Source of the DNA: Leucobacter muris
Lineage (GTDB): Bacteria; Actinomycetota; Actinomycetes; Actinomycetales; Microbacteriaceae
Direction of reading: 5' to 3'
Length of the DNA stretch: 64,000 nucleotides
Assembly (NCBI RefSeq): GCF_004028235.1
Contig: NZ_CP035037.1
Span: 1,612,001-1,676,000 of the forward strand
Positions 1-64,000 of the stretch are shown here, piece by piece. A model generated the notes under the pieces. It did not search any database, was not told where the DNA came from, and saw only the letters and a list, made by a program, of their open reading frames with translations. Position 1 is the stretch's first letter, and every line of letters begins with the position of its first letter. Both the position numbers and the translations under genes were made by a program.

Positions 1-541
1 GACCGCCGCCGAGGTGCGACTTCTCCTGACGGAAGCCGTCGAGCTGGTCGGCGCTCAGGCGGCCCTCGAGGAAGGCGCGGACGTACATGCCGGGGGAGGC
101 GTGGCCCTGCACGAAGATCTGGTCGCCGCCGCCGGGGTGATCCTGGCCGCGGAAGAAGTGGTTGAAGCCCACCTCGTAGAGCGACGCGGCGGAGGCGTAT
201 GTGGAGATGTGGCCGCCGACTCCGATGCCTGGGCGCTGGGCGCGGTGCACGGTCATCGCGGCGTTCCAGCGGATCCACGAGCGGTAGCGGCGCTCGAGCT
301 CCTCGTTGCCGGGGAAATCGGGCTCGTCGGTGGAGGCGATGGTGTTGACGTAGTCGGTGGTGGGCACCTGGGGAACGTTGAGGTGCAGTTGACGCGAGCG
401 GTCGAGCAGGCTCGTCATGATCTCGCGACCGCGACCGGCGCCTCGCTCCTCGACCACGGCGTCGAGCGATTCGCGCCACTCGGCGGTCTCCTGCGGATCC
501 ATGTCGTCACGATCTGGCGCGTAGGGATCCTGCGTGTTCAC
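1..541 (-). CDS. aceE: Pyruvate dehydrogenase E1 component, homodimeric AceE type (5' part only)
   Basis: About 180 N-terminal residues are present; the rest runs off the left edge. The reading frame contains the segments [57 protein letters not shown] and [20 protein letters not shown], which are hallmarks of the actinobacterial AceE that oxidatively decarboxylates pyruvate with thiamine diphosphate. The N-terminus is set at a GTG (541), which gives [13 protein letters not shown]; an in-frame ATG at 502 is a possible alternative. It is transcribed away from the peroxiredoxin gene across about 280 bp. The E2 (21872) and E3 (23709) partners of this complex are in the same window, so the PDH genes are split over two loci, as is common in this phylum. 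Confidence 0.93.
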
Positions 542-821
542 AGCCAAGGTTGTGCTCCAATCACCACTCGGCAGGCCGCGCGGCGAGGCGGGTTGGTGCG
601 GTCGTTCGCGGCATGCTCGATCATTCCCGCTGGTCCGCGGGGTGGCTCCAGACTATCGAAGTTCCACGAAGAAACGCGCACATCCCTTGTCGAGGGTGTC
701 ACAGCCGCACAATATTCGGGGGCGATTGGGAGCCCGGCTCCCTCGGCCATGGAGAGGCGAGTCGATAGTGTGGAGGCGTCCGCATCATCAATGGCGCGCC
801 AAGCGCCGGTAAGGAGGCACC

Positions 822-1283
822 ATGGTGCTCGAGGTCGGCGCGCAGGCGCCCGATTTCACGCTCTCGGATCAGCACGGCGAGGAGCTGACGCTCTCGGAGA
901 TGGTGGCCGACGGCCCCGTCGCGCTCGTGTTCTTCCCCTTCGCGTTCTCCGGCATCTGCACGGGCGAGCTGTGCGAGCTGCGCGACAACCTGTCGATCTT
1001 CGACGACAACAAGGTGCGCCTCGTCGGCATCTCGATCGACTCGGTCTACGCGCTGAAGGCCTGGGCCGAGCAGGAGGGCTACGAGTTCTCGATCCTCTCC
1101 GACTTCTGGCCGCACGGCGCGGTGGCGCAGCAGTACGGCGTCTTCGTCGAGGAAGCGGGCATCGCCACCCGCGCGACGCTCGTGATCGGCGAGGATCGCC
1201 GCGTGCTCGCGTCCTTCGAGACCGCGCCCGGCGAGGCCCGCGATTTCGAGGCCTATCGCGAGGCCCTCGAAGCGATCGCCTAG
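822..1283 (+). CDS. ahpE: Peroxiredoxin, AhpE/BCP-like (thiol peroxidase)
   Basis: A 153-residue AhpC/TSA-fold protein that reduces hydroperoxides with an active-site cysteine. The peroxidatic site is PFAFSGIC with Cys46; the downstream [17 protein letters not shown] segment is typical of mycobacterial one-Cys AhpE. Unlike the classic AhpE pattern, a second cysteine (Cys51) follows five residues later, the spacing used by two-Cys BCP/PrxQ enzymes, so the resolving mechanism may differ. The start is clear: AAGGAGG lies at 811-817, just before ATG 822. It is monocistronic, upstream of tRNA-Val, and divergent from aceE. Reductant partners (thioredoxin or mycothiol/mycoredoxin) are not encoded next to it. 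Family assignment is firm; the AhpE name is by resemblance. Confidence 0.9.
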
Positions 1284-1350
1284 GCGACCGTCGCGATTCG
1301 CGACCGCGCGGCGGCGTCCCCTATGCTGGGGAGGCCCGCCTCGCGGGCGC

Positions 1351-1424
1351 GCGCCTGTAGCTCAGTTGGTTAGAGCATCTCGTTTACACCGAGAGGGTCG
1401 GGGGTTCGAGTCCCTCCGGGCGCA
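1351..1424 (+). tRNA. tRNA-Val (anticodon TAC)
   Basis: A full cloverleaf can be drawn. Acceptor strands GCGCCTG and CGGGCGC pair, the anticodon stem TCTCG/CGAGA encloses loop TTTACAC (anticodon TAC, reading GTA), and the T-arm is GGGGG TTCGAGT CCCTC. No CCA is encoded. It is one of three valine tRNAs in the window (the others read GAC and CAC). Its last 24 nt are repeated downstream at 1545-1568. Confidence 0.96.
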
Positions 1425-1544
1425 CTCACTCGCTTCGCTCCTTCACACTCCCGTCGGGCTCATCCATGAACCCTGAACGCGGCTCGCAGGCTCACCGCGC
1501 GCCATCGCCGCGCAACGCTGGCGCGTTGCCCTGAGCGGCTGGGC

Positions 1545-1568
1545 GGGTTCGAGTCCCTCCGGGCGCAC
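1545..1568 (+). repeat. Direct repeat of the tRNA-Val 3' end
   Basis: These 24 bp are identical to 1402-1425, the T-arm and 3' acceptor strand of tRNA-Val(TAC), at an offset of 143 bp. The 119 bp between the copies (1426-1544) hold no gene I can support. A duplicated tRNA 3' end is the usual shape of an integrase attachment site (attL/attR), but no integrase is nearby. It could equally be the stump of a duplicated tRNA gene. Confidence 0.9.
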
Positions 1569-1615
1569 CGTCAGCCGCAGCGACCCGTCACCACCGCTCT
1601 CGGCGTCGCGCCCGC

Positions 1616-2104
1616 CTACGCGGGCAGGGCGGCCTCGATCGCCGCGATCACCTCGGGATCGTCGGGCTCGACCGCCGGCCGGAACCGGTGCACCGTCGCG
1701 TCGGGGGCGACGAGGAACTTCTCGAAGTTCCACTTGACCCGGCCGCCCTTGCCCTCCGCGTCGGGCACCTCGTGCAGCAGCGCGTAGAGGGGGTGCTTGC
1801 GGCGGCCGTTCACGCACACCTTCTCCATGAGCGGGAAGGTGACGCCGTAGCTCGTCGAGCAGAACGTCTTGATGTCGTCGGCGCTGCCCGGCTCCTGCCC
1901 GAGGAACTGATTGCAGGGGAAGCCCAGCACCGTGAGCCCCCGGTCCGCGTAGCGCCGCTGCAGTTCCTCCAGCTTGGCGTACTGCGGGGTGAGCCCGCAG
2001 CGCGACGCGACGTTGACGATCAGCACCGCGCGATCCGCGTACTCCGCGAGCGAGGTCCGCTCGCCGTCGATCGTCGTCAGCGGTACCTCGCGCAACCCGT
2101 CCAT
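1616..2104 (-). CDS. Glutathione peroxidase family thiol peroxidase
   Basis: A 162-residue protein of the GPx family. The catalytic stretch VNVASRCGLTPQY carries cysteine (Cys36) where vertebrate enzymes have selenocysteine. The second signature LGFPCNQF (Cys64 region), the glutamine in FLGQEPG, a further cysteine in FCSTSYGVTFPLMEKVCVNG and the Trp-Asn pair VKWNFEKFLV are all present, so the active site is intact. Actinobacteria lack glutathione, so thioredoxin or another low-molecular thiol is the likely reductant (inference from the family). The ATG at 2104 is supported by a TAGGCT hexamer exactly 7 nt upstream (2112-2117), indicating leaderless translation; longer upstream starts are not needed. 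Confidence 0.92.
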   Translation of the reverse strand: MDGLREVPLTTIDGERTSLAEYADRAVLIVNVASRCGLTPQYAKLEELQRRYADRGLTVLGFPCNQFLGQEPGSADDIKTFCSTSYGVTFPLMEKVCVNGRRKHPLYALLHEVPDAEGKGGRVKWNFEKFLVAPDATVHRFRPAVEPDDPEVIAAIEAALPA

Positions 2105-2111
2105 GTGGGTC

Positions 2112-2117
2112 AGCCTA
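2112..2117 (-). promoter_or_regulatory. -10 element (TAGGCT) for leaderless gpx transcript
   Basis: On the minus strand TAGGCT is followed by 7 nt and then ATG at 2104, placing the expected transcription start at the start codon. Confidence 0.55.
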
Positions 2118-2277
2118 CGCCGGCCCGCCGCGCGCCGCCAGGCCTCCTGGCTCGCGAGCGCCGCGGTCGTCTCTCGGCAGCGGTCGAGGAATGATTCCGG
2201 ATCGCGCGGTGTTGAGAAGCGCGTCGACGAACTGGGCAGCACGGCGCGGCCCGACGAGAAGAGGGAGAGTCAATCGC

Positions 2278-2784
2278 ATGACCACCGATCCGCAGACCGA
2301 GCACATCGGAGCCGAGGCGCTGAAGCGCGCGTTCAGGGAGCACCCCACCGGGGTGGCGCTCATCACGGCGCAGACGCCCGAGGGCCCGGTGGGCCTCACG
2401 GCGTCGAGCGTCGCCTCGGTCGGGATCGATCCCGCAGCCCTCTCGTTCTCGGTCACGCGGGCCACCGGCAGCGCCGGCGGCATCCTCGGCGCCGAGACCT
2501 ACCTCGTGCACCTGCTCGACGCGAGGCACGCCGAGATCGCGGCGGCCTTCGCCGTCTCGGGATCCGAGCGCTTCACGCCCGAGCAGGGCTGGTCGATGCT
2601 TCCCACCGGCGAGCCGCACCTGCCCCACACGCGCGTCGCGCTGCGGTGCCGCACCCTGCACTCGCTCGGAGTGGGCGCCTCGGTGATCGTGGTCGCCGAA
2701 GTGCTCGACGCGGTGTTCGGCGAGCCAGCCGACCCCATGGTCTACCTCGACCGGGCGTTCCGCACGCTCGCACCGGTGGTGTAG
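2278..2784 (+). CDS. Flavin reductase domain protein (FMN-binding, PF01613 type)
   Basis: 168 residues covering one flavin reductase-like FMN-binding domain. Characteristic segments are FREHPTGVALITAQ near residue 20, GLTASSVASVGIDPAALSFSV near 45-65 (FMN and dimer contacts in the family) and FTPEQGWSMLPTGEPHLP. Such proteins use NAD(P)H to reduce FMN or FAD, usually for a monooxygenase partner; no monooxygenase is adjacent, so the client is unknown. The start at ATG 2278 has a purine-rich GAGGGAGAG 9 nt upstream (2261-2269). An in-frame start further upstream (2191) has no RBS and would add non-homologous residues. The gene converges on the MFS gene with only 5 bp between stop codons. Confidence 0.85.
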   Translation: MTTDPQTEHIGAEALKRAFREHPTGVALITAQTPEGPVGLTASSVASVGIDPAALSFSVTRATGSAGGILGAETYLVHLLDARHAEIAAAFAVSGSERFTPEQGWSMLPTGEPHLPHTRVALRCRTLHSLGVGASVIVVAEVLDAVFGEPADPMVYLDRAFRTLAPVV

Positions 2785-2789
2785 CGGCG

Positions 2790-4031
2790 CTACTCCACGA
2801 CCGAGATGCCCACCGTGTTGAGGCCACGGGCCTTGTCGCGGCGCTCGACGGTGTTGCTCACCGCCACCAGCCCCAGGCCGACCACCGCGAGCGCCGCTCC
2901 CACCCACCCCGGGGCGAGGTAGCCGAACCCGCCGGCGATCACGATGCCGCCCAGCCAGGCGCCGAGGCTGTTGCCGATGTTGAACGCGGCGTGGTTCACG
3001 GCGGCGCCGAGCAGCGCCGCCTCGTCGGAGATGCGGATGAGCCTCGACTGGATCGAGGGGATGAGCAGCGATGAGGTGACGCCCAGCATGAAGCCGCACG
3101 CGAAGAGGCCGACGGGATGCCAGGCCAACTGCGTGTACAGCACGAGCACGACGATGAAGCCGATGAAGCCCCACGTGACCGTGCGCCGGGGGTCGCGGTC
3201 CGTCGCCCAGCCGCCGATGAGGTTGCCGATCGTCATGCCGACGCCGAGGCAGGCCAGCACCCACGGCACCATCGCCGGCGACAGCCCCGTCTCACGGGTG
3301 GTGGCCTCGGCGATGTAGGAGTACACCGCGAAGAATCCGCCGAAGCCGACCGAACCGACGGCGATCATCACCCAGATGCGCGGGTTGCGCAGCGCCGAGA
3401 GCTCGCGCAACGGGCTGCGCTCGGGGTTGCCGGGGTACCTGGGGAGCGCGAGCATCGAGAGCAGCAGCGTCGTGGCGAAGATCACGGCGACCAGCACATA
3501 GGCCGAACGCCAGCCGAGCAGCTGGCCCATCCAGGTCGCGAGCGGCACGCCCACCACGTTGGCGATGGTGAGCCCCGAGAGCGCGAGGGCGATCCCGCGC
3601 CCGCGCTTGCCCGGCCCCATGATGCGGGCCGCGAGCAGCGACGCGACCCCGAAGTAGGCGCCGTGCGGCAGCGCCGCGACGAACCGGAAGAGGGCGAGCG
3701 AGCCGAACGTCGGCATGCACGCCGATGCGACCGTGCCGATGATGAAGAGGCCGAGCAGCCAGAACGCGAGTCGCGTCTGGGACATGCGCGCTGCGAGCAC
3801 CGCGAAGGTCGGCGCCCCGACCACCACTCCGAGCGCGTAGACGGTGATGAGCACACCCGCCTGCGCGATCACGCGGTCGGGCGCCTGCTCGAAGCCGGGG
3901 ATCAGCTCGCCCGCGATGTCGGGCAGCAGGCCCATCGTCGCGAACTCGGTCACGCCGATGCCGAAGCCGCCGAAGGCGAGGGCGAACAGTGCGACGCCGC
4001 GGCGCAGCGGGGAGAGAGAGGGCTCGGTCAT
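2790..4031 (-). CDS. MFS transporter, DHA1-type (AraJ/YdhP-like) exporter
   Basis: 413 residues with 12 predicted hydrophobic helices and the MFS-typical motif pattern: an N-terminal VTEFATMGLLPDIA helix, the loop ARMSQTRLAFWLLG between helices 2 and 3, LPHGAYFGVASLLAA in helix 4, and GNLIGGWATDRDPRR in the second half. The pattern matches drug:proton antiporters related to AraJ and sugar-efflux proteins; the substrate cannot be read from sequence. ATG 4031 is chosen because GAAAGG lies 7 nt upstream; an ORF start 39 bp earlier has no such site. It is a single gene with no adjacent regulator. Confidence 0.88.
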   Translation of the reverse strand: MTEPSLSPLRRGVALFALAFGGFGIGVTEFATMGLLPDIAGELIPGFEQAPDRVIAQAGVLITVYALGVVVGAPTFAVLAARMSQTRLAFWLLGLFIIGTVASACMPTFGSLALFRFVAALPHGAYFGVASLLAARIMGPGKRGRGIALALSGLTIANVVGVPLATWMGQLLGWRSAYVLVAVIFATTLLLSMLALPRYPGNPERSPLRELSALRNPRIWVMIAVGSVGFGGFFAVYSYIAEATTRETGLSPAMVPWVLACLGVGMTIGNLIGGWATDRDPRRTVTWGFIGFIVVLVLYTQLAWHPVGLFACGFMLGVTSSLLIPSIQSRLIRISDEAALLGAAVNHAAFNIGNSLGAWLGGIVIAGGFGYLAPGWVGAALAVVGLGLVAVSNTVERRDKARGLNTVGISVVE

Positions 4032-4187
4032 GGGCGACCTTTCGGGTGGCGGGCGGGCGCCCGGGTTCACCCGCGCGCCGAGGACTGCGCGGCACTGCGA
4101 CCGGGCAAGTCTAAACGCTCACTGTTTCCGAACGGTCACGATCCCGCCCGCAGCGAAATCCGTCCTTCGCGATGACCGCGTTCGCGG

Positions 4188-4835
4188 TCACCAGCCCCGG
4201 GCGAGCCACGCCTCGAGATCCGGCGCCTCCGCCGCCACCGTGGTGCTGTCGCCGTGGCCCGGTCTCACGACGGTCGCCGACGGCAGCGTGAGCAGGCGGG
4301 TGCGGATCGACTCCACGATCTGCTCGAAACTCGAGTACTCCCAGCGGGTGGCGCCGGGGCCGCCCTGGAAGAGGGTGTCGCCCGAGAACACGGTGCCGAG
4401 CGCGGGCGCGATGAAGCACACCGAGCCGGGCGTGTGCCCCGGCGTGTGGGCGACCGCGAGGTCGACGCCCGCCACCAGGAAGCTCGCGCCGTCGGCGAGC
4501 TCGAAGTCGGGCAGCGTCTCGCCGTGGGCCTCGCGCCACAGGAAGAGGTCGGCCGGGTGCAGGTACACGTGCGTGTCCAGCATCCGGGCCGCTTCCACCG
4601 CGGCGTTCACGTGATCCTCATGACCGTGGGTGAGCAGGATCCCCAGCGGATCCCGATCGCCCACCGCGGCCACGATCGCCTCGGCGTCGTGCGAGGCGTC
4701 GATGACCAGCGCCTGCTCGTCGTCGCCCACGATCCAGACGTTGTTCTCGAGCTCGACCCCGTCACCGGGGTAACCGGGGCGACCCGCGCCGACGAGGCCG
4801 CGGGTCACCACCCGGTCGATCCGTGCTTCCGACAT
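4188..4835 (-). CDS. MBL-fold metallo-hydrolase (glyoxalase II-like)
   Basis: 215 residues with the complete metallo-beta-lactamase fold metal site: THGHEDHV (His70, His72, Asp74, His75), AHTPGHTPGS, the bridging Asp in FSGDTLFQGG and a C-terminal His in VRPGHGD. The layout resembles glyoxalase II and actinobacterial mycothiol-linked hydrolases, which cleave thioesters. In many actinobacteria a relative of this protein is paired with the S-nitrosomycothiol reductase gene, but none is present here. It starts 9 bp after the universal stress gene and is probably co-transcribed with it. Substrate unknown. Confidence 0.85.
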   Translation of the reverse strand: MSEARIDRVVTRGLVGAGRPGYPGDGVELENNVWIVGDDEQALVIDASHDAEAIVAAVGDRDPLGILLTHGHEDHVNAAVEAARMLDTHVYLHPADLFLWREAHGETLPDFELADGASFLVAGVDLAVAHTPGHTPGSVCFIAPALGTVFSGDTLFQGGPGATRWEYSSFEQIVESIRTRLLTLPSATVVRPGHGDSTTVAAEAPDLEAWLARGW

Positions 4836-4844
4836 GATGCCGTC

Positions 4845-5693
4845 TCAGCCGCGGGTCACCACGACGGGGCACGGCAGGGCCTGCAGCACGCCGTGGCTCA
4901 CCGAGCCCAGCAGCAGACGCGAGATGCCGCCGCGGCCGCGGCTGCCCACGACGAGCAGCTCGGCGCCCTCGGCCGCCTGCACGAGCGCCGCCACTGGAGG
5001 CGACTGCACGATCTCGCGACGAATCTCGAGGTCGGGGTAGCGCTCCGCCAACCCGGCGACGCCGATCGCGATGGCCTCCTCGGCGGCCGAACGCTGTGAC
5101 TCCACCAGCTCCTCGCTCCAGAGATACTCGAGGCCCGGGGTGAGCGGGGGCATCCAGGCGTAGACCGCGATGAGCGGCGAGCCGCGGAACGAGGCCTCCT
5201 CGGCCGCGACCGCGATGGCCCGCTTCGAGGCCTCCGAACCGTCGACGCCCACGACCACGCCCGGCTTCGGCTCAGCCGAGGCCACGGCCGGGATCACCGC
5301 GACCGGGCAGTGCGCGGTCGCCGCGACCTTCACCGCGCGGGTGCCGAAGAACGAACCCGCGAACTGGCTGCCGTTGTGCGCGCCGAGGATGAGCAGATCG
5401 GCGTGCTTCGACGCCTCCTCGACCTCGGCGATCGGGTGGCCGACCACCGCGGTGCCCGAGATCTTGCCCTCGAAGCCGAGGCTGCGAGCGTACTCGGTCT
5501 CGGCGTGCAGCATCTGCTCGGACGCCTGCTGCGCCTCCGAGAGGAACGCGACGCTCTCCGAGAGGAACGAGTCGTCGGCGACGTGCAGCAGCTCCACCTC
5601 GGCTCCGCGCTCCGTGGCTCGAGCGAGGCCCCAGGCGAGCGCGACGCGGCTCTGCTCGGATCCGTCGACACCGATGAGATACTTCGATGACAT
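4845..5693 (-). CDS. Universal stress protein with two tandem UspA domains
   Basis: 282 residues made of two Usp domains (about 1-138 and 144-282), each opening with the IGVDGSE or VGVDGSE strand-loop. The second domain has the ATP-binding pattern G-2x-G-9x-G(S/T): Gly250, Gly253, Gly263-Ser264 in GSRGRGGISRLLLGS. The first is degenerate (GAHNG then FFGT), so only one ATP site may be functional. Tandem Usp proteins are abundant in actinobacteria and act in survival under hypoxia or starvation; the exact target is unknown. The start has a GAAAGGA box about 10 nt upstream. It probably leads an operon with the metallo-hydrolase. Confidence 0.9.
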   Translation of the reverse strand: MSSKYLIGVDGSEQSRVALAWGLARATERGAEVELLHVADDSFLSESVAFLSEAQQASEQMLHAETEYARSLGFEGKISGTAVVGHPIAEVEEASKHADLLILGAHNGSQFAGSFFGTRAVKVAATAHCPVAVIPAVASAEPKPGVVVGVDGSEASKRAIAVAAEEASFRGSPLIAVYAWMPPLTPGLEYLWSEELVESQRSAAEEAIAIGVAGLAERYPDLEIRREIVQSPPVAALVQAAEGAELLVVGSRGRGGISRLLLGSVSHGVLQALPCPVVVTRG

Positions 5694-5732
5694 CTTCGTT
5701 CCTTTCTCTCGGGTTCTGCGGCGGGCCTGAGG

Positions 5733-7172
5733 TCAGGCCTCGCGCGCCGGAAGATGCGCGGGGTGGTTTCCTGCGAGCTGCTCGATGATGCGCACCACCT
5801 GGCAGCTGTAGCCGTACTCGTTGTCGTACCAGACGTAGACCACTGCGCTGTCGCCGGTCACGATGGTGGCGAGGCCGTCGACGATGCCCGCGCGGTTCGA
5901 GCCGACGAAGTCGTTCGAGACGATCTCGGGCGACTCGACGTAGTCGATCTGGGTGCGCAGGGCGCCGGTGAGCGACACCTCCTCGAGGAAGGCGTTGATC
6001 TCGTCGCTCGTGGTCTCGCGCTCGAGCTGCAGGTTGAGCACGGCCATCGACACATCCGGGGTGGGCACGCGGATCGCGTTGCCGGTCAGCTTGCCCTCGA
6101 ACTCGGGCAGCGCCTTCGCGACCGCCTTCGCTGCGCCGGTCTCGGTGAGCACCATGTTGAGGGCGGCGGAACGGCCGCGGCGGTCGCCCTTGTGGAAGTT
6201 GTCGATGAGGTTCTGGTCGTTGGTGTACGAGTGCACCGTCTCGACGTGGCCGCGCTTCACACCGAAGCGGTCGTTGATGACCTTCAGCACCGGCGTGATC
6301 GCATTGGTGGTGCAGGAAGCGGCGCTGAGGATCGTGTGCTCGTCGGTGATCTTGTCGTTGTTGACGCCGTAGACCACGTTGAGCATGTCGCCCTTGCCCG
6401 GCGCGGTGAGCAGCACCCGGGAGATGCCACGGTTGCGCAGGTGCTGGCCGAGGCCCTCGGCGTCGCGCCAGCGACCGGTGTTGTCGACCAGGATCGCATC
6501 CTCGATGCCGTACTCGGTGTAGTCGACGCTGGCCGGGTCGTTCGAGTAAATGACCTGGATGCGCACGCCGTTCGCGAGGATCGCGTTCTCGTCCTCGAGC
6601 ACCTTGATGGTGCCGTTGAAGGGGCCGTGCACCGAGTCGCGGCGCAGCAGGTTGGCTCGCTTCACGAGGTCGTTCTCGGATCCCTTGCGCACCACGATCG
6701 CCCGCAGGTTCAGGCCGTTGCCGCTGCCCGAGTGGTCGATGATGATGCGGGCGAGCAGGCGTCCGATGCGGCCGAAGCCGTAGAGCACGACGTCGGTGCC
6801 CTGACCCGGGCGGGCGTCGAGCGCGGGAGCGAGCTGCTCGCGCAGGTAGGCCTCGACGTCGCCGCCGCCCGAAGCGCGGAAGCCGTTCGCGAGCAGCGCG
6901 AGGTCGAGCGAGACCGGGCCCGGCTGGATCTTCGCGAGCGCCTCGACGATCGCCGAGGTCTCCTCCAGGGGCAGCTCGACGTCGTCGATCTTGTGGGCGT
7001 AGTAGTGAGCACGGATGATGTCGATCGGGGAGCGCCCCACCAGGCTGCGTCCGTGGACGGACATGACCACGTCGTGGTCGCGGTAGAGCTGGCCGATCAG
7101 CGGAATCATCCGCTCTGCGAGTTCCTGCTTCGCCTTCCAAGCCTCGAGGTGAGCATCAGCACGCTGAATCAT
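5733..7172 (-). CDS. gapB: Glyceraldehyde-3-phosphate dehydrogenase, long GapB type
   Basis: 479 residues, far longer than the roughly 335 of glycolytic GapA. A roughly 120-residue N-terminal extension (helical, ending near DARPGQGTDVV) precedes the Rossmann motif YGFGRIGR (131-138). The catalytic segment SAASCTTNAITP places the nucleophile at Cys287, and the ending YVWYDNEYGYSCQVV is canonical. This length class matches Corynebacterium GapB, which works in the gluconeogenic direction with NADP preference, so a second, glycolytic gap gene is expected elsewhere (inference). ATG 7172 has AAAGGA 15-20 nt upstream. The 214 bp to metQ form a divergent promoter region. Confidence 0.9.
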   Translation of the reverse strand: MIQRADAHLEAWKAKQELAERMIPLIGQLYRDHDVVMSVHGRSLVGRSPIDIIRAHYYAHKIDDVELPLEETSAIVEALAKIQPGPVSLDLALLANGFRASGGGDVEAYLREQLAPALDARPGQGTDVVLYGFGRIGRLLARIIIDHSGSGNGLNLRAIVVRKGSENDLVKRANLLRRDSVHGPFNGTIKVLEDENAILANGVRIQVIYSNDPASVDYTEYGIEDAILVDNTGRWRDAEGLGQHLRNRGISRVLLTAPGKGDMLNVVYGVNNDKITDEHTILSAASCTTNAITPVLKVINDRFGVKRGHVETVHSYTNDQNLIDNFHKGDRRGRSAALNMVLTETGAAKAVAKALPEFEGKLTGNAIRVPTPDVSMAVLNLQLERETTSDEINAFLEEVSLTGALRTQIDYVESPEIVSNDFVGSNRAGIVDGLATIVTGDSAVVYVWYDNEYGYSCQVVRIIEQLAGNHPAHLPAREA

Positions 7173-7386
7173 GTGAACGGAGGGGTCCTTTCAACACTGT
7201 CATGAAGAGAATCGGCCTGCCCGCCGACGACGCTTGTTCGTCAGTGCCAGTATCCCATGACCGGCCTTGGATGACGCAGTGTGACACCGTGATTTCGCCC
7301 GCCGGGCCCGATCCCGCACGCTTGTTCTCGTACCGCCGCGCCCGACGCGGCGTCGACCCACCAGCACATCGATCATGAGGAGCATC

Positions 7387-8304
7387 ATGACCTTCACGAA
7401 GCGCGGCATCCTCGCCGCCTCGATCACCGCGCTCGCACTCGCCGCCACGACGGCGCTCGCCGGCTGCTCGGCCGCCGGGGGATCCGACGAGGGCGGCGGC
7501 GGCGCGGCCGCCTCCGAGACGGTGCGCATCGGCGTCGTCGGCGCGAGCGACCCCTACTGGGAGACCTTCACCGCGGCCGCCGCCGAGGAGGGCATCGAGG
7601 TCGAGCTCGTCGACTTCACCGACTACAACCAGCCCAACCCGGCGCTGAGCGAGGGCGAGCTCGACCTCAACCAGTTCCAGCACATCGTGTACCTGGCCGA
7701 CTACAACGTGGCGAACGACGACGACCTCGTCGCGATCGGCTCGACCGCGATCTACCCCCTCGGCGTGTTCTCCACCAAGCACGACTCGCTCGAGGACATC
7801 CCCGAGGGCGGCACGGTCGCTATCCCCTCGGATCCGACCAACCGCGCCCGCGCGCTCAACGTGCTGCAGGCGGCCGAGCTCATCGAGCTGAGCGACGGCG
7901 GCAGCCTGTTCTCGACCCCCGACGACATCGACGCCTCCGCGTCGAAGGTGCAGGTCACCGAGATGGACGCATCGTTCACCGCGACCTCGCTCTCCGACGT
8001 CGACGCCGCCGTCGTCAACAACGACTTCGTGACCGACGCCGGCCTGAAGTTCGACGAGGCGCTCTACCAGGACGATCCGGAGGACGAGGGCGCGAAGTAC
8101 TTCATCAACATCTTCGCGGCCCGCGCCGAGGACAAGGACAACGAGACCTACCAGAAGCTCGTCGAGATCTACCAGACGAACCAGGACGTGCAGGACGGCG
8201 TCTTCGAGAATTCGGGGGACAGCGCGATCCTGCTGAACACGCCGGTCTCGGAGCTGCAGGAGATCCTCACCGATTCCGAGGAACAGGTCCGCGAGAACAA
8301 GTAA
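7387..8304 (+). CDS. metQ: Methionine-binding lipoprotein MetQ (NlpA family)
   Basis: 305 residues: a signal peptide with lipobox LAGC (lipidated Cys27), then an NlpA/MetQ fold with ELDLNQFQHIVYL, IPSDPTNRARAL and VNNDFVTDAGL. It delivers methionine (D or L) to the MetN-MetI permease encoded next. I chose ATG 7387 because GAGGAG (7377-7382) sits 4-5 nt before it; an ATG at 7375 overlaps that RBS and would only add four residues. Gene order Q-N-I with gaps of 98 bp and -1 bp indicates one operon. No S-adenosylmethionine riboswitch could be recognised in the 214-bp leader. Confidence 0.93.
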   Translation: MTFTKRGILAASITALALAATTALAGCSAAGGSDEGGGGAAASETVRIGVVGASDPYWETFTAAAAEEGIEVELVDFTDYNQPNPALSEGELDLNQFQHIVYLADYNVANDDDLVAIGSTAIYPLGVFSTKHDSLEDIPEGGTVAIPSDPTNRARALNVLQAAELIELSDGGSLFSTPDDIDASASKVQVTEMDASFTATSLSDVDAAVVNNDFVTDAGLKFDEALYQDDPEDEGAKYFINIFAARAEDKDNETYQKLVEIYQTNQDVQDGVFENSGDSAILLNTPVSELQEILTDSEEQVRENK

Positions 8305-8402
8305 CCGCTCGTCGCGCAGCGAGAGCAGCGATTAGGATCGGGGCGTTCGGTTTCACCGGGCGCCCCGATCCGCATCCGCGGCGAGCAGGAGGGAGACCGC
8401 GC

Positions 8403-9431
8403 ATGACGCGTGTCCAGATGATCGGCGTCTCCAAGCGCTATCCGGGTCGCGGCAAGGGCGCCGCGCAGGTGGTGGCGGTCGACGACGTCTCGATCGACGT
8501 GGCCTCGGGCGAGATCCACGCCATCATCGGCTATTCCGGAGCCGGCAAGAGCACCCTGCTGCGCCTCGTCAACGGCCTCGAGCGGGCGAGCTCGGGCCGC
8601 ATCCTGGTGGGCGACGACGAGATCACGAGCCTGCCCGAGGCGAGGCTGCGCGCGGTGCGCGGCCGCATCGGCATGATCTTCCAGCAGTTCAACCTGTTCC
8701 ATTCGAAGCGGGTGTCGAAGAACGTCGAGTACCCGCTCGTGGTGGCCGGCGTCTCTCCGGCGGAGCGCAAGCGTCGCGTGGCCGAGCTGCTCGACTTCGT
8801 CGGCCTCGGCGACAAGGCGGAGGCGTACACCGACCAGCTATCGGGCGGCCAGAAGCAGCGGGTCGGCATCGCTCGGGCGCTCGCGACGAACCCGGGTGTG
8901 CTGCTCGCCGACGAGGCCACGAGCGCGCTCGACCCGCAGACCTCCCAGGAGGTGCTCGCGCTGCTGAAGCGCGTCAACGACGAGTTCGGCATCACGATCA
9001 TCCTCATCACCCACGAGATGGAGGTCGTGCGCGGGATCGCCGATCGCGTCACCGTGATGGACGGGGGCCGCGCGGTGGAGCAGGGCGGCGTCTTCGACGT
9101 CTTCTCGAGCCCGCAGACCACCACGACCAGGCGCTTCGTGTCGAGCGCGCTGCCCACGGAGCCCCAGGCCGAGCACCTCGAGCAGCTGCGCGAGCGGCAC
9201 CGGGGCCGGCTGGTGACGCTCACATTCCGCGATGGAGACGTGGATCAGCCCGTCGTGTTCCGCACCCTCGCCGAGCGCGGCGTCGGGGTGAGCATCGTGC
9301 ACGGCGGCGTCACCGACGTGGGCGGCCGCAGCTTCGGCAAGCTCACCCTCGAACTCATCGGCGACGACCTGCGCGTCGAGCACGCGATCGCGGCGCTCGC
9401 GCAGGAGACCGACCTGGAGGTGCTGGTCTGA
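8403..9431 (+). CDS. metN: Methionine ABC transporter ATP-binding protein MetN
   Basis: 342 residues. The ABC ATPase domain has Walker A GYSGAGKST (43-51), Q-loop IFQQFNLF, signature LSGGQKQRVGIARAL, Walker B VLLADEATSALD and the switch His in LITHEMEVV. The C-terminal 90 residues form the NIL/ACT-like domain (around VVFRTLAERGVGVSIVHGG) that binds methionine and causes transinhibition in MetN proteins. It couples ATP hydrolysis to import through MetI. The start has GCAGGAGGGAGA just upstream (8386-8397), a strong RBS. The stop overlaps the metI start (TGATG). Confidence 0.95.
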   Translation: MTRVQMIGVSKRYPGRGKGAAQVVAVDDVSIDVASGEIHAIIGYSGAGKSTLLRLVNGLERASSGRILVGDDEITSLPEARLRAVRGRIGMIFQQFNLFHSKRVSKNVEYPLVVAGVSPAERKRRVAELLDFVGLGDKAEAYTDQLSGGQKQRVGIARALATNPGVLLADEATSALDPQTSQEVLALLKRVNDEFGITIILITHEMEVVRGIADRVTVMDGGRAVEQGGVFDVFSSPQTTTTRRFVSSALPTEPQAEHLEQLRERHRGRLVTLTFRDGDVDQPVVFRTLAERGVGVSIVHGGVTDVGGRSFGKLTLELIGDDLRVEHAIAALAQETDLEVLV

Positions 9432-10096
9432 TGGACAAGCTCATGGAGCTGCTCGCGAACGGCAAATTCCTCGAGGCGACGGTCGAGACGCTCGTCTACG
9501 TCGTGTTCGCGATGGGCATCGGCGGGGTGCTCGGCCTGATCATCGGCGTGCTGCTCACGGTCTCCCGACAGGGAGGCATCCTGCAGAACCGCGCCCTCTA
9601 CTGGACCCTGAACTTCCTCGTGAACTTCTTCCGGCCGATCCCGTTCGTGATCCTCATCGCCGCGATCCAGCCGCTCGCCCGCCTCGTCGTCGGCACGGGC
9701 ATCGGGGATCGCGCCCTGATCTTCGTACTCGTCTTCGCGGCGACCTTCGGCATCGCGCGACTCGTCGAGCAGAACCTGCTCACCGTGCCGCCCGGGGTGA
9801 TCGAGGCCTCGCGCGCCATGGGCGCCGGTCCGCTGCGCACCATCCTCACGGTGCTGATCCCCGAGGGTCTCGGCCCCGTCGTGCTCGGCTACACCTTCGC
9901 GTTCATCGCGGTGGTCGACATGACCGCGATGGCCGGCGTGATCGGCGGCGGCGGCCTCGGAAACCTCGCCCTGCAGTACGGCTACCGCCAGTTCAACCCG
10001 TGGGTCACGTGGTCGGCCGTGCTCATCATCATCGCCATCGTGCAGCTCGTGCAGCTGCTCGGCAACGTGTTCGCCCGCAAGCTGCTCCGGAGGTAG
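9431..10096 (+). CDS. metI: Methionine ABC transporter permease MetI
   Basis: 221 residues with about five membrane segments and the permease EAA loop EASRAMGAGPLRTILTVLIP that docks on MetN. The segments VNFFRPIPFVILIAAIQPLAR and AGVIGGGGLGNLALQYGY are characteristic of MetI. The start codon shares its A with the metN stop, so translation is coupled. Together with MetQ and MetN it forms a high-affinity methionine uptake system in the cytoplasmic membrane. Confidence 0.94.
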   Translation: MDKLMELLANGKFLEATVETLVYVVFAMGIGGVLGLIIGVLLTVSRQGGILQNRALYWTLNFLVNFFRPIPFVILIAAIQPLARLVVGTGIGDRALIFVLVFAATFGIARLVEQNLLTVPPGVIEASRAMGAGPLRTILTVLIPEGLGPVVLGYTFAFIAVVDMTAMAGVIGGGGLGNLALQYGYRQFNPWVTWSAVLIIIAIVQLVQLLGNVFARKLLRR

Positions 10097-10099
10097 CCC

Positions 10100-10951
10100 G
10101 TGTCATCAGCCCCGCCGCGCACCCTCGCCGATCTCCGGCGCGTCGCCGAGGAGTTCTGGCCCGCCTCGACCGCCGAGGGGTGGGACCGCGTCGGCCTCGT
10201 CTCCGGTGCGGGCGATGCGCCCCTGCGCCGGGTGCTGCTGGCGGTCGACGCGGTGGCGGCGACCGTCGACGAGGCGCTCGAGCTGGGCGCGGACGCTCTG
10301 CTCACGCACCATCCGCTGCTGCTGCGCGGCATTCACACGATCGCCGAGGACACCTCGAAGGGCGCGCTGCTCGCGAGGCTCATCCGCGGCGGTTGCGCGC
10401 TGCTCGCGGCGCACACGAACGCCGACCAGCCCGAGGGCGGCGTCTCGGCGGTCGTCGCCGAGCGGCTCGGCCTCGTGTCGGCCGAGGCGATCGTGCCGGC
10501 CGAGGGGCCCCGACCGGGCGAGGTGTTCGGCATCGGCAGGGTCGGCGACCTCTCCGAGGCGACCTCGCTGCGCGAGTTCGCCGAGCGGGTCGCGGCGATC
10601 CTGCCCGAGACCGTGAGCGGCGTGCGGGTGGCCGGCGATCCGGATCGGCCCGTGCGTCGCATCGCACTGCTCGGCGGGGCGGGGGACAGCCTGCTCGATC
10701 ACCCCGCGGTGCGCGCCGCCGACGTCTACCTCACCTCCGATCTGCGGCACCACCCCGCGCAGGAGTCGATCGAGCAGTCGCTCGCCGCGGGCGGGCCCGC
10801 TCTCGTGGACGTCGCGCACTGGGCGAGCGAATCGCTGTGGCTCGAGGGTGCGGCCGAGCGGCTCTCCGCCCGGCTGCCCGGCGTCGAGTTCGCGGTGAGC
10901 GGTCTGCGCACCGATCCGTGGAGCTTCGCGGTCGGGGCGTCGAGGCTCTGA
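10100..10951 (+). CDS. NIF3-like dinuclear metal center protein (YbgI/DUF34 family)
   Basis: 283 residues of the NIF3 family. Metal-ligand motifs are LLTHHPLLLRGI near residue 75, AAHTNADQPEGG near 100, and VDVAHWASE-type segment near 235. Some databases call the family GTP cyclohydrolase 1 type 2, but its true reaction is uncertain. The GTG start at 10100 follows CCGGAGG (10087-10093), which overlaps the end of metI, so it may be co-transcribed with the methionine importer. In many actinobacteria this gene sits directly before the zinc-ribbon coiled-coil gene, as here. Confidence 0.88.
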   Translation: MSSAPPRTLADLRRVAEEFWPASTAEGWDRVGLVSGAGDAPLRRVLLAVDAVAATVDEALELGADALLTHHPLLLRGIHTIAEDTSKGALLARLIRGGCALLAAHTNADQPEGGVSAVVAERLGLVSAEAIVPAEGPRPGEVFGIGRVGDLSEATSLREFAERVAAILPETVSGVRVAGDPDRPVRRIALLGGAGDSLLDHPAVRAADVYLTSDLRHHPAQESIEQSLAAGGPALVDVAHWASESLWLEGAAERLSARLPGVEFAVSGLRTDPWSFAVGASRL

Positions 10952-11109
10952 GCCTCGGCCCGATCCGGGCCTTCTCCGGACGCCGTCGCGGGCTCCGGCC
11001 CGGCGCGCCTGCCCGTGCTTCGGATCTCGCCGACGTCTCGGATCGGATCGCGCGTTGCGCCCCGAGACATCGGCGTGCTCCGAGCGAACGGCCGGGGGCG
11101 CCGCCCGGG

Positions 11110-11115
11110 TAGGCT
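11110..11115 (+). promoter_or_regulatory. -10 element (TAGGCT) for leaderless transcript of the CT398-like gene
   Basis: TAGGCT, then 7 nt, then ATG at 11123, with no Shine-Dalgarno sequence in between. Confidence 0.55.
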
Positions 11116-11122
11116 TGACCCC

Positions 11123-11851
11123 ATGAAAGCCAGCCCTCGCCAGCAGCAGCTGCTGCTCGACCTGCAAGACCGCGACAACACGATCGCCCGGCTCCGTCGC
11201 AAGCGCAGCACCCTGCCCGAGCGGGCCGAGCTCGACGGGCTGACCGGCGAGGCCGAGCAGGCGAAGGCGCGCTTCATGGCGGCGCAGCGCGAGCTCGACG
11301 CCCAGAACGCCGAGATCGCGCGCGTCGAGGCAGACGTGCAGCTCGTGAGCCAGCGCCGCGCGCGCGACGAGCAGCTGATCGCGGTGAGCACGTCGTCGAA
11401 GGAGGCGCAGGCGCTGCAGAGCGAACTCGACACGCTCGCGCGGCGGCAGAGCGAACTCGAGGATCGCGAGCTCGAGATCATGGAGGTGCAGGAGCGGGCG
11501 CAGGCCGAGTTCTCGGCCGCCCAGCAGGTGCTCGCCGGCGTCGACGAGCGCCGCGCCGCGATCAGGGCGAAGATCTCGGAGGCCGAGCAGCGCCTCGACC
11601 GCGAGCTCTCGTCGCGCGGCGAGGAGCGGGCCGGCATCGCGGCCGAGCTGCAGCGCGACCTGCTCGACCTCTACGAGGAGCTGCGGGGCCGCATCGGGAT
11701 CGGCGCGGCCCGTCTGCGGGGCGGCGTCTCGGAGGCCAGCAACATGTCCCTGACGCCGGCGGAGCTCAGCGACATCCGCTCGGCCGCCCCCGACGAGCTC
11801 GTCTTCTGCCCGGGCACCGGCGCGATCCTCGTGCGCGTCGAGGGGGAGTAG
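11123..11851 (+). CDS. CT398-like coiled-coil protein with degenerate zinc ribbon
   Basis: 242 residues. Residues 1-180 form a long coiled coil (LLLDLQDRDNTIARLRRKR and heptads through the middle), the two-helix stalk of CT398/HP0958-type proteins (family DUF164). The C-terminus normally carries a C4 zinc ribbon with two CxxC pairs. Here the segment around SNMSLTPAELSDIR and ELVFCPGTGAILVR retains only one cysteine, so zinc cannot be bound in the usual way. The family has been linked to sigma-54 or secretion factors in other phyla and is of unknown role in actinobacteria. It lies between a NIF3 gene and rnpB, a conserved arrangement. Leaderless start at 11123. Confidence 0.85.
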   Translation: MKASPRQQQLLLDLQDRDNTIARLRRKRSTLPERAELDGLTGEAEQAKARFMAAQRELDAQNAEIARVEADVQLVSQRRARDEQLIAVSTSSKEAQALQSELDTLARRQSELEDRELEIMEVQERAQAEFSAAQQVLAGVDERRAAIRAKISEAEQRLDRELSSRGEERAGIAAELQRDLLDLYEELRGRIGIGAARLRGGVSEASNMSLTPAELSDIRSAAPDELVFCPGTGAILVRVEGE

Positions 11852-11895
11852 CGCCCCGCGCCGCTGCCGCCGCGCACGCGCGGTAGACTGGATCC

Positions 11896-12276
11896 GGAAC
11901 GGGCTGGCGGGCGGTCGCGTCGCGGCACTTCGGTGCTCGCGCCGAGGAACGTCCGGGCTGCACAGAGGAGAACGGTGGGTAACACCCACCCGGGGCGACC
12001 CGCGAGAAAGTGCAACAGAGAGTAGACCGCCCGATGCGGCACGCTGCATCGGGTAAGGGTGAAAGGGTGGTGTAAGAGACCACCGGCGTTCGTGGTGACA
12101 CGGGCGGCCAGGTAAACCTCGTTCGCAGCAAGGCCAGACAGCAGACGTCGACGCTCCTCGCCGAGTCTGCGGGTAGGCCGCTAGAGGGTGTCGGCAACGG
12201 CGCCCCGAGAGAGATGACCGTCACCGGCCGGTTCGCCGGCCGGGACAGAACCCGGCGTACAGCCGGCCCGTTCCCC
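11896..12276 (+). ncRNA. rnpB: RNase P RNA, bacterial type A
   Basis: All universally conserved blocks occur in order: GAGGAACGTCCGGGCTGC (near 11943), ACAGAGAGTAGACCGCC (12013), GGGTAAGGGTGAAAGGGTG (12051), GTAAGAGACCACC (12072), AGGTAAACC (12111), GGTAGGCCGC (12173), GAGATGACCGTC (12212) and GACAGAACCCGGCGTACAG (12244). The ends are set by pairing AACGGG (11898) with CCCGTT (12267-12272) as helix P1. A TAGACT -10 box lies at 11884-11889. The RNA is the catalytic subunit that matures tRNA 5' ends. Confidence 0.96.
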
Positions 12277-12279
12277 TCT

Positions 12280-12327
12280 CCGCCCTGATGCTTCCGCGTG
12301 ATTCTGCGGAGGTATCAGGGCGGTTTC
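12280..12327 (+). terminator. Rho-independent terminator of rnpB
   Basis: Perfect 10-bp stem (CCGCCCTGAT with ATCAGGGCGG) extended by an inner near-complementary arm, followed by TTTCGTGT. It starts a few bases after the RNase P RNA 3' end. Confidence 0.8.
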
Positions 12328-12450
12328 GTGTCTCCGAGGAGCCCTGGACGCACCGTGGACACGGTGGCGGCGCGAGACGAGACCGCCCGACGCGATGATC
12401 GCGGGCTGCACCGCCGCGGCGATGTCGAGTCGTACGAGACCGCGGGCCGG

Positions 12451-13320
12451 TCACCCCGAGACGGTCAGCAGCTCGAAGCCGTCCTCCCGCACCACGATCG
12501 TGTGCTCGAACTGCGCCGTGACGCTCTTGTCGCGCGTGGTGACGGTCCAGCCGTCGTCCCACTGATCCCACTCGTACGAGCCGAGCGTGAGCATCGGCTC
12601 GACCGTGAAGACCATGTTCGGCTTGATGACGTCGCCGTAGGCCGGGGCCGAGTCGTAGTGGGGGATGATGAGACCCGAGTGGAACGACGAACCGACGCCG
12701 TGCCCGGTGAAGTCGCGCACCACGCCGTAGCCGAAGCGCTTCGCGTACGTCTCGATGACGCGACCGATCACATTGACCTGGCGCCCGGGCTTCGCCGCCT
12801 TGATGCCGCGCATCATGGCCTCGTGCGTGCGCTCGATGAGCAGGTCGACCTCCTCGGAGACCCGACCGACCCGGAAGGTGCGGTTGGTGTCGCCGTGGAA
12901 GCCGTCGAGGTAGGCAGTGACGTCGACGTTGACGAGGTCGCCCTCGCGCAGCACCGTGTCGTCGGGGATGCCGTGGCAGATCACCTCGTTCACCGACGTG
13001 CACGAGGAGGCCCGGTATCCGCGGTAGCCGAGCGTCGAGGGGTAGGCGCCCTGCGAGACGACGTACTCGTGCGCGACCCGGTCGAGCTCGGCCGTGGTGA
13101 CACCGGGACGCACGGCGTCGCCGACCGCGTCGAGCGCGCGCGAGGCGACCCGGCCCGCGGCTCGGATGCGCTCGATCTCCGCCTCGCTGTAGGTGTCGTC
13201 CCCCGTGTAGGCGGGAGGAGCCGCGAGGCCGACGTAGGGAGGACGGGCGATCTGCTGGGGGACGGTGCGCGGCTGGGGCGCGGAACCGGGGACCAAATGG
13301 CCGTGTGCGTCGAAGGGCAT
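12451..13320 (-). CDS. map: Methionine aminopeptidase type I
   Basis: 289 residues; removes N-terminal methionine from nascent proteins. The dinuclear metal ligands are all visible: Asp133 and Asp144 (LVNVDVTAYLDGFHGDTN), His207 (DFTGHGVG), Glu241 (FTVEPML) and Glu272 (QFEHTIVV), with the substrate His116 in VICHGIPD. A 40-residue N-terminal extension rich in Pro (PRTVPQQIARPPYVG) is typical of the longer actinobacterial MetAP. ATG 13320 is preceded by TAGACT at a 6-nt distance, so the mRNA is probably leaderless. It is convergent with rnpB. Confidence 0.95.
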   Translation of the reverse strand: MPFDAHGHLVPGSAPQPRTVPQQIARPPYVGLAAPPAYTGDDTYSEAEIERIRAAGRVASRALDAVGDAVRPGVTTAELDRVAHEYVVSQGAYPSTLGYRGYRASSCTSVNEVICHGIPDDTVLREGDLVNVDVTAYLDGFHGDTNRTFRVGRVSEEVDLLIERTHEAMMRGIKAAKPGRQVNVIGRVIETYAKRFGYGVVRDFTGHGVGSSFHSGLIIPHYDSAPAYGDVIKPNMVFTVEPMLTLGSYEWDQWDDGWTVTTRDKSVTAQFEHTIVVREDGFELLTVSG

Positions 13321-13326
13321 GCCTCT

Positions 13327-13332
13327 AGTCTA
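13327..13332 (-). promoter_or_regulatory. -10 element (TAGACT) for leaderless map transcript
   Basis: Minus-strand TAGACT, 6 nt, then ATG at 13320. Confidence 0.55.
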
Positions 13333-13423
13333 TGAAGTAGGCCCGGCTCGCCCGGGTCCTGATCGTCCGGAACCGACCGGGCGCCGAGCAGACGCGCGAT
13401 CCGCGCGAACCGAGGAGGTCATG

Positions 13424-13627
13424 ATGAGCAAGCGGGACTGGGGAGTCGACGACACCGAGGAGACCTACTGGTACAACACCCGCACCGGCGAGGTCGAGGA
13501 GGGGCCGCAGTCGCTCGGCATCGACCGGATCGGTCCGTTCAAGACGCGCGAGGAGGCCGCCAACGGCCCGGCCAAGCTGCAGGAGCGCGCCAAGGAGTGG
13601 GCGGAGGAGGACGCTCGGGAGGACTGA
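13424..13627 (+). CDS. Small SPOR-like hypothetical protein
   Basis: 67 residues, acidic, cytoplasmic. The core YWYNTRTGEVEEGPQS then IGPFKTREEA resembles a short half of a SPOR-type fold, and homologous short proteins in Microbacteriaceae are annotated as SPOR domain-containing; a peptidoglycan role is not implied by this. GAGGAGG (13412-13418) lies 5 nt before ATG 13424 and only 2 nt before the alternative ATG at 13421, so the second ATG is preferred. It is divergent from map and 102 bp upstream of glnA2. Confidence 0.72.
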   Translation: MSKRDWGVDDTEETYWYNTRTGEVEEGPQSLGIDRIGPFKTREEAANGPAKLQERAKEWAEEDARED

Positions 13628-13729
13628 GCCCCCGCTGAGAGGACGCGGTCGGCCCGCGCTGCCGAAACACGGATGTCACAGGGGCGCGCTAGTCTGGCAA
13701 TAATCGTCAACTGAGCGAACGGAGCCGGT

Positions 13730-15067
13730 GTGAGCAAGCAGCGCGATTTTGTTCTTCGCACCATCGAAGAGCGCGGCGTGAAATTCGTGCGTCTCTGGTT
13801 CAGCGACGTGTCGGGCACTCTGAAGTCGGTGGCGCTCGCCCCCGCCGAGGTCGAGGGCGCGTTCAGCGAGGGCATCGGCTTCGACGGATCCGCCATCGAG
13901 GGGCTCACCCGAGCGTACGAGTCCGATCTGCTGGCCGTGCCCGACCCCTCGACCTTCCAGCTGCTGCCGTGGCGCAGCATGTCCGCGCCCACGGCGCGCA
14001 TGTTCTGCGACATCCGCACCCCCAACGGCGAGCCCGCCGTCGCCGATCCCCGCAACGTGCTCAAGCGCACGCTGGCTCAGGCGGCCGAGCAGGGGTTCAC
14101 CTTCTACACGCACCCCGAGATCGAGTTCTACCTGCTGAAGTCCTCCGAGTACGGCTCCGAGGGCCCGGTGCCCGTCGATCGCGCCGGCTACTTCGACAAC
14201 GTGCCCGGAGGCACGGCGCACGACTTCCGTCGCGAAAGCGTCGCGATGCTCGAGGAGCTCGGCATCTCGGTCGAGTTCAGCCACCACGAGGCCGGGCCCG
14301 GCCAGAACGAGATCGACCTGCGCTACGCAGACGCGCTCACCATGGCCGACAACATCATGACGTTCCGCACCGTGGTGAAAGAGGTCGCGATCGCGCAGGG
14401 CGTGCACGCCACCTTCATGCCGAAGCCGCTCGTCGGTCAGCCCGGCTCGGGCATGCACACCCACCTCTCGCTCTTCGAGGGCGACGCCAACGCGTTCTAC
14501 GATCCGGGCGCCCGCTACCAGCTCTCGCAGACGGGCCGCCGCTTCGTGGCGGGCCTGCTGCGCCACGCGCCCGAGATCACCGCGGTCACCAACCAGTACA
14601 TCAACTCCTACAAGCGCCTGTGGGGCGGCGATGAGGCGCCCTCGTTCGTCAGCTGGGGGCACAACAACCGCTCCGCGCTGGTGCGCGTTCCGATGTACAA
14701 GCCCGGCAAGGGCGGCGCCGCGCGCGTCGAATACCGAGGCATGGACAGCGCGGTGAACCCCTACCTGGGCTTCTCGGTGCTGCTCGCGGCCGGTCTCAAG
14801 GGCATCCGCGACGAGTACGAGCTGCCTCCCGAGGCAGAGAACAACGTGTGGGCGCTGAGCGACGGCGAGAGACGGGCCATGGGCTTCGACCCGCTGCCCA
14901 CCAGTCTCGATCACGCGCTCGCGGTGATGGAGCGTTCAGAGCTGGTGGCCGAGACCCTCGGCGAGCAGGTGTTCGCCTACTTCATCCGCGACAAGCGCCG
15001 CGAGGTGAGCGAGTACCGCGCTCAGGTCACGCCCTACGAGCTCGGCTCGATGCTCGACACCATCTGA
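13730..15067 (+). CDS. glnA2: Glutamine synthetase paralogue GlnA2 (type I-alpha-like)
   Basis: 445 residues, the length of M. tuberculosis GlnA2. GS signatures are FDGSAIEGL (51-59), the metal and glutamate sites HPEIEFYLL (128-136), HHEAGPGQNEIDLRY (185-199), GSGMHTHLSLF (239-249), and RSALVRVP. It lacks the longer C-terminal block of GlnA1. The segment EYELPPEAE places Tyr363 where GlnA1 has its adenylylation tyrosine. GlnA2-type enzymes may make glutamine or, in Streptomyces relatives, gamma-glutamylate other amines; the sequence does not decide. GTG start 13730 with CGGAG 6 nt upstream. Followed 13 bp later by glnE, so the two are co-transcribed. Confidence 0.9.
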   Translation: MSKQRDFVLRTIEERGVKFVRLWFSDVSGTLKSVALAPAEVEGAFSEGIGFDGSAIEGLTRAYESDLLAVPDPSTFQLLPWRSMSAPTARMFCDIRTPNGEPAVADPRNVLKRTLAQAAEQGFTFYTHPEIEFYLLKSSEYGSEGPVPVDRAGYFDNVPGGTAHDFRRESVAMLEELGISVEFSHHEAGPGQNEIDLRYADALTMADNIMTFRTVVKEVAIAQGVHATFMPKPLVGQPGSGMHTHLSLFEGDANAFYDPGARYQLSQTGRRFVAGLLRHAPEITAVTNQYINSYKRLWGGDEAPSFVSWGHNNRSALVRVPMYKPGKGGAARVEYRGMDSAVNPYLGFSVLLAAGLKGIRDEYELPPEAENNVWALSDGERRAMGFDPLPTSLDHALAVMERSELVAETLGEQVFAYFIRDKRREVSEYRAQVTPYELGSMLDTI

Positions 15068-15080
15068 GAGGCGCTCCAGG

Positions 15081-18000
15081 GTGGCCGATCAGACCGAGCT
15101 GCGCCTCGCGGATGTGGCGCGCGCCGGCTTCCAAGACCTTTCCGAGTCGCGCGACGCGCTGCATGAGCTCGCCCGCAGCCTCGAGATCGGCGTCGACGAG
15201 CTGCTGCGAGCGTTCTCCGGCGCCGCCGACCCCGACGCGGCACTGATCCGCATCCGGCACCTCGCGGAATCCCACCCCGAGCGCGCCCGCGCCCTCGATC
15301 CTCGCCTGCTGCGTCGGCTCTGCCTGCTCATCGGCGCCTCGCCCGCACTCGGCGACTTCTTCGCGCGGCGCCCCGAACGGCTCGTCGGCATCCTCGAGAC
15401 CGGTGGGCGCGCGATCCACGCCGACGAGGCCCGCGCGGCCCTGCTCGACGCGGTGCGAGACGACGGCGCAGACGCTGCCGCCCCGAGTGCCGCGCTCACC
15501 GGCGAGAGCGGCTGGAACGCCCTGCGGGTGCGCTATCGCGAACTACTCTCGGAGCTGATGCTCTTCGATCTGCGACGCTCGAGGAAGGGCGAGGCCGCCG
15601 AGGCGTTCGAGGAGGTCGCGCTCTCGCTCTCCGCGCTCGCCGGGGCGGCGATCGAGGCTTCCCTCGCAGTCGCGCGCGCCACGCTGGTCGCGGGATGCTC
15701 GGGCCCGCCCGTGCCCTCGGAGCGCGTCGCCGCCGCGCAGCTCGCCGTCGTGGCCATGGGCAAGTGCGGCGCGGAAGAGCTCAACGTGGTCTCCGACGTC
15801 GACGTCGTCTTCATCGTCGCGAGCGCCGACGACGATGCGCTCGACGGCGATGCGCTGATCCGCGTCGGCACCCGGCTCGCAAGCGAGACGATGCGGGGGA
15901 TTCACGACCCCGCCTTCGAACCGCCGCTCTGGCAGCTCGACGCGAACCTGCGCCCGGAGGGCCGGCACGGCGCCCTCGTGCGCACCCTCGGTTCCATGCT
16001 CAGCTACTACGAGCGCTGGGCGAAGGCCTGGGAGTTCCAGGCCCTGCTGAAGGCCCGCCCGCTCGCCGGCGATTTGCACCTCGGCGGCGAGTTCGTGGAG
16101 CGCACGCGCGACCTCGTGTGGGCCTCATCATCGCGCGAGGACTTCGTGGGCTCGGTGCAGCGCATGCGCCAGCGCGTCACCGAGCACATCGCCGACGACG
16201 AACTCGAGGTGCAGCTCAAGCTGGGCCCCGGCGGGCTGCGCGACATCGAGTTCAGCGTGCAGCTGCTGCAGCTCGTGCACGGCCAGTACGACGACCGCCT
16301 GCACCTGCGCGGCACGCTGCCGTCGCTGCGCGCCCTCGTCGACGGCGGGTACGTCGCCCGCGGCGACGGCGAGCGGCTGGCGGCCGACTACCGCTTCCTG
16401 CGCGTGCTCGAGCACCGGCTCCAGCTGCGCGAACTGCGCCGCACCGCGATCATGCCCACCGACGAGGAGGCGCTGCGCGTGCTCGCGCGCGCCACCGGGC
16501 TCGCCGACAACGGCGGGCTGCTGCTCGAGAGCTGGGAGCGCACGAAACGCGAGGTGCGCGAACTGCATCTCAAGATCTTCTACGCCCCGCTGCTCAGCGC
16601 GGTCGCGGCGCTTCCGGAGGAGGAGCTGGTGCTCGGCAGCGACGAGGCGCGCGCGCGTCTCGTCAGCATCGGCTTCCGCGATCCCGACGGAGCGATGCGC
16701 CACCTCGCGGCGCTCACCCGCGGCACGTCGCGGCGGGCGCGCATCCAGCGCAACCTCATGCCGGTGCTGCTGCAGTGGCTGGCCGAGGGCACCGACCCCG
16801 ACTACGGGCTGCTCGCGTTCAGGCGCGTCAGCGAGGCGAACAGCGAGACCCCCTGGTACCTGCGCCTGCTGCGCGACGGCACCGAGGCGGCCGAGCGGCT
16901 CACGCGCGTGCTGTCGTGCTCGCGCTTCGCGGCCGAGTTGCTCGAGTCGCTGCCCGAGTCTGTGGCCTGGCTCGAGCGCGACGAGCAGCTGCGCCCCATG
17001 AGCCGCGAGCAGCTGTTCGCCGAGATGCGCTCGATGTCATCGCGTCGCGACGGCGCCGAGGCGGCGGCCGCGGCGCTGCGCACGGTGCACCGGCGAGAGG
17101 TGCTGCGGCTCGCGATGGGGCGCATCACCGGGGTGATCGGCGAGGCCGAGGTGGCGGCCGGCCTCGACGCTGCGCACACCGCGCTGCTCGACGCGCTGCT
17201 CACCGCGATCCGCCTCGACGCGGTCGTGAAGTGGGAGGGCGATCCGATCGAGCTCGCGCTCATCGGCATGGGCCGTTACGGCGGCGGCGAGCTGGGGTTC
17301 GCCTCGGACATCGATCTCATCGCCGTGTTCCGGGCCCCCGGCACCGTGGCCGCGGATCGTGCGTCCCGTGAGGCGGTGCGGCTGATCTCGGAGCTGCGCC
17401 GTCTCGTCTCGGATCCGCGGTTCCCCGTCGACCTCGACTTCGATCTGCGGCCCGAGGGCAAGAACGGGCCGCTCGCCCGCAGCCTCGACGCCTACCGCTC
17501 CTACTACCAGCGGTGGTCGGTGACGTGGGAGGCCCAGGCGCTGCTGCGCGCGCGAGCCGTCGGGGGAGACGCCGCCCTCGGCGCAGACTTCATCGAGCTC
17601 GCCGACGAGATCCGGTATCCCGCGTCCTTCGGCGAGAACGAGGTGCGCGAGGTACGGCGCATCAAGGCCCGGGTCGAGGCCGAGCGGCTGCCGCAGGGCG
17701 CCGATCCCCGTCGCCACCTGAAGCTGGGCCCGGGGGGCATCAGCGACGTCGAGTGGCTCGTGCAGCTGCTGCAGCTGCGCGAAGGGCAGCGCCACCCCGA
17801 GCTGCGCACCGTCTCGACGCTGCGCGCGCTCGAGGCCGCCAACGAGCTCGAGCTGCTCGGCCCGCACGAGGCCGACCACCTCGCAGACTCGTGGCGCTTC
17901 GCGAGCCGCGTGCGCTCGGCGCTGAAGCTGTGGACGGGCCGTTCCTCGGATTCGCTACCGGTCGATCGTACCGACCTCGACGGCATCGCCGGGGTGCTCG

Positions 18001-18128
18001 ACCTGCCGCGCGGACGCACCTTCGAGCTCGAGGAGCGGTGGTTCGCCGTCTCGCGTCGCGCGCGCGCCGTCTTCGAGCGGGAGTTCTTCGGCTACGCCGA
18101 GCAGGACGTGCGCTTTCCGCTTCCCTGA
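15081..18128 (+). CDS. glnE: Glutamine synthetase adenylyltransferase/deadenylylase GlnE
   Basis: 1015 residues, standard length for the family. Two nucleotidyltransferase modules are present: GKCGAEELNVVSDVDVVF near residue 230 (the deadenylylating half) and MGRYGGGELGFASDIDLIAVF near 730 (the adenylylating half), each with the DxD metal pair intact. Each is followed by a helical GlnD-UR_UTase-like domain containing LKLGPGGLRDIEFSVQLLQL or LKLGPGGISDVEWLVQLLQL. It transfers AMP to a tyrosine of glutamine synthetase and reverses this according to nitrogen state. Gene order glnA2-glnE-glnA1 matches M. tuberculosis Rv2222c-Rv2220. GTG start, coupled closely to glnA2. Confidence 0.95.
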   Translation: MADQTELRLADVARAGFQDLSESRDALHELARSLEIGVDELLRAFSGAADPDAALIRIRHLAESHPERARALDPRLLRRLCLLIGASPALGDFFARRPERLVGILETGGRAIHADEARAALLDAVRDDGADAAAPSAALTGESGWNALRVRYRELLSELMLFDLRRSRKGEAAEAFEEVALSLSALAGAAIEASLAVARATLVAGCSGPPVPSERVAAAQLAVVAMGKCGAEELNVVSDVDVVFIVASADDDALDGDALIRVGTRLASETMRGIHDPAFEPPLWQLDANLRPEGRHGALVRTLGSMLSYYERWAKAWEFQALLKARPLAGDLHLGGEFVERTRDLVWASSSREDFVGSVQRMRQRVTEHIADDELEVQLKLGPGGLRDIEFSVQLLQLVHGQYDDRLHLRGTLPSLRALVDGGYVARGDGERLAADYRFLRVLEHRLQLRELRRTAIMPTDEEALRVLARATGLADNGGLLLESWERTKREVRELHLKIFYAPLLSAVAALPEEELVLGSDEARARLVSIGFRDPDGAMRHLAALTRGTSRRARIQRNLMPVLLQWLAEGTDPDYGLLAFRRVSEANSETPWYLRLLRDGTEAAERLTRVLSCSRFAAELLESLPESVAWLERDEQLRPMSREQLFAEMRSMSSRRDGAEAAAAALRTVHRREVLRLAMGRITGVIGEAEVAAGLDAAHTALLDALLTAIRLDAVVKWEGDPIELALIGMGRYGGGELGFASDIDLIAVFRAPGTVAADRASREAVRLISELRRLVSDPRFPVDLDFDLRPEGKNGPLARSLDAYRSYYQRWSVTWEAQALLRARAVGGDAALGADFIELADEIRYPASFGENEVREVRRIKARVEAERLPQGADPRRHLKLGPGGISDVEWLVQLLQLREGQRHPELRTVSTLRALEAANELELLGPHEADHLADSWRFASRVRSALKLWTGRSSDSLPVDRTDLDGIAGVLDLPRGRTFELEERWFAVSRRARAVFEREFFGYAEQDVRFPLP

Positions 18129-18202
18129 TCCGTTCACCGTCACGCTACGAAACATGCGAACGATGTTTACGCAAGGGGCTAGCGCGCGAGGTCACCCAAG
18201 CG

Positions 18203-18208
18203 TAATCT
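18203..18208 (+). promoter_or_regulatory. -10 element (TAATCT) for the 25-aa peptide gene
   Basis: TAATCT is followed by exactly 7 nt and ATG 18216, the spacing seen for other leaderless genes in this window. No clear -35 hexamer is visible. Confidence 0.5.
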
Positions 18209-18215
18209 GATTGTT

Positions 18216-18293
18216 ATGCAGTACCTACAGTCATTCCTCGAGGCTCTCCTCGCCGAAGACGGTGCTGAGTTCGAAGACGAACTCGAATCCTGA
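18216..18293 (+). CDS. Putative 25-residue acidic small protein, leaderless
   Basis: An ATG-to-TGA frame encodes MQYLQSFLEALLAEDG followed by AEFEDELES. It has eight Asp/Glu and no Lys/Arg, and the first half would form an amphipathic helix. Support for it being a gene comes from its context: a TAATCT box 7 nt before the ATG, and a perfect 18-bp stem terminator 50 bp after the stop. Together they define a short transcription unit of its own in the gap between convergent glnE and glnA1. Several codons (TAC CTA CAG TCA) are unlike the GC-ending codons of its neighbours. No family recognised; whether it is translated is unproven. Confidence 0.5.
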   Translation: MQYLQSFLEALLAEDGAEFEDELES

Positions 18294-18343
18294 TCGGCAA
18301 GGGCGCCGCCGCCCGCTCGCGACATCGTCGTCGCCCGACATGA

Positions 18344-18383
18344 ACGACGCAAGCCCCGACCGCCCGGTCGGGGCTTGCGTCGT
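18344..18383 (+). terminator. Strong hairpin terminator after the 25-aa peptide gene
   Basis: A perfect 18-bp inverted repeat (5' arm 18344-18361, loop GCCC, 3' arm 18366-18383), very GC-rich and with no long T-tract. It can end the peptide transcript or glnE read-through. Confidence 0.75.
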
Positions 18384-18478
18384 CTCGGAGGAGCAGAGCT
18401 GCGGCGGAGCACGGGCGGGAAGAGACCCGGACAGCGTCCGCGAGCCGTCGCCTGCGCCGTCGCACCCGCTCCGGAAGC

Positions 18479-18517
18479 ACGAGAGCCCCCGGACGACAGG
18501 TCGTCGGGGGCTCTCGT
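18479..18517 (-). terminator. Hairpin terminator of glnA1
   Basis: A 12-bp perfect stem (18479-18490 with 18506-18517) plus an inner GACGA/TCGTC arm, ending 14 bp beyond the glnA1 stop codon on the minus strand. The interval 18384-18478 holds nothing else I recognise. Confidence 0.75.
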
Positions 18518-18531
18518 CGCCTCAACGCGGA

Positions 18532-19956
18532 TTACACCCCGTAGTAGAGCTCGTACTCGAAGGGGTGCACCCGCACCGCCATCGGCAGGATCTCGTTCTC
18601 GCGCTTGTAGTCGATCCAGGTCTGGATGACCTCCTCGGTGAACACGCCGCCCTCGAGCAGGAACTGGTGGTTCGCCTCGAGCGCGTCGAGCGCCTCGTCG
18701 AGCGAGCCGGGCACCTGGGGAATGCTCTTCGCCTCCTCGGGGGGCAGCTCGTAGAGATCCTTGTCGATCGGCTCCATCGGCTCGATGCGGTTGCGGATGC
18801 CGTCGAGCCCCGCCATCATCTGCGCAGCGAAGGCGAGGTAGGGGTTGCCCGAGGCGTCGGGGGCGCGGAACTCGATGCGCTTCGCCTTCGGGTTCGAGCC
18901 GGTGAGCGGGATGCGCACGGCGGCCGAGCGGTTGCCCGCCGAGTAGGCCAGGTTGACCGGGGCCTCGTAGCCCTTGACCAGACGGCGGTAGCTGTTGATC
19001 GTGGGGTTGGTGAAAGCCAGCAGCGCGGGCGCGTGGTGCAGGATGCCGCCGATGTACCAGCGGGCGATGTCGGAGAGCTGCGCGTAGCCGTTCTCGTCGT
19101 AGAACAGCGGCTCGCCGCCCTTCCAGAGCGACATGTGGGTGTGCATGCCCGAACCGTTGTCGCCGAAGACCGGCTTCGGCATGAAGGTGGCGGTCTTGCC
19201 CCACAGCTCGGCGGTGTTCTTGACGATGTACTTGAATTTCAGCACGTCGTCGGCGGCCTTCACGAGCGTGTCGAAGCGGTAGTTGATCTCGGCCTGCCCC
19301 GGGGCGCCGACCTCGTGGTGCGAGCGCTCGAGCTCGAGACCGGCCTCGATGAGGCGCAGCGAAATGTCGTCGCGCAGGTCCGCCTGCTTGTCGACGGGCG
19401 AGACGGGGAAGTAGCCGCCCTTCGCCGGGGTGTGGTGGCCCAGGTTGCCGCCCTCGTCGTTGCGAGCGGAGTTCCAGCCGGCCTCTTCGGAGTCGATCTC
19501 GAAGAAGGTGCGGCGCGGGGTGGTCTCGTGACGCACCGAGTCGAGGATGTAGAACTCGGCCTCCGGGGCGAAGAACGCGGTATCGGCGATGCCGGTCGAG
19601 GCGAGGTACTGCTCGGCCTTCTTCGCGATCTGGCGCGGATCCTTCGAGTAGATCTCGCCCGTGCGGGGGTTGAAGATGTCACAGATCAGGATGAGCGTGC
19701 GCTCGGCGCGGAACTGGTCGATGTAGGCGGTGCTGACGTCCGGGATGAGCTGCATGTCGGACTCGGCGATGCCGGCGAAGCCGCGGATCGAGGAGCCGTC
19801 GAACATCTGACCGACCTCGAAGAAGTCGAGATCGACCGTGGCAGCCGGGATGTTGAAGTGCTGCTGCACGCCGGGCAGGTCGACGAAGCGGATGTCGACG
19901 AACTTGACGTCGGTCTCCTTGATGAAGTCGATCACTTCTTGGGGGGTGGTGAACAT
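18532..19956 (-). CDS. glnA: Glutamine synthetase type I-beta (main GS)
   Basis: 474 residues. Catalytic motifs include FDGSSIRGF (52-60), PEAEFYILD (131-139), [17 protein letters not shown] (213-229), [11 protein letters not shown] and NRSAAVRIP. The adenylylation site is in [18 protein letters not shown] with Tyr402, diagnostic of the GlnE-regulated I-beta class, and glnE lies just beyond. It condenses ammonium and glutamate with ATP. ATG 19956 has GAGGAG 5 nt upstream; an ORF extension of 12 residues upstream lacks support. A long AT-richer leader (19957-20100) may hold promoter or regulator sites, but I could not assign a GlnR or AmtR box. Confidence 0.95.
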
Positions 19957-20101
19957 ACTGCTCCTCGTGGTCAGATCGGCCCGTGCTCTCACGACGGCTC
20001 GGCCCGATTGCTTGTTACCAGCCTATGCGAGCCTGATTTCAAAACCGTGATTCCGATGTTTCACGGGTGTTACGCCTGCACGCGCCCGGTGCATCGCCGG
20101 A

Positions 20102-20533
20102 TCAGGCACGGATCAGCACCGTTCCGGCGATCTTGTCATGGAAGCCGCGCTGGTCGGAATCCCAGACCAGCACCGGGATCACGAGGCACAGCAGCAGGGT
20201 GCGCACCGCGGGCCGCCAGGGGCCGACCCAGCCGCCGGCGATGGGCACCACGCGGAGGCCGAGCAGCCGGTGCCCGATCGAGCCGCCGATGGTGGGGATG
20301 AAGACGCTCTGCATCACCGCGAAGATCAGGTAGTTCCACCACTCGGGGTGGGCGCCTCCGATGAGCAGGTAGGCGGGCAGTGCCGCGAGTCCCCAATCGA
20401 TGAGGATCGCGAGCGCGCGCCTGCCGAGCCGGGCGACCGAGTGGGGGCCGGACTCGGGCAGGCCGAGGCGCTCGCCTGGCCACTTGCTGGGCTCGAGGTC
20501 GCCGAAGCGCTGCGGCGCAGAGGGAGCAGCCAT
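20102..20533 (-). CDS. RDD family membrane protein
   Basis: 143 residues with three hydrophobic helices. RDD signature residues are seen in RRALAILIDWGLAALPAYLL near residue 32, in GGSIGHRLLGLRVV near 85 and in HDKIAGTVL at the C-terminus. The family is of uncertain function (some members have been linked to ion transport). It lies 5 bp after the DUF4191 gene, as Rv2219A follows Rv2219 in mycobacteria, so the two are an operon. The start ATG 20533 has no clear RBS and is presumably translationally coupled. Confidence 0.85.
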   Translation of the reverse strand: MAAPSAPQRFGDLEPSKWPGERLGLPESGPHSVARLGRRALAILIDWGLAALPAYLLIGGAHPEWWNYLIFAVMQSVFIPTIGGSIGHRLLGLRVVPIAGGWVGPWRPAVRTLLLCLVIPVLVWDSDQRGFHDKIAGTVLIRA

Positions 20534-20538
20534 CGGGA

Positions 20539-21228
20539 TCAGCGTGGACGCTGCGGGCGGACGCGGTTGGGATCCATGCCCTTCGGGATGCCGACGGGAG
20601 CGGCCTGCAGCGAGGAGAGCCGGTTGTAGACGGCCGCCACCTCGTTGCGGTTGAGCTTCGGCTTGAGCCGCAGCAGGGTCTTCGAGAGCTTCGGGAGCGG
20701 CACGCCGTCGCCGTCGGGGCCCACGTAGAGGTGCACGACCTCGATGTTGCGCAGTGCGCGCTTGATCTTGCGCTCTTCGTCGGCCGCCATGCGCTCGGTG
20801 CGCTGGCGCGAGCCCTCGGAGATCAGCACGACGCCGCCGCGGCCTACGACCCGGTACACGGCGTCCTGGTTGCGGTTCATCGCCACCGGCACCTCGGAGC
20901 CGCGCCACGAGCGCCGCAGAGCGCCCTGCACTACGGCGCCCACGGCGCCGGGGCGGCCCTCGATCTGCTGATAGGCCATGCGCTCGGCTCGGCGACCGAG
21001 CACGATCATGACGAGCAGAATGCCGACGAGCACGCCCGTGACCGGCCAGATCACCCAGCCGAACCAGCCTCCCGGCAGCAGCCAGGCGAGCAGCACCGAG
21101 ACGGCGACGGGAGCGATGAAGCACAGCAGGAGCGCCCAGGGGAGGTTGCGGTCGTGAACCTTGGTGGTCTTGTAGATCTCCACCATCTGCCGGATGCGAC
21201 CGTTGCGCTTCGCCTTCTCTTCTGCCAT
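20539..21228 (-). CDS. DUF4191 membrane protein
   Basis: 229 residues, matching the actinobacterial DUF4191 family (Rv2219-like). It has a basic N-terminus (EEKAKRNGRIRQMVEIYK), two membrane helices at about residues 34-80 (LLCFIAPVAVSVLLAWLLPG and WPVTGVLVGILLVMIVLG) and a cytoplasmic domain with VYRVVGRGGVVLISEG and VVHLYVGPDGDGVPLPKL. Function unknown; gene order beside glnA1 is conserved through the phylum. ATG 21228 is preceded by TATCCT at 7 nt, so the message is likely leaderless and covers DUF4191 plus RDD. Confidence 0.88.
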   Translation of the reverse strand: MAEEKAKRNGRIRQMVEIYKTTKVHDRNLPWALLLCFIAPVAVSVLLAWLLPGGWFGWVIWPVTGVLVGILLVMIVLGRRAERMAYQQIEGRPGAVGAVVQGALRRSWRGSEVPVAMNRNQDAVYRVVGRGGVVLISEGSRQRTERMAADEERKIKRALRNIEVVHLYVGPDGDGVPLPKLSKTLLRLKPKLNRNEVAAVYNRLSSLQAAPVGIPKGMDPNRVRPQRPR

Positions 21229-21235
21229 GACACCT

Positions 21236-21241
21236 AGGATA
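21236..21241 (-). promoter_or_regulatory. -10 element (TATCCT) for leaderless DUF4191-RDD transcript
   Basis: Minus-strand TATCCT, 7 nt, then ATG 21228. Confidence 0.55.
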
Positions 21242-21622
21242 TCGGCTCTGGCGGCGCACTCGAACCGCGCACCGCGCTTCCATGCCCACGAAGCAGCGCA
21301 TGTTCGCTCACAGCGCGAGGGATCCGCGGCTTTCTGCGAAGTTCTCCACGGTTGCGAACGACCCGGGCCGATCGTGCGGATCGTACCGCAGACTGGTGTC
21401 GAGCCGGAGCCGCCGATCGGCGGCTCGGACGGGAGCGTGATGGGAACCAGAGGACGGCGCACTGGCCGGATCGGGGCGGCCGCCGCTTTCGCGGCAAGGG
21501 CGGAACGGGTTTGCCTCGCCGGCATCGAGCTGCGCACGAAGGGCGACTGCGCCGACCCTCGCGGTGATCGCCGGGGCCGACGCCACGCGCACGATCGCGG
21601 CTGCCGAGCCCTGGGGCTGACG
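21242..21622. other. Intergenic stretch without a supported gene
   Basis: Open frames exist on both strands but none has an RBS, a leaderless signal, recognisable motifs or steady third-position GC across its length. This is the position of lipB-lipA in many actinobacteria; no trace of either enzyme could be recognised. Confidence 0.6.
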
Positions 21623-21838
21623 ATGCACGGGCTCGAGCGCGCGCTGCGCTGCTGGGACACCGTTGGGGCCGCGGGGCTGCTGCTCGAGGCGCTCGAAGAG
21701 GCCTCCTCGGAGATCGAACGGGGCGGCCGCTGGAGCGCGCAGCTCGCGAGCGAGGCCGCCTGCTATGCGCTGCGCAGCAGGATCACCCCGGCGACGCGGA
21801 GCGCCCCGGACGACGACGCGGGCCGCGGCCACCGATGA
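21623..21838 (+). CDS. Possible small hypothetical protein or gene remnant
   Basis: A 71-residue frame from ATG 21623. Residues 1-50 (LERALRCWDTVGAAG, then LLEALEEASSEIERGG and ASEAACYALRSR) look like a helical protein, and third codon positions are strongly GC-rich. Against this, there is no RBS or leaderless box, the last ten residues are encoded by the stem of the terminator at 21817-21855 with the stop codon in its loop, and no family is recognised. It may be the tail of a decayed gene. Confidence 0.25.
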   Translation: MHGLERALRCWDTVGAAGLLLEALEEASSEIERGGRWSAQLASEAACYALRSRITPATRSAPDDDAGRGHR

Positions 21839-21855
21839 GGTGGCCGCGGCCCGCG
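21817..21855. terminator. Bidirectional hairpin terminator downstream of the E2 gene
   Basis: A perfect 17-bp inverted repeat (21817-21833 with 21839-21855, loop GATGA), 16 bp past the E2 stop codon on the minus strand. Confidence 0.75.
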
Positions 21856-21871
21856 CTGGATTCGAGTCGGC

Positions 21872-23665
21872 TCAGATGCCGAGATTGCCCTCGAAGTCGC
21901 CCGCCTCGAGCCGCTGCTTCACCTGGGTGAGGAAGCGCGCGGCGTCGGCGCCGTCGACGATGCGGTGGTCGTAGGAGAGCGCCAGGTAGACCGTGGAGCG
22001 CACGGCGATCGCGTCGCCCTCCGGTCCCGAGATCACCATCGGCTTCTTCACGACCGCACCGGTGCCGAGAATCGCCGACTGCGGCAGGAACACGAGCGGC
22101 GTGTCGAAGAGCGCGCCGCGCGAGCCGGTGTTCGTGAGCGTGAAGGTACCGCCGCTCAGCTCGTCGGGGGTGAGCTTGTTGTCGCGGGTGCGCTCGGCCA
22201 GATCGGCGATCTCGCCCGCGATCTGGGCGAGGTTCTTCTCGCCCGCCTCGCGCAGCACCGGCGTCAGCAGGCCTCGCTCGGTGTCGACCGCGATGCTGAT
22301 GTTCTCGGTGTCGGGGTAGACGATCGAGTCGCCGTCGACGGTCGCGTTGATGATCGGGTAGGTGCGCAGCGCCTCGGCGGCGGCCAGGGCGAAGAACGGC
22401 AGGAAGGACAGCTTCGAGCCGGTCTTCTGCAGGAACTCGTCTTTCTTGGCCTGACGCAGCTGCGCCACGCGGGTCACATCGACCTCGACCACGGTGGTGA
22501 GCTGCGCGGTGTTCTGCAGCGACGCGACGGCCCGCTCCGAGATCACCTTGCGCAGACGGCTCATCTTCTGCGTGGTGCCGCGCAGCTCGGAGACCTCGAC
22601 GGCCGCAGCCGCGGCGGGGGCCGCAGCTGCGGGCGCGGCGCTCTTCGCAGTCTCGGCGGCGGCGAGCACGTCCTCCTTGCGGATGCGACCTCCGACGCCG
22701 GTGCCCGTGACCTTCGAGAGGTCGACACCGGTATCGTGGGCGAGCTTGCGCACGATCGGGGTGATGTACCCGGACGACGGAGCCGGCTGCTCGGCGGCGG
22801 GCTGCGCCGGAGCGGCGGGCTGCTGAGTGGGCGCGGCCGGGGGAGCGGCGGGCGCCGCCTCGGGCTGCGTGGTCTCGGCGGCGGGGGCGGGGGCCTCGGC
22901 AGCCGCGGGCTGCTCGGCGGCGGCCGGCTGTTCGGCCTTCGCGGGCTCGGGCGCGGCCTGAGCCGCGGGCTCGGGTGCCGCCTGAGCTGCGGGCTCGGGT
23001 GCGGCCTGAGTCGCGGGAGCCTCACCGCTGCCGATGCGGGCGAGCACACCGCCGACCTCGACGGTGTCGTCTTCCTGCACAGCGATCTGCTGCAGCACAC
23101 CGGCGATCGGGGAGGGCACCTCGGTGTCGACCTTGTCGGTCGAGACCTCGAGCAGGGGCTCGTCGACCTCGACGGTGTCGCCGACGTTCTTCAGCCAGCG
23201 GGTCACCGTGCCCTCGGTGATGCTCTCGCCGAGGGAGGGCAGCACGACGTCCTGCGCGTCCGAACTCGCACCGGCCGGAGCCTCCTGCTGAGCCGCGGCG
23301 GGCTGGGCGGCGGCCTGGGGCTGCTCGGGAGCCGGCTGCTCGGCGGCAGGGGCCGGCTGCTCGGCCGGGGCGGCCTCGGCGGCGGGAGCCTCGGATGCCG
23401 GAGTCTCGCTCGGAGCGGACGAGCCGCTGCCGTCGCCGACGCGCGCGAGCACGGCGCCCACCTCGGCGGTCTCGTCCTCCTGCACCAGGATCTCCTCGAC
23501 CACACCCGCGACGGGCGACGGGATCTCGGTGTCGACCTTATCGGTCGACACCTCGAGCAGGGGCTCGTCGACCTCGACGGTGTCGCCGACGTTCTTCAGC
23601 CAGCGGGTCACCGTACCCTCGGTCACGCTCTCGCCCAGTGCGGGGAGGACCACCGATTCACTCAT
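21872..23665 (-). CDS. sucB: Dihydrolipoamide acyltransferase E2 (PDH/ODH E2, annotated SucB or AceF)
   Basis: 597 residues. Two lipoyl domains (about 1-80 and 140-215) share [20 protein letters not shown] and the lipoylated lysine in VSTDKVDTE (Lys43 in the first). Ala/Pro/Gln-rich linkers follow, then a peripheral subunit-binding domain ([20 protein letters not shown], then [13 protein letters not shown]) and a catalytic acyltransferase domain ending with [16 protein letters not shown] (catalytic His and Asp). In actinobacteria OdhA carries its own succinyltransferase domain, so this E2 probably serves mainly as AceF of the pyruvate dehydrogenase. RBS GGAGAAA precedes ATG 23665. It follows lpdA by 43 bp in the same operon. 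Confidence 0.92.
22941..23012 (-). repeat. Three 24-bp tandem repeats in the E2 linker
   Basis: Units 22941-22964, 22965-22988 and 22989-23012 differ by only a few bases and encode repeated AAPEPAAQ blocks in the flexible linker between lipoyl domain 2 and the subunit-binding domain. Copy number is likely to vary between strains. Confidence 0.85.
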
Positions 23666-23708
23666 CGTGCATTTCTCCGTTTCGTTCGTTGAAGTCTGTC
23701 AGCCGCGC

Positions 23709-25082
23709 TCAGATGGCGTGCAGCGGCTTGCCCGCGAGCTTCAGCATGGTCTCGCCGATGGTCTCGTTCTGGGTCGGGTGCCCGTGGACGAAGGGCGCCA
23801 CGTCCTCGGGGTAGGCCTCCCAGTTGACGATGAGCTGCGCCTCGCCGACCAGCTCGCCGACGCGGGCGCCGATCATGTGCACGCCGACGACGGGGCCGTC
23901 GTTGACGCGCACCGCCTTCACCGTGCCCGCGGTGCCGAGGATCGAACTCTTCGCGTTGCCCGCGAGGTTGTACTCGTAGCTGCTGACGTTGTCGGCGCCG
24001 AACTGCTCCTTGGCCTTCGCCTCGGTGAGGCCGACCGACGCGATCTCGGGGTCGCAGTAGGTGATCTTCGGGATGTTGACGTCCTGCACGACGACGGGGT
24101 TCAGGCCCGCGATCTGCTCGGCGACGAAGATGCCCTGCTGGTAACCGCGGTGCGCGAGCTGCAGACCGGGCACGATGTCGCCGATGGCGTAGACGCCCGG
24201 CACGTTGGTCGCCAGGCGCTCATCGGTGAGCACGAAGCCGCGATCCATCTCGACCCCGACCTCCTCGAAGCCGAGCCCCTGGGTGGCGGGGCCGCGGCCG
24301 ACCGCCACGAGCAGGTAGTCGGCGGACAGCTCGGTGCCGTCTTCGAGCGACACCGTCACGCCGCTCGCGTCCTGCGAGACCGACTTGAATCGCACGCCGA
24401 CCTTGAAGTCGATACCCCGCTTGCGGAAAGCGCGCTCGAGCTGCTTCGAGACCGACTCCTCTTCGTTGGGGACCAGGTGGGGCAGGCCCTCGACGATGGT
24501 CACCTCGGCGCCGAAGGAGCGCCACACGCTCGCGAACTCGACGCCGATCACGCCGCCGCCGAGGATCAGGACCCGCTTCGGGATCTCCTGAAGCTCGAGC
24601 GCCTGCTCGCTCGCGATCACGCGGCCGCCGATCTCGAGACCCGGCAGCGAGCGGGAGTAGGAGCCGGTCGCGAGCACGACGTGCTTGCCGATCACACGGT
24701 CGTCGCCCACCTGCACGGTCGTGGGGGAGACCAGACGGCCCTCGCCCGCGATGACGGTGATGCCGTTCGCCTTGAGCAGCCCCTGCAGGCCCTTGAACTT
24801 GCCGGCCACGAGGTTCTCGCGGAAGCGGGTCACGCCGGCGATGTCGACGCCGGAGACGCTCGACAGCACGCCGTACGCCTCGCCCTCGCGGGCCACGTCG
24901 GCGATCTCGGCCGAGTGGAGCAGCGCCTTGGTGGGCACGCAGCCGCGGTGCAGGCAGGTGCCGCCGAGCTTGTCCTTCTCGATGACGGCGGCGCTGAAGC
25001 CGAGCTGCTTCGCCCGGATGGCGGCTGCGTAGCCGGCGCTGCCGCCGCCCAGAACGACGATGTCAAACTGCTGATCGGCCAA
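23709..25082 (-). CDS. lpdA: Dihydrolipoyl dehydrogenase (E3)
   Basis: 457 residues. FAD-binding VVLGGGSAGYAAAIRA at the N-terminus, redox-active disulfide in GGTCLHRGCVPTKAL, the NAD-binding GGGVIGVEFASVW, VYAIGDIVPGLQLAHRG, and the catalytic His-Glu pair in HGHPTQNETIGE. It reoxidises lipoyl groups of E2 in PDH and ODH. The start is a TTG (25082) giving MADQQFDIV: a GGGAGAT box is 5-9 nt upstream, and the frame before it has no homology. It heads the lpdA-E2 operon and is divergent from the PAC2 gene. Confidence 0.93.
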   Translation of the reverse strand: MADQQFDIVVLGGGSAGYAAAIRAKQLGFSAAVIEKDKLGGTCLHRGCVPTKALLHSAEIADVAREGEAYGVLSSVSGVDIAGVTRFRENLVAGKFKGLQGLLKANGITVIAGEGRLVSPTTVQVGDDRVIGKHVVLATGSYSRSLPGLEIGGRVIASEQALELQEIPKRVLILGGGVIGVEFASVWRSFGAEVTIVEGLPHLVPNEEESVSKQLERAFRKRGIDFKVGVRFKSVSQDASGVTVSLEDGTELSADYLLVAVGRGPATQGLGFEEVGVEMDRGFVLTDERLATNVPGVYAIGDIVPGLQLAHRGYQQGIFVAEQIAGLNPVVVQDVNIPKITYCDPEIASVGLTEAKAKEQFGADNVSSYEYNLAGNAKSSILGTAGTVKAVRVNDGPVVGVHMIGARVGELVGEAQLIVNWEAYPEDVAPFVHGHPTQNETIGETMLKLAGKPLHAI

Positions 25083-25253
25083 GTGGGATCTCCCTCGGGG
25101 TGTTCGCAATGTGTCTCGGCGGCCCGTTGGTGGTGTCGGGCGCACTGAGTCCAGCCTACACCCGGCCAGGCGCCGCACGGCGGGCCGTTGCGCTCCGCAG
25201 GCGGGTTCGCTATGGGCGTGACGGGGAACAGGCGCGCAGCGTGCCCGCCTTCG

Positions 25254-25259
25254 TAGGAT
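25254..25259 (+). promoter_or_regulatory. -10 element (TAGGAT) for leaderless PAC2-family gene
   Basis: TAGGAT, 6 nt, then GTG 25266; no RBS. Confidence 0.5.
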
Positions 25260-25265
25260 GGACGT

Positions 25266-26246
25266 GTGACCGATCCGATCTTCTCCGCAGACTACGCCGA
25301 GCGACGCGCGCGGGTCCCCCGCGGGCTTCCGCTCGTCGTCGCCATGCAGGGGCTGACGGACGCGGGCGGGGCGATCTCGCAGCTCGAGGAGTACCTCTGG
25401 AATCGCTACGAGCCCGAGGAACTGCTGCGCTTCAACGCCGATCTGCTGCTCGACTACCGCGCCCGCCGCCCCGTCATCACCTTCGACGAAGACCACCTGA
25501 TCGACTACTCACCCGAGGAACTGCTGCTGAGCCTCGTGCACGACGAGCTCGGCAAACCCTTCCTGCTGCTCAGCGGCCATGAGCCCGACTTCCGCTGGGA
25601 GCAGTTCATCGACGCGGTGCTGATGCTCGTGCACGAGTTCGAGGTCTCGACCACGGTCTGGTCGCACGCGCTTCCGATGCCGGTGCCGCACACCCGGCCG
25701 GTATCGATGACGGTGAGCGGCACGCGCGACGACCTCATCGAGGAGCGCTCGGTCTGGCGCCCCACCACCAGGCTCTCGGCCTCCGCCGCCCATGTGCTCG
25801 AGTACCGCCTGCACAGCCTGGGGGAGGAGGTCGTCGGCTTCGCGCTGCTGATCCCTCACTATCTGGCGAACACCGAGTACCCCGAGGCGCTCTACGCGGC
25901 GCTCGACGGCATCATGTCCGCGACCGGCCTCATCCTCGCGACCGACTCGGTGCGGGACGCCTCCCGCCGCTTCATGACGCAGGTCGACGAGCAGATCGCG
26001 GCGAATCACGAGTCCGTCGAGATGGTCCGCACGCTCGAGGAGCGCTACGACGCGTACATGGACGATCAGACGATCCGGTCGCCCCTCATCGGCGAGGACG
26101 GCATGATTCCCACCGCCGAGCAGCTCGCCAGCGAGCTCGAGCGCTTCCTCGCCGAGCGGCAGCCGGGCTCCGGAACGGGTGCCGAGAACGGCGGCGACGC
26201 CGAGAACGCCGCAGACGACGAGAACGGCGCCGACGGCGCTGTCTGA
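25266..26246 (+). CDS. PAC2 family (proteasome assembly chaperone-like) protein
   Basis: 326 residues of the actinobacterial PAC2 family (PF09754). Family features are LPLVVAMQGLTDAGGAI near residue 22, FNADLLLDYRARRPVITFDE near 65 and FALLIPHYLANTEYPEAL near 200. The C-terminal 30 residues are a low-complexity Glu/Asn/Ala/Asp tail (GAENGGDAENAADDENGADG). Proteasome genes are not in the window and the role of PAC2-like proteins in bacteria is unknown. Leaderless GTG start. Located between lpdA and sigA. Confidence 0.85.
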   Translation: MTDPIFSADYAERRARVPRGLPLVVAMQGLTDAGGAISQLEEYLWNRYEPEELLRFNADLLLDYRARRPVITFDEDHLIDYSPEELLLSLVHDELGKPFLLLSGHEPDFRWEQFIDAVLMLVHEFEVSTTVWSHALPMPVPHTRPVSMTVSGTRDDLIEERSVWRPTTRLSASAAHVLEYRLHSLGEEVVGFALLIPHYLANTEYPEALYAALDGIMSATGLILATDSVRDASRRFMTQVDEQIAANHESVEMVRTLEERYDAYMDDQTIRSPLIGEDGMIPTAEQLASELERFLAERQPGSGTGAENGGDAENAADDENGADGAV

Positions 26247-26429
26247 GCCCGCGCGGGCGACGGTCAGCCCGGGGTCGCGCGGCATGCAATAATAGAGGTC
26301 GTAACCCATTCAATCCAGCGTTTCCCCCTCCGAGGGAATACAACGGGCTTGACATGGGTTTTCATGCTGTGAGCACTCGTCGATGCCATCGACGGCTCCG
26401 GCGGAGACACCAGACAGAGAGGCGGCTGC

Positions 26430-27731
26430 GTGGCAACTGCATCCACGACCAGGACTCGTGCGACGTCCGCGAAGGCGGCGAAGAAGGATTCCGAGGCGGC
26501 CGAGCAGGTCGCCGCGGCGGAGGAGACCGCCGAGACCGCGGCGCCGAAGAAGGCCGCCGCGAAGAAGAGCACCACCGCGAAGAAGACGACCGCGGCGAAG
26601 AAGACGACGGCCGCCGCCAAGAAGCCGGCCACTCGTCGCGCCGCGAAGAAGAAGGACGACCTCCTCGACGAGGTCGACTCCGAGTCCGAGGAGGAGACCC
26701 CCGAGGCGGCGGAGGAGGAGAAGCCCGCGCCCGCGGTGACCGAGCCGCTCCCCACCGGTGCGATCGTGCTCAAGGCCTCCGACGAAGAGGACGTGCCCAC
26801 GGTCACCACCGCGATCCCGGGTGCGACGGCCGACCCCGTGAAGGACTACCTCAAGCAGATCGGCAAGGTCGCTCTGCTCAACGCCGCAGAGGAGGTCGAG
26901 CTCGCGATGCGCATCGAGGCCGGCCTCTTCGCAGAGGAGAAGCTCGCCACCGAGAAGAACCTGCCGAAGAAGCTCGTGCGCGAGCTCAAGTGGGTCGCTC
27001 GCGACGGTCAGCGCGCGAAGAGCCACCTGCTCGGCGCGAACCTGCGCCTGGTGGTCTCGCTCGCCAAGCGCTACACCGGCCGCGGCATGCAGTTCCTCGA
27101 CCTGATCCAGGAGGGCAACCTCGGCCTCATCCGCGCTGTCGAGAAGTTCGACTACACCAAGGGCTTCAAGTTCTCCACCTACGCCACCTGGTGGATCCGT
27201 CAGGCCATCACCCGCGCGATGGCCGATCAGGCGCGCACCATCCGCATCCCCGTGCACATGGTCGAGGTCATCAACAAGCTCGCCCGGGTGCAGCGGCAGA
27301 TGCTGCAGGATCTGGGCCGCGAGCCCACCCCGGAAGAGCTGAGCCGCGAGCTCGACATGACCCCCGAGAAGGTCGTCGAGGTGCAGAAGTACGGCCGCGA
27401 GCCGATCTCGCTGCACACGCCGCTCGGTGAAGACGGCGACAGCGAGTTCGGCGACCTCATCGAGGACACCGAGGCGGTCGTGCCGGCCGACGCGGTGGGC
27501 TTCACGATGCTGCAGCAGCAGCTCGAGCAGCTGCTCGACTCCCTCTCGGAGCGCGAGGCGGGTGTGATCCGCATGCGCTTCGGCCTGGGCGACGGCATGC
27601 CGAAGACGCTCGACCAGATCGGCGACACCTTCGGCGTGACCCGTGAGCGCATCCGCCAGATCGAGTCGAAGACGATGGCGAAGCTGCGCCACCCCTCGCG
27701 GTCGCAGCAGCTGCGGGACTACCTGGAGTAG
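26430..27731 (+). CDS. sigA: Primary RNA polymerase sigma factor (SigA/RpoD, HrdB-like)
   Basis: 433 residues. A 110-residue N-terminus rich in Lys, Ala, Thr and Glu (repeats like [10 protein letters not shown]) takes the place of region 1.1. Region 1.2 ([24 protein letters not shown]) leads into region 2 ([45 protein letters not shown]), region 3, and region 4.2 ([20 protein letters not shown]). This is the housekeeping sigma that recognises the TANNNT boxes noted here. GTG start with GAGAGG 7-13 nt upstream. The 183-bp leader contains a TTGACA hexamer at 26349 and an AATAAT box near 26290 as promoter candidates, neither secure. Confidence 0.96.
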
Positions 27732-27753
27732 GCCGCGCGGCCCCGCTCACGAC

Positions 27754-27795
27754 AGAAGCGCCGCCCCTCGAAATGCTTCGAGGGGCGGCGCTTCT
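27754..27795. terminator. Bidirectional terminator between sigA and DUF7455 gene
   Basis: A perfect 18-bp inverted repeat (27754-27771 with 27778-27795, loop AATGCT) centred between the two convergent stop codons. Confidence 0.85.
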
Positions 27796-27812
27796 CAGTT
27801 CTGCGGGGAAGC

Positions 27813-28034
27813 TCAGGCCCCCAGGCGGTGGCTCTCGTCGTGCCACACCTCGGCCATCGGGCGCAGCTTCGCCTCGTGCTTGTGGGCGTGGTGAGCGCAG
27901 AACAGCAGTTCGCTGCCGTTCAGCATCACTCGCACATATGCCTGGGCGCCGCAACTGTCGCAGCGGTCCAGAGCGCTGAGCGGGCGATCCGCTGCCTCGA
28001 CCTCGGTCGCACGATCCTGCTCGAGCGTCGTCAT
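27813..28034 (-). CDS. DUF7455 small zinc-finger-like protein
   Basis: 73 residues, matching the actinobacterial DUF7455 family found beside the sigA/parE locus. It contains DRCDSCGAQAYVRV and LLFCAHHAHKHEAKL, a likely CxxC-x(n)-CxHH zinc site. Function is unknown; the size and metal site suggest a nucleic-acid or protein-binding adaptor (inference). GGGAGGA lies 6 nt before ATG 28034. It is convergent with sigA and divergent from parE across 199 bp. Confidence 0.85.
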   Translation of the reverse strand: MTTLEQDRATEVEAADRPLSALDRCDSCGAQAYVRVMLNGSELLFCAHHAHKHEAKLRPMAEVWHDESHRLGA

Positions 28035-28233
28035 GGCATCCTCCCGTTCGTCCGATCAATCGATACACCTCTATCCAAGCACGCCCCGACCGGTTTCGCG
28101 CGGCTCGGGCGGCGGGTTCGCTGTACGCGTAGCGAGCAGAGCCCGGGATCCGCACTCGCCGGGCGGCTAGGCCGTCGGTGTCGGCGGTCTGCCCTAGGGT
28201 AGATGCGTCCATCGAACAGAGGAGATCCCCACA

Positions 28234-30369
28234 GTGGCATCGGAGCGTTCAGCGACCGGGGCGGCGACGTCCACGTCAGCGGAGTCCAGCTATTCCGCGC
28301 GGCACCTCACCGTTCTCGAAGGCCTCGAGGCGGTGCGCAAGCGTCCCGGCATGTACATCGGCACGACCGATTCGCGCGGCCTCATGCACTGCCTCTGGGA
28401 GATCATCGACAACTCGGTCGACGAGGCGCTCGCGGGCCACGGCAAGGCGATCGGCATCACCCTGCACGAAGACGGCAGCGTGACCGTCTCCGACAACGGC
28501 CGCGGCGTTCCCGTCGACATCGAGCCGAAGAGCGGCCTCTCGGGCGTCGAACTCGTCTACACGAAGCTGCACGCCGGCGGCAAGTTCGGCGGCGGCGGCT
28601 ACGCCTCCTCCGGCGGGCTGCACGGCGTGGGCGCGTCCGTCGTGAACGCCCTCTCGTCGCGGCTCGACGTCGAGGTCGACCGCGACGGCAAGACGTGGGC
28701 GATGTCGTTCCGGCACGGCGAGCCGGGCGTCTTCCACGGCGAGGGCCCCGACGCCCCGTTCGCGCCGTTCGAGGAGTCGTCGGAGCTGCGCGTGATCGGC
28801 AAGGTCAAGAAGGGCGTGACCGGCACCCGCGTGCGCTACTGGGCCGATCCGCAGATCTTCCTGGCATCGGCCCGCTTCGAGCCCGAGTCGCTCATCCGGC
28901 GCGCGCGTCAGACCGCGTTCCTCGTGCCCGGGCTGGCCATCGAGATCACCGACCACCGACCCGAGTCGCTCGGCGAGACGGGCGAAGCGCCCGTGCACCG
29001 CTTCGAGTACGAGGGCGGCATCTCCGAGTTCGTCGACTTCCTCGCGGTCGACGCACCTCTCACCGAGACCTGGCGCATCACCGACTCCGACACCTTCACG
29101 GAGACCGTGCCGGTGATGGACGAGCAGACGGGTCATCTCGTGTCGCGCGAGGTGGAGCGCCACTGCGAGGTCGACATCGCGCTGCGCTGGGGCACCGGCT
29201 ACGACACCGAGGTGCAGAGCTTCGTCAACATCATCGCGACTCCGAAGGGCGGCACGCACCTGAGCGGCTTCGAGCAGGGGCTCACCCGTTTCTTCCGCAA
29301 GCAGATCGAGCAGAACGCGCGCAAGCTCAAGGCCGGCAGCGACCGGCCCGACAAGGACGACATCCTCACCGGCCTCACCGCCGTCGTGACCGTGCGCGTG
29401 CCCGAGCCGCAGTTCGAGGGGCAGACCAAGGAGGTGCTGGGCACCGCCGCCGTGCGTTCGATCGTCTCCCGCGCGATCGTCAAGGGCCTCGAGCAGCGCT
29501 ACGCCTCGACGAAGCGCGACGACAAGACCCAGACGGGCGCCCTGCTCGAGAAGATGGTCTCCGAGATGAAGGCGCGCATCGCGCTGCGCGCCCAGCGCGA
29601 CACCGCGCGCCGCAAGAGCTCGCTCGAGAGCTCCTCGCTGCCGGCGAAGCTCATCGACTGCCGTTCGAAGAACGTGGCCGAGACCGAGCTGTTCATCGTC
29701 GAGGGCGACAGCGCTCTCGGCACCGCGCGGCCTGCGCGCGACAGCGAGTTCCAGGCGCTGCTGCCGATCCGCGGCAAGATCCTCAACGTGCAGAAGGCCT
29801 CCGTCGCCGAGATGCTCTCGAACGCCGAGTGCGGCGCCATCATCAAGGTGATCGGCGCGGGTTCGGGCCGCGACTTCGAGATCGATTCGGCGCGCTACGG
29901 CAAGGTGATCCTCATGAGCGACGCCGACGTCGACGGCGCGCACATCCGCACCCTGCTGCTCACGCTGTTCTTCCGCTACATGCGCCCGATGCTCGAGGCG
30001 GGCCGCGTCTACGCGGCGGTGCCCCCGCTGCACCGGGTGATCGTGCAGAACGCCGGGCGCAAGCCGAACGACGTCGTCTACACGTACAGCGAGCGCGAGC
30101 TGAACGCGCTGCTCGCCGACCTGCGCCGCCGCGGCAAGAAGTACCAGGAGCCGATCCAGCGCTACAAGGGCCTCGGCGAGATGGATGCGGATCAGCTCGC
30201 CGAGACGACGATGGATCGCTCCCAGCGCACGCTGCGACGCGTACGGGTCGAGGATGCGCAGGCGGCCTCGAAGGTGTTCGAGCTGCTGATGGGCAACGAG
30301 GTCGCGCCCCGCAAGGAGTTCATCGTCGAGAACGCCGACGATCTCGATCGCGAACGCATCGACGCGTAG
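28234..30369 (+). CDS. parE: DNA topoisomerase IV subunit B (ParE)
   Basis: 711 residues. GHKL ATPase: WEIIDNSVDEALAG (Asn60 magnesium ligand), VSDNGRGVPVD, GLHGVGASVVNALS. Transducer: QTKEVLGT. TOPRIM: LFIVEGDSALGTARPARDSE (near residue 489), SDADVDGAHIRTLLLT (near 562). The gyrB gene is normally at oriC, and this copy is close to parC at 31494 with an EGDSALGTA rather than EGDSAGGSA signature, so ParE is preferred over GyrB. GTG 28234 has GAGGAGAT about 8 nt upstream. It decatenates daughter chromosomes together with ParC. Confidence 0.9.
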   Translation: MASERSATGAATSTSAESSYSARHLTVLEGLEAVRKRPGMYIGTTDSRGLMHCLWEIIDNSVDEALAGHGKAIGITLHEDGSVTVSDNGRGVPVDIEPKSGLSGVELVYTKLHAGGKFGGGGYASSGGLHGVGASVVNALSSRLDVEVDRDGKTWAMSFRHGEPGVFHGEGPDAPFAPFEESSELRVIGKVKKGVTGTRVRYWADPQIFLASARFEPESLIRRARQTAFLVPGLAIEITDHRPESLGETGEAPVHRFEYEGGISEFVDFLAVDAPLTETWRITDSDTFTETVPVMDEQTGHLVSREVERHCEVDIALRWGTGYDTEVQSFVNIIATPKGGTHLSGFEQGLTRFFRKQIEQNARKLKAGSDRPDKDDILTGLTAVVTVRVPEPQFEGQTKEVLGTAAVRSIVSRAIVKGLEQRYASTKRDDKTQTGALLEKMVSEMKARIALRAQRDTARRKSSLESSSLPAKLIDCRSKNVAETELFIVEGDSALGTARPARDSEFQALLPIRGKILNVQKASVAEMLSNAECGAIIKVIGAGSGRDFEIDSARYGKVILMSDADVDGAHIRTLLLTLFFRYMRPMLEAGRVYAAVPPLHRVIVQNAGRKPNDVVYTYSERELNALLADLRRRGKKYQEPIQRYKGLGEMDADQLAETTMDRSQRTLRRVRVEDAQAASKVFELLMGNEVAPRKEFIVENADDLDRERIDA

Positions 30370-30437
30370 GGCGCAGGAACCCGGTGCAGCGCACGGCCGG
30401 GGCCGCCGGGGCGCGCCGCTGCTAGGCTGGTGGCGAT

Positions 30438-30552
30438 AGCGTCTAGGGTTCCGGGGCGGCGGCGAGAGCCGATCGCCCGCCTGGTCCGAGCGGCGCCACG
30501 CCGGGTTCCGTGATCCGGCGTCATCTGACAGGACAAAAGCCCGGAGGAACCT
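30438..30552 (+). promoter_or_regulatory. ykkC-class riboswitch, guanidine-I type by sequence
   Basis: Three blocks that define the ykkC RNA family occur in order: CTAGGGTTCCG (30443-30453), CTGGTCCGAG (30481-30490) and GGACAAAAGCCCGGAGG (30531-30547), separated by GC-rich hairpin arms (GGGGCGGCGGCGA..., CGCCGGGTTCCGTGATCCGGCG). The canonical AGAG after GGTCCG is CGGC here. The final block is close to the guanidine-I form; other ykkC subtypes bind ppGpp, PRPP or nucleotides and cannot be excluded by eye. The RNA lies 40 bp upstream of an EamA exporter. A TAGGCT box at 30423-30428 could be its -10. Confidence 0.82.
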
Positions 30553-30576
30553 CGCCCGTCGCGCCGTTCGCGATCG

Positions 30577-30592
30577 GGCAGAAGGTTCTGCC
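30577..30592 (+). promoter_or_regulatory. Expression-platform hairpin covering the transporter RBS
   Basis: GGCAGAA-GG-TTCTGCC ends one base before ATG 30593 and contains the only GAAGG box, so it could hide the RBS. A competing arm (GCCCG at 30554 with CGGGC at 30575) would break it. This suggests control of translation initiation by the upstream aptamer. Confidence 0.45.
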
Positions 30593-31474
30593 ATGCCGCT
30601 CGTACCCCTCCTGCTCGTTCTCGGCGCGGCGGTCACGCACGCCGCCTGGAACATCATCGCGCACGGATCGAGCCGCTCGGGCCTGCCGTTCCTCTGGTGG
30701 GGTGCGGTGTGCAGCGCGGTGCTGTGGGCGGTCGCGGTTCCGTTCACGGGCGGGCTGGGTGCGGCGACGCCCGGATCGTTGCTGCTCGGGGTCGGAGTCT
30801 CGGGTCTGCTGCACGTGCTCTACATGCTCGTGCTGCAGCGCGGCTACGCCAACGGCGACCTCTCGACGGTCTATGCGACGGCGCGGGGCACGGGACCGAT
30901 CCTCACCGTGCTGGTCGCGGTCGCGGTGCTCGGCGAGCGCCCGGGGTCGCTCGCGCTCGTCGGCGTGGCACTCGTGATCGGGGGTGTGGTGGCGTTCGGC
31001 GTGGTGGGCCGCTCGGCGCCCGGTGAGCGACGGCGCCGGCTCGATCCGGGGCTCGTGTACGGCCTGCTCACCGGGGTCGGGATCGCGGCCTACACGGTCT
31101 GGGACGCGCACGCCGTCACGGAGCTCGGCATCGCGCCCGTCGCGTTCATGGTGGGCTGCAGCCTCGCCGAGATCCCGTTCTTCACCGCGCTGCTGCTGCT
31201 CGAGGGGCGACGTGGCGCGCTCGCCCGCCTGCGCGCCGAGCTGCGACTCAACCGGATGCGTCTGCTCGCGTTCGGTCTGCTCTCGCCGCTCGCCTACGTG
31301 CTCGTGCTCACCGCGGTCACGCTCGCGCCCGTCTTGCTCGTCGCTCCCGTGCGCGAGGTGAGCGTCGTGCTGGTGGGCCTCTACGGGGCGTTCCGGCACC
31401 GCGAGAGCCGGCCCGCGCTGCGCCTCGTCGCCGCGACCGTGGTGGTGGCGGGTGTGGTGCTCGTCGCGCTGTGA
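30593..31474 (+). CDS. EamA/DMT superfamily transporter under ykkC riboswitch
   Basis: 293 residues and about ten hydrophobic helices in two EamA repeats (roughly 1-140 and 150-293). The segments VTHAAWNIIAHGSSRSGLPF, STVYATARGTGPILTVLVAV and VLVLTAVTLAPVLLVAPVRE are typical of drug/metabolite transporters. The riboswitch in its leader suggests induction by guanidine, and SMR guanidinium exporters belong to the same superfamily, so guanidinium export is a plausible role, though not shown. Stop codon lies 19 bp from the convergent parC stop. Confidence 0.85.
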   Translation: MPLVPLLLVLGAAVTHAAWNIIAHGSSRSGLPFLWWGAVCSAVLWAVAVPFTGGLGAATPGSLLLGVGVSGLLHVLYMLVLQRGYANGDLSTVYATARGTGPILTVLVAVAVLGERPGSLALVGVALVIGGVVAFGVVGRSAPGERRRRLDPGLVYGLLTGVGIAAYTVWDAHAVTELGIAPVAFMVGCSLAEIPFFTALLLLEGRRGALARLRAELRLNRMRLLAFGLLSPLAYVLVLTAVTLAPVLLVAPVREVSVVLVGLYGAFRHRESRPALRLVAATVVVAGVVLVAL

Positions 31475-31493
31475 GCGGCGGATCGGCGACCGT

Positions 31494-33947
<2,454 letters not shown>

Positions 33948-33957
33948 AATGGAGATC

Positions 33958-33963
33958 ATGCTA
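33958..33963 (-). promoter_or_regulatory. -10 element (TAGCAT) for parC, overlapping the opposite start codon
   Basis: Minus-strand TAGCAT lies 10 nt before parC ATG 33947. Positions 33958-33960 are the ATG of the plus-strand phosphodiesterase gene. Confidence 0.45.
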
Positions 33964-35175
33964 CCGACGACCGCCGACAACGGTGCGAGGCTGGCCGCGA
34001 TTCTGCCAAGCGGGATCTCGACGGTCGCCCTGGGGCTCGGCATCGACCCGCGTGCGGCGCTCGAAGCGGCGCCGGGCGTGCCGATCCCCGACGCGAGCCG
34101 CCTGCCGCGCCTCCGATCGTTCGTGATGGTCGTCGTCGACGGCCTGGGCCACGCCAATCTGAACGCGCGCGAGGGCCACGCGCCGACGCTCGCGCGGCTG
34201 CCGAGGCGCCGCATCGAGACGGTGGCCCCGTCGACGACGGGCGCTGCGCTGACCACTCTCACGACGGGCCGCCTGCCCGGGGCGCACGGTCTGATCGGCT
34301 ACCGCATCCGTCACCCGAGGCTCGGGCTCGTGACGACGCTGAAGGACTGGGACGGCATCGAGGATCGCGCCGTCTGGCAGCGCGCCGCGCCGCTGTTCGG
34401 CATCGCGCGGGCCATCGGAGCGCGGCCGGTCGCGATCGGCCGCCCGGCGCACGCGACGGGCGGCCTGACGGAGGCGATCCTCACCGGCGCGGAGTACCAT
34501 CCCGGCCAGCGCATCGAGGATCGCTTCGCGGTCGCCTCCCGGCTGCTGCGGGCCGGCGACCCGATCGTCGCCTACCTGTACGTCGACGAGCTCGACAAGG
34601 CCGCCCACGAGCACGGGTGGCAGAGCGACGCCTGGGTGCGGCGGCTCGAGCGCCTGGACGCCGAGCTCGACGGGTTCCTGCGCGGCCTTCCCGCCGACGT
34701 GGGCGTGGTGGTCACCGCCGATCACGGCATCGTCGACGTCGGGCCCCACCAGCAGGTGATGCTCGACGCCGATCCCGAGCTGTTCGCCGATATCGCCGAG
34801 GTCGGGGGAGAACCGCGCTTCCGCTCCCTCTTCCTGCGCGCCGGGGCCGACGCCGGCGCTGTCGCCCGCAGCTGGGCGCAGGCCGAGGGAGCGCGTGCCT
34901 GGGTGGCGACGCGCGAAGAGGCGATCGCCTCGGGGTGCTTCGGATCGGTGGATCCGGAGGTGGCCCCGCGGATCGGGGACGTGGTGATCGCCGCGCGCAA
35001 GCAGGTCGCCTACTACAGCACCGCCGACGATCCGCGCTCGCTCGACATGGTGGGGCAGCACGGCTCGTTCAGCGAGGACGAGCGGGGCGTGCCGCTGGCG
35101 GTCGCGGGCGCCCTCGACGGCAGCGGCTTCGCCTCGGCCGTGGCGACGGCTCAACCGATCGACGCCGGGAGCTAG
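33958..35175 (+). CDS. Type I phosphodiesterase/nucleotide pyrophosphatase family protein
   Basis: 405 residues of the alkaline phosphatase superfamily (PF01663). Metal and nucleophile sites are VMVVVDGLGHANL (Asp61), the TVAPSTTGAALTTLTTG stretch with nucleophile Thr93 or Thr94, VAYLYVDELDKAAHEHG and VVVTADHGIVDVG. It hydrolyses phosphodiester or pyrophosphate bonds of an unknown small substrate; no signal peptide is visible, so it is probably cytoplasmic. Leaderless start at ATG 33958. The stop codon overlaps the sepH stop on the other strand (35172-35175). Confidence 0.88.
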   Translation: MLPTTADNGARLAAILPSGISTVALGLGIDPRAALEAAPGVPIPDASRLPRLRSFVMVVVDGLGHANLNAREGHAPTLARLPRRRIETVAPSTTGAALTTLTTGRLPGAHGLIGYRIRHPRLGLVTTLKDWDGIEDRAVWQRAAPLFGIARAIGARPVAIGRPAHATGGLTEAILTGAEYHPGQRIEDRFAVASRLLRAGDPIVAYLYVDELDKAAHEHGWQSDAWVRRLERLDAELDGFLRGLPADVGVVVTADHGIVDVGPHQQVMLDADPELFADIAEVGGEPRFRSLFLRAGADAGAVARSWAQAEGARAWVATREEAIASGCFGSVDPEVAPRIGDVVIAARKQVAYYSTADDPRSLDMVGQHGSFSEDERGVPLAVAGALDGSGFASAVATAQPIDAGS

Positions 35176-36359
35176 GCCGGATCCTCGTCGCTGCGGGTGC
35201 CGAAGAGGATGTCGTCCCAGCTCGGGATCGACGCGCGCCCCTTCCGGCCGCCTCGCACGTTCTCGGCCGGCTCGCTCTTGTCGCCCTTGCGGTCGCGGGT
35301 GTCGCGCTGCCCCTCGCGGGCCGGTGCGTCCTGCGGCGCGCCACCGCGATCGGCGCCGGCGCGATCCGGACCTCCCGACACGCCCGCAGCTCCCCAGATG
35401 CTGCGCGGCGCGGCCGGCGCAGGATCGGGATCCGCGGGCGGGGCCGACTGCTTCGTGGGCTCGACGGGGGTGGGCAGCTCGAGCGGCTCCTCGACAGCGC
35501 CGCGGCTGCGATCCCGCTCGCCCCGACGCTTGCGGAGCGCGTCGAGCAGGTCCGCGGTCTGGCTCAGATCCGAGTCCGAGGACTCCGATTTGATGGCCCG
35601 CTGATCGATCTCGCGGCGGCGCTGGTACTCGGCGTTGGCGTCCGAGAGCGGCGCCGCGAGGTCGGCGGCCGGCGCATCGTCGGCGGTTCCATCGGCCTCC
35701 TCGATCCCCTCAGGGTCGGCGGTCGGCGAGCCGTCGAACGCTCCCGAGTCGAACTGGGGCGACGCCTCTCCGTTGTCCACGGCGCGCAGCTTCGGGATGA
35801 GGCGGTCTCCCACGTCGCCCTGCTTCGACAGGTTGACGGCGTCGGGGTTGACGGGTGAGAGTACCCCCTTGCGGTGCTCGAACGACCAGACCGCACGATG
35901 GGCGACGTCGCGGGAGATGAACTCGAGGGCGATCATCCAGCCGGTCTCGGGATCGCGCCACGACGACCACTCGCTCGTATCCGAGCCGAGCGCGATGAGG
36001 CGCTCGGCGATGACCGCCCCGAAGCGCTGATCGCCGTCATCGTCCACATCGGTGCGCACGGGCACCGCGTGGGCGCGCTCGAGCACGTAGTTGCGCTCGG
36101 CGATCACGGGTTCCTCGTAGCGCTCGATGTCGGACTCGTCGAGGCCGGTCAGCTGGGCGACCTGGGAACGGGTCTTGCCGGCGCGGATGAGCGCCTGGAT
36201 CTCTCGGGGTCGCACGCGGGAGGTGTCGCGTTCGCGGCGACCCAGGTGCCGCATCTCGCTGAGCACGGCGTCGTCGACGACGAGGCGGAACTCCTCGCCG
36301 GCATCGTTCGCAACGACCAGCGAGCGCTCTTCGCGTCGCACAAAGCGCAGTTCGTCCAT
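35172..36359 (-). CDS. sepH: Cell division protein SepH (DUF3071 family)
   Basis: 395 residues. The N-terminal DUF3071 domain (about 1-170) includes ELRFVRREERSLVVANDAGE, a predicted helix-turn-helix around IQALIRAGKTRSQVAQLTG, and EPVIAERNYVLERAHAVPV. A long acidic, Pro-rich disordered middle follows. The conserved C-terminal SepH motif is IPSWDDILFGTR. SepH binds FtsZ and promotes filament assembly in actinobacteria. ATG 36359 has GAAGGGA 7 nt upstream; the extra 17 residues of the longer frame are not conserved in type. Divergent from DUF4193. Confidence 0.9.
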   Translation of the reverse strand: MDELRFVRREERSLVVANDAGEEFRLVVDDAVLSEMRHLGRRERDTSRVRPREIQALIRAGKTRSQVAQLTGLDESDIERYEEPVIAERNYVLERAHAVPVRTDVDDDGDQRFGAVIAERLIALGSDTSEWSSWRDPETGWMIALEFISRDVAHRAVWSFEHRKGVLSPVNPDAVNLSKQGDVGDRLIPKLRAVDNGEASPQFDSGAFDGSPTADPEGIEEADGTADDAPAADLAAPLSDANAEYQRRREIDQRAIKSESSDSDLSQTADLLDALRKRRGERDRSRGAVEEPLELPTPVEPTKQSAPPADPDPAPAAPRSIWGAAGVSGGPDRAGADRGGAPQDAPAREGQRDTRDRKGDKSEPAENVRGGRKGRASIPSWDDILFGTRSDEDPA

Positions 36360-36583
36360 CGGCGCATCCCTTCGTGAGTCGCGAACCAGGCTGCCACAGA
36401 ACGGCGGCACCGGAGGGTATTGACTCGGCGCGTGCTCAAGAATCCGCGGAGTCGTTGGCGGGCCCGACTTCGCGCACAGAGAACTCCGAGCCGAAGAGTT
36501 TGCGTCCGACCGCGATCGTAGGGCAGACTATGGCCGCTCGAACGATGAGGTGCCGCTCCCGCGGCACGGGAATGCAGGAGAGA

Positions 36584-36874
36584 ATGGCCACCGATTACGA
36601 CGCCCCGCGCAAGTCCGAGGAAGAAGCCGAGTCGATCGAGGCTCTGAAGGAACGCGGACCCGCGAAGGGGGCCTCAGGCATCGATTCAGAGGATGCCGAC
36701 AACCCGAGCTTCAACATCGGCGGCTCGGATCTGTCCGACGTCGAGCTCGACGTGGTCGTGCTGCCGCAGCAGGACGACGAGTTCACCTGCGTAAGCTGCT
36801 TCCTGGTGCGTCATCGCTCGCAGATGGCCGAGGAGACCGACCTCGGCCCGGTGTGCGCGGAATGCGCGGGCTGA
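36584..36874 (+). CDS. DUF4193 small zinc-ribbon protein
   Basis: 96 residues, the actinobacterial DUF4193 family. Features: acidic N-terminal half, central SDVELDVVVLPQQDDEFTC, and two knuckles CVSC and CAEC near the C-terminus forming a likely C4 zinc site. Function unknown. AGGAGAG (36577-36583) stands directly before ATG 36584, a rather tight spacing. It is part of the conserved neighbourhood sepH-DUF4193-DUF3093-dut. The 224-bp gap to sepH shows no further gene. Confidence 0.88.
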   Translation: MATDYDAPRKSEEEAESIEALKERGPAKGASGIDSEDADNPSFNIGGSDLSDVELDVVVLPQQDDEFTCVSCFLVRHRSQMAEETDLGPVCAECAG

Positions 36875-37107
36875 ATCGCGGCTTGAGCTGAAGCCAAAAC
36901 CCGCCAGGGTTGTGCGCTCGAGCCGCTGCGGCCACCGCCGCAGGCGATTCAGTGCATTCCGCGCCGGGGCCGCTGCCCCGCGAGTCCGCACCCGAGTGGG
37001 CCGTCAGCGGATGATCCGCTTCGCGACCTGTCGAGGAGCCGGATGGAGCGCCGCATCTCGAATCGGCGAAGCGATCCCGATGGGCCGACGGCTCGGCTCT
37101 CGCGCCC

Positions 37108-37578
37108 TCAGGCCTTCGCGGCCTCGATAGCTTCTGCGAGCTTCTGCGGGTGCCGCGTGGTGATGATCCAGAACGGCGCCGGATCGGCCGGGTCGATGTT
37201 CTCGATGCGCACGCCGCGGTGGATCCAACCGCGCACCACGAGGTAGCTGCGCGCGTCGACGCCGGGCCCGATGGCCGCTCGCATGCCCTCGGATCCGAGC
37301 AGCTCGATGCCTCCGAGCTGCTGCACGGGGATCTCGGCGCGCCCCGCGGCGAGCCGACCGTTCTGCACTGCGACGACGGGGCACATGAGGGTGACCGCGC
37401 CGGCGACGATGAGGTACACGACGACGCCCACGGGCAGGGCCATATCCGAGTTGATGGGCGTGAGCACGAGAGCGACGGCCGGAACCAGCAGCAGCAGCGC
37501 GATGTAGAGGCCGATGCCGGGGAGGAGCCGCTCACGATAGGGGCGGGCGGTGGTCTCTGCTGCGGATCGACTCGTCAT
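37108..37578 (-). CDS. DUF3093 membrane protein
   Basis: 156 residues: two membrane helices at about 20-68 (LLPGIGLYIALLLLVPAVAL and VGVVVYLIVAGAVTLMCPVV) and a soluble domain with DARSYLVVRGWIHRGVRIEN and WIITTRHPQKLAEAI, the conserved DUF3093 ending. Function unknown; always close to dut in this phylum. The start is supported by a GATAAT box 6 nt before ATG 37578 (leaderless). Divergent from dut with 92 bp between. The 233 bp downstream (36875-37107) hold no gene I can support. Confidence 0.87.
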   Translation of the reverse strand: MTSRSAAETTARPYRERLLPGIGLYIALLLLVPAVALVLTPINSDMALPVGVVVYLIVAGAVTLMCPVVAVQNGRLAAGRAEIPVQQLGGIELLGSEGMRAAIGPGVDARSYLVVRGWIHRGVRIENIDPADPAPFWIITTRHPQKLAEAIEAAKA

Positions 37579-37584
37579 ACCCCC

Positions 37585-37590
37585 ATTATC
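37585..37590 (-). promoter_or_regulatory. -10 element (GATAAT) for leaderless DUF3093 transcript
   Basis: Minus-strand GATAAT, 6 nt, then ATG 37578. Confidence 0.5.
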
Positions 37591-37658
37591 CTCGTGCGCA
37601 CCGTCGAGGACGCCGAGTGCGGGGCGCCGCAGCTCACGGCGTTCCCGGCACGATCCGG

Positions 37659-37664
37659 TAGCCT
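37659..37664 (+). promoter_or_regulatory. -10 element (TAGCCT) for leaderless dut transcript
   Basis: TAGCCT, 6 nt, then GTG 37671. Confidence 0.5.
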
Positions 37665-37670
37665 GTCCGG

Positions 37671-38108
37671 GTGACCGATGTCGTAGAGATCCCCATCCGA
37701 GCCGAGGTGCCGCCCCGGTACGCGCACTCCGATGATGCGGGGGCGGATCTGTTCGCCGCCGAATCGGCGGTGCTGCAGCCGGGGGAGCGGGCGCTGATCG
37801 GCACGGGCGTCGCGATCGCGCTTCCCGAGGGGTACGCCGCGTTCGTGGTGCCCCGCAGCGGGCTCGCCGCGAAGCACGGCATCACTGTGGTGAACTCGCC
37901 CGGCACCGTCGACGCGGGGTACCGCGGCGAGATCAAGGTGACGCTGCTCAACACGGATCGGCATGAGCCGTTCCGCGTGGAGGCCGGCGATCGGATCGCG
38001 CAGCTGATCATCACGCCGGTGTCCCGCGCGGTGTTCGTGCCGGTGGAGGAGCTGCCGTCGAGCGTGCGCGGCGAGGCGGGTTTCGGATCGACGGGCGTGC
38101 GCGGCTGA
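37671..38108 (+). CDS. dut: dUTP diphosphatase
   Basis: 145 residues with all five trimeric dUTPase motifs: SDDAGADLFAA, VVPRSGLAAKHG, VVNSPGTVDAGYRGEIKV, GDRIAQLII and GEAGFGSTG. It converts dUTP to dUMP and pyrophosphate, limiting uracil in DNA and feeding thymidylate synthesis. GTG start, leaderless by the TAGCCT box. It leads the likely operon dut-DUF3710-DUF3159. Confidence 0.96.
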   Translation: MTDVVEIPIRAEVPPRYAHSDDAGADLFAAESAVLQPGERALIGTGVAIALPEGYAAFVVPRSGLAAKHGITVVNSPGTVDAGYRGEIKVTLLNTDRHEPFRVEAGDRIAQLIITPVSRAVFVPVEELPSSVRGEAGFGSTGVRG

Positions 38109-38174
38109 GGCCGTGCCCGCACAATCAGACGCAGAGGCCCGGCGGAACGGGCGCGAACAAGGAGTGTTCCGACT

Positions 38175-38843
38175 ATGAGCGAAGAACGACAGGCCGACGA
38201 GATCGAGCTGAGCGAGCCGCAGACGCCCCGGATCGACGATTCGAAGCCGGCGCCCGAGGATCGGGCGGAGGCGGGGCCCTTCGACGCGAGCGAGGTTCCG
38301 GCGATGCGTCCGTACGTCGACCTGGGCGGCATCAAGGTGGCCCCGCGGGAGGGTCTGCAGCTGCGGCTCGAGGTGGACGAGCGTGCGAACCGCGTCGTCG
38401 CCGTGTCGCTCGACTACGCGGAATCGCTGCTGCAGGTGCAGGCGTTCGCCGCTCCGAAGAGCACTGGCCTGTGGCACGGGGTGCGAGCCGACCTGGCGCA
38501 GCAGATGGCGTCGCAGGGCGCGTCGCTCGTCGAGGAGGACGGCCCGCTCGGCACCGAGCTGGTCGCTCGGACGCCGGTGCCGGCCGACCAGGGGGGCGGT
38601 ACGCGCGTGGCTCGCTTCGTCGCGGTCGACGGTCCCCGCTGGATGCTGCGCGGCGTCATCATGGGCCAGGCCGCGGTCGACGCCGACACGCGCGAGCGCG
38701 TGATCGATCTGTTCCGCGAACTCGTGGTGGTGCGCGGCGAGCAGCCGATGCCCCCGGGCGAGTTGCTGCCGCTGCGCGTTCCCGCCGGTGTGCAGGCTCA
38801 GCGCCAGACCCCTCCCGCCCAGGGCGGGGCTCAGCAGGCGTGA
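38175..38843 (+). CDS. DUF3710 protein
   Basis: 222 residues of the actinobacterial DUF3710 family: an acidic N-terminal 40 residues, then YVDLGGIKVAPREGLQLRLE, VVAVSLDYAESLLQVQAFAAPK, GLWHGVRADLAQQMASQG and PRWMLRGVIMGQAA. Soluble; function unknown. GAACAAGGAG precedes ATG 38175. The stop codon overlaps the DUF3159 start by 4 bp (GTGA), so the two proteins are translationally coupled, a pairing conserved in the phylum. Confidence 0.88.
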   Translation: MSEERQADEIELSEPQTPRIDDSKPAPEDRAEAGPFDASEVPAMRPYVDLGGIKVAPREGLQLRLEVDERANRVVAVSLDYAESLLQVQAFAAPKSTGLWHGVRADLAQQMASQGASLVEEDGPLGTELVARTPVPADQGGGTRVARFVAVDGPRWMLRGVIMGQAAVDADTRERVIDLFRELVVVRGEQPMPPGELLPLRVPAGVQAQRQTPPAQGGAQQA

Positions 38844-39625
38844 GCGACGACCGACCCGCCGACGCGCCGGGCGAGCGCGACGCCGATGCCGATGCGCCGC
38901 GCGAGCCGGCGGGTCGTGCGCCGAACGGCCGCGGCGGCCTGGGCGGCGTCGTCGATGCGGGTCTGCACGGCGAGGCCGTGTCGGCCCGCGGCGTGCTCGA
39001 GGCGATCGGTGGCTGGCGCGGCATCGCCGAGACGCTCGTTCCGGCGACCCTCTACCTCGGCGTCTTCGTCGTCACGCGCGACGCGCGCATCTCGGCGATC
39101 GCTCCGCTCGCGCTCGCGCTCGTCGCCTTCGGCTGGCGCCTGGTCCGCCGCGAGCCGGTGCAGGCAGCACTGTCCGGGCTGATCGGCGTGCTCGTCTGCG
39201 TGGGCGTGACGCTGTTCACCGGACGCGGCGAGGACTACTACCTGCCGGGGTTCTGGATCAACGCCGCGTGGATCGTCGCGCACTCCGTGTCGCTGCTCGT
39301 GGGGTGGCCCCTGATCGGGCTGCTGCTCGGCTTCCTGCGGGGCTCGCTCACCGAGTGGCGGCGCGTGCCGGTGCTGCGGCGGGCTGCGAATCTCTGCACC
39401 GTGTTCTGGATCGCGGCCTTCGGCGCGCGGCTCGCCGTGCAGCTGCCGCTCTACTTCGCGGCGCAGGGCGGCGATACGGCCGCCGTCGACGCGCTGGGAC
39501 TCGCCCGGCTGCTCATGGGCGTGCCGCTGTTCGCGCTCGCCGCGATCCTGACCTGGCTCGTGCTGAGCCGCGTCTCGGCGGCACTGGGCGACGCGCCGGA
39601 CAGCGCCACATCATCTGATGATTAG
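38840..39625 (+). CDS. DUF3159 membrane protein
   Basis: 261 residues with a hydrophilic 45-residue N-terminus and about five to six membrane helices. Family landmarks: GGWRGIAETLVPATLYLGVF, GFWINAAWIVAHSVSLLVGWP and WRRVPVLRRAANLCTVFW. Function unknown; conserved partner of DUF3710 and often near potassium uptake genes in relatives, which are absent here. GTG 38840 overlaps the upstream stop (GTGA), so this start is firm. Confidence 0.87.
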   Translation: MSDDRPADAPGERDADADAPREPAGRAPNGRGGLGGVVDAGLHGEAVSARGVLEAIGGWRGIAETLVPATLYLGVFVVTRDARISAIAPLALALVAFGWRLVRREPVQAALSGLIGVLVCVGVTLFTGRGEDYYLPGFWINAAWIVAHSVSLLVGWPLIGLLLGFLRGSLTEWRRVPVLRRAANLCTVFWIAAFGARLAVQLPLYFAAQGGDTAAVDALGLARLLMGVPLFALAAILTWLVLSRVSAALGDAPDSATSSDD

Positions 39626-39696
39626 CCGCGCGAAAACGGCGCGGAGACTGGGGAGACGCCTCCGGTAGAGTGTCCTGAGCGCGCCCGAATCCGGTG

Positions 39697-39720
39697 TAGA
39701 ATTATCTCGACATCGAGATA
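39697..39720 (+). promoter_or_regulatory. acnA promoter -10 (TAGAAT) with adjacent 18-bp palindromic operator
   Basis: TAGAAT (39697-39702) is a near-consensus -10. It abuts the perfect palindrome TATCTCGA-CA-TCGAGATA (39703-39720), which would cover the transcription start. An AT-containing perfect palindrome at this place in GC-rich DNA is a strong sign of a repressor site; the cognate regulator (for example an AcnR-like TetR protein) is not in the window. Confidence 0.7.
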
Positions 39721-39773
39721 TTTTGAGCATCCCACCGGATGCGGCGTGTCGGGACATGAGTGGAGGAACTGCA

Positions 39774-42456
<2,683 letters not shown>

Positions 42457-42461
<5 letters not shown>

Positions 42462-42558
42462 GTTCATGCCGTCTGGGCTGCGCCCAGGCGTCTGAGTTCA
42501 TGCCGTCTGGGCTGCGCCCAGGCGTCTGAGCTCATGCCGTCCGGGCTGCGCCCAGACG
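42457..42558 (+). repeat. Three 34-bp tandem repeats, each with a hairpin, at the acnA 3' end
   Basis: Units at 42457-42490, 42491-42524 and 42525-42558; the first two are identical and the third differs at four positions. A fourth truncated unit begins at 42559. Each unit carries an inverted repeat around CTGGGC-TGC-GCCCAG. The first unit includes the acnA stop codon, so the array grew from the gene end. It may act as a multiple terminator or mRNA-stabilising element. Confidence 0.9.
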
Positions 42559-42587
42559 TCTGAGCCATCCAGGCCGAGCGACACGCT

Positions 42588-42653
42588 GGAAGCCCGCTTC
42601 CGCCCCCGAACCGGATCGGTTCGCACGGGCGGGGGCGGGCTTCCGCCATGGTC
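42588..42653 (+). terminator. Long hairpin between acnA and dxs
   Basis: GGAAGCCC-type arm at 42588 pairs with GGGCTTCC ending at 42653, with an inner GCCCC/GGGGC stem. Probably terminates acnA transcription. Confidence 0.55.
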
Positions 42654-42661
42654 GGGCGCGG

Positions 42662-42667
42662 TAGACT
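42662..42667 (+). promoter_or_regulatory. -10 element (TAGACT) for dxs
   Basis: TAGACT, 6 nt, then an ATG at 42674, and 42 nt further the preferred GTG start with its own RBS. Confidence 0.5.
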
Positions 42668-42715
42668 GAGGGGATGCCCGGCGCATCCCGCCGGAACCGA
42701 CAGCGGAGGTGGCGA

Positions 42716-44680
42716 GTGGCGATCCTGGATCGAATCGAGTCCCCCCGCGACCTCGACGCGCTGACGCCGGAGCAGTGCCGCACGCTCGCGGCCGAGATCC
42801 GCGAGTTCCTCATCGCCGAGGTCGCGAAGACCGGCGGCCACCTCGGCCCGAACCTCGGCGTCGTCGAGCTGACGATCGCGATCCACCGGGTGTTCGAGTC
42901 GCCCCGCGATCCCATCGTCTTCGACACCGGCCACCAGAGCTACGTGCACAAGCTGCTGACGGGCCGCAAGGACTTCTCGCAGCTGCGCCAGCGGGGCGGC
43001 CTCGCGGGCTACCCCCAGCGCGCCGAGAGCGAGCACGACATCGTCGAGAGCTCCCACGCGTCGAGCTCGCTGAGCTGGGCCGACGGCATCTCGCGCGCCT
43101 TTGCCCGCCGCGCGCAGTCCGACCCCTCGCAGCACGACCGGCACGTGGTCGCGGTCGTGGGCGACGGCGCCCTCACCGGCGGCATGACGTGGGAGGCGCT
43201 CAACAACATCACCGACGACAACGACCGCAACCTCGTGATCGTCGTCAACGACAACGGGCGCTCCTACGCGCCCACGATCGGCGGCATGGCCCGCTTCCTC
43301 AACGGGGTGCGCACCTCATCGAGCTACCGCGACCTGCAAGAGGGCAGCGAGAAGTTCTTCTCCGCCTTCGGCGCTCCGGGCCGCACCGTCTACCGGGCCA
43401 CCCGGGGCGCGATGCGCGGCATCGCGAGCCGCGCCTCCGGCAACCAGGATCTCTACGCGAACCTCGACATCAAATACGTCGGCCCCATCGACGGGCACGA
43501 CCTCGAGGCGGTCGAGGAGGGGCTGCGGCAGGCGAAGGGCTACGGCCGGCCCACGCTGGTGCACGTCATCACCGAGAAGGGTCGCGGATACGCGCCCGCC
43601 GAGAACGACGAGGCCGATCAGTTCCACTCGGTCGGCAAGATCGACCCCGACAGCGGCGTGCCGGTGCAGGCGTCGTCGGGCGCGAGCTGGACGTCGGTGT
43701 TCCGCGAGCGCATCGTGGAGCTGGCCGAGGCCGACGACCGCGTCGTCGGCATCACCGCGGCGATGCTCGCCCCCACGGGCCTCGATCTGCTCGCAGAGAA
43801 GCACCCGGCTCGCGTCTACGACGTCGGCATCGCCGAGCAGCACGCGGTCACGAGCGCGGCCGGCCTCGCCTACGGCGGTCTGCACCCCGTCGTCGCGATC
43901 TACGCGACCTTCATGAACCGCGCTTTCGACCAGCTGCTCATGGACGTCGCCCTGCATCGGGCGGGTGTCACCTTCGTGCTGGATCGGGCGGGCGTCACGG
44001 GCCCCGACGGTGCGAGCCACAACGGCGTCTGGGATCTCGCCACGCTGCAGATCGTGCCGGGCATCAGGATCGCCGCTCCGCGTGACGAGGCGTCCCTGCG
44101 CGAGCTGCTGGGCGAGGCCGTGCGGGTCGACGACAGCCCCACGGTGATCCGCTACCCGAAGGGCGCGGTAGGGGAGCCGCTGCCGGCGCTGCGCCGACTC
44201 GACGACGGCGTCGACGTGCTGCTCGAGCCGGGCACCTCCGAACGCGCCGCCGAGACGGGTCCCGCGTCGACCGATACGTCGTCGACCGATGTGCTGTTCG
44301 TCACGGTCGGCCCGATGGCGCGCGTCGCGCTCGACGCGGCCGCAATCCTCTCCGAGCAGGGCATCACGTCGACGGTCGTGGACCCGCGCTGGGTGGTGCC
44401 GGTGGCGCAGTCGGTCACGGACCTCGCGCGCGGTCACCGTCTGCTCATCAGCATCGAGGACGGCATTCGCGTGGGCGGTGTGGGCACTCGGATCAGGCAG
44501 GCGCTGCGCGACGCCGGCGTCGACACGGCGGTGAGCGAGCTGGGCACACCCGACGCGTTCCCCGAGCACGCCTCTCGCGACGAGCTGCTGCACGATGCGG
44601 GGCTCACGGCTGAGCAGATCGCCGCGGCGGTCGCGGATCAGGTGCGGGGCAAGCGTATCCCGATCGCCCGCCCCGAGTAG
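42716..44680 (+). CDS. dxs: 1-deoxy-D-xylulose-5-phosphate synthase
   Basis: 654 residues. Thiamine diphosphate site VGDGALTGGMTWEALNNI, GGHLGPNLGVVELTIAIH, DTGHQSYVHKLLTGR, IAEQHAVTSAAGLAYGG, and FVLDRAGVTGPDGASHNGVWD are all diagnostic. It joins pyruvate and glyceraldehyde 3-phosphate, the first step of the MEP isoprenoid pathway. GTG 42716 is chosen because GGAGG (42705-42709) is 6 nt upstream and the protein then begins MAILDRIESPRDL as homologues do. An ATG at 42674 in the same frame has leaderless spacing to TAGACT and would add 14 basic residues. Confidence 0.94.
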   Translation: MAILDRIESPRDLDALTPEQCRTLAAEIREFLIAEVAKTGGHLGPNLGVVELTIAIHRVFESPRDPIVFDTGHQSYVHKLLTGRKDFSQLRQRGGLAGYPQRAESEHDIVESSHASSSLSWADGISRAFARRAQSDPSQHDRHVVAVVGDGALTGGMTWEALNNITDDNDRNLVIVVNDNGRSYAPTIGGMARFLNGVRTSSSYRDLQEGSEKFFSAFGAPGRTVYRATRGAMRGIASRASGNQDLYANLDIKYVGPIDGHDLEAVEEGLRQAKGYGRPTLVHVITEKGRGYAPAENDEADQFHSVGKIDPDSGVPVQASSGASWTSVFRERIVELAEADDRVVGITAAMLAPTGLDLLAEKHPARVYDVGIAEQHAVTSAAGLAYGGLHPVVAIYATFMNRAFDQLLMDVALHRAGVTFVLDRAGVTGPDGASHNGVWDLATLQIVPGIRIAAPRDEASLRELLGEAVRVDDSPTVIRYPKGAVGEPLPALRRLDDGVDVLLEPGTSERAAETGPASTDTSSTDVLFVTVGPMARVALDAAAILSEQGITSTVVDPRWVVPVAQSVTDLARGHRLLISIEDGIRVGGVGTRIRQALRDAGVDTAVSELGTPDAFPEHASRDELLHDAGLTAEQIAAAVADQVRGKRIPIARPE

Positions 44681-44765
44681 CGCGAGTCGGATACCTGCCG
44701 CGCGCGGCACGGCCGAGACCCCTGCCCGGATGATCCGAACAGGGGCCTCAGGCACACGGAGGCGT

Positions 44766-46901
44766 CTAGCGGGCGCCCTGGATGCGCGGCTCGTGGAACA
44801 CCCCGCCGAACGCGCGCTCGCTCGCGCCCACGCGATCGAGGTAGGGGGTCGCGCCGCCCGCCTGGAACGGCCACCCGGCGCCGAGGATGAGGCACAGGTC
44901 GATGTCCTCCGCCGCGGCCACCACACCCTCGTCGAGCATGATCTTGATCTCGTTCGCGAGCTCGTCCTCGACGCGGCGCAGGATCTCCTCCTCGCTCGCC
45001 GCGGTCTTGCCGAGCGTGACGGCCTTCTTGCCCGCCTTCGACAGATCCTCGACCTTGCCGTGCTTGGTCTTGACGAGGGGCTCGTCGACCTCGGCCAGCC
45101 GGTGCAGGTTCTCCGAGGCGTAGAACCGGTCGGGGAACGCGTGCACCATGGTGTCCTGCACGTGTGCCGCCACCTTCCAGCCGACGAGGTCGATGAGCTC
45201 GAACGGGCCCATGGGCAGGCCGATCGGCGCGAGTGCGCGCTCGACCACCGGCATCGGGGTGCCCTCGTCGAGCGCGCGTGCCGCCTCGCCCATCACCTTC
45301 GCGAGCAGGCGGTTCACCACGAAGCCGGGGCGGTCGGCCGTGATCACGGCGCTCTTGCCGAGTTTCTTCGCGACGGACATCGCGGTCGCCAGCGCCGCGT
45401 CGTCGGTGGCGGGCACCTTGACGACCTCGATGAGGGGCATCACCGCGACCGGGTTGAAGAAGTGGAAGCCCACGAGCCGCTCGGGATGGGCGAGCTTCGC
45501 GCCGATCTGCTCGACCGACAGCGACGAGGTGTTCGTGGCGATGATGGCTTCGGGGGAGATGATCGGCTCGATCTCGGCGAACACCTGCTGCTTCACGCCG
45601 AGCTCTTCGAACACGGCCTCGATCACCCAGTCGCAGTCGGCGTAGAGCGCCTTGTCGGTGGTGCCGCTCACGAGCGCCTTCAACTGGTTGGCGTCGTCGG
45701 ACGAGAGCCGGCCCTTCTGGTGCATCTTGTCGATCTCGCCGCGGATGTACTCGAGACCCTTGTCGACGCGCGCCTGGTCGAGGTCGGTGATGAGCACGGG
45801 CACGCGCAGCTTGCGGGCGAAGAGCAGCGCGAACTGGCTGGCCATGAGACCGGCGCCGATCACGCCCACCTTCTTGACGGGGCGGGCGAGCTCGCGGTCG
45901 GGGGCGCCCGCGGGCCGCTTCGCGCGCTTCTGCACGAGGTCGAAGGCGTAGATGGAGGCCGCGAACTGGTCGCTCGAGATCAGTTGGGCGAGCGCGTCGT
46001 CTTCGCGCTCGAAGCCGCGCTCGATGTCGTTGTCCTTCGCCGCGCTGAGCAGGTCGAGGGCGACGTAGGGCGCCTTCGCCGCGGTGCCGATGCGCGCCTT
46101 GAGGGTGTCGCGCGCGATCTTGATCGCGGCTGGCCACTTGGTGAGGCGCTCGAGCTTGCCGGGCGCGTGGGGCCGGTCGACCTTGACGCGCCCCTCGATC
46201 ACGCCGTCGGCCCACGCGACGGAGCGCTCGAGGAAGCTGGCCGCGCCGAACATCGCGTCGAAGAGGCCCATCTCGTAGGCCTGCTTCGGCTTGAGCATGC
46301 GGTTGTTCTTGAGCGGGTTCGAGACGATGATCTCGAGGGCGTTCTCGATGCCGATGAGGTTCGGCACGAGGGTGGCGCCGCCCCAGCCGGGGATGATGCC
46401 GAGGAAGACCTCGGGGAACGCGAGTGCCGCAGCCGACGAGTCGAGCGTGCGGTAGTCGCAGCCCAGCGCGATCTCCATAGCCCCGCCGAGCGCGAGACCG
46501 TTGACGAAGGCGAAGGAGGGCACGCCGAGCTTGCCCAGCTTGCCGAGGACTCGGTGCCCGTACTGCGCCATGAGGCGCGCGTTCTGCTCGGTGGCGAGCG
46601 TGGAGACCTTCGAGAGGTCGGCGCCCGCGGCGAAGATGAACGGCTTGCCGGTGACCGCGACGGCGCGGATCTCGCCCGCGGCGGCCCGATCGCGCTGCTC
46701 GTCGAGCACGCGCTCGAGGCCCTGCAGGGTACGGGGTCCGAGTGTGTTGGGGCGCGTGTGGTCGCGACCGTTGTCGAGGGTGATGAGGGCGAGCGCGCCG
46801 CCCGAGGGCAGTGCGACGTCGCGCACGTACGATTCGGTGACGACCTCGTCGGCCGAGGCGTCGATGATCGGCGAGAAATCGATCTTGCTGTAGTCGGTCA
46901 T
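44766..46901 (-). CDS. fadB: Fatty acid oxidation multifunctional protein, FadB-like (enoyl-CoA hydratase/3-hydroxyacyl-CoA dehydrogenase)
   Basis: 711 residues. The N-terminal crotonase half has the oxyanion-hole segments FIFAAGADLSKV and GLALGGAMEIALGCDYR with catalytic Glu in FPEVFLGIIPGWGG. The dehydrogenase half begins near residue 348 with VGVIGAGLMASQFAL (NAD binding) and contains ATNTSSLSVEQIG and VGFHFFNPVAVMPLIEVV with the catalytic His. It performs steps 2 and 3 of beta-oxidation. It starts 5 bp after the fadA stop and forms a two-gene operon with it. Confidence 0.93.
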   Translation of the reverse strand: MTDYSKIDFSPIIDASADEVVTESYVRDVALPSGGALALITLDNGRDHTRPNTLGPRTLQGLERVLDEQRDRAAAGEIRAVAVTGKPFIFAAGADLSKVSTLATEQNARLMAQYGHRVLGKLGKLGVPSFAFVNGLALGGAMEIALGCDYRTLDSSAAALAFPEVFLGIIPGWGGATLVPNLIGIENALEIIVSNPLKNNRMLKPKQAYEMGLFDAMFGAASFLERSVAWADGVIEGRVKVDRPHAPGKLERLTKWPAAIKIARDTLKARIGTAAKAPYVALDLLSAAKDNDIERGFEREDDALAQLISSDQFAASIYAFDLVQKRAKRPAGAPDRELARPVKKVGVIGAGLMASQFALLFARKLRVPVLITDLDQARVDKGLEYIRGEIDKMHQKGRLSSDDANQLKALVSGTTDKALYADCDWVIEAVFEELGVKQQVFAEIEPIISPEAIIATNTSSLSVEQIGAKLAHPERLVGFHFFNPVAVMPLIEVVKVPATDDAALATAMSVAKKLGKSAVITADRPGFVVNRLLAKVMGEAARALDEGTPMPVVERALAPIGLPMGPFELIDLVGWKVAAHVQDTMVHAFPDRFYASENLHRLAEVDEPLVKTKHGKVEDLSKAGKKAVTLGKTAASEEEILRRVEDELANEIKIMLDEGVVAAAEDIDLCLILGAGWPFQAGGATPYLDRVGASERAFGGVFHEPRIQGAR

Positions 46902-46906
46902 GGCGA

Positions 46907-48112
46907 TTACTTCTTGCCCTTCTTGCCGTCGAAGTGAGGATTCTCCCAGATGGCGGTGCCGCCCTGGCCGAGGCCGACGCACATGGCGGTCACGCCGTAG
47001 CGCACGTCGGGACGCTGCTCGAACTGGCGCGCGAGCTGGATCATGAGGCGCACGCCGGAGGCCGCGAGCGGGTGGCCGAACGCGATGGCGCCACCCCAGG
47101 GGTTGACGCGCGGGTCGTCGTCGGCGATCCCGAAGTGGTCGGTGAACGAGAGCACCTGCACCGCGAAGGCCTCGTTGAGCTCGAAGAGGCCGATGTCGTC
47201 GACGGTGAGCCCGGCTCGCTTCAGCGCCTTCTCGGTCGACGGCACGGGGCCGAGGCCCATGACCTCGGGCTGCACGCCGGCGAAGGCGAAGCCGACGAGG
47301 CGCATCTTGGCACCGAGTCCCAGTTCCTTGGCGGTGTCGGCGCCAGCGAGCAGCGAGACCGTGGCGCCGTCGGTGAGCGGGGAGGCGTTGCCGGCGGTGA
47401 CGCGGCCGTGGGGTCGGAACGGAGTCTTCAGGCCGGCGAGGCCCTCCATGGTGGTCTGCGGACGACGGCCCTCGTCTTCGGTGGCGACGCCCCAGCCGCT
47501 CTCGGAGCGGGTGGCGACGGGCACGAGGTCGGCCTGGATGTCGCCGCGGTCGTACGCCGCCTGCACCTTGTGCTGGCTCAGCATGCCGAAGCGGTCGGCG
47601 CGCTCCTTGGTGAGCTCGGGGAAGCGGTCGTGCAGCCGCTCGGCGGTGATGCCCATGTTGAGGGCGTCCGGGCTCACGAGCTTCTCGGCCACGAATCGGG
47701 GGTTCGGGTCGGCATCGAGGCCGATGGGGTGCCGCCCCATGTGCTCGACCCCGCCGGCGATCGCGAGGTCGTACTGGCCCGAGCCGATCGCCGCGCCCAT
47801 GAACGAGGCGACGGTGAGGGCGCCCGCGCACATGCGGTCGAGCGCAAAGCCCGGCACGGTGACGGGCAGGCCCGCGAGCATTGCGACGGTGCGGCCCAGG
47901 GTGAGCCCCTGGTCGCCCTGCTGCGTGGTCGCCGCGATGCCCACATCGTCGATGCGGTCGAGCGGAAGCGCCTCGTTGCGCTCGATCAGGCCCTGCAGCG
48001 CCTTGACCGCCAGGTCGTCGGCGCGGGTCCCCGCGTACAGTCCCTTTTCGCCGGCGCGACCGAACGGGGTGCGCACCCCGTCGACGAACACGACTTCTCT
48101 CATTGCGGCCAC
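46907..48112 (-). CDS. fadA: Acetyl-CoA acyltransferase (3-ketoacyl-CoA thiolase)
   Basis: 401 residues. Thiolase active site: nucleophile Cys95 in LDRMCAGALT, His in FGHPLAASG and the second Cys in MCVGLGQGG. GGVEHMGRHPIG and NEAFAVQVLSF are family landmarks. It cleaves 3-ketoacyl-CoA to acetyl-CoA at the end of each beta-oxidation cycle. Start: GTG 48112 is 4 nt after GGAGG; the in-frame ATG at 48103 is too far from it. A lysine-rich C-terminal tail (DGKKGKK) is present. First gene of the fadA-fadB operon. Confidence 0.93.
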   Translation of the reverse strand: MAAMREVVFVDGVRTPFGRAGEKGLYAGTRADDLAVKALQGLIERNEALPLDRIDDVGIAATTQQGDQGLTLGRTVAMLAGLPVTVPGFALDRMCAGALTVASFMGAAIGSGQYDLAIAGGVEHMGRHPIGLDADPNPRFVAEKLVSPDALNMGITAERLHDRFPELTKERADRFGMLSQHKVQAAYDRGDIQADLVPVATRSESGWGVATEDEGRRPQTTMEGLAGLKTPFRPHGRVTAGNASPLTDGATVSLLAGADTAKELGLGAKMRLVGFAFAGVQPEVMGLGPVPSTEKALKRAGLTVDDIGLFELNEAFAVQVLSFTDHFGIADDDPRVNPWGGAIAFGHPLAASGVRLMIQLARQFEQRPDVRYGVTAMCVGLGQGGTAIWENPHFDGKKGKK

Positions 48113-48138
48113 TGTGCCTCCATCAGGTGTGTGATCTG

Positions 48139-48167
48139 CGTCTCAACCATCCTAGAGACGGAGTCTC
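48139..48167 (-). promoter_or_regulatory. Candidate fadA promoter and repressor site
   Basis: A minus-strand TAGGAT (48149-48154) lies 37 bp before the fadA start. It is flanked by CGTCTC (48139-48144) and GAGACG (48155-48160), and the perfect 13-bp palindrome GAGAC-GGA-GTCTC occupies 48155-48167. Repeated GTCTC/GAGAC arms around a -10 box suggest a TetR-type operator; this is inference. Confidence 0.4.
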
Positions 48168-48224
48168 ACCGAGGGAAGGGGGAGTGCGTGATCGCCGCAA
48201 TTCCGAGCACCACAGTGTTACTTC

Positions 48225-49418
48225 TTATGCGAGGTCCACAAAAGCGGCGGCAATGATTGGTGCAGTGATGCCAATCTGCCAGTCACGGGCGCCCAACTCT
48301 TTGAGACGCAGTGCCACTGCGGCGGTCGAGCGATCTCCGGGCGGGCTCCACACGACCCGCCGCAGGGTGTCCGGCGTCAGCAGATTCTCGAGGGGGATGC
48401 GCTGCCGCTCGGCTTCGGCCTCGAGGGCTCCCCGGGCTGCGGCGAGCCGCGCAGCGGCCTCGGGATGGCGCTGCGGCCACCCACGATGGTGGGGCATGAA
48501 ATCGGGATCCCGCGGCTTCGGCCCCGGCAGATCCTCGGTCGTCTTGCCGTTCAGGATCGCCCGCCACCACCGGTCGATCTCGGGGCGGCTGGCTCGGCCG
48601 CGGAAGGTCTGCAATCGGGCGAGGTCGCCCTTCGAGCGGGGGTTCGCCGCGGCGGCCGCCACGATCGAGGAGTCGGGGATCAGCCGGCCGGGCGCCACGT
48701 CGCGCTCGCGAGCGAGTTCGTCGCGCGCCAGCCACAGTTCGCGTGCGATCGCGAGCGCACGGGGCGAGCGCAGAGCGTGGCCGCCGGAGAGCTTGCGCCA
48801 GGGCTCCGGACCGCGGGGCTTGTCGGGGCGGGTGCGCACGGCTTCGAACTCCTGCAGCGCGAACTCGGTCTTGCCCTGCGCCTCGAGATCCTGGGCGACG
48901 GCGTCTCGCAGGTCGGGCAGCAGCGCCACGTCGAGGGCCGCGTACTCGAGCCAGGGCTCGGGCAGCGGGCGCTGCGACCAGTCGGCGGCCGAGTGGGCCT
49001 TCTCGAGGCTGATCCCGAGCAGCGACTCCACGATCGCACCGAGGCCGACCCGCTCGTAGCCGAGCAGTCGCGCGGCGAGCTCGGTGTCGAAGAGGCGGGT
49101 GGGCTGCAGGCCGATCGCGCTGAGGCAGGGGATGTCCTGGCTCGCGGCGTGGAGGATCCACTCCTCGTCACCGATGGCCTCGGCCAGAGGTGCGAAGGTC
49201 TCGAGCTCGGTGGGGTCGAACAGGAACGGGCGGGCGCCGCGCCGGAACACCTGCACGAGGTAGGCGTCCGAGCCGTAGCGGAAGCCGGATGCCCGCTCTG
49301 CGTCGACGCCGACGGGGCCCGCGCCCGATGCGAGGGCGTCGGCGGCGCGCTCCAGAGCCGCCTCGTCGGTGACGAGCGACCAGTCGGTGTCGAGTTCGGA
49401 CTGCTCGACCACGGTCAC
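48225..49418 (-). CDS. rnd: Ribonuclease D-like 3'-5' exonuclease with HRDC domain
   Basis: 397 residues. DEDD-Y exonuclease motifs: GPVGVDAERASGF (DxE), HAASQDIPCLSAIGLQPTRLFD (second Asp block) and LEYAALDVALLPDL (YxxxD). An HRDC domain follows around SPRALAIARELWLARDELARE. It trims structured RNA 3' ends such as tRNA precursors. The GTG start overlaps the DUF3000 stop by 4 bp (49415-49418), so the two genes are translationally coupled. Confidence 0.9.
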   Translation of the reverse strand: MTVVEQSELDTDWSLVTDEAALERAADALASGAGPVGVDAERASGFRYGSDAYLVQVFRRGARPFLFDPTELETFAPLAEAIGDEEWILHAASQDIPCLSAIGLQPTRLFDTELAARLLGYERVGLGAIVESLLGISLEKAHSAADWSQRPLPEPWLEYAALDVALLPDLRDAVAQDLEAQGKTEFALQEFEAVRTRPDKPRGPEPWRKLSGGHALRSPRALAIARELWLARDELARERDVAPGRLIPDSSIVAAAAANPRSKGDLARLQTFRGRASRPEIDRWWRAILNGKTTEDLPGPKPRDPDFMPHHRGWPQRHPEAAARLAAARGALEAEAERQRIPLENLLTPDTLRRVVWSPPGDRSTAAVALRLKELGARDWQIGITAPIIAAAFVDLA

Positions 49419-49987
49419 TCGCCCGCTCCGTGGGGCAGCCCGGCCAGCAGGCACAGCAGTTCGGACCAGGCCTCGGCGTGCGCGCCGAAGTCCGCGCCGA
49501 GCGGGGTCCACGACGCGCGCAGCTCGATCTGGGCGGCGTCCCCCTGCGCCTCGAGCGTGCCGAAACCGCTCGAGAGCGTCTTCGTGGCGGTGCCCGACAG
49601 GTAGGTGTACTCGGCGCCGCGCGAGTCGAGTGCGTCGACGAGCCACGACCAGGCGACGTCGGAGATGAAGGGGTCGACGCCGATCTCGACCTCGAGCGGG
49701 GCCTGCGCGAAGCAGACGATGCGGAACGGTGCGCCCCACTCCTCGGCCGATTCGGGGTCGTGCATGAGCACGATACGACCCGCGCCGTAGTGCGAGTCGA
49801 TGGTGCCGTCGGGGGAGAGGCCGCGCCGCGGGCCCCGCGCCACGCCCGCCGCCATGGCGATCGATCGGGGTGCGATCCTCTCGGGAGCCGGGATCTCCTG
49901 CGTCACGAGCTCGCTGCGCAGCCTGGCGCCGCGGATCTGAGCGGCAGCGACCTCGAAGTCGACCGACTGCAGACCAATCCTTGCCAT
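49415..49987 (-). CDS. DUF3000 protein
   Basis: 190 residues of the actinobacterial DUF3000 family: EVAAAQIRGARLRSELVTQE, IDSHYGAGRIVLMHDPESAE, VCFAQAPLEVEIGVDPF and WSWLVDALDSRGAEY. Soluble, function unknown; nearly always immediately upstream of the RNase D gene as here. ATG 49987 is preceded by an in-frame GTG (49990). A TAGTGT box (49998-50003) is 7 nt before that GTG, so the leaderless transcript could start translation at 49990, adding one residue. Confidence 0.88.
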   Translation of the reverse strand: MARIGLQSVDFEVAAAQIRGARLRSELVTQEIPAPERIAPRSIAMAAGVARGPRRGLSPDGTIDSHYGAGRIVLMHDPESAEEWGAPFRIVCFAQAPLEVEIGVDPFISDVAWSWLVDALDSRGAEYTYLSGTATKTLSSGFGTLEAQGDAAQIELRASWTPLGADFGAHAEAWSELLCLLAGLPHGAGE

Positions 49988-49997
49988 CACAAGGGGA

Positions 49998-50003
49998 ACA
50001 CTA
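49998..50003 (-). promoter_or_regulatory. -10 element (TAGTGT) for the DUF3000-rnd operon
   Basis: Minus-strand TAGTGT, 7 nt, then GTG 49990 and ATG 49987. Confidence 0.5.
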
Positions 50004-50071
50004 GAGTTTGCTGTGAGGGTTTTCGCGATGCCACGCCGTGCAGGGCGGATCGCGGGAGAGGAGAGCGGCTC

Positions 50072-51251
50072 ATGGAGAACTGGCAGCGCAACGCGGCTCG
50101 TGGGCTCGGCTTCGCGGCCGGAGCGGCGGCGGTCGGCGCGGTGGGAGTGGTGGCGGGCGGCGTCGCGCTGGCCCGCATGGCGGTGACGCCCGAGCGCGAG
50201 GCCGAGTCGCCGGTCACGCTGGTCGGCCTGCAGCGCAGCGGCTCGGCGACCGTGGTCCGACTGCGGGGCGTCGACTGCGACCTGCCGGGCCGCTACTCGC
50301 TGGTCTTCGACGGCGGCGCCGGCCACGCCCGCCTCGGGCCGGTGCTCTCCTCGGGACCCGAGGGCACGATGCGCGAACTGCTGCGGGTGGACCGCGGTGC
50401 GCCCCGCGAGGGCACGCGGGCACGCCTCGCGGGCTGGTGGTATGTCGCACCCGAAGAACTCGGATACGCGACCGAGCGCATCGAGTACCCCACCGAGCTC
50501 GGCGAGTGCGAGGCGTGGATCGTGCACCCGCCTCGCACTCGCAAGAAGCGCTGGGCGGTGCACGTGCACGGACGCGGCGCCCCTCCGGAGGAGACGCTTC
50601 GCGGCGTGGCGCCGCTCGCGCGCGCCGGCATCACGAGCCTCGTGATCAGCTACCGCAACGACCCCGGCGCCCCGAGCGGCGCGTACGGACGCTACGGCGT
50701 GGGTGTCTCGGAGGCCCGCGACGTCGACGCGGCGATCGCCGAGGCCCGTCGCCCGCGGAGCGCAGCGGGTGACGCTGTTCGGATGGTCGATGGGCGGCAC
50801 GGCCGCGCTCGTCTCCGCGACCCGCGGCGAGCACCGCGACGCGATCGACGGCCTGATCCTCGACTCGCCGGCCATCGACTGGGACGAGCTGCTGCGCTAC
50901 CACGCGGCCGGCAGACGCGCGCCGAAGCTCGTCGCCGAGCTCGGCATCCGCCTGCTCTGGCAGGGGCGCGTGCGCGGCGGCGAGGCGGGCGGGATCGCAT
51001 TCGACGGCTTGAATGCCGCGGCCTTCGGGCGCGAGCTGCAGGTGCCGGTGCTCGTGCACGCGAGCGAGCAGGACAGCTTCGTGCCGTGCAGCGGCGCGCA
51101 GCGCCTCGCGGCGGCGCGGCCCGATCTCGTGCAGCTGCGACTGCAGAAGCGCGGCGAGCACGTGAAGCTGTGGAACGTCGACCCCGAGCGCTGGGAGCGC
51201 GCGACCGAGCAGTTCGCGCGAGCGCTGCCCCGGCCGGCCTGGCGCGGCTGA
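50072..51251 (+). pseudogene. Membrane-anchored alpha/beta hydrolase, interrupted by a frameshift
   Basis: The first frame (from ATG 50072, RBS GAGAGGAGAG upstream) gives a signal-anchor helix (residues 9-38) and the N-terminal half up to DVDAAIAEA. The rest, with nucleophile motif GWSMGG, VLVHASEQDSFVP (acid) and RGEHVKLWNVDP (His), continues in the +2 frame to 51251. Removing one C from the CCC run at 50745-50747 joins both halves into one 392-residue protein with a complete Ser-Asp-His triad. It is thus either a recent pseudogene, a sequencing error, or a slippage site. Resembles serine hydrolases of the prolyl oligopeptidase/dienelactone type; substrate unknown. Confidence 0.85.
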
Positions 51252-51323
51252 ACGGCGGCCGGACCGCCGTCGAATCGCAGCAGGTCACCGCGCTCAGGCG
51301 ACAGCGCGCGGCCGCGGCAGCGG

Positions 51324-51329
51324 TAGACT
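51324..51329 (+). promoter_or_regulatory. -10 element (TAGACT) for leaderless zapE transcript
   Basis: TAGACT, 8 nt, then ATG 51338; no RBS. Confidence 0.5.
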
Positions 51330-51337
51330 TGCCCACG

Positions 51338-52402
51338 ATGTCTTCCGACCCCCAGCACAGCTCCGCCCGTCTCATCGACCGGCATCCGAATATCTCGGGC
51401 GCCGAGCTCGTCGCGACGCTCGTTCCGCCGCCGCAGTTCGATCACGCCTCATTCGACTCGTACCGGCCCGATCCCGAGTACCCGTCGCAGGAGGAGGCGC
51501 GAAGCCTGCTGCGCTCGTTCACCGAGCCCGAGCCGCCCGCGGCCCGCGGCGGCTTCTTCGGTTTCGGGCGCAAGAAGCAGACCGAGCCGCGGCAGAGCGC
51601 GCCCGCCAAGCCCGGCGTGTACCTCGACGGCGGTTTCGGCGTCGGCAAGACGCACCTGCTCGCGGCGGCGTGGCACGCGACGGCGGGTCGCAAGTACTTC
51701 GGCACCTTCATCCAGTACACGGCGCTGGTGGGTGCACTCGGGTACGACGGAGCGCTCGGCGTGCTGCAGGGCGCGCGCCTCATCTGCATCGACGAGTTCG
51801 AGCTCGACGATCCGGGCGACACGATGCTCATGACGAGGCTGATCAAGGACCTCACCTCGACCGGCTCGCGGTTCATCGCGACATCGAACACGCCCCCGAA
51901 CGCGCTGGGCGAGGGCCGCTTCGCCGCCGCCGACTTCATGCGCGAGATCCAGGCGATGGCCGACCGCTTCACGACGGTGCGCATCGACGGCGTCGACTAT
52001 CGTCAGCGCGACATCGAGGGAGACGCCGTCGCGCTCGACGTCGACGCGTACCGGTTCGCCCTGGCCGACGTGGCCGCCTCGGGCGAACGCATGACCGACG
52101 ACGACTTCCAGCAGCTCATCGCGCACCTCGCGACGGTGCACCCGTCGAGCTACGTCGGCATGCTCGACGGCGTGCAGTGCATCGGCCTGCGCGACGTGCA
52201 CGAGCTCACCGATCAGTCTGCGGCGCTGCGCTTCGTCGCGTTCATCGACCGCGTGTACGACGCGCAGATCCCGATCCGGGCGACGGGCGTGCCGCTCACG
52301 TCGGTCTTCGGCGGCGGCATGCTCGACGGCGGCTACCGCAAGAAGTATCTGCGCTGCATGTCCCGTCTCAATGCGCTCACCTCGAGCGAGCTCGAGGCGT
52401 AG
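51338..52402 (+). CDS. zapE: Cell division protein ZapE (AFG1-like ATPase)
   Basis: 354 residues of the AFG1/ZapE family. Walker A GGFGVGKTH (98-106), Walker B RLICIDEFELDDPGD, sensor 1 SRFIATSNTPPNALGEGRF, and the C-terminal TSVFGGGMLDGGYRKKYLRCMSRL typical of the actinobacterial branch. ZapE interacts with the Z-ring in E. coli and its yeast relative works in mitochondrial protein quality control; the role in actinobacteria is not established. Leaderless ATG. Followed 9 bp later by the PemK-like gene. Confidence 0.9.
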   Translation: MSSDPQHSSARLIDRHPNISGAELVATLVPPPQFDHASFDSYRPDPEYPSQEEARSLLRSFTEPEPPAARGGFFGFGRKKQTEPRQSAPAKPGVYLDGGFGVGKTHLLAAAWHATAGRKYFGTFIQYTALVGALGYDGALGVLQGARLICIDEFELDDPGDTMLMTRLIKDLTSTGSRFIATSNTPPNALGEGRFAAADFMREIQAMADRFTTVRIDGVDYRQRDIEGDAVALDVDAYRFALADVAASGERMTDDDFQQLIAHLATVHPSSYVGMLDGVQCIGLRDVHELTDQSAALRFVAFIDRVYDAQIPIRATGVPLTSVFGGGMLDGGYRKKYLRCMSRLNALTSSELEA

Positions 52403-52411
52403 GGCGGCGGC

Positions 52412-53014
52412 GTGGCTGGCGGGGCATCGGGCCGCGGACTGCTGCGCGGGATCGCGCGCGCCGTGGCCGACGCGCTGATCGGTTCGCAGCGGCGGCCGGG
52501 ATCGGATCGGGGGCGCGGATCGCGCGGCCGGCCCGCCGTGCTGCGCGCTGCGCGCCGCGGCTCGGACACCGCATCGCCGGCGCTCGGTCTGGAGGACAGC
52601 CCGGGCCGCAACGGCGCGGACGCGACCCGAGATTTGACGCCGCACGAGATCGGCGCCCTGCGTCCGAGCTACGAGCCGCATCCAGACGGCGATCCCGACC
52701 CTGGTGAGATCGTGTGGACCTGGGTGCCGTACGTGGAGAACGACGGGCGCGGCAAGGATCGCCCGGTGCTGATCATCGCGCGGATCGACGGCGACACCAC
52801 GGCCGGCTGCTATCTGAGCACGAAAGCGCACCGCGACTTCGTCTCGGTCGGCACGGGCGGCTGGGACAGCCAGGGGCGGGAGAGCTTCCTCTCGCCAGAG
52901 CGCGTGCTGCGCATCACCGACAGCGGCATGCGTCGCGAGGGGCATGTGCTGCCGCGGGAGCGCTTCGCGCCCGCGGTGCAGGCCGTGATGCGTCGGCACG
53001 GCATTCGCGGCTGA
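52412..53014 (+). CDS. PemK/MazF-family-like protein with basic N-terminal extension
   Basis: 200 residues. The C-terminal 110 residues form a PemK/MazF-like barrel: DPGEIVWTWVPYVENDGRGK, DRPVLIIARIDGDTTAGCYL and LRITDSGMRREGHVLPRERF. The first 75 residues are Arg-rich and poorly ordered (LIGSQRRPGSDRGRGSRG). MazF relatives cut RNA, but no classical antitoxin gene precedes it and the family is widespread as a single core gene in Microbacteriaceae, so toxicity should not be assumed. GTG start, 9 bp after zapE and probably co-transcribed. The next gene encodes an MT0933-type small protein. Confidence 0.75.
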   Translation: MAGGASGRGLLRGIARAVADALIGSQRRPGSDRGRGSRGRPAVLRAARRGSDTASPALGLEDSPGRNGADATRDLTPHEIGALRPSYEPHPDGDPDPGEIVWTWVPYVENDGRGKDRPVLIIARIDGDTTAGCYLSTKAHRDFVSVGTGGWDSQGRESFLSPERVLRITDSGMRREGHVLPRERFAPAVQAVMRRHGIRG

Positions 53015-53106
53015 TTCTCGGTCGACCCTCTGTCGATCGGGCTCGTCGCGCGCCATAATGGCGGCAACGCGACGAATCGGTCGGAGCGCGACGAGAGGAA
53101 TCGGAC

Positions 53107-53343
53107 ATGGGCATCGAGGATCTGGGCAAGCAGGCCTCCCGGCTGGCGGGCAAGGCCGGGGAGTTCGCGAAGCAGAACGCAGACAAGATCGATGAGGCGC
53201 TGAAGAGCGAGCAGGCCGAGGGCATCAGCGACAAGATCCTCGACGGCGCGGCCGGCCTCGCGAACAAGGTCACCGGGGGCAAGCACAGCGACAAGGTCTC
53301 CGAGCTGCGCGACAACCTCGACGGCAAGATCGGCAACGAGTAG
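53107..53343 (+). CDS. Small helical protein, MT0933-like antitoxin family
   Basis: 78 residues, hydrophilic and helical: MGIEDLGKQASRLAGKAGEF, then KQNADKIDEALKSEQAEG, DKILDGAAGLANKVTGGKHSD and a short acidic tail. The pattern matches PF14013 (MT0933_antitox), proteins named after M. tuberculosis MT0933 and only putatively antitoxins. GAGAGGAA lies 8 nt before ATG 53107. It follows the PemK-like gene by 92 bp, and a strong terminator closes the unit. Confidence 0.75.
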   Translation: MGIEDLGKQASRLAGKAGEFAKQNADKIDEALKSEQAEGISDKILDGAAGLANKVTGGKHSDKVSELRDNLDGKIGNE

Positions 53344-53354
53344 CAGAGAGGCAC

Positions 53355-53393
53355 GCGAGGGCCCCGCCCTGTGGGGGATGCCGGGGCCCTCGC
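53355..53393. terminator. Bidirectional terminator after the MT0933-like gene
   Basis: 12-bp stem GCGAGGGCCCCG/CGGGGCCCTCGC, placed between the convergent stop codons at 53343 and 53399. Confidence 0.8.
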
Positions 53394-53398
53394 CGACG

Positions 53399-54067
53399 CT
53401 ATCGTCTCAGCGCCCCGCGAACGCCTGTGAGGCGGCTTCCGCCCCAGACCGCGGCCGCGCCGACGAGCAGCATCGCCAGCAGCCCCGCCGCCGTGACCGC
53501 GAGCGATGCCGCGCCCCGCTCGGGCAGCAGAGACCCGTAGGGCACCCAACCGTCGGTGGCGCCCCGCACGAGCACCACGGCGAGCCAGAGCAGCGGATAG
53601 GGCAGCACGATCCAGATCAAACGCCACGAGAGCGGCGGCCAGTCTCCGACGAGCAGCCAGTCGAGCACCACCGCGATCGGCAGCGCCGCATGCAGGGTCG
53701 CGCTCACCCACGGGGGAGCGGCGGCCGTGCCGGGCACGATCCCGTTGTAGACGACGGCGACCACGATCATGCAGGCGATCGAGGCGGCCCGTGCGAGCAC
53801 GAGCCGAGCGTCTGCGGGCCGGCCCCGAATCGTGCGAAGCCCGCAGGAGATGAGGATCCCGCTGGTCAGCAGACTCGTGAGGTTGGTGAAGTACCCGAAG
53901 TAGTCGAGGGGGTTCGTTCGGTTGTGGCCGATGCCCTCGATGTAGCCGTACCCGAGCACGACGACGACGGTCGCCCCCGCCAGTACTCGCGCGGCCCCCA
54001 CCACAGGCGCAGCGACGGGCGCCGCCACAGGTGAGGATGAGACGAGCGCGGGGCGTGCGAGTGACAT
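53399..54067 (-). CDS. Pr6Pr family membrane protein
   Basis: 222 residues with about six helices. The segments TNPLDYFGYFTNLTSLLTSG, ASIACMIVVAVVYNGIVPG, HAALPIAVVLDWLLVGDW and LIWIVLPYPLLWLAVVLVRG fit the Pr6Pr (six-TM, FAR-17a/AIG1-like) family. Function unknown. Of two in-frame ATGs, 54067 is preferred because TATGCT stands exactly 7 nt before it; the ATG at 54079 lies inside that box. Confidence 0.82.
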   Translation of the reverse strand: MSLARPALVSSSPVAAPVAAPVVGAARVLAGATVVVVLGYGYIEGIGHNRTNPLDYFGYFTNLTSLLTSGILISCGLRTIRGRPADARLVLARAASIACMIVVAVVYNGIVPGTAAAPPWVSATLHAALPIAVVLDWLLVGDWPPLSWRLIWIVLPYPLLWLAVVLVRGATDGWVPYGSLLPERGAASLAVTAAGLLAMLLVGAAAVWGGSRLTGVRGALRR

Positions 54068-54074
54068 GCGGGTC

Positions 54075-54080
54075 AGCATA
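54075..54080 (-). promoter_or_regulatory. -10 element (TATGCT) for leaderless Pr6Pr gene
   Basis: Minus-strand TATGCT, 7 nt, then ATG 54067. Confidence 0.55.
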
Positions 54081-54115
54081 GCCGCAGCGGCCCGGCCGCG
54101 CGCCGGCGACGCAGG

Positions 54116-54724
54116 TTACGCGGGGTACGGGTCGCGACGCAGCAGCCCCGCGAGATGCGCCGCGTTCGCGGCTGCGGTCTCGACGGCCGAGGCGACGGGA
54201 TCGGGCGTCGAGTCGAGTTCGCGGTAGTCGGTCTTCTGCATCGCCTCGCCGTTCCAGTACACCGAGGCCTGCGCAGGGATCGTGAAGCCGACATCGCCGA
54301 GCGCCTGCGCAAGGATCGCCGTGATGTGGTGGGCGCCGTCCTCGTTGCCCACGACGACGGGGATCGCGACCCGATCGAACAGGATCGGACGCCCGGTCTC
54401 GTCGGTCTCGCTCAACTCGGCGTCGAGCCGCTCGAGCACCCGCTGCGCCACACTCGAGTGCTGGCCGAGCCACGTCGGCGTGACGAAGACCAGGATGTCG
54501 GCGTCGAGCACGGCCCTGCGGATGCGCGGCCACTCGTCGCCCTCGCCCATATCGGTTTCGACGCCGGGCAGGATGCGAGAGTCGACCGCCCGCACCGTGT
54601 CGACGGCGACGCCTCGCCGCTCGAGCGCGGTCATCACCTGGCCACCGAGCACGTCCCCGCTCGACGGACCGGGCGAGGGCTTCAGCGTGCAGTTGATCAT
54701 CAGAGCCGTCAGCGATGCAGTCAT
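54116..54724 (-). CDS. NAD(P)H-dependent flavin oxidoreductase, flavodoxin fold
   Basis: 202 residues with a flavodoxin-like fold: ALMINCTLKPSPGPSSGDVL binds the FMN phosphate near the N-terminus, ADILVFVTPTWLGQHSS is the second flavin loop and VVVGNEDGAHHITAILAQAL the third. Related enzymes reduce quinones, nitro-compounds or FMN, and the substrate is not evident. ATG 54724 lies 6 nt after TACGGT, so the mRNA is probably leaderless. Single-gene unit. Confidence 0.85.
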   Translation of the reverse strand: MTASLTALMINCTLKPSPGPSSGDVLGGQVMTALERRGVAVDTVRAVDSRILPGVETDMGEGDEWPRIRRAVLDADILVFVTPTWLGQHSSVAQRVLERLDAELSETDETGRPILFDRVAIPVVVGNEDGAHHITAILAQALGDVGFTIPAQASVYWNGEAMQKTDYRELDSTPDPVASAVETAAANAAHLAGLLRRDPYPA

Positions 54725-54730
54725 GGGCCC

Positions 54731-54736
54731 ACCGTA
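54731..54736 (-). promoter_or_regulatory. -10 element (TACGGT) for leaderless oxidoreductase gene
   Basis: Minus-strand TACGGT, 6 nt, then ATG 54724. Confidence 0.45.
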
Positions 54737-54847
54737 GGCGCGCCGGCGCGCGCCGCGAAAGGGGGTTCCCTTTCGCCGGGATCAGCGCTAGCGACCGCAT
54801 CGGGGCACCACGAGGCCGATGGGTCGCGACGCGGGCCTCGCCGACGT

Positions 54848-55651
54848 CTACAGATCGGCGTAACGGGCGCGGAACACGCAGAACACTCCGTACGCCGTGA
54901 ACCCCACCGCCATGACGGCGACCATCGCACCGCCGAGCGGCAAGGACCTCAGCGACTCGATCGCGGCGTCGAGGCCGCCTGCGGCTCGCGGATTCCGCTG
55001 CAGGGCGGCCTCGACGAGCAGCACGCCCACGACCGCGAGCGCGATGCCCTTCACCACGAAGCCGAGCACTCCGATCGCGGCGATAGCCGTGCCGGGGGCG
55101 CCCGGCGGCAGGGTGACCCGGTTGCGGAAGCTGCGTCGCACACCCATCACGATCCACGCGATCCCGCCGACCGCCACGCCCGCACCGATCAACCCCAGCA
55201 GCACGGGCCCGCCCGGGAAGGTGAGGAGCCCCCGGCTGGCCTCGCGCGCGCTCGAATCGGGATCCGGGCGCGCGCCGACCGCGACCGCGGCGGCGACGAC
55301 CCCCATCGCGATGAACAGCGCGGCCTGCCCCCACTCGGCCACCCGCCGCGCCCACCGCTTCGGTCGATGCTCGATGCGCAGGGCGACGCCGTGGATGCCG
55401 TGGTAAACGCCGAGCGCCCACAGCAGCACCGCGACGGCCCACAGCGCCGCGAACCCGAGCGGGGCCGAGGCGATCGCGGTGAGGGCGCCCGCCTGATCCG
55501 TCTCGCCGCGCCCGCTCCACGCGAGCGCGAACGCGATGCCGCCGATGAGCAGGTGGATGAGGCCGCTCGCGACGTAGCCGCCGCGGGCGAGCACGCGCAG
55601 CGGAGTCTTGCGCTCCGCGCTGCGCGCGGCCGACTTCATCTCGGGTTTCAC
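54848..55651 (-). CDS. DUF1206 membrane protein (three tandem repeats)
   Basis: 267 residues containing three DUF1206 units of two helices each, starting at LARGGYVASGLIHLLIGGIA, EWGQAALFIAMGVVAAAVAV and IGVLGFVVKGIALAVVGVLL. Each first helix is followed by a short amphipathic loop and a second helix. Function unknown; frequent in actinobacteria. The GTG at 55651 is preceded by TACGCT at 6 nt (leaderless); an ATG 4 codons later is an alternative. Confidence 0.85.
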   Translation of the reverse strand: MKPEMKSAARSAERKTPLRVLARGGYVASGLIHLLIGGIAFALAWSGRGETDQAGALTAIASAPLGFAALWAVAVLLWALGVYHGIHGVALRIEHRPKRWARRVAEWGQAALFIAMGVVAAAVAVGARPDPDSSAREASRGLLTFPGGPVLLGLIGAGVAVGGIAWIVMGVRRSFRNRVTLPPGAPGTAIAAIGVLGFVVKGIALAVVGVLLVEAALQRNPRAAGGLDAAIESLRSLPLGGAMVAVMAVGFTAYGVFCVFRARYADL

Positions 55652-55657
55652 GCTTCG

Positions 55658-55663
55658 AGCGTA
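55658..55663 (-). promoter_or_regulatory. -10 element (TACGCT) for leaderless DUF1206 gene
   Basis: Minus-strand TACGCT, 6 nt, then GTG 55651. Confidence 0.5.
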
Positions 55664-55851
55664 GCCGGTGGGCGCCCCGACCTTCGCGCCGCGAGGGGAC
55701 GGGGCGCGAAGGAGGGGCACGCCATCTGACGACGTCGCCCGACCCTTGCGTCCTCCGCGCGTATTGCACAGATGAGCCGGGCAAGCAAGCCCCTGGAGCC
55801 GATCCGCTCGCGCTGGAAGAGTTGGGGGCGTCAACACGAAGGAGGCTCCAC

Positions 55852-56037
55852 ATGAGTGCATCGGACAAGCTGTCTGCCGGAATGGACAAGGCGAAGGGCA
55901 AGGCCAAGGAGGCCCTGGGCAACGTGACCGGCGACGACGAGAAGGTCGCCGAGGGCAAGGCCGATCAGGCAAAGGGCGACATCAAGAACGCCGCCGCGAA
56001 AGCCAAGGACGCCGCGAAGGATGTCTTCGATCGGTAG
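55852..56037 (+). CDS. CsbD family stress-response protein
   Basis: 61 residues, highly charged and helical: MSASDKLSAGMDKAKGKAKE, ALGNVTGDDEKVAEGKADQA, KGDIKNAAAKAKDAAKDVF. Matches CsbD (PF05532), small abundant proteins induced by general stress; mechanism unknown. A strong AAGGAGG (55839-55845) is 6 nt before ATG 55852. A terminator hairpin follows 13 bp after the stop. A stress sigma promoter could not be confidently found upstream. Confidence 0.9.
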   Translation: MSASDKLSAGMDKAKGKAKEALGNVTGDDEKVAEGKADQAKGDIKNAAAKAKDAAKDVFDR

Positions 56038-56050
56038 TCTCCGCCGCGAT

Positions 56051-56088
56051 GGATCCCCGCGGCTCCCGGACGGGAGTCGCGGGGATCC
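56051..56088 (+). terminator. Terminator of the CsbD gene
   Basis: 17-bp stem with one G-U pair (56051-56067 with 56072-56088, loop GGAC), 13 bp after the csbD stop. Confidence 0.8.
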
Positions 56089-56092
56089 TCGT

Positions 56093-57145
56093 TTGCGCCC
56101 GCGCTCCGACCAGTGGAGCGTACTCGTCGTCGCCGATCCCGGGCTGCCCTCGCGCCGCGTCGACCGCATCCGAGAACGGCTCGAAGCACAGCTCGAACGG
56201 TTGCTCGGCGCCCCGGTCGGGGTGCACGCCCGCACGGAGCTGATCCGGATCGACCCCGACGACACCCTCGACGTCTCCGACGTCAAACAGCTCTCGACCG
56301 AGTACGAGCACGTCGACGTGATCCTCATGGTCACCGAGATCCCGCGTCACCGCCACGGCAGGCCGCTCGTCGCCGAGGTCCTCGTCTCCGACGACGTCGC
56401 CATAGTCTCGCTGCCCACCCTCGGTGCAGGGGCAACGGGTAGCCGCCTGCTGCGAACCCTGGTGTCGTGCGTGCGGCAGATGCGTTCGGATCCAGGCGCA
56501 CAGGATCACGCTCGGCACCGCATCGGCTGGGCGCAGTGGCGGGGGAGCCCCGACAACTCGAACCGGCTGCTGCAGGCGCACCGGCTGGCCGGGGGAGCGC
56601 GCACCGTGATCGGCATGGTGCTCTCGAACGATCCGTGGCGGATCGTGCCCAAGCTGTCGAGCGCGCTCGCGGCCGCCGCCGCGGCCGGCGCGTTCGGCGT
56701 CTTCTACAACTCGATCTGGCAGATGTCCGCGGCGCTCAGCCCGTTCCGGCTGGCGGTCATCAGTCTGCTCGCGATCTGCGTGATCGTGGCGTGGCTGTTG
56801 ATCGGCAACCGGCTCTGGGACCGGCCGAGCCATGCGAGCGTCACCGAGGTGATCCTGCTCTACAACCTGTCTACGGTGCTGACCCTGGTGCTCTGCGTGC
56901 TGGCGCTCTACGCGTCGCTCGTGGTGATCATCCTGCTGAGCGCGCTCATCGTGATCGACCCCGATTTCATGGGCCAGGTGCTCGGTTCGAAGGCCCGCTT
57001 CTCGAACTACGTCGACATCGCCGTGCTGAGCGCGTCACTCGGCACCGTGGCGGGTGCGCTCGGTTCGAGCTTCGACTCGGACGTCGACATCAGGAGGTTG
57101 ACGCACGGACAGCGCGAGCGCCAGCGCATGAACTCCGCCGAGTAG
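56093..57145 (+). CDS. Conserved actinobacterial membrane protein, unknown function
   Basis: About 350 residues from a TTG at 56093. The N-terminal soluble part (WSVLVVADPGLPSRRVDRIR, VDVILMVTEIPRHRHGRPLV) is followed by four or five helices (AAAAGAFGVFYNSIWQMSA, LAVISLLAICVIVAWLLIG, VLCVLALYASLVVIILLS) and a C-terminal cytoplasmic RLTHGQRERQRMN. Similar proteins occur widely in Microbacteriaceae without known role. The start is uncertain: the open frame extends to an ATG at 56021 inside csbD, but that would place the csbD terminator inside the coding region, so a start after it is preferred. Confidence 0.72.
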   Translation: MRPRSDQWSVLVVADPGLPSRRVDRIRERLEAQLERLLGAPVGVHARTELIRIDPDDTLDVSDVKQLSTEYEHVDVILMVTEIPRHRHGRPLVAEVLVSDDVAIVSLPTLGAGATGSRLLRTLVSCVRQMRSDPGAQDHARHRIGWAQWRGSPDNSNRLLQAHRLAGGARTVIGMVLSNDPWRIVPKLSSALAAAAAAGAFGVFYNSIWQMSAALSPFRLAVISLLAICVIVAWLLIGNRLWDRPSHASVTEVILLYNLSTVLTLVLCVLALYASLVVIILLSALIVIDPDFMGQVLGSKARFSNYVDIAVLSASLGTVAGALGSSFDSDVDIRRLTHGQRERQRMNSAE

Positions 57146-57206
57146 AGCGCCGCGCGCCGTCTCGTGACCGCCGCACCGCCGGGGGAGCGGGCCGGGGACT
57201 GGAGAT

Positions 57207-58235
57207 CTATCGACGGCCGAGGCGGCGGTGGAGTTCCGCCCGCACCGTCGCCTCATCCGCGGCGAGCAGGCGCCGCAGCGTCTTCGCCGTGCGTGCCGAA
57301 CGCGCCCGCGCGTACTCGGCGCGCTCCGTGTTCGCGCGATCCGTCCACACGCTCAGATTCACCGCGAGCCGACCGAGCCCCGCGGTGAACACCAGATCGA
57401 TCTCCTCCGGCTCCAGCGCGGAGACGCGCCCCCACCCCTCCGCGACCTCGATGAACGCCGACGTCGGGTCGAGGGAGGATCGCGCACCGTGCGTGCCGGG
57501 AATCGCGAGATCGGCGATTCGCGGCCCCCACACCATGTCGCCGAAGTCCAGCACGCCGGTCACCCGCTCGCTCGCGGTGTCCACGAGAATGTTCGAGTCG
57601 TGCAGATCGTGATGCACGACCTGGTGAGGCAGATCCGCCAGGCGCGGCTCCACCGTCGCGGTGAACCGCGCGAGCGCTTCGTCGACCAGCCGTCGCGCAG
57701 CAGGATCGGTCACCGAATGCACCGTCGCCTGAATCGTTTCGACCGTGCGCAGCAGCTCCCACGGGTGCGCCACCTCGGCCGGAGGGGCCGGCCAATCGGC
57801 CAGCCCCGCAGACACCCGGGCCGCCGCTTCGCCCACGGCACGCATGAGAAACGGCGTCGGAAGCGCAGCGCTCAGCATGAACCCGTCGAGCCATTCCCCG
57901 ACGTGAAGCGCCGCAGGGCCGTCCGAGGTCTCCGCCTCCACCACCTTCTCGCCGCTGAGCGCCGGCACCGAGCGGCCGGTGGGGATGCCGGAGTCGTCGA
58001 GGCGATCCGCTGCCCCGATCCGCCAGTGCGCGAGCACCAGCTCCCGCGGGCTTGACGCACTTGCCCGGAACACGCGTCGTGTGCCGTCGACGAGGTCGAC
58101 GCCGACCACGGTCGAGAGCTCGCTGTGGAGCGGCGTGAGCCCCACCGCCTCGATGCCGTAGTGCTCGCGCAGTAGACGCGTCGACTCGCTGCGGGGAATG
58201 GTCAGCGTGCGGGGTGAAGGATTCCGAGAAGTCAT
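57207..58235 (-). CDS. APH-family phosphotransferase (small-molecule kinase)
   Basis: 342 residues of the aminoglycoside phosphotransferase/choline kinase fold. Catalytic loop QVVHHDLHDSNILVD (Asp210, Asn215) and metal-binding VTGVLDFGDMVWG (Asp230) are intact. Context argues for metabolism rather than drug resistance: it is next to a GntR regulator and a class III aminotransferase of the phospho-lyase-like subgroup, and related APH kinases phosphorylate hydroxylysine or ethanolamine-like amino alcohols before elimination. ATG 58235 has AAGGA about 10 nt upstream. A 13-bp palindrome that matches one before the aminotransferase lies at 58271-58283. Confidence 0.85.
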   Translation of the reverse strand: MTSRNPSPRTLTIPRSESTRLLREHYGIEAVGLTPLHSELSTVVGVDLVDGTRRVFRASASSPRELVLAHWRIGAADRLDDSGIPTGRSVPALSGEKVVEAETSDGPAALHVGEWLDGFMLSAALPTPFLMRAVGEAAARVSAGLADWPAPPAEVAHPWELLRTVETIQATVHSVTDPAARRLVDEALARFTATVEPRLADLPHQVVHHDLHDSNILVDTASERVTGVLDFGDMVWGPRIADLAIPGTHGARSSLDPTSAFIEVAEGWGRVSALEPEEIDLVFTAGLGRLAVNLSVWTDRANTERAEYARARSARTAKTLRRLLAADEATVRAELHRRLGRR

Positions 58236-58270
58236 GCAAACGTCCTTGCGTCGGTGAACATTGAGCCATG

Positions 58271-58286
58271 ATTGGTGATCAATATA
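58271..58286 (-). promoter_or_regulatory. Operator (ATTGGTGATCAAT) with overlapping -10 of the kinase gene
   Basis: The near-palindrome at 58271-58283 differs by one base from the perfect copy at 59114. On the minus strand TATATT (58281-58286) overlaps it and can serve as -10 for the kinase, 45 bp from its start codon. Likely binding site of the local GntR protein. Confidence 0.65.
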
Positions 58287-58328
58287 CACACAAGGGACGC
58301 CCGAGGGTGATCACTATGATGGGCAAAG

Positions 58329-59009
58329 CTACGCGGCGAGGGTCGCCTCGGAGAGGATCTCGAGCACGAGCTGCTCGTAGATGTCGATGTGGGCGAGCAC
58401 CGCGCGCTGCGCCTCGACCACGTTGCGCGCCATGAGCGAGTCGTGAATCACCTGGTGCTCGCTCACCAGCTGCTCGGCCGTGGCGCCGCGCTCTTCCTCG
58501 TCATCGCGGATCATCACGAGCACCATCTCCATCTCCGCGCTCATCTGCTCGTAGAAACCCATGAGCCGGTCGCTGCCCGTGAGCCCGACCACGGCGCCGT
58601 GGAACTGCAGATCGGCGGCGACCGTGCGGCGGGATTCGCCGGCGTGGAGAGCCTCGCGAAGCCTCTCGAAGGCGGCGGTGAGCCGGATGCGGGCCTCCTC
58701 CGAGGCGAAGGGCGCGTTGCGCGCGCCCTCCAGCTCGAAGGTGCGGCGCACCGTGTAGAGATCGCGAACGTCACGCGCTGAGAACGTGCGCACCATGGCG
58801 CCCCGGTGCCGTTCGTGCACGACGAGTCGCTGCTCCGCGAGCAGCAGGAGCGCCTCGCGCACCGTGCGGCGGGACACTCCGAGCATCTCGGTGAGCGCGA
58901 TCTCCCGCAGCCGCGAGCCCTGGGCGATCGAACCCGCGAAGATCATTTCACGGATGCGGCCTGCGGCAAGTTCGGCCGCCGCCGGCGTGGAGGATGTCGT
59001 CTCGGTCAC
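58329..59009 (-). CDS. GntR family transcriptional regulator, FadR/FCD subfamily
   Basis: 226 residues. Winged helix at about residues 12-76: RIREMIFAGSIAQGSRLREI, LTEMLGVSRRTVREALLLLA, RLVVHERHRGAMVRTF. The C-terminal all-helical FCD ligand domain includes LYTVRRTFELEGARNAP, DLQFHGAVVGLTGSDRL and SEHQVIHDSLMARNVVEAQRA, whose Asp/His residues bind a metal and small carboxylate ligands in the family. GTG 59009 follows GGAAGG. It lies between the kinase and aminotransferase genes it probably controls; two 13-bp palindromes flank it. Confidence 0.9.
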   Translation of the reverse strand: MTETTSSTPAAAELAAGRIREMIFAGSIAQGSRLREIALTEMLGVSRRTVREALLLLAEQRLVVHERHRGAMVRTFSARDVRDLYTVRRTFELEGARNAPFASEEARIRLTAAFERLREALHAGESRRTVAADLQFHGAVVGLTGSDRLMGFYEQMSAEMEMVLVMIRDDEEERGATAEQLVSEHQVIHDSLMARNVVEAQRAVLAHIDIYEQLVLEILSEATLAA

Positions 59010-59113
59010 AGTGAGCCTTCCGCTGGAGTTCGAGCAACACCTTATCCGAAGTGGTGAGCAACCCGGGCGCGCTCGCCTTGACGGCCGCAGGGAATCATGC
59101 CACCCTGGCAATG

Positions 59114-59132
59114 ATTGATGATCAATTATTCT
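59114..59132 (+). promoter_or_regulatory. Operator (ATTGATGATCAAT) and -10 of the aminotransferase gene
   Basis: Perfect 13-bp palindrome ATTGAT-G-ATCAAT at 59114-59126, directly followed by TATTCT (59127-59132) as -10, 13 nt before the GTG start. It matches 58271-58283 at 12 of 13 positions. A second inverted repeat (TGCCA-CCC-TGGCA) lies just upstream and may belong to the gntR promoter. Confidence 0.7.
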
Positions 59133-59145
59133 GAGAGGAGTTGCG

Positions 59146-60495
59146 GTGGCCACCACGCGCAGGCAGTCCGGAGTTCACATGGCGAACGCATACGATCCCG
59201 CGACCGGGGCGGGGCTCGACCCCGCCACACAACGCCTGCTCGACCGTCGCGACCGCGTGCTCGGCCCCTCCTACCGGCTCTTCTACCGCGAACCCGTGGC
59301 GGTGCAGAGCGCAGAGGGGCTCTGGCTGCGCGGCATGGACGGCCGCGCCTACCTCGACGCGTACAACAACGTTCCCGCCATCGGCCACAGTCATCCCGCG
59401 GTCACCGCAGCGGTCGGCGCCCAGATCGCCACGCTCAACACCCACACCCGCTACCTCACCGACCCCGTCGTCGACTACGCCGAGCGCATCGTCGCCAAGT
59501 TTCCCGCCCCTCTCGAGCGGGTGACCTTCGCGTGCACGGGGAGCGAGGCGGTCGATCTTGCGATCCGGACCGCCCAGTACGGCACCGGCAATCGGGGTCT
59601 CATCGTCACCGAGCACGCGTACCACGGCACGACCCACGCCGCCGCTCAAGTCTCGCCGTCGCTGGGACCGAACAACCCGGTCGGAGACCACGTCGCGCTC
59701 ATCCCATCGATCGACACCGCGCGCGCACCTGCCCACGAGGTCGCAACGCGGCTGCTCGACTCCGTGAGCGCCGCGATCGCCGACCTCAACGAACGCGGTC
59801 ACGGGGTCGCAGCCGTTATTCTCGACTCGGTCTTCTCGAGCGACGGGGTGCAGGTCGAGCCCGCCGGGTTCCTCGCCCCCGTCGTGCAGGCCGTGCACGA
59901 TGCCGGGGGGCTCTACATCGCCGACGAGGTGCAGCCCGGATTCGGGCGCACCGGTGAGTGGTGGGGCTTTCAACGCCACGGCATCGTGCCCGACCTCGTC
60001 GTGCTCGGCAAGCCGATGGGCAACGGGGTACCCATCTCCGCAGTCGTCGGCACGGTCGCCGCGCAAGAGAGGTTCGGCTCCGAGGTGCGGTACTTCAACA
60101 CGTTCGGCGGCAACCCGGTGAGCATCGCCGCCGCCACCGCCGTGCTCGACGTGATCGAGCAGGACGGCCTCGTCGAACACGCCGCCAGGGTCGGGGGAGA
60201 GCTGCTCTCGGGCCTGCAGTCGCTCATGGGCGATTACGAGCGCATCACCGATGTGCGCGGTGCGGGACTGTTCCTGGCGGCCGACCTGGGCAGCCGCGAC
60301 GCCGGGCTCAGCCCGGACCCCGAACTCGCGGCTCGTGTCGTGAACGCCCTGCGCGACGAAGGAGTGCTGATCAGCGCGTCCGGCCCGGCCGCGGCCACAC
60401 TCAAGATCCGCCCACCGCTGCCGTTCACCTCGAACCACGCAGACCTGCTGCTCGAAAAACTCGAGCTGGTGCTGCGTCGCGAGACGCGCGCGTAG
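59146..60495 (+). CDS. Class III aminotransferase, phospho-lyase-like (AGXT2L) subgroup
   Basis: 449 residues. PLP-binding Lys289 in VVLGKPMGNGVPISAVVG, cofactor contacts CTGSEAVDLAI (GSE 132-134), HAYHGTTHAA and IADEVQPGFGRTG. The N-terminal LGPSYRLFYREP and LDAYNNVPAIGHSHP, then LNTHTRYL, are typical of the AGXT2L branch, whose characterised members eliminate phosphate from phosphoethanolamine or 5-phosphohydroxylysine; other members are true transaminases. Next to an APH kinase this suggests kinase then phospho-lyase action on a hydroxy-amine. GTG 59146 has AGGAG 5 nt upstream. Under probable GntR control. Confidence 0.88.
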   Translation: MATTRRQSGVHMANAYDPATGAGLDPATQRLLDRRDRVLGPSYRLFYREPVAVQSAEGLWLRGMDGRAYLDAYNNVPAIGHSHPAVTAAVGAQIATLNTHTRYLTDPVVDYAERIVAKFPAPLERVTFACTGSEAVDLAIRTAQYGTGNRGLIVTEHAYHGTTHAAAQVSPSLGPNNPVGDHVALIPSIDTARAPAHEVATRLLDSVSAAIADLNERGHGVAAVILDSVFSSDGVQVEPAGFLAPVVQAVHDAGGLYIADEVQPGFGRTGEWWGFQRHGIVPDLVVLGKPMGNGVPISAVVGTVAAQERFGSEVRYFNTFGGNPVSIAAATAVLDVIEQDGLVEHAARVGGELLSGLQSLMGDYERITDVRGAGLFLAADLGSRDAGLSPDPELAARVVNALRDEGVLISASGPAAATLKIRPPLPFTSNHADLLLEKLELVLRRETRA

Positions 60496-60576
60496 CACCG
60501 AGTTCTCAGGGCACACACGCCAGCGTTTGCGAGATCCGCGAGGGCACTGCGCGAGATCCCGGGGGAACGCACGAAG

Positions 60577-60600
60577 AAGGCCCCTCCGAGGAGGGGCCTT
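60577..60600 (-). terminator. Terminator after the tRNA Gly-Cys-Val cluster
   Basis: 10-bp stem AAGGCCCCTC/GAGGGGCCTT with loop CGAG, immediately beyond the tRNA-Val(GAC) 3' end; it could also end the aminotransferase mRNA from the other side. Confidence 0.8.
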
Positions 60601-60604
60601 GCCG

Positions 60605-60676
60605 TGCGCGATACTGGGATCGAACCAGTGACCTCTTCCGTGTCAGGGAAGCGCGCTACCGCTGCGCCAATCGCGC
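60605..60676 (-). tRNA. tRNA-Val (anticodon GAC)
   Basis: Acceptor GCGCGAT/ATCGCGC, anticodon stem CTTCC/GGAAG with loop CTGACAC (anticodon GAC), T-loop TTCGATC. No CCA encoded. Third and last of a three-tRNA minus-strand cluster. Confidence 0.96.
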
Positions 60677-60703
60677 CTGTTGAGGCTATTGAATTATACG
60701 GCG

Positions 60704-60774
60704 AGGTGGCGACGGGATTCGAACCCGTGTATACGGCTTTGCAGGCCGCTGCCTCGCCTCTCGGCCACGCCACC
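60704..60774 (-). tRNA. tRNA-Cys (anticodon GCA)
   Basis: Acceptor GGTGGCG/CGCCACC with discriminator U as usual for tRNA-Cys; anticodon loop CTGCAAA (GCA); T-loop TTCGAAT. 71 nt, no CCA encoded. Confidence 0.96.
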
Positions 60775-60822
60775 GTGGTGGTGGTTGACACCACAAGCGG
60801 CCGAGATGAACTCGGCCACTGG

Positions 60823-60895
60823 AGCGGATGACGAGACTCGAACTCGCGACCCTCACCTTGGCAAGGTGATGCGCTACCAACTGCGCTACATCCGC
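60823..60895 (-). tRNA. tRNA-Gly (anticodon GCC)
   Basis: Acceptor GCGGATG/CATCCGC, anticodon stem CACC/GGTG with loop TTGCCAA (GCC), T-loop TTCGAGT. A CCA is encoded at 60820-60822, unlike the neighbouring tRNAs. First gene of the cluster. Confidence 0.95.
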
Positions 60896-61082
60896 ACGAT
60901 CGCCCCGCTTCGCGTTTCCGCTGCCGTGGCGACCTGAACAACTATATGCGGGTCGGGTGTGCGACGCAAATCAGGCCCGGACGCCCGGGCGCGCCGCCTG
61001 CACCCGCTTGGGTTTTGTCTCGTTTTCTCTTCATTCGTCGTCTTTCGGGGCGGTAATCCACCCCCGGCGGGTGGAGTGCCGC

Positions 61083-61088
61083 TAGCGT
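61083..61088 (+). promoter_or_regulatory. -10 element (TAGCGT) for leaderless HExxH protein gene
   Basis: TAGCGT, 7 nt, then ATG 61096. Confidence 0.55.
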
Positions 61089-61095
61089 TATCTGC

Positions 61096-62115
61096 ATGGG
61101 GAAGCGCGGGCGGTCGGCTCTGAAACGGGGGATCGGCCTCTTGTGCGTGCTGCTGGTGGCCGCCGCCGCGGTGTTCGCGTTCTCGCACCGGCAGGAGATC
61201 CGCGATCACTTCGCGGCGGCGGGGTTCGACCCGGATCCTCGGGTGGTGGAGGTGATGGGGGAGCTCGCGCTCACCTCGTCGGGTGAACGCGTGTTCCTGG
61301 CGACGCAGCCGACGATCGACGGCAGTCAGAACTTCAACGAGCAGTGCTCGGAGGTCGATCATTCCGAGCACGGCCACGTGCTCGGCTGTTACACGGGCGA
61401 GCGCATCCACCTGTTCGACGTGACCGATGATCGGGTGGAGGGCATCGTCGAGGTCACCGCCGCGCACGAGCTGCTGCACGCGACCTACGCGCGGCTGGGC
61501 GAGGGCGACCGTGCGATGCTCGCCCCGCGGCTGCGCACGGCGTACGAGGAGCTGGCCGAGCAGGATCCGCGCCTGCGGGAGCGCATGGAGGTGTACGAGC
61601 ACCTGTCGGAGGCGGCCTTCGCGAACGAGCTGCACTCGGTGCTCGGCACGGAGGTGCGCGAGCTGCCGGATTGGCTCGAGGAGCACTATGCGCAGTGGTT
61701 CGAGGATCGGGGTGCGCTCGTGGACATCTTCGAGACGTACCACTCGGTGTTCGTCGACCTGCAGCAGCAGGCCGAGAGCCTGGAGACCGAGATGACGGCG
61801 CTGCGGGGCGACATCGAGGCGCGCAAGGCGGCGTACGACGACGAGGTTCGGCGCTTCAACGAGGACGCCGCCGAGTTCGGCGCCCGCAACGAGCGCTACG
61901 AGTTCTCGGACGCGCCCGAGGAGTTCGACCGCATTCGCGACGAGCTCGCGCAGCGACGGGATGCGCTCGAGCAGACGCTCGCGACGCTGCAGGCCGACAT
62001 CGACTACTACAACGGGCTCGGCGCGCAGCTCAAGCAGTTGGGCGAGCTCAGCTCGGAACTCGACCAGCAGCTCAACAGCGACCTCGCCCCGGTGACGACA
62101 CGCCCGAGCGATTGA
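61096..62115 (+). CDS. Membrane-anchored HExxH (zincin-like) coiled-coil protein
   Basis: 339 residues. A single N-terminal helix (about 11-29, LLCVLLVAAAAVFAFS) after a basic start suggests export with the bulk outside. The extracytoplasmic domain contains TAAHELLHATYARLG (His124-Glu125, His128), the zinc-metallopeptidase core, with Glu178 in ANELHSVLG as a possible third ligand. Two cysteines (Cys84, Cys98) in the segment EQCSEVDHS to GCYTG could form a disulfide. Residues about 220-325 are a coiled coil. No named family recognised; peptidase activity is inferred only. Leaderless ATG 61096. Confidence 0.7.
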   Translation: MGKRGRSALKRGIGLLCVLLVAAAAVFAFSHRQEIRDHFAAAGFDPDPRVVEVMGELALTSSGERVFLATQPTIDGSQNFNEQCSEVDHSEHGHVLGCYTGERIHLFDVTDDRVEGIVEVTAAHELLHATYARLGEGDRAMLAPRLRTAYEELAEQDPRLRERMEVYEHLSEAAFANELHSVLGTEVRELPDWLEEHYAQWFEDRGALVDIFETYHSVFVDLQQQAESLETEMTALRGDIEARKAAYDDEVRRFNEDAAEFGARNERYEFSDAPEEFDRIRDELAQRRDALEQTLATLQADIDYYNGLGAQLKQLGELSSELDQQLNSDLAPVTTRPSD

Positions 62116-62231
62116 GCCCCGGCGCGGGTGCGAGCCGCGAGATCACGCGGTTCGCTCTGCGGGTGGCACGGAGGCCCCTCGATCCGTGTATTATCGTTCG
62201 GGTTGGCACGGATCGCTGATCCGGATCACGC

Positions 62232-62304
62232 GGGCGATTGGCGCAGTTGGTAGCGCGCTTCCTTCACACGGAAGAGGTCATCAGTTCGAGTCTGGTATCG
62301 CCCA
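62232..62304 (+). tRNA. tRNA-Val (anticodon CAC)
   Basis: Acceptor GGGCGAT/ATCGCCC, anticodon stem CTTCC/GGAAG with loop TTCACAC (CAC), T-loop TTCGAGT. A TATTAT -10 box lies at 62189-62194. No CCA encoded. Confidence 0.96.
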
Positions 62305-62312
62305 CCGCAGGC

Positions 62313-62342
62313 CGGAGGCCCCCGAGCAATCGGGGGCCTCCG
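62313..62342 (+). terminator. Terminator of tRNA-Val(CAC)
   Basis: Perfect 13-bp stem CGGAGGCCCCCGA/TCGGGGGCCTCCG with loop GCAA, followed by TCGTTT. Confidence 0.85.
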
Positions 62343-62372
62343 TCGTTTCAGGGGGTGCGGCGCCTCACCCAT

Positions 62373-62378
62373 TAGAAT
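62373..62378 (+). promoter_or_regulatory. -10 element (TAGAAT) upstream of thrS
   Basis: TAGAAT fits the consensus well; it gives a short leader of roughly 30 nt with no room for a T-box. Confidence 0.45.
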
Positions 62379-62417
62379 CGTGGGGTTAGTGCTTCCGTCT
62401 CGAAGGAGTGTGCCCCA

Positions 62418-64000
62418 GTGGCCGATGGCTTCTCCCTGTTCACCGATCGCTCGATCGTCGCAATGCGCGTCAACGGCGAGCTCAAGGATCTCGCGGCGAC
62501 GGTCACCGAGACGGACACGGTCGAGCCGGTCGCGATCGACTCGCAGGACGGGCTGAACATTCTGCGCCACTCCGCGGCGCACGTGCTCGCACAGGCGGTC
62601 CAGCGCATCAACCCCGAGGCGAAGCTCGGCATCGGCCCGCCCATCACCGACGGCTTCTACTACGACTTCGATCCGGCTGAGCCGTTCACCCCCGAAGATC
62701 TCAAGGCGATCTCGTCCGAGATGCAGAAGATCGTGAAGCAGGGGCAGCGCTTCGTGCGCCGTGTGGTGACCGAGGCCGAGGCCCGCGAGGAGCTGGCGAA
62801 CGAGCCGTACAAGCTCGAACTCATCGGCCTCAAGGGCGGTGCGGATCAGGGCTCCGACAACGAGAGCGTCGAGGTCGGCGGAACAGAGCTCACCATCTAC
62901 GACAACGTCGATCCGAAGACCGGCGAGCTGTGCTGGAAGGATCTGTGCCGCGGCCCGCACGTGCCGAGCACCCGGGTGATCGGCAACGGCTGGGCGCTCA
63001 TGCGCTCGGCGGGCGCCTACTGGCGCGGCAGCGAGAAGAACCCGATGCTGCAGCGCATCTACGGCACGGCGTGGCCCACGAAGGACGAGTTGCGCGAGTA
63101 CCAGACCCGTCTCGAGGAGGCCGCGAAGCGCGACCACCGCAAGCTGGGCGTCGAGCTCGACCTGTTCAGCTTCCCCGACGAGATCGGCTCGGGTCTCGCG
63201 GTGTTCCACCCGAAGGGCGGCATCATCCGCCACGAGATCGAGACGTTCATGCGCAGCGAGCTGCTGAAGAACGGCTACGAGGTGGTCAACAGCCCGCACA
63301 TCACCAAGGGCACGCTGTTCGAGACGAGCCAGCACCTCAATTGGTACAAGGAGGGCATGTTCCCGGCGATGCACCTCGACGAGGTGACCGACGGCGAGGG
63401 CCACGTGGTCAAGCAGGGCCAGGACTACTACTTGAAGCCCATGAACTGCCCGTTCCACAACCTCATCTTCCGGGCGCGTGCGCGCAGCTATCGCGAGCTG
63501 CCGCTGCGCCTCGCCGAGTTCGGCACGGTGTACCGCTACGAGAAGAGCGGCACGCTGTCGGGTCTCACCCGCGTGCGCGGGCTCACGCAGGACGATGCGC
63601 ACATCTACGTCACCGACGAGCAGGTGAAGGACGAGATCAAGCGCCAGCTCGAGTTCGTGTTCGCGACGCTGCGCGCCTACGGCCTCGACGACTTCTACCT
63701 CGAGCTTTCGACGCGGGATCCCGAGAAGTCGGTGGGCACCGAGGAGCAGTGGGCGGTCGCCGAACAGACGCTGCGCGAGGTGGGCGAGGAGTCGGGTCTC
63801 GAGCTCGTCGCCGATCCCGGCGGTGCGGCGTTCTACGGCCCGAAGATCTCGGTGCAGGCCCGCGACGCGATCGGCCGCACCTGGCAGCTGTCGACCGTGC
63901 AGCTCGACTTCAACCAGCCCGAGCTGTTCGAACTCGAATACGCTGCGGACGACGGCACCCGCAAGCAGCCGGTGATGATCCACCGCGCGCTGCTCGGCTC
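62418..64000 (+). CDS. thrS: Threonyl-tRNA synthetase (5' part)
   Basis: About 527 residues are visible before the right edge. Order: a short N-terminal TGS-like region ([17 protein letters not shown]), the editing domain with [15 protein letters not shown] and [12 protein letters not shown], then the class II catalytic core: [17 protein letters not shown] (motif 1 region), zinc Cys in [13 protein letters not shown], motif 2 [22 protein letters not shown] and DDAHIY. It charges tRNA-Thr and clears Ser-tRNA-Thr. GTG 62418 has AAGGAG 9-15 nt upstream. The C-terminal anticodon domain lies outside the window. Confidence 0.95.

Follow-up and report, generated by a model that had tools for sequence, protein, structure and literature searches.

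The stretch of DNA analyzed here, a window of 64,000 nucleotides from Leucobacter muris, carries a candidate aptamer of the ykkC family at positions 30432–30549, followed by a predicted hairpin that takes in a ribosome-binding site and by the gene of an EamA-type transporter. The features of the locus, in positions of the window, are:

30423–30428, + strand: -10-like hexamer TAGGCT, called by its position only; the transcript likely starts at the first bases of the aptamer
30432–30549, + strand: ykkC-type aptamer, subtype-2d-like, from an RF00442 match, covariation of the fold and the model scores given below
30439–30443, + strand: 5' strand of P1, GCGUC, pairing with 30492–30496 (GGCGC); 98.9% of cells paired in 19 loci
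30490–30491, + strand: counterparts of G45/A46 of guanidine-I and of G48/C49 of the PRPP aptamer; the G is kept and the A is replaced by C
30499–30520, + strand: P2 hairpin, with changes on both sides in 4 of 6 pairs
30522–30526, + strand: CAUCU block, counterpart of C75-A76-C77-C78-U of the PRPP aptamer; guanidine-I has CACGG
30545, + strand: A at the counterpart of guanidine-I G90 (Hoogsteen contact to guanidinium), an equivalence from our own mapping
30546–30551, + strand: 5' strand of P4, GGAACC, overlapping the conserved 3' end of the aptamer (covariation)
30580–30585, + strand: ribosome-binding site AGAAGG, its GG paired in P4
30584–30589, + strand: 3' strand of P4, GGUUCU (covariation)
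30593–31474, + strand: EamA/DMT transporter, phn_DUF6-like, 293 amino acids (PF00892, 48.7 bits, two stretches)

A reading of the letters made before this analysis (the original prediction) had placed here a guanidine-I riboswitch beginning at 30438 and had proposed a run of the guanidine-I model RF00442. The model gives a covariance match at 30432–30549 on the forward strand (51.7 bits, E 1.2e−8, 281 bases searched), although the Rfam gathering score of 63 bits is not reached, so that scanning the window with gathering thresholds does not report it. RF00442 is the only Rfam family matching the aptamer and, at E ≤ 10, matches nowhere else in the genome (3.2 Mb), which, together with the E value, argues that the match is not due to chance. 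The three ykkC blocks previously seen by eye are present in order (CTAGGGTTCCG at 30443–30453, CTGGTCCGAG at 30481–30490, GGACAAAAGCCCGG at 30531–30544); the earlier start coordinate was about 4–6 nt late.

An EamA gene had also been assigned behind the RNA, in agreement with the PF00892 match in 30593–31474. The best NCBIfam match of the transporter is TIGR03340 (phn_DUF6, phosphonate utilization associated putative membrane protein) at 101.4 bits against a cut-off of 288.15, so by NCBI's rule the protein is not a member; L003 (98 bits) and L097 (121 bits), two loci of the comparison, likewise stay below the cut-off, and the gene is alone in its genome in matching TIGR03340 at E ≤ 1e−10. Searching solved structures with the transporter returned only a weak match to EmrE (E 0.009). 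The upstream neighbor encodes a gyrB/parE-type topoisomerase subunit and the convergent downstream gene a gyrA/parC-type subunit.

RF00442 matches were found in 21 of 199 genomes of the family Microbacteriaceae, none of them above the cut-off; two were chance matches, and the remaining 19 loci all precede the same EamA gene. The search used strict filters, on which the RNA-negative calls below rest. At L012 (genome G106) the frame of the EamA gene ends early, at 156 codons, for which a frameshift or a mistake in sequencing may be the reason. Within the window's genus, R1, a covariance model made from the 19 family loci, had matches in 20 of 54 genomes, 19 of them genuine and one (G158) leading into an unrelated gene; in a sample of the phylum it matched 15 of 396 genomes and recovered the same RNA type before a TauE permease (G579, 99.8 bits), true guanidine-I RNAs and other ykkC variants. 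Eight of the 27 genus genomes that carry the EamA gene have it without the RNA, through either loss or late gain of the RNA; in three genomes that were read (L203, L204, L205) the gene follows closely after parE with no such RNA between.

Subtype 2 RNAs are separated from guanidine-I by one base, an A at position 46 in guanidine-I and a pyrimidine in 2a and 2b (PMC6031431). In the structure of guanidine-I (PMC11661666), the contacts to the ligand come from the counterparts of G45, A46, and G72, from the G73 backbone and from G90 through its Hoogsteen edge; we mapped this numbering from D. dadantii residues 33, 34, 63, 64, and 81. With guanidine-I (ykkC subtype 1) the window RNA shares the P1/P1a/P2/P3 fold, the CUAGGGUUCCG and CUGGUCCGAG blocks and the counterparts of G45, G88, and G89. 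It differs in having C at 30491 in place of A46, the guanidinium contact of the AG bulge, CAUCUGA with a 2-nt insertion in place of the CACGG block that holds the pocket floor G72 (G72 by itself being ambiguous in the alignment), and, by our mapped numbering, A at 30545 in place of G90. The original prediction had remarked on a CGGC replacing AGAG; the oddity is real with its placement offset, since the window reads GGUCCGAGCGGC and guanidine-I GGUCCGAGAG, which makes A to C at 30491 the key change, and it is the key to the class of the RNA. The score below the gathering threshold is not decisive alone: all RNAs of the class sample above that threshold carry A46, and four A46 RNAs (L140, L143, L146, L147) score 43–60 bits with RF00442.

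The same letters recur across the relatives. By script, C46 is present in 39 of 40 loci of the window type, and the fortieth (L053), for which the script had matched another spot, reads CCGAGCGG by eye; CAYC and A at position 90 are each found in 39 of 40, with L017 as the exception to both. Every A46 RNA in the comparison table has CACGG together with GGG at 88–90, whereas RNAs of the window type carry CAUCU plus a 2-nt insertion there, and GGA, only L017 differing (CAUUC, GGG). This outlier (same locus as L054, genome G096 of the window's genus), with G at position 90 and CAUUC for CAUCU, lies within a phosphonate cluster, and its specificity might have shifted.

Two further models were compared, R2 built from 12 guanidine-I RNAs of the window's phylum and R3 from 25 RNAs that lie before phn_DUF6-like or TauE-like genes in other families of actinobacteria, these 25 picked by a pattern that required C46 and CACCU, so that R3 is not blind to those bases. 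The window RNA scored 70.3 bits with R3 and 51.0 bits with R2, 18 of the 19 loci of the Microbacteriaceae type preferred R3, L017 having 49.2 bits with both models, and guanidine-I RNAs left out of R2 preferred R2 in 6 of 6 cases, by 22–44 bits; as three PRPP-type RNAs tried (L071, L091, L128) also score higher with R3, the comparison excludes guanidine-I rather than proving subtype 2d. A clearly better fit to a subtype-2 model had been named in the original prediction as speaking against its own class; this is the outcome here, and the base at position 46, by which the literature tells subtype 2 from guanidine-I, is a C.

Subtype 2d is a ykkC variant found before EamA (phn_DUF6) and TauE genes, with its ligand reported as unknown (Sherlock et al. 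2018, PMC5912903; Sherlock and Breaker 2020, PMC7266159). The window RNA combines the ykkC fold and a non-A at position 46 with a phn_DUF6-type EamA gene downstream, and behind the close RNAs L026/L142 and L141 the gene is a TauE (PF01925 above cut-off). The passages on subtypes in PMC5912903 name 5' and 3' extensions for 2a, 2b, and 2c only; that 2d has none is our own reading of that source, and no complementary ends were seen by eye in the 19 loci. Set against this published description, 30432–30549 is very probably a ykkC-family aptamer of the subtype 2d kind and a candidate riboswitch. Since EamA is a published 2d partner, the association of RNA and gene is not new; the find adds to a known orphan class a platform, a distribution and a ligand hypothesis. 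Two features of the window type, a translational P4 hairpin and a linkage to phosphonate clusters, are not described in the passages on 2d of the two papers.

The aptamer fold is kept in 93.1% of cells across the 19 loci (at most 46.7% when slid), with 24 cells changed on both sides; P1 contributes one pair with such changes, and the fold is weakest at the closing pair of P3, which 15 of the 19 loci leave unpaired. By eye, this pair (A2 columns 103/115) is Watson-Crick in many distant relatives (G-C, C-G, A-U) and A-C or C-U in most Microbacteriaceae, the letters still co-changing. Directly after the aptamer, relatives carry GGANCC, which pairs with GGNUCC including the GG of the ribosome-binding site. 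This P4 is paired in 94.3% of cells over 38 distinct rows, against 27–67% (maximum 66.7%) in slid controls, and has 17 cells with both-side changes, 16 of them at one pair; its covariation score was reached by 0 of 500 shuffles and its count of double-change pairs by 52 of 500. The platform of the window folds at −30.4 kcal/mol (z −4.63). The small hairpin at 30577–30592, from which translational control had been suggested, can form; the hairpin backed by relatives is the larger P4 (30546–30551/30584–30589), which closes an inner stem. The small hairpin is not a conserved element and was rejected as a conserved switch, its sequence GGCAGAAGGUUCUGCC occurring in L001, L037, L038, L039, and L045 and being absent from the other aligned rows. 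As judged from the alignment, P4 is the element common to the relatives.

The suggestion of translational control gains from these results, as P4 covers the ribosome-binding site and no terminator-like site was found at the locus, so that a transcription terminator was rejected. We consider it likely from the sequence that the RNA controls translation, and by analogy with validated ykkC classes the switch is probably ON. When GGAGGA was blocked in a folding test, pairing of the ribosome-binding site barely moved (mean 0.55 to 0.51), and a clean thermodynamic ON switch was discarded for want of a clear opening. A TANNNT hexamer, called by position only, ends 13–15 nt upstream of the (C/U)(U/A)AGGG block of the aptamer in 40 of 40 loci; a stricter consensus promoter scan found none at the locus. 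Because this hexamer abuts the aptamer, the transcript probably starts there, too far downstream for a P0 helix like that of PRPP/ppGpp aptamers to fit.

A pattern search, sorted partly by eye, gave 73 distant loci: 29 with phn_DUF6-like and 19 with RhaT-like EamA genes, 5 with a TauE-like start, 2 with MFS genes, 8 PRPP-type or xpt-linked and 10 others. The only TauE-like-start locus that was scanned (L084) matched no Pfam family. The RhaT-like C46 set (e.g., L056, L065, L066, L069, L077, L079, L106, L108, L109, L115, L119, L121–L123, L126) comes from Acidimicrobiia, Anaerolineae, Bipolaricaulota, and Trueperaceae, and its EamA protein differs from that of the window (L126: PF00892, best NCBIfam TIGR00950). 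Many of its RNAs have complementary ends by eye (GACC/GGUC, GAU/AUC, ACCU/AGGU), a likely P0 helix, and the set may form a separate ligand class. Pseudonocardia-type RNAs of the phn_DUF6-/TauE-like group (e.g., L097, L101, L117, L084) have a conserved 5' flank CAGCANGUGGUUGCGCC and a 3' GGGCU, which could pair as AGC/GCU into a short P0 absent from the window type. In Longispora and a Chloroflexota genome, 2d-like RNAs precede MFS transporters (L104 and L120, PF07690 above cut-off). In Paenibacillus massiliensis (L102 and L125), a C46 ykkC RNA with a CCCAGAAGG core, different from the purE-upstream rows, precedes a xanthine phosphoribosyltransferase gene (L102: TIGR01744 above cut-off).

With regard to the ligand, the binding pocket was compared with that of the PRPP aptamer, in which the 5'-phosphate is held by G48, C78 and, via a metal, C49 (PMC6031431). 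By alignment, the counterparts of all three are kept in the window RNA (30490, 30525, and 30491), whereas C77, which touches the ribose, is a U and the P0 bases binding the pyrophosphate end are absent. The simplest reading of these letters would be a ligand that is not much more than a phosphate-like group.

Gene neighborhoods bear on the same question. Downstream of the EamA gene, several relatives have genes of the phnD, phnC, and phnE types together with that of the FAD oxidase TIGR03364. Neighbor proteins scanned from L154, L155, L156, L159, and L164 passed their own cut-offs for phnC, phnE, TIGR03364, TIGR03351 (phosphonatase-like), and TIGR03366 (phosphonate-associated dehydrogenase); the binding protein passes TIGR01098 and not the cut-off of PhnD itself, and the divergent GntR regulators match the PhnF and HutC models below cut-off. 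TIGR03364 is present in 19 of 19 RNA-positive vs. 36 of 180 RNA-negative family genomes (Fisher p 1.7e−12), in 13 of 13 vs. 17 of 72 when counted by genus (p 1.6e−7) and, within the window's genus, in 19 of 19 vs. 18 of 35 (p 9.6e−5), with phnE there in 19 of 19 vs. 23 of 35 (p 0.002), all p-values that overstate the association because the genomes share ancestry. In 14 of the 19 RNA-positive family genomes, no more than 10 kb separate the oxidase from the RNA. The window's own genome has its phosphonate cluster (phosphonatase-like, TIGR03364, phnC, phnE) at about 340 kb, 1.3 Mb from the EamA gene between the topoisomerase genes. PbfD1, annotated in GenBank as TIGR03364, yields phosphonoacetaldehyde by oxidation of N-methyl-aminoethylphosphonate (N-methyl-AEP), and for some members of its enzyme group AEP is a further substrate (PMC10590968). 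The pocket reading and the gene linkage, both indirect, point the same way, to a C2 phosphonate.

The proposed explanation is that the aptamer senses a small phosphonate of aminoethylphosphonate catabolism (AEP, N-methyl-AEP or phosphonoacetaldehyde), which would be held by the phosphate-binding corner used in the PRPP aptamer, that the ligand-bound riboswitch would act on translation, probably ON, and that the EamA protein would move the ligand phosphonate, or a by-product, out of the cell. For this explanation as a whole, a 2d-kind riboswitch on translation with a phosphonate ligand and EamA export, we estimate a probability of about 0.5. A phosphonate-type ligand, taken separately, is a tentative assignment. 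More tentative again is the view that ykkC 2d RNAs of the window kind sense a carbon-phosphorus compound as a small-ligand version of the PRPP aptamer, with the phosphate site kept, those for ribose and pyrophosphate lost, and a relief exporter in aminoethylphosphonate catabolism under its control.

BLAST of the DNA of the 73 distant loci with Microbacteriaceae queries gave no TIGR03364, PhnX-like or PhnE match at E ≤ 1e−8, and no recurrent phosphonate gene was seen by eye among the neighbors of distant 2d-like loci (34 of the 73, most of those listed). TIGR03364 is missing from G579, which has the TauE-linked RNA, and from G296, G688 has a weak match below cut-off, and G272 and G890 carry guanidine-I RNAs yet have the oxidase. 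The 1.3 Mb between EamA gene and phosphonate cluster in the window's own genome and the oxidase in 36 of 180 RNA-negative family genomes also speak against the explanation. Given the lack of linkage in distant relatives, the EamA genes without RNA and these exceptions, the ligand assignment stays a prediction, and a phosphonate ligand is perhaps valid only for the Microbacteriaceae-type RNAs.

The strongest competitor, possible and still rather unlikely in our view, follows the suggestion of the discoverers of 2d that its ligand is a small, toxic, charged, guanidine-like compound, e.g., an amine (PMC5912903); the link to phosphonates would in that case stem from an amine by-product, such as methylamine from N-methyl-AEP, or from shared ancestry only. 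The same source judges 2d closest to guanidine-I and places phn_DUF6 transporters in the superfamily of guanidine transporters, and the oxidase would remove an amine or ammonia from its substrate, as suggested by PMC10590968; however, the kept counterparts of G48, C49, and C78 contact phosphate in the PRPP aptamer, and G90, a guanidinium contact, is an A. Less probable than this is a phosphorylated metabolite, or some other oxyanion that has nothing to do with phosphonates (e.g., a sugar phosphate or a sulfonate), which would draw on the same pocket argument and suit both EamA and TauE partners, TauE being named a sulfite exporter family by Pfam. The distant relatives, with no phosphonate genes nearby, fit an oxyanion of this sort, whereas the close association of the RNA with the phosphonate oxidase across Microbacteriaceae-type genomes speaks against it.

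That the RNA is a divergent guanidine-I riboswitch whose EamA protein exports guanidinium, as originally predicted, is very improbable. The sole Rfam match, the kept fold and the superfamily of the transporter would suit it, whereas the changed pocket bases and the model scores, on which guanidine-I membership was rejected, stand against it, with the sub-gathering score as weaker evidence; the urea/guanidine-carboxylase TIGR02712 passes its cut-off in 4 of 19 RNA-positive vs. 16 of 180 RNA-negative genomes (hand count), the window's own genome not among them, and the guanidinium-exporter reading is likewise not supported. Most improbable is a PRPP (2b) or ppGpp (2a) riboswitch. With PRPP-type RNAs the window RNA shares the C at the C49 counterpart, the CAYCU block and the G96 counterpart; the reading was rejected, from the letters and the gene context, for the missing P0 helix (no complementary ends by eye, the -10-like hexamer abutting the aptamer) and for an EamA transporter instead of purine or amino-acid genes. 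U for C77 and, after G96, an A where purE-linked rows have the second G of GG are further differences from the PRPP aptamer.

In the literature, the three papers combining riboswitch, phosphonate, and aminoethylphosphonate mention riboswitch once each, none with a phosphonate riboswitch in its title or the start of its abstract, and no later solution of the 2d ligand was found. If the phosphonate reading is true, the RNA would be, to our knowledge, the first phosphonate riboswitch, giving bacteria an RNA sensor for phosphonates and the phn_DUF6 transporters a substrate. The kept phosphate corner and the co-occurrence with TIGR03364 in one family provide a short list of compounds for the 2d ligand, and they argue against screening guanidine-like cations only.
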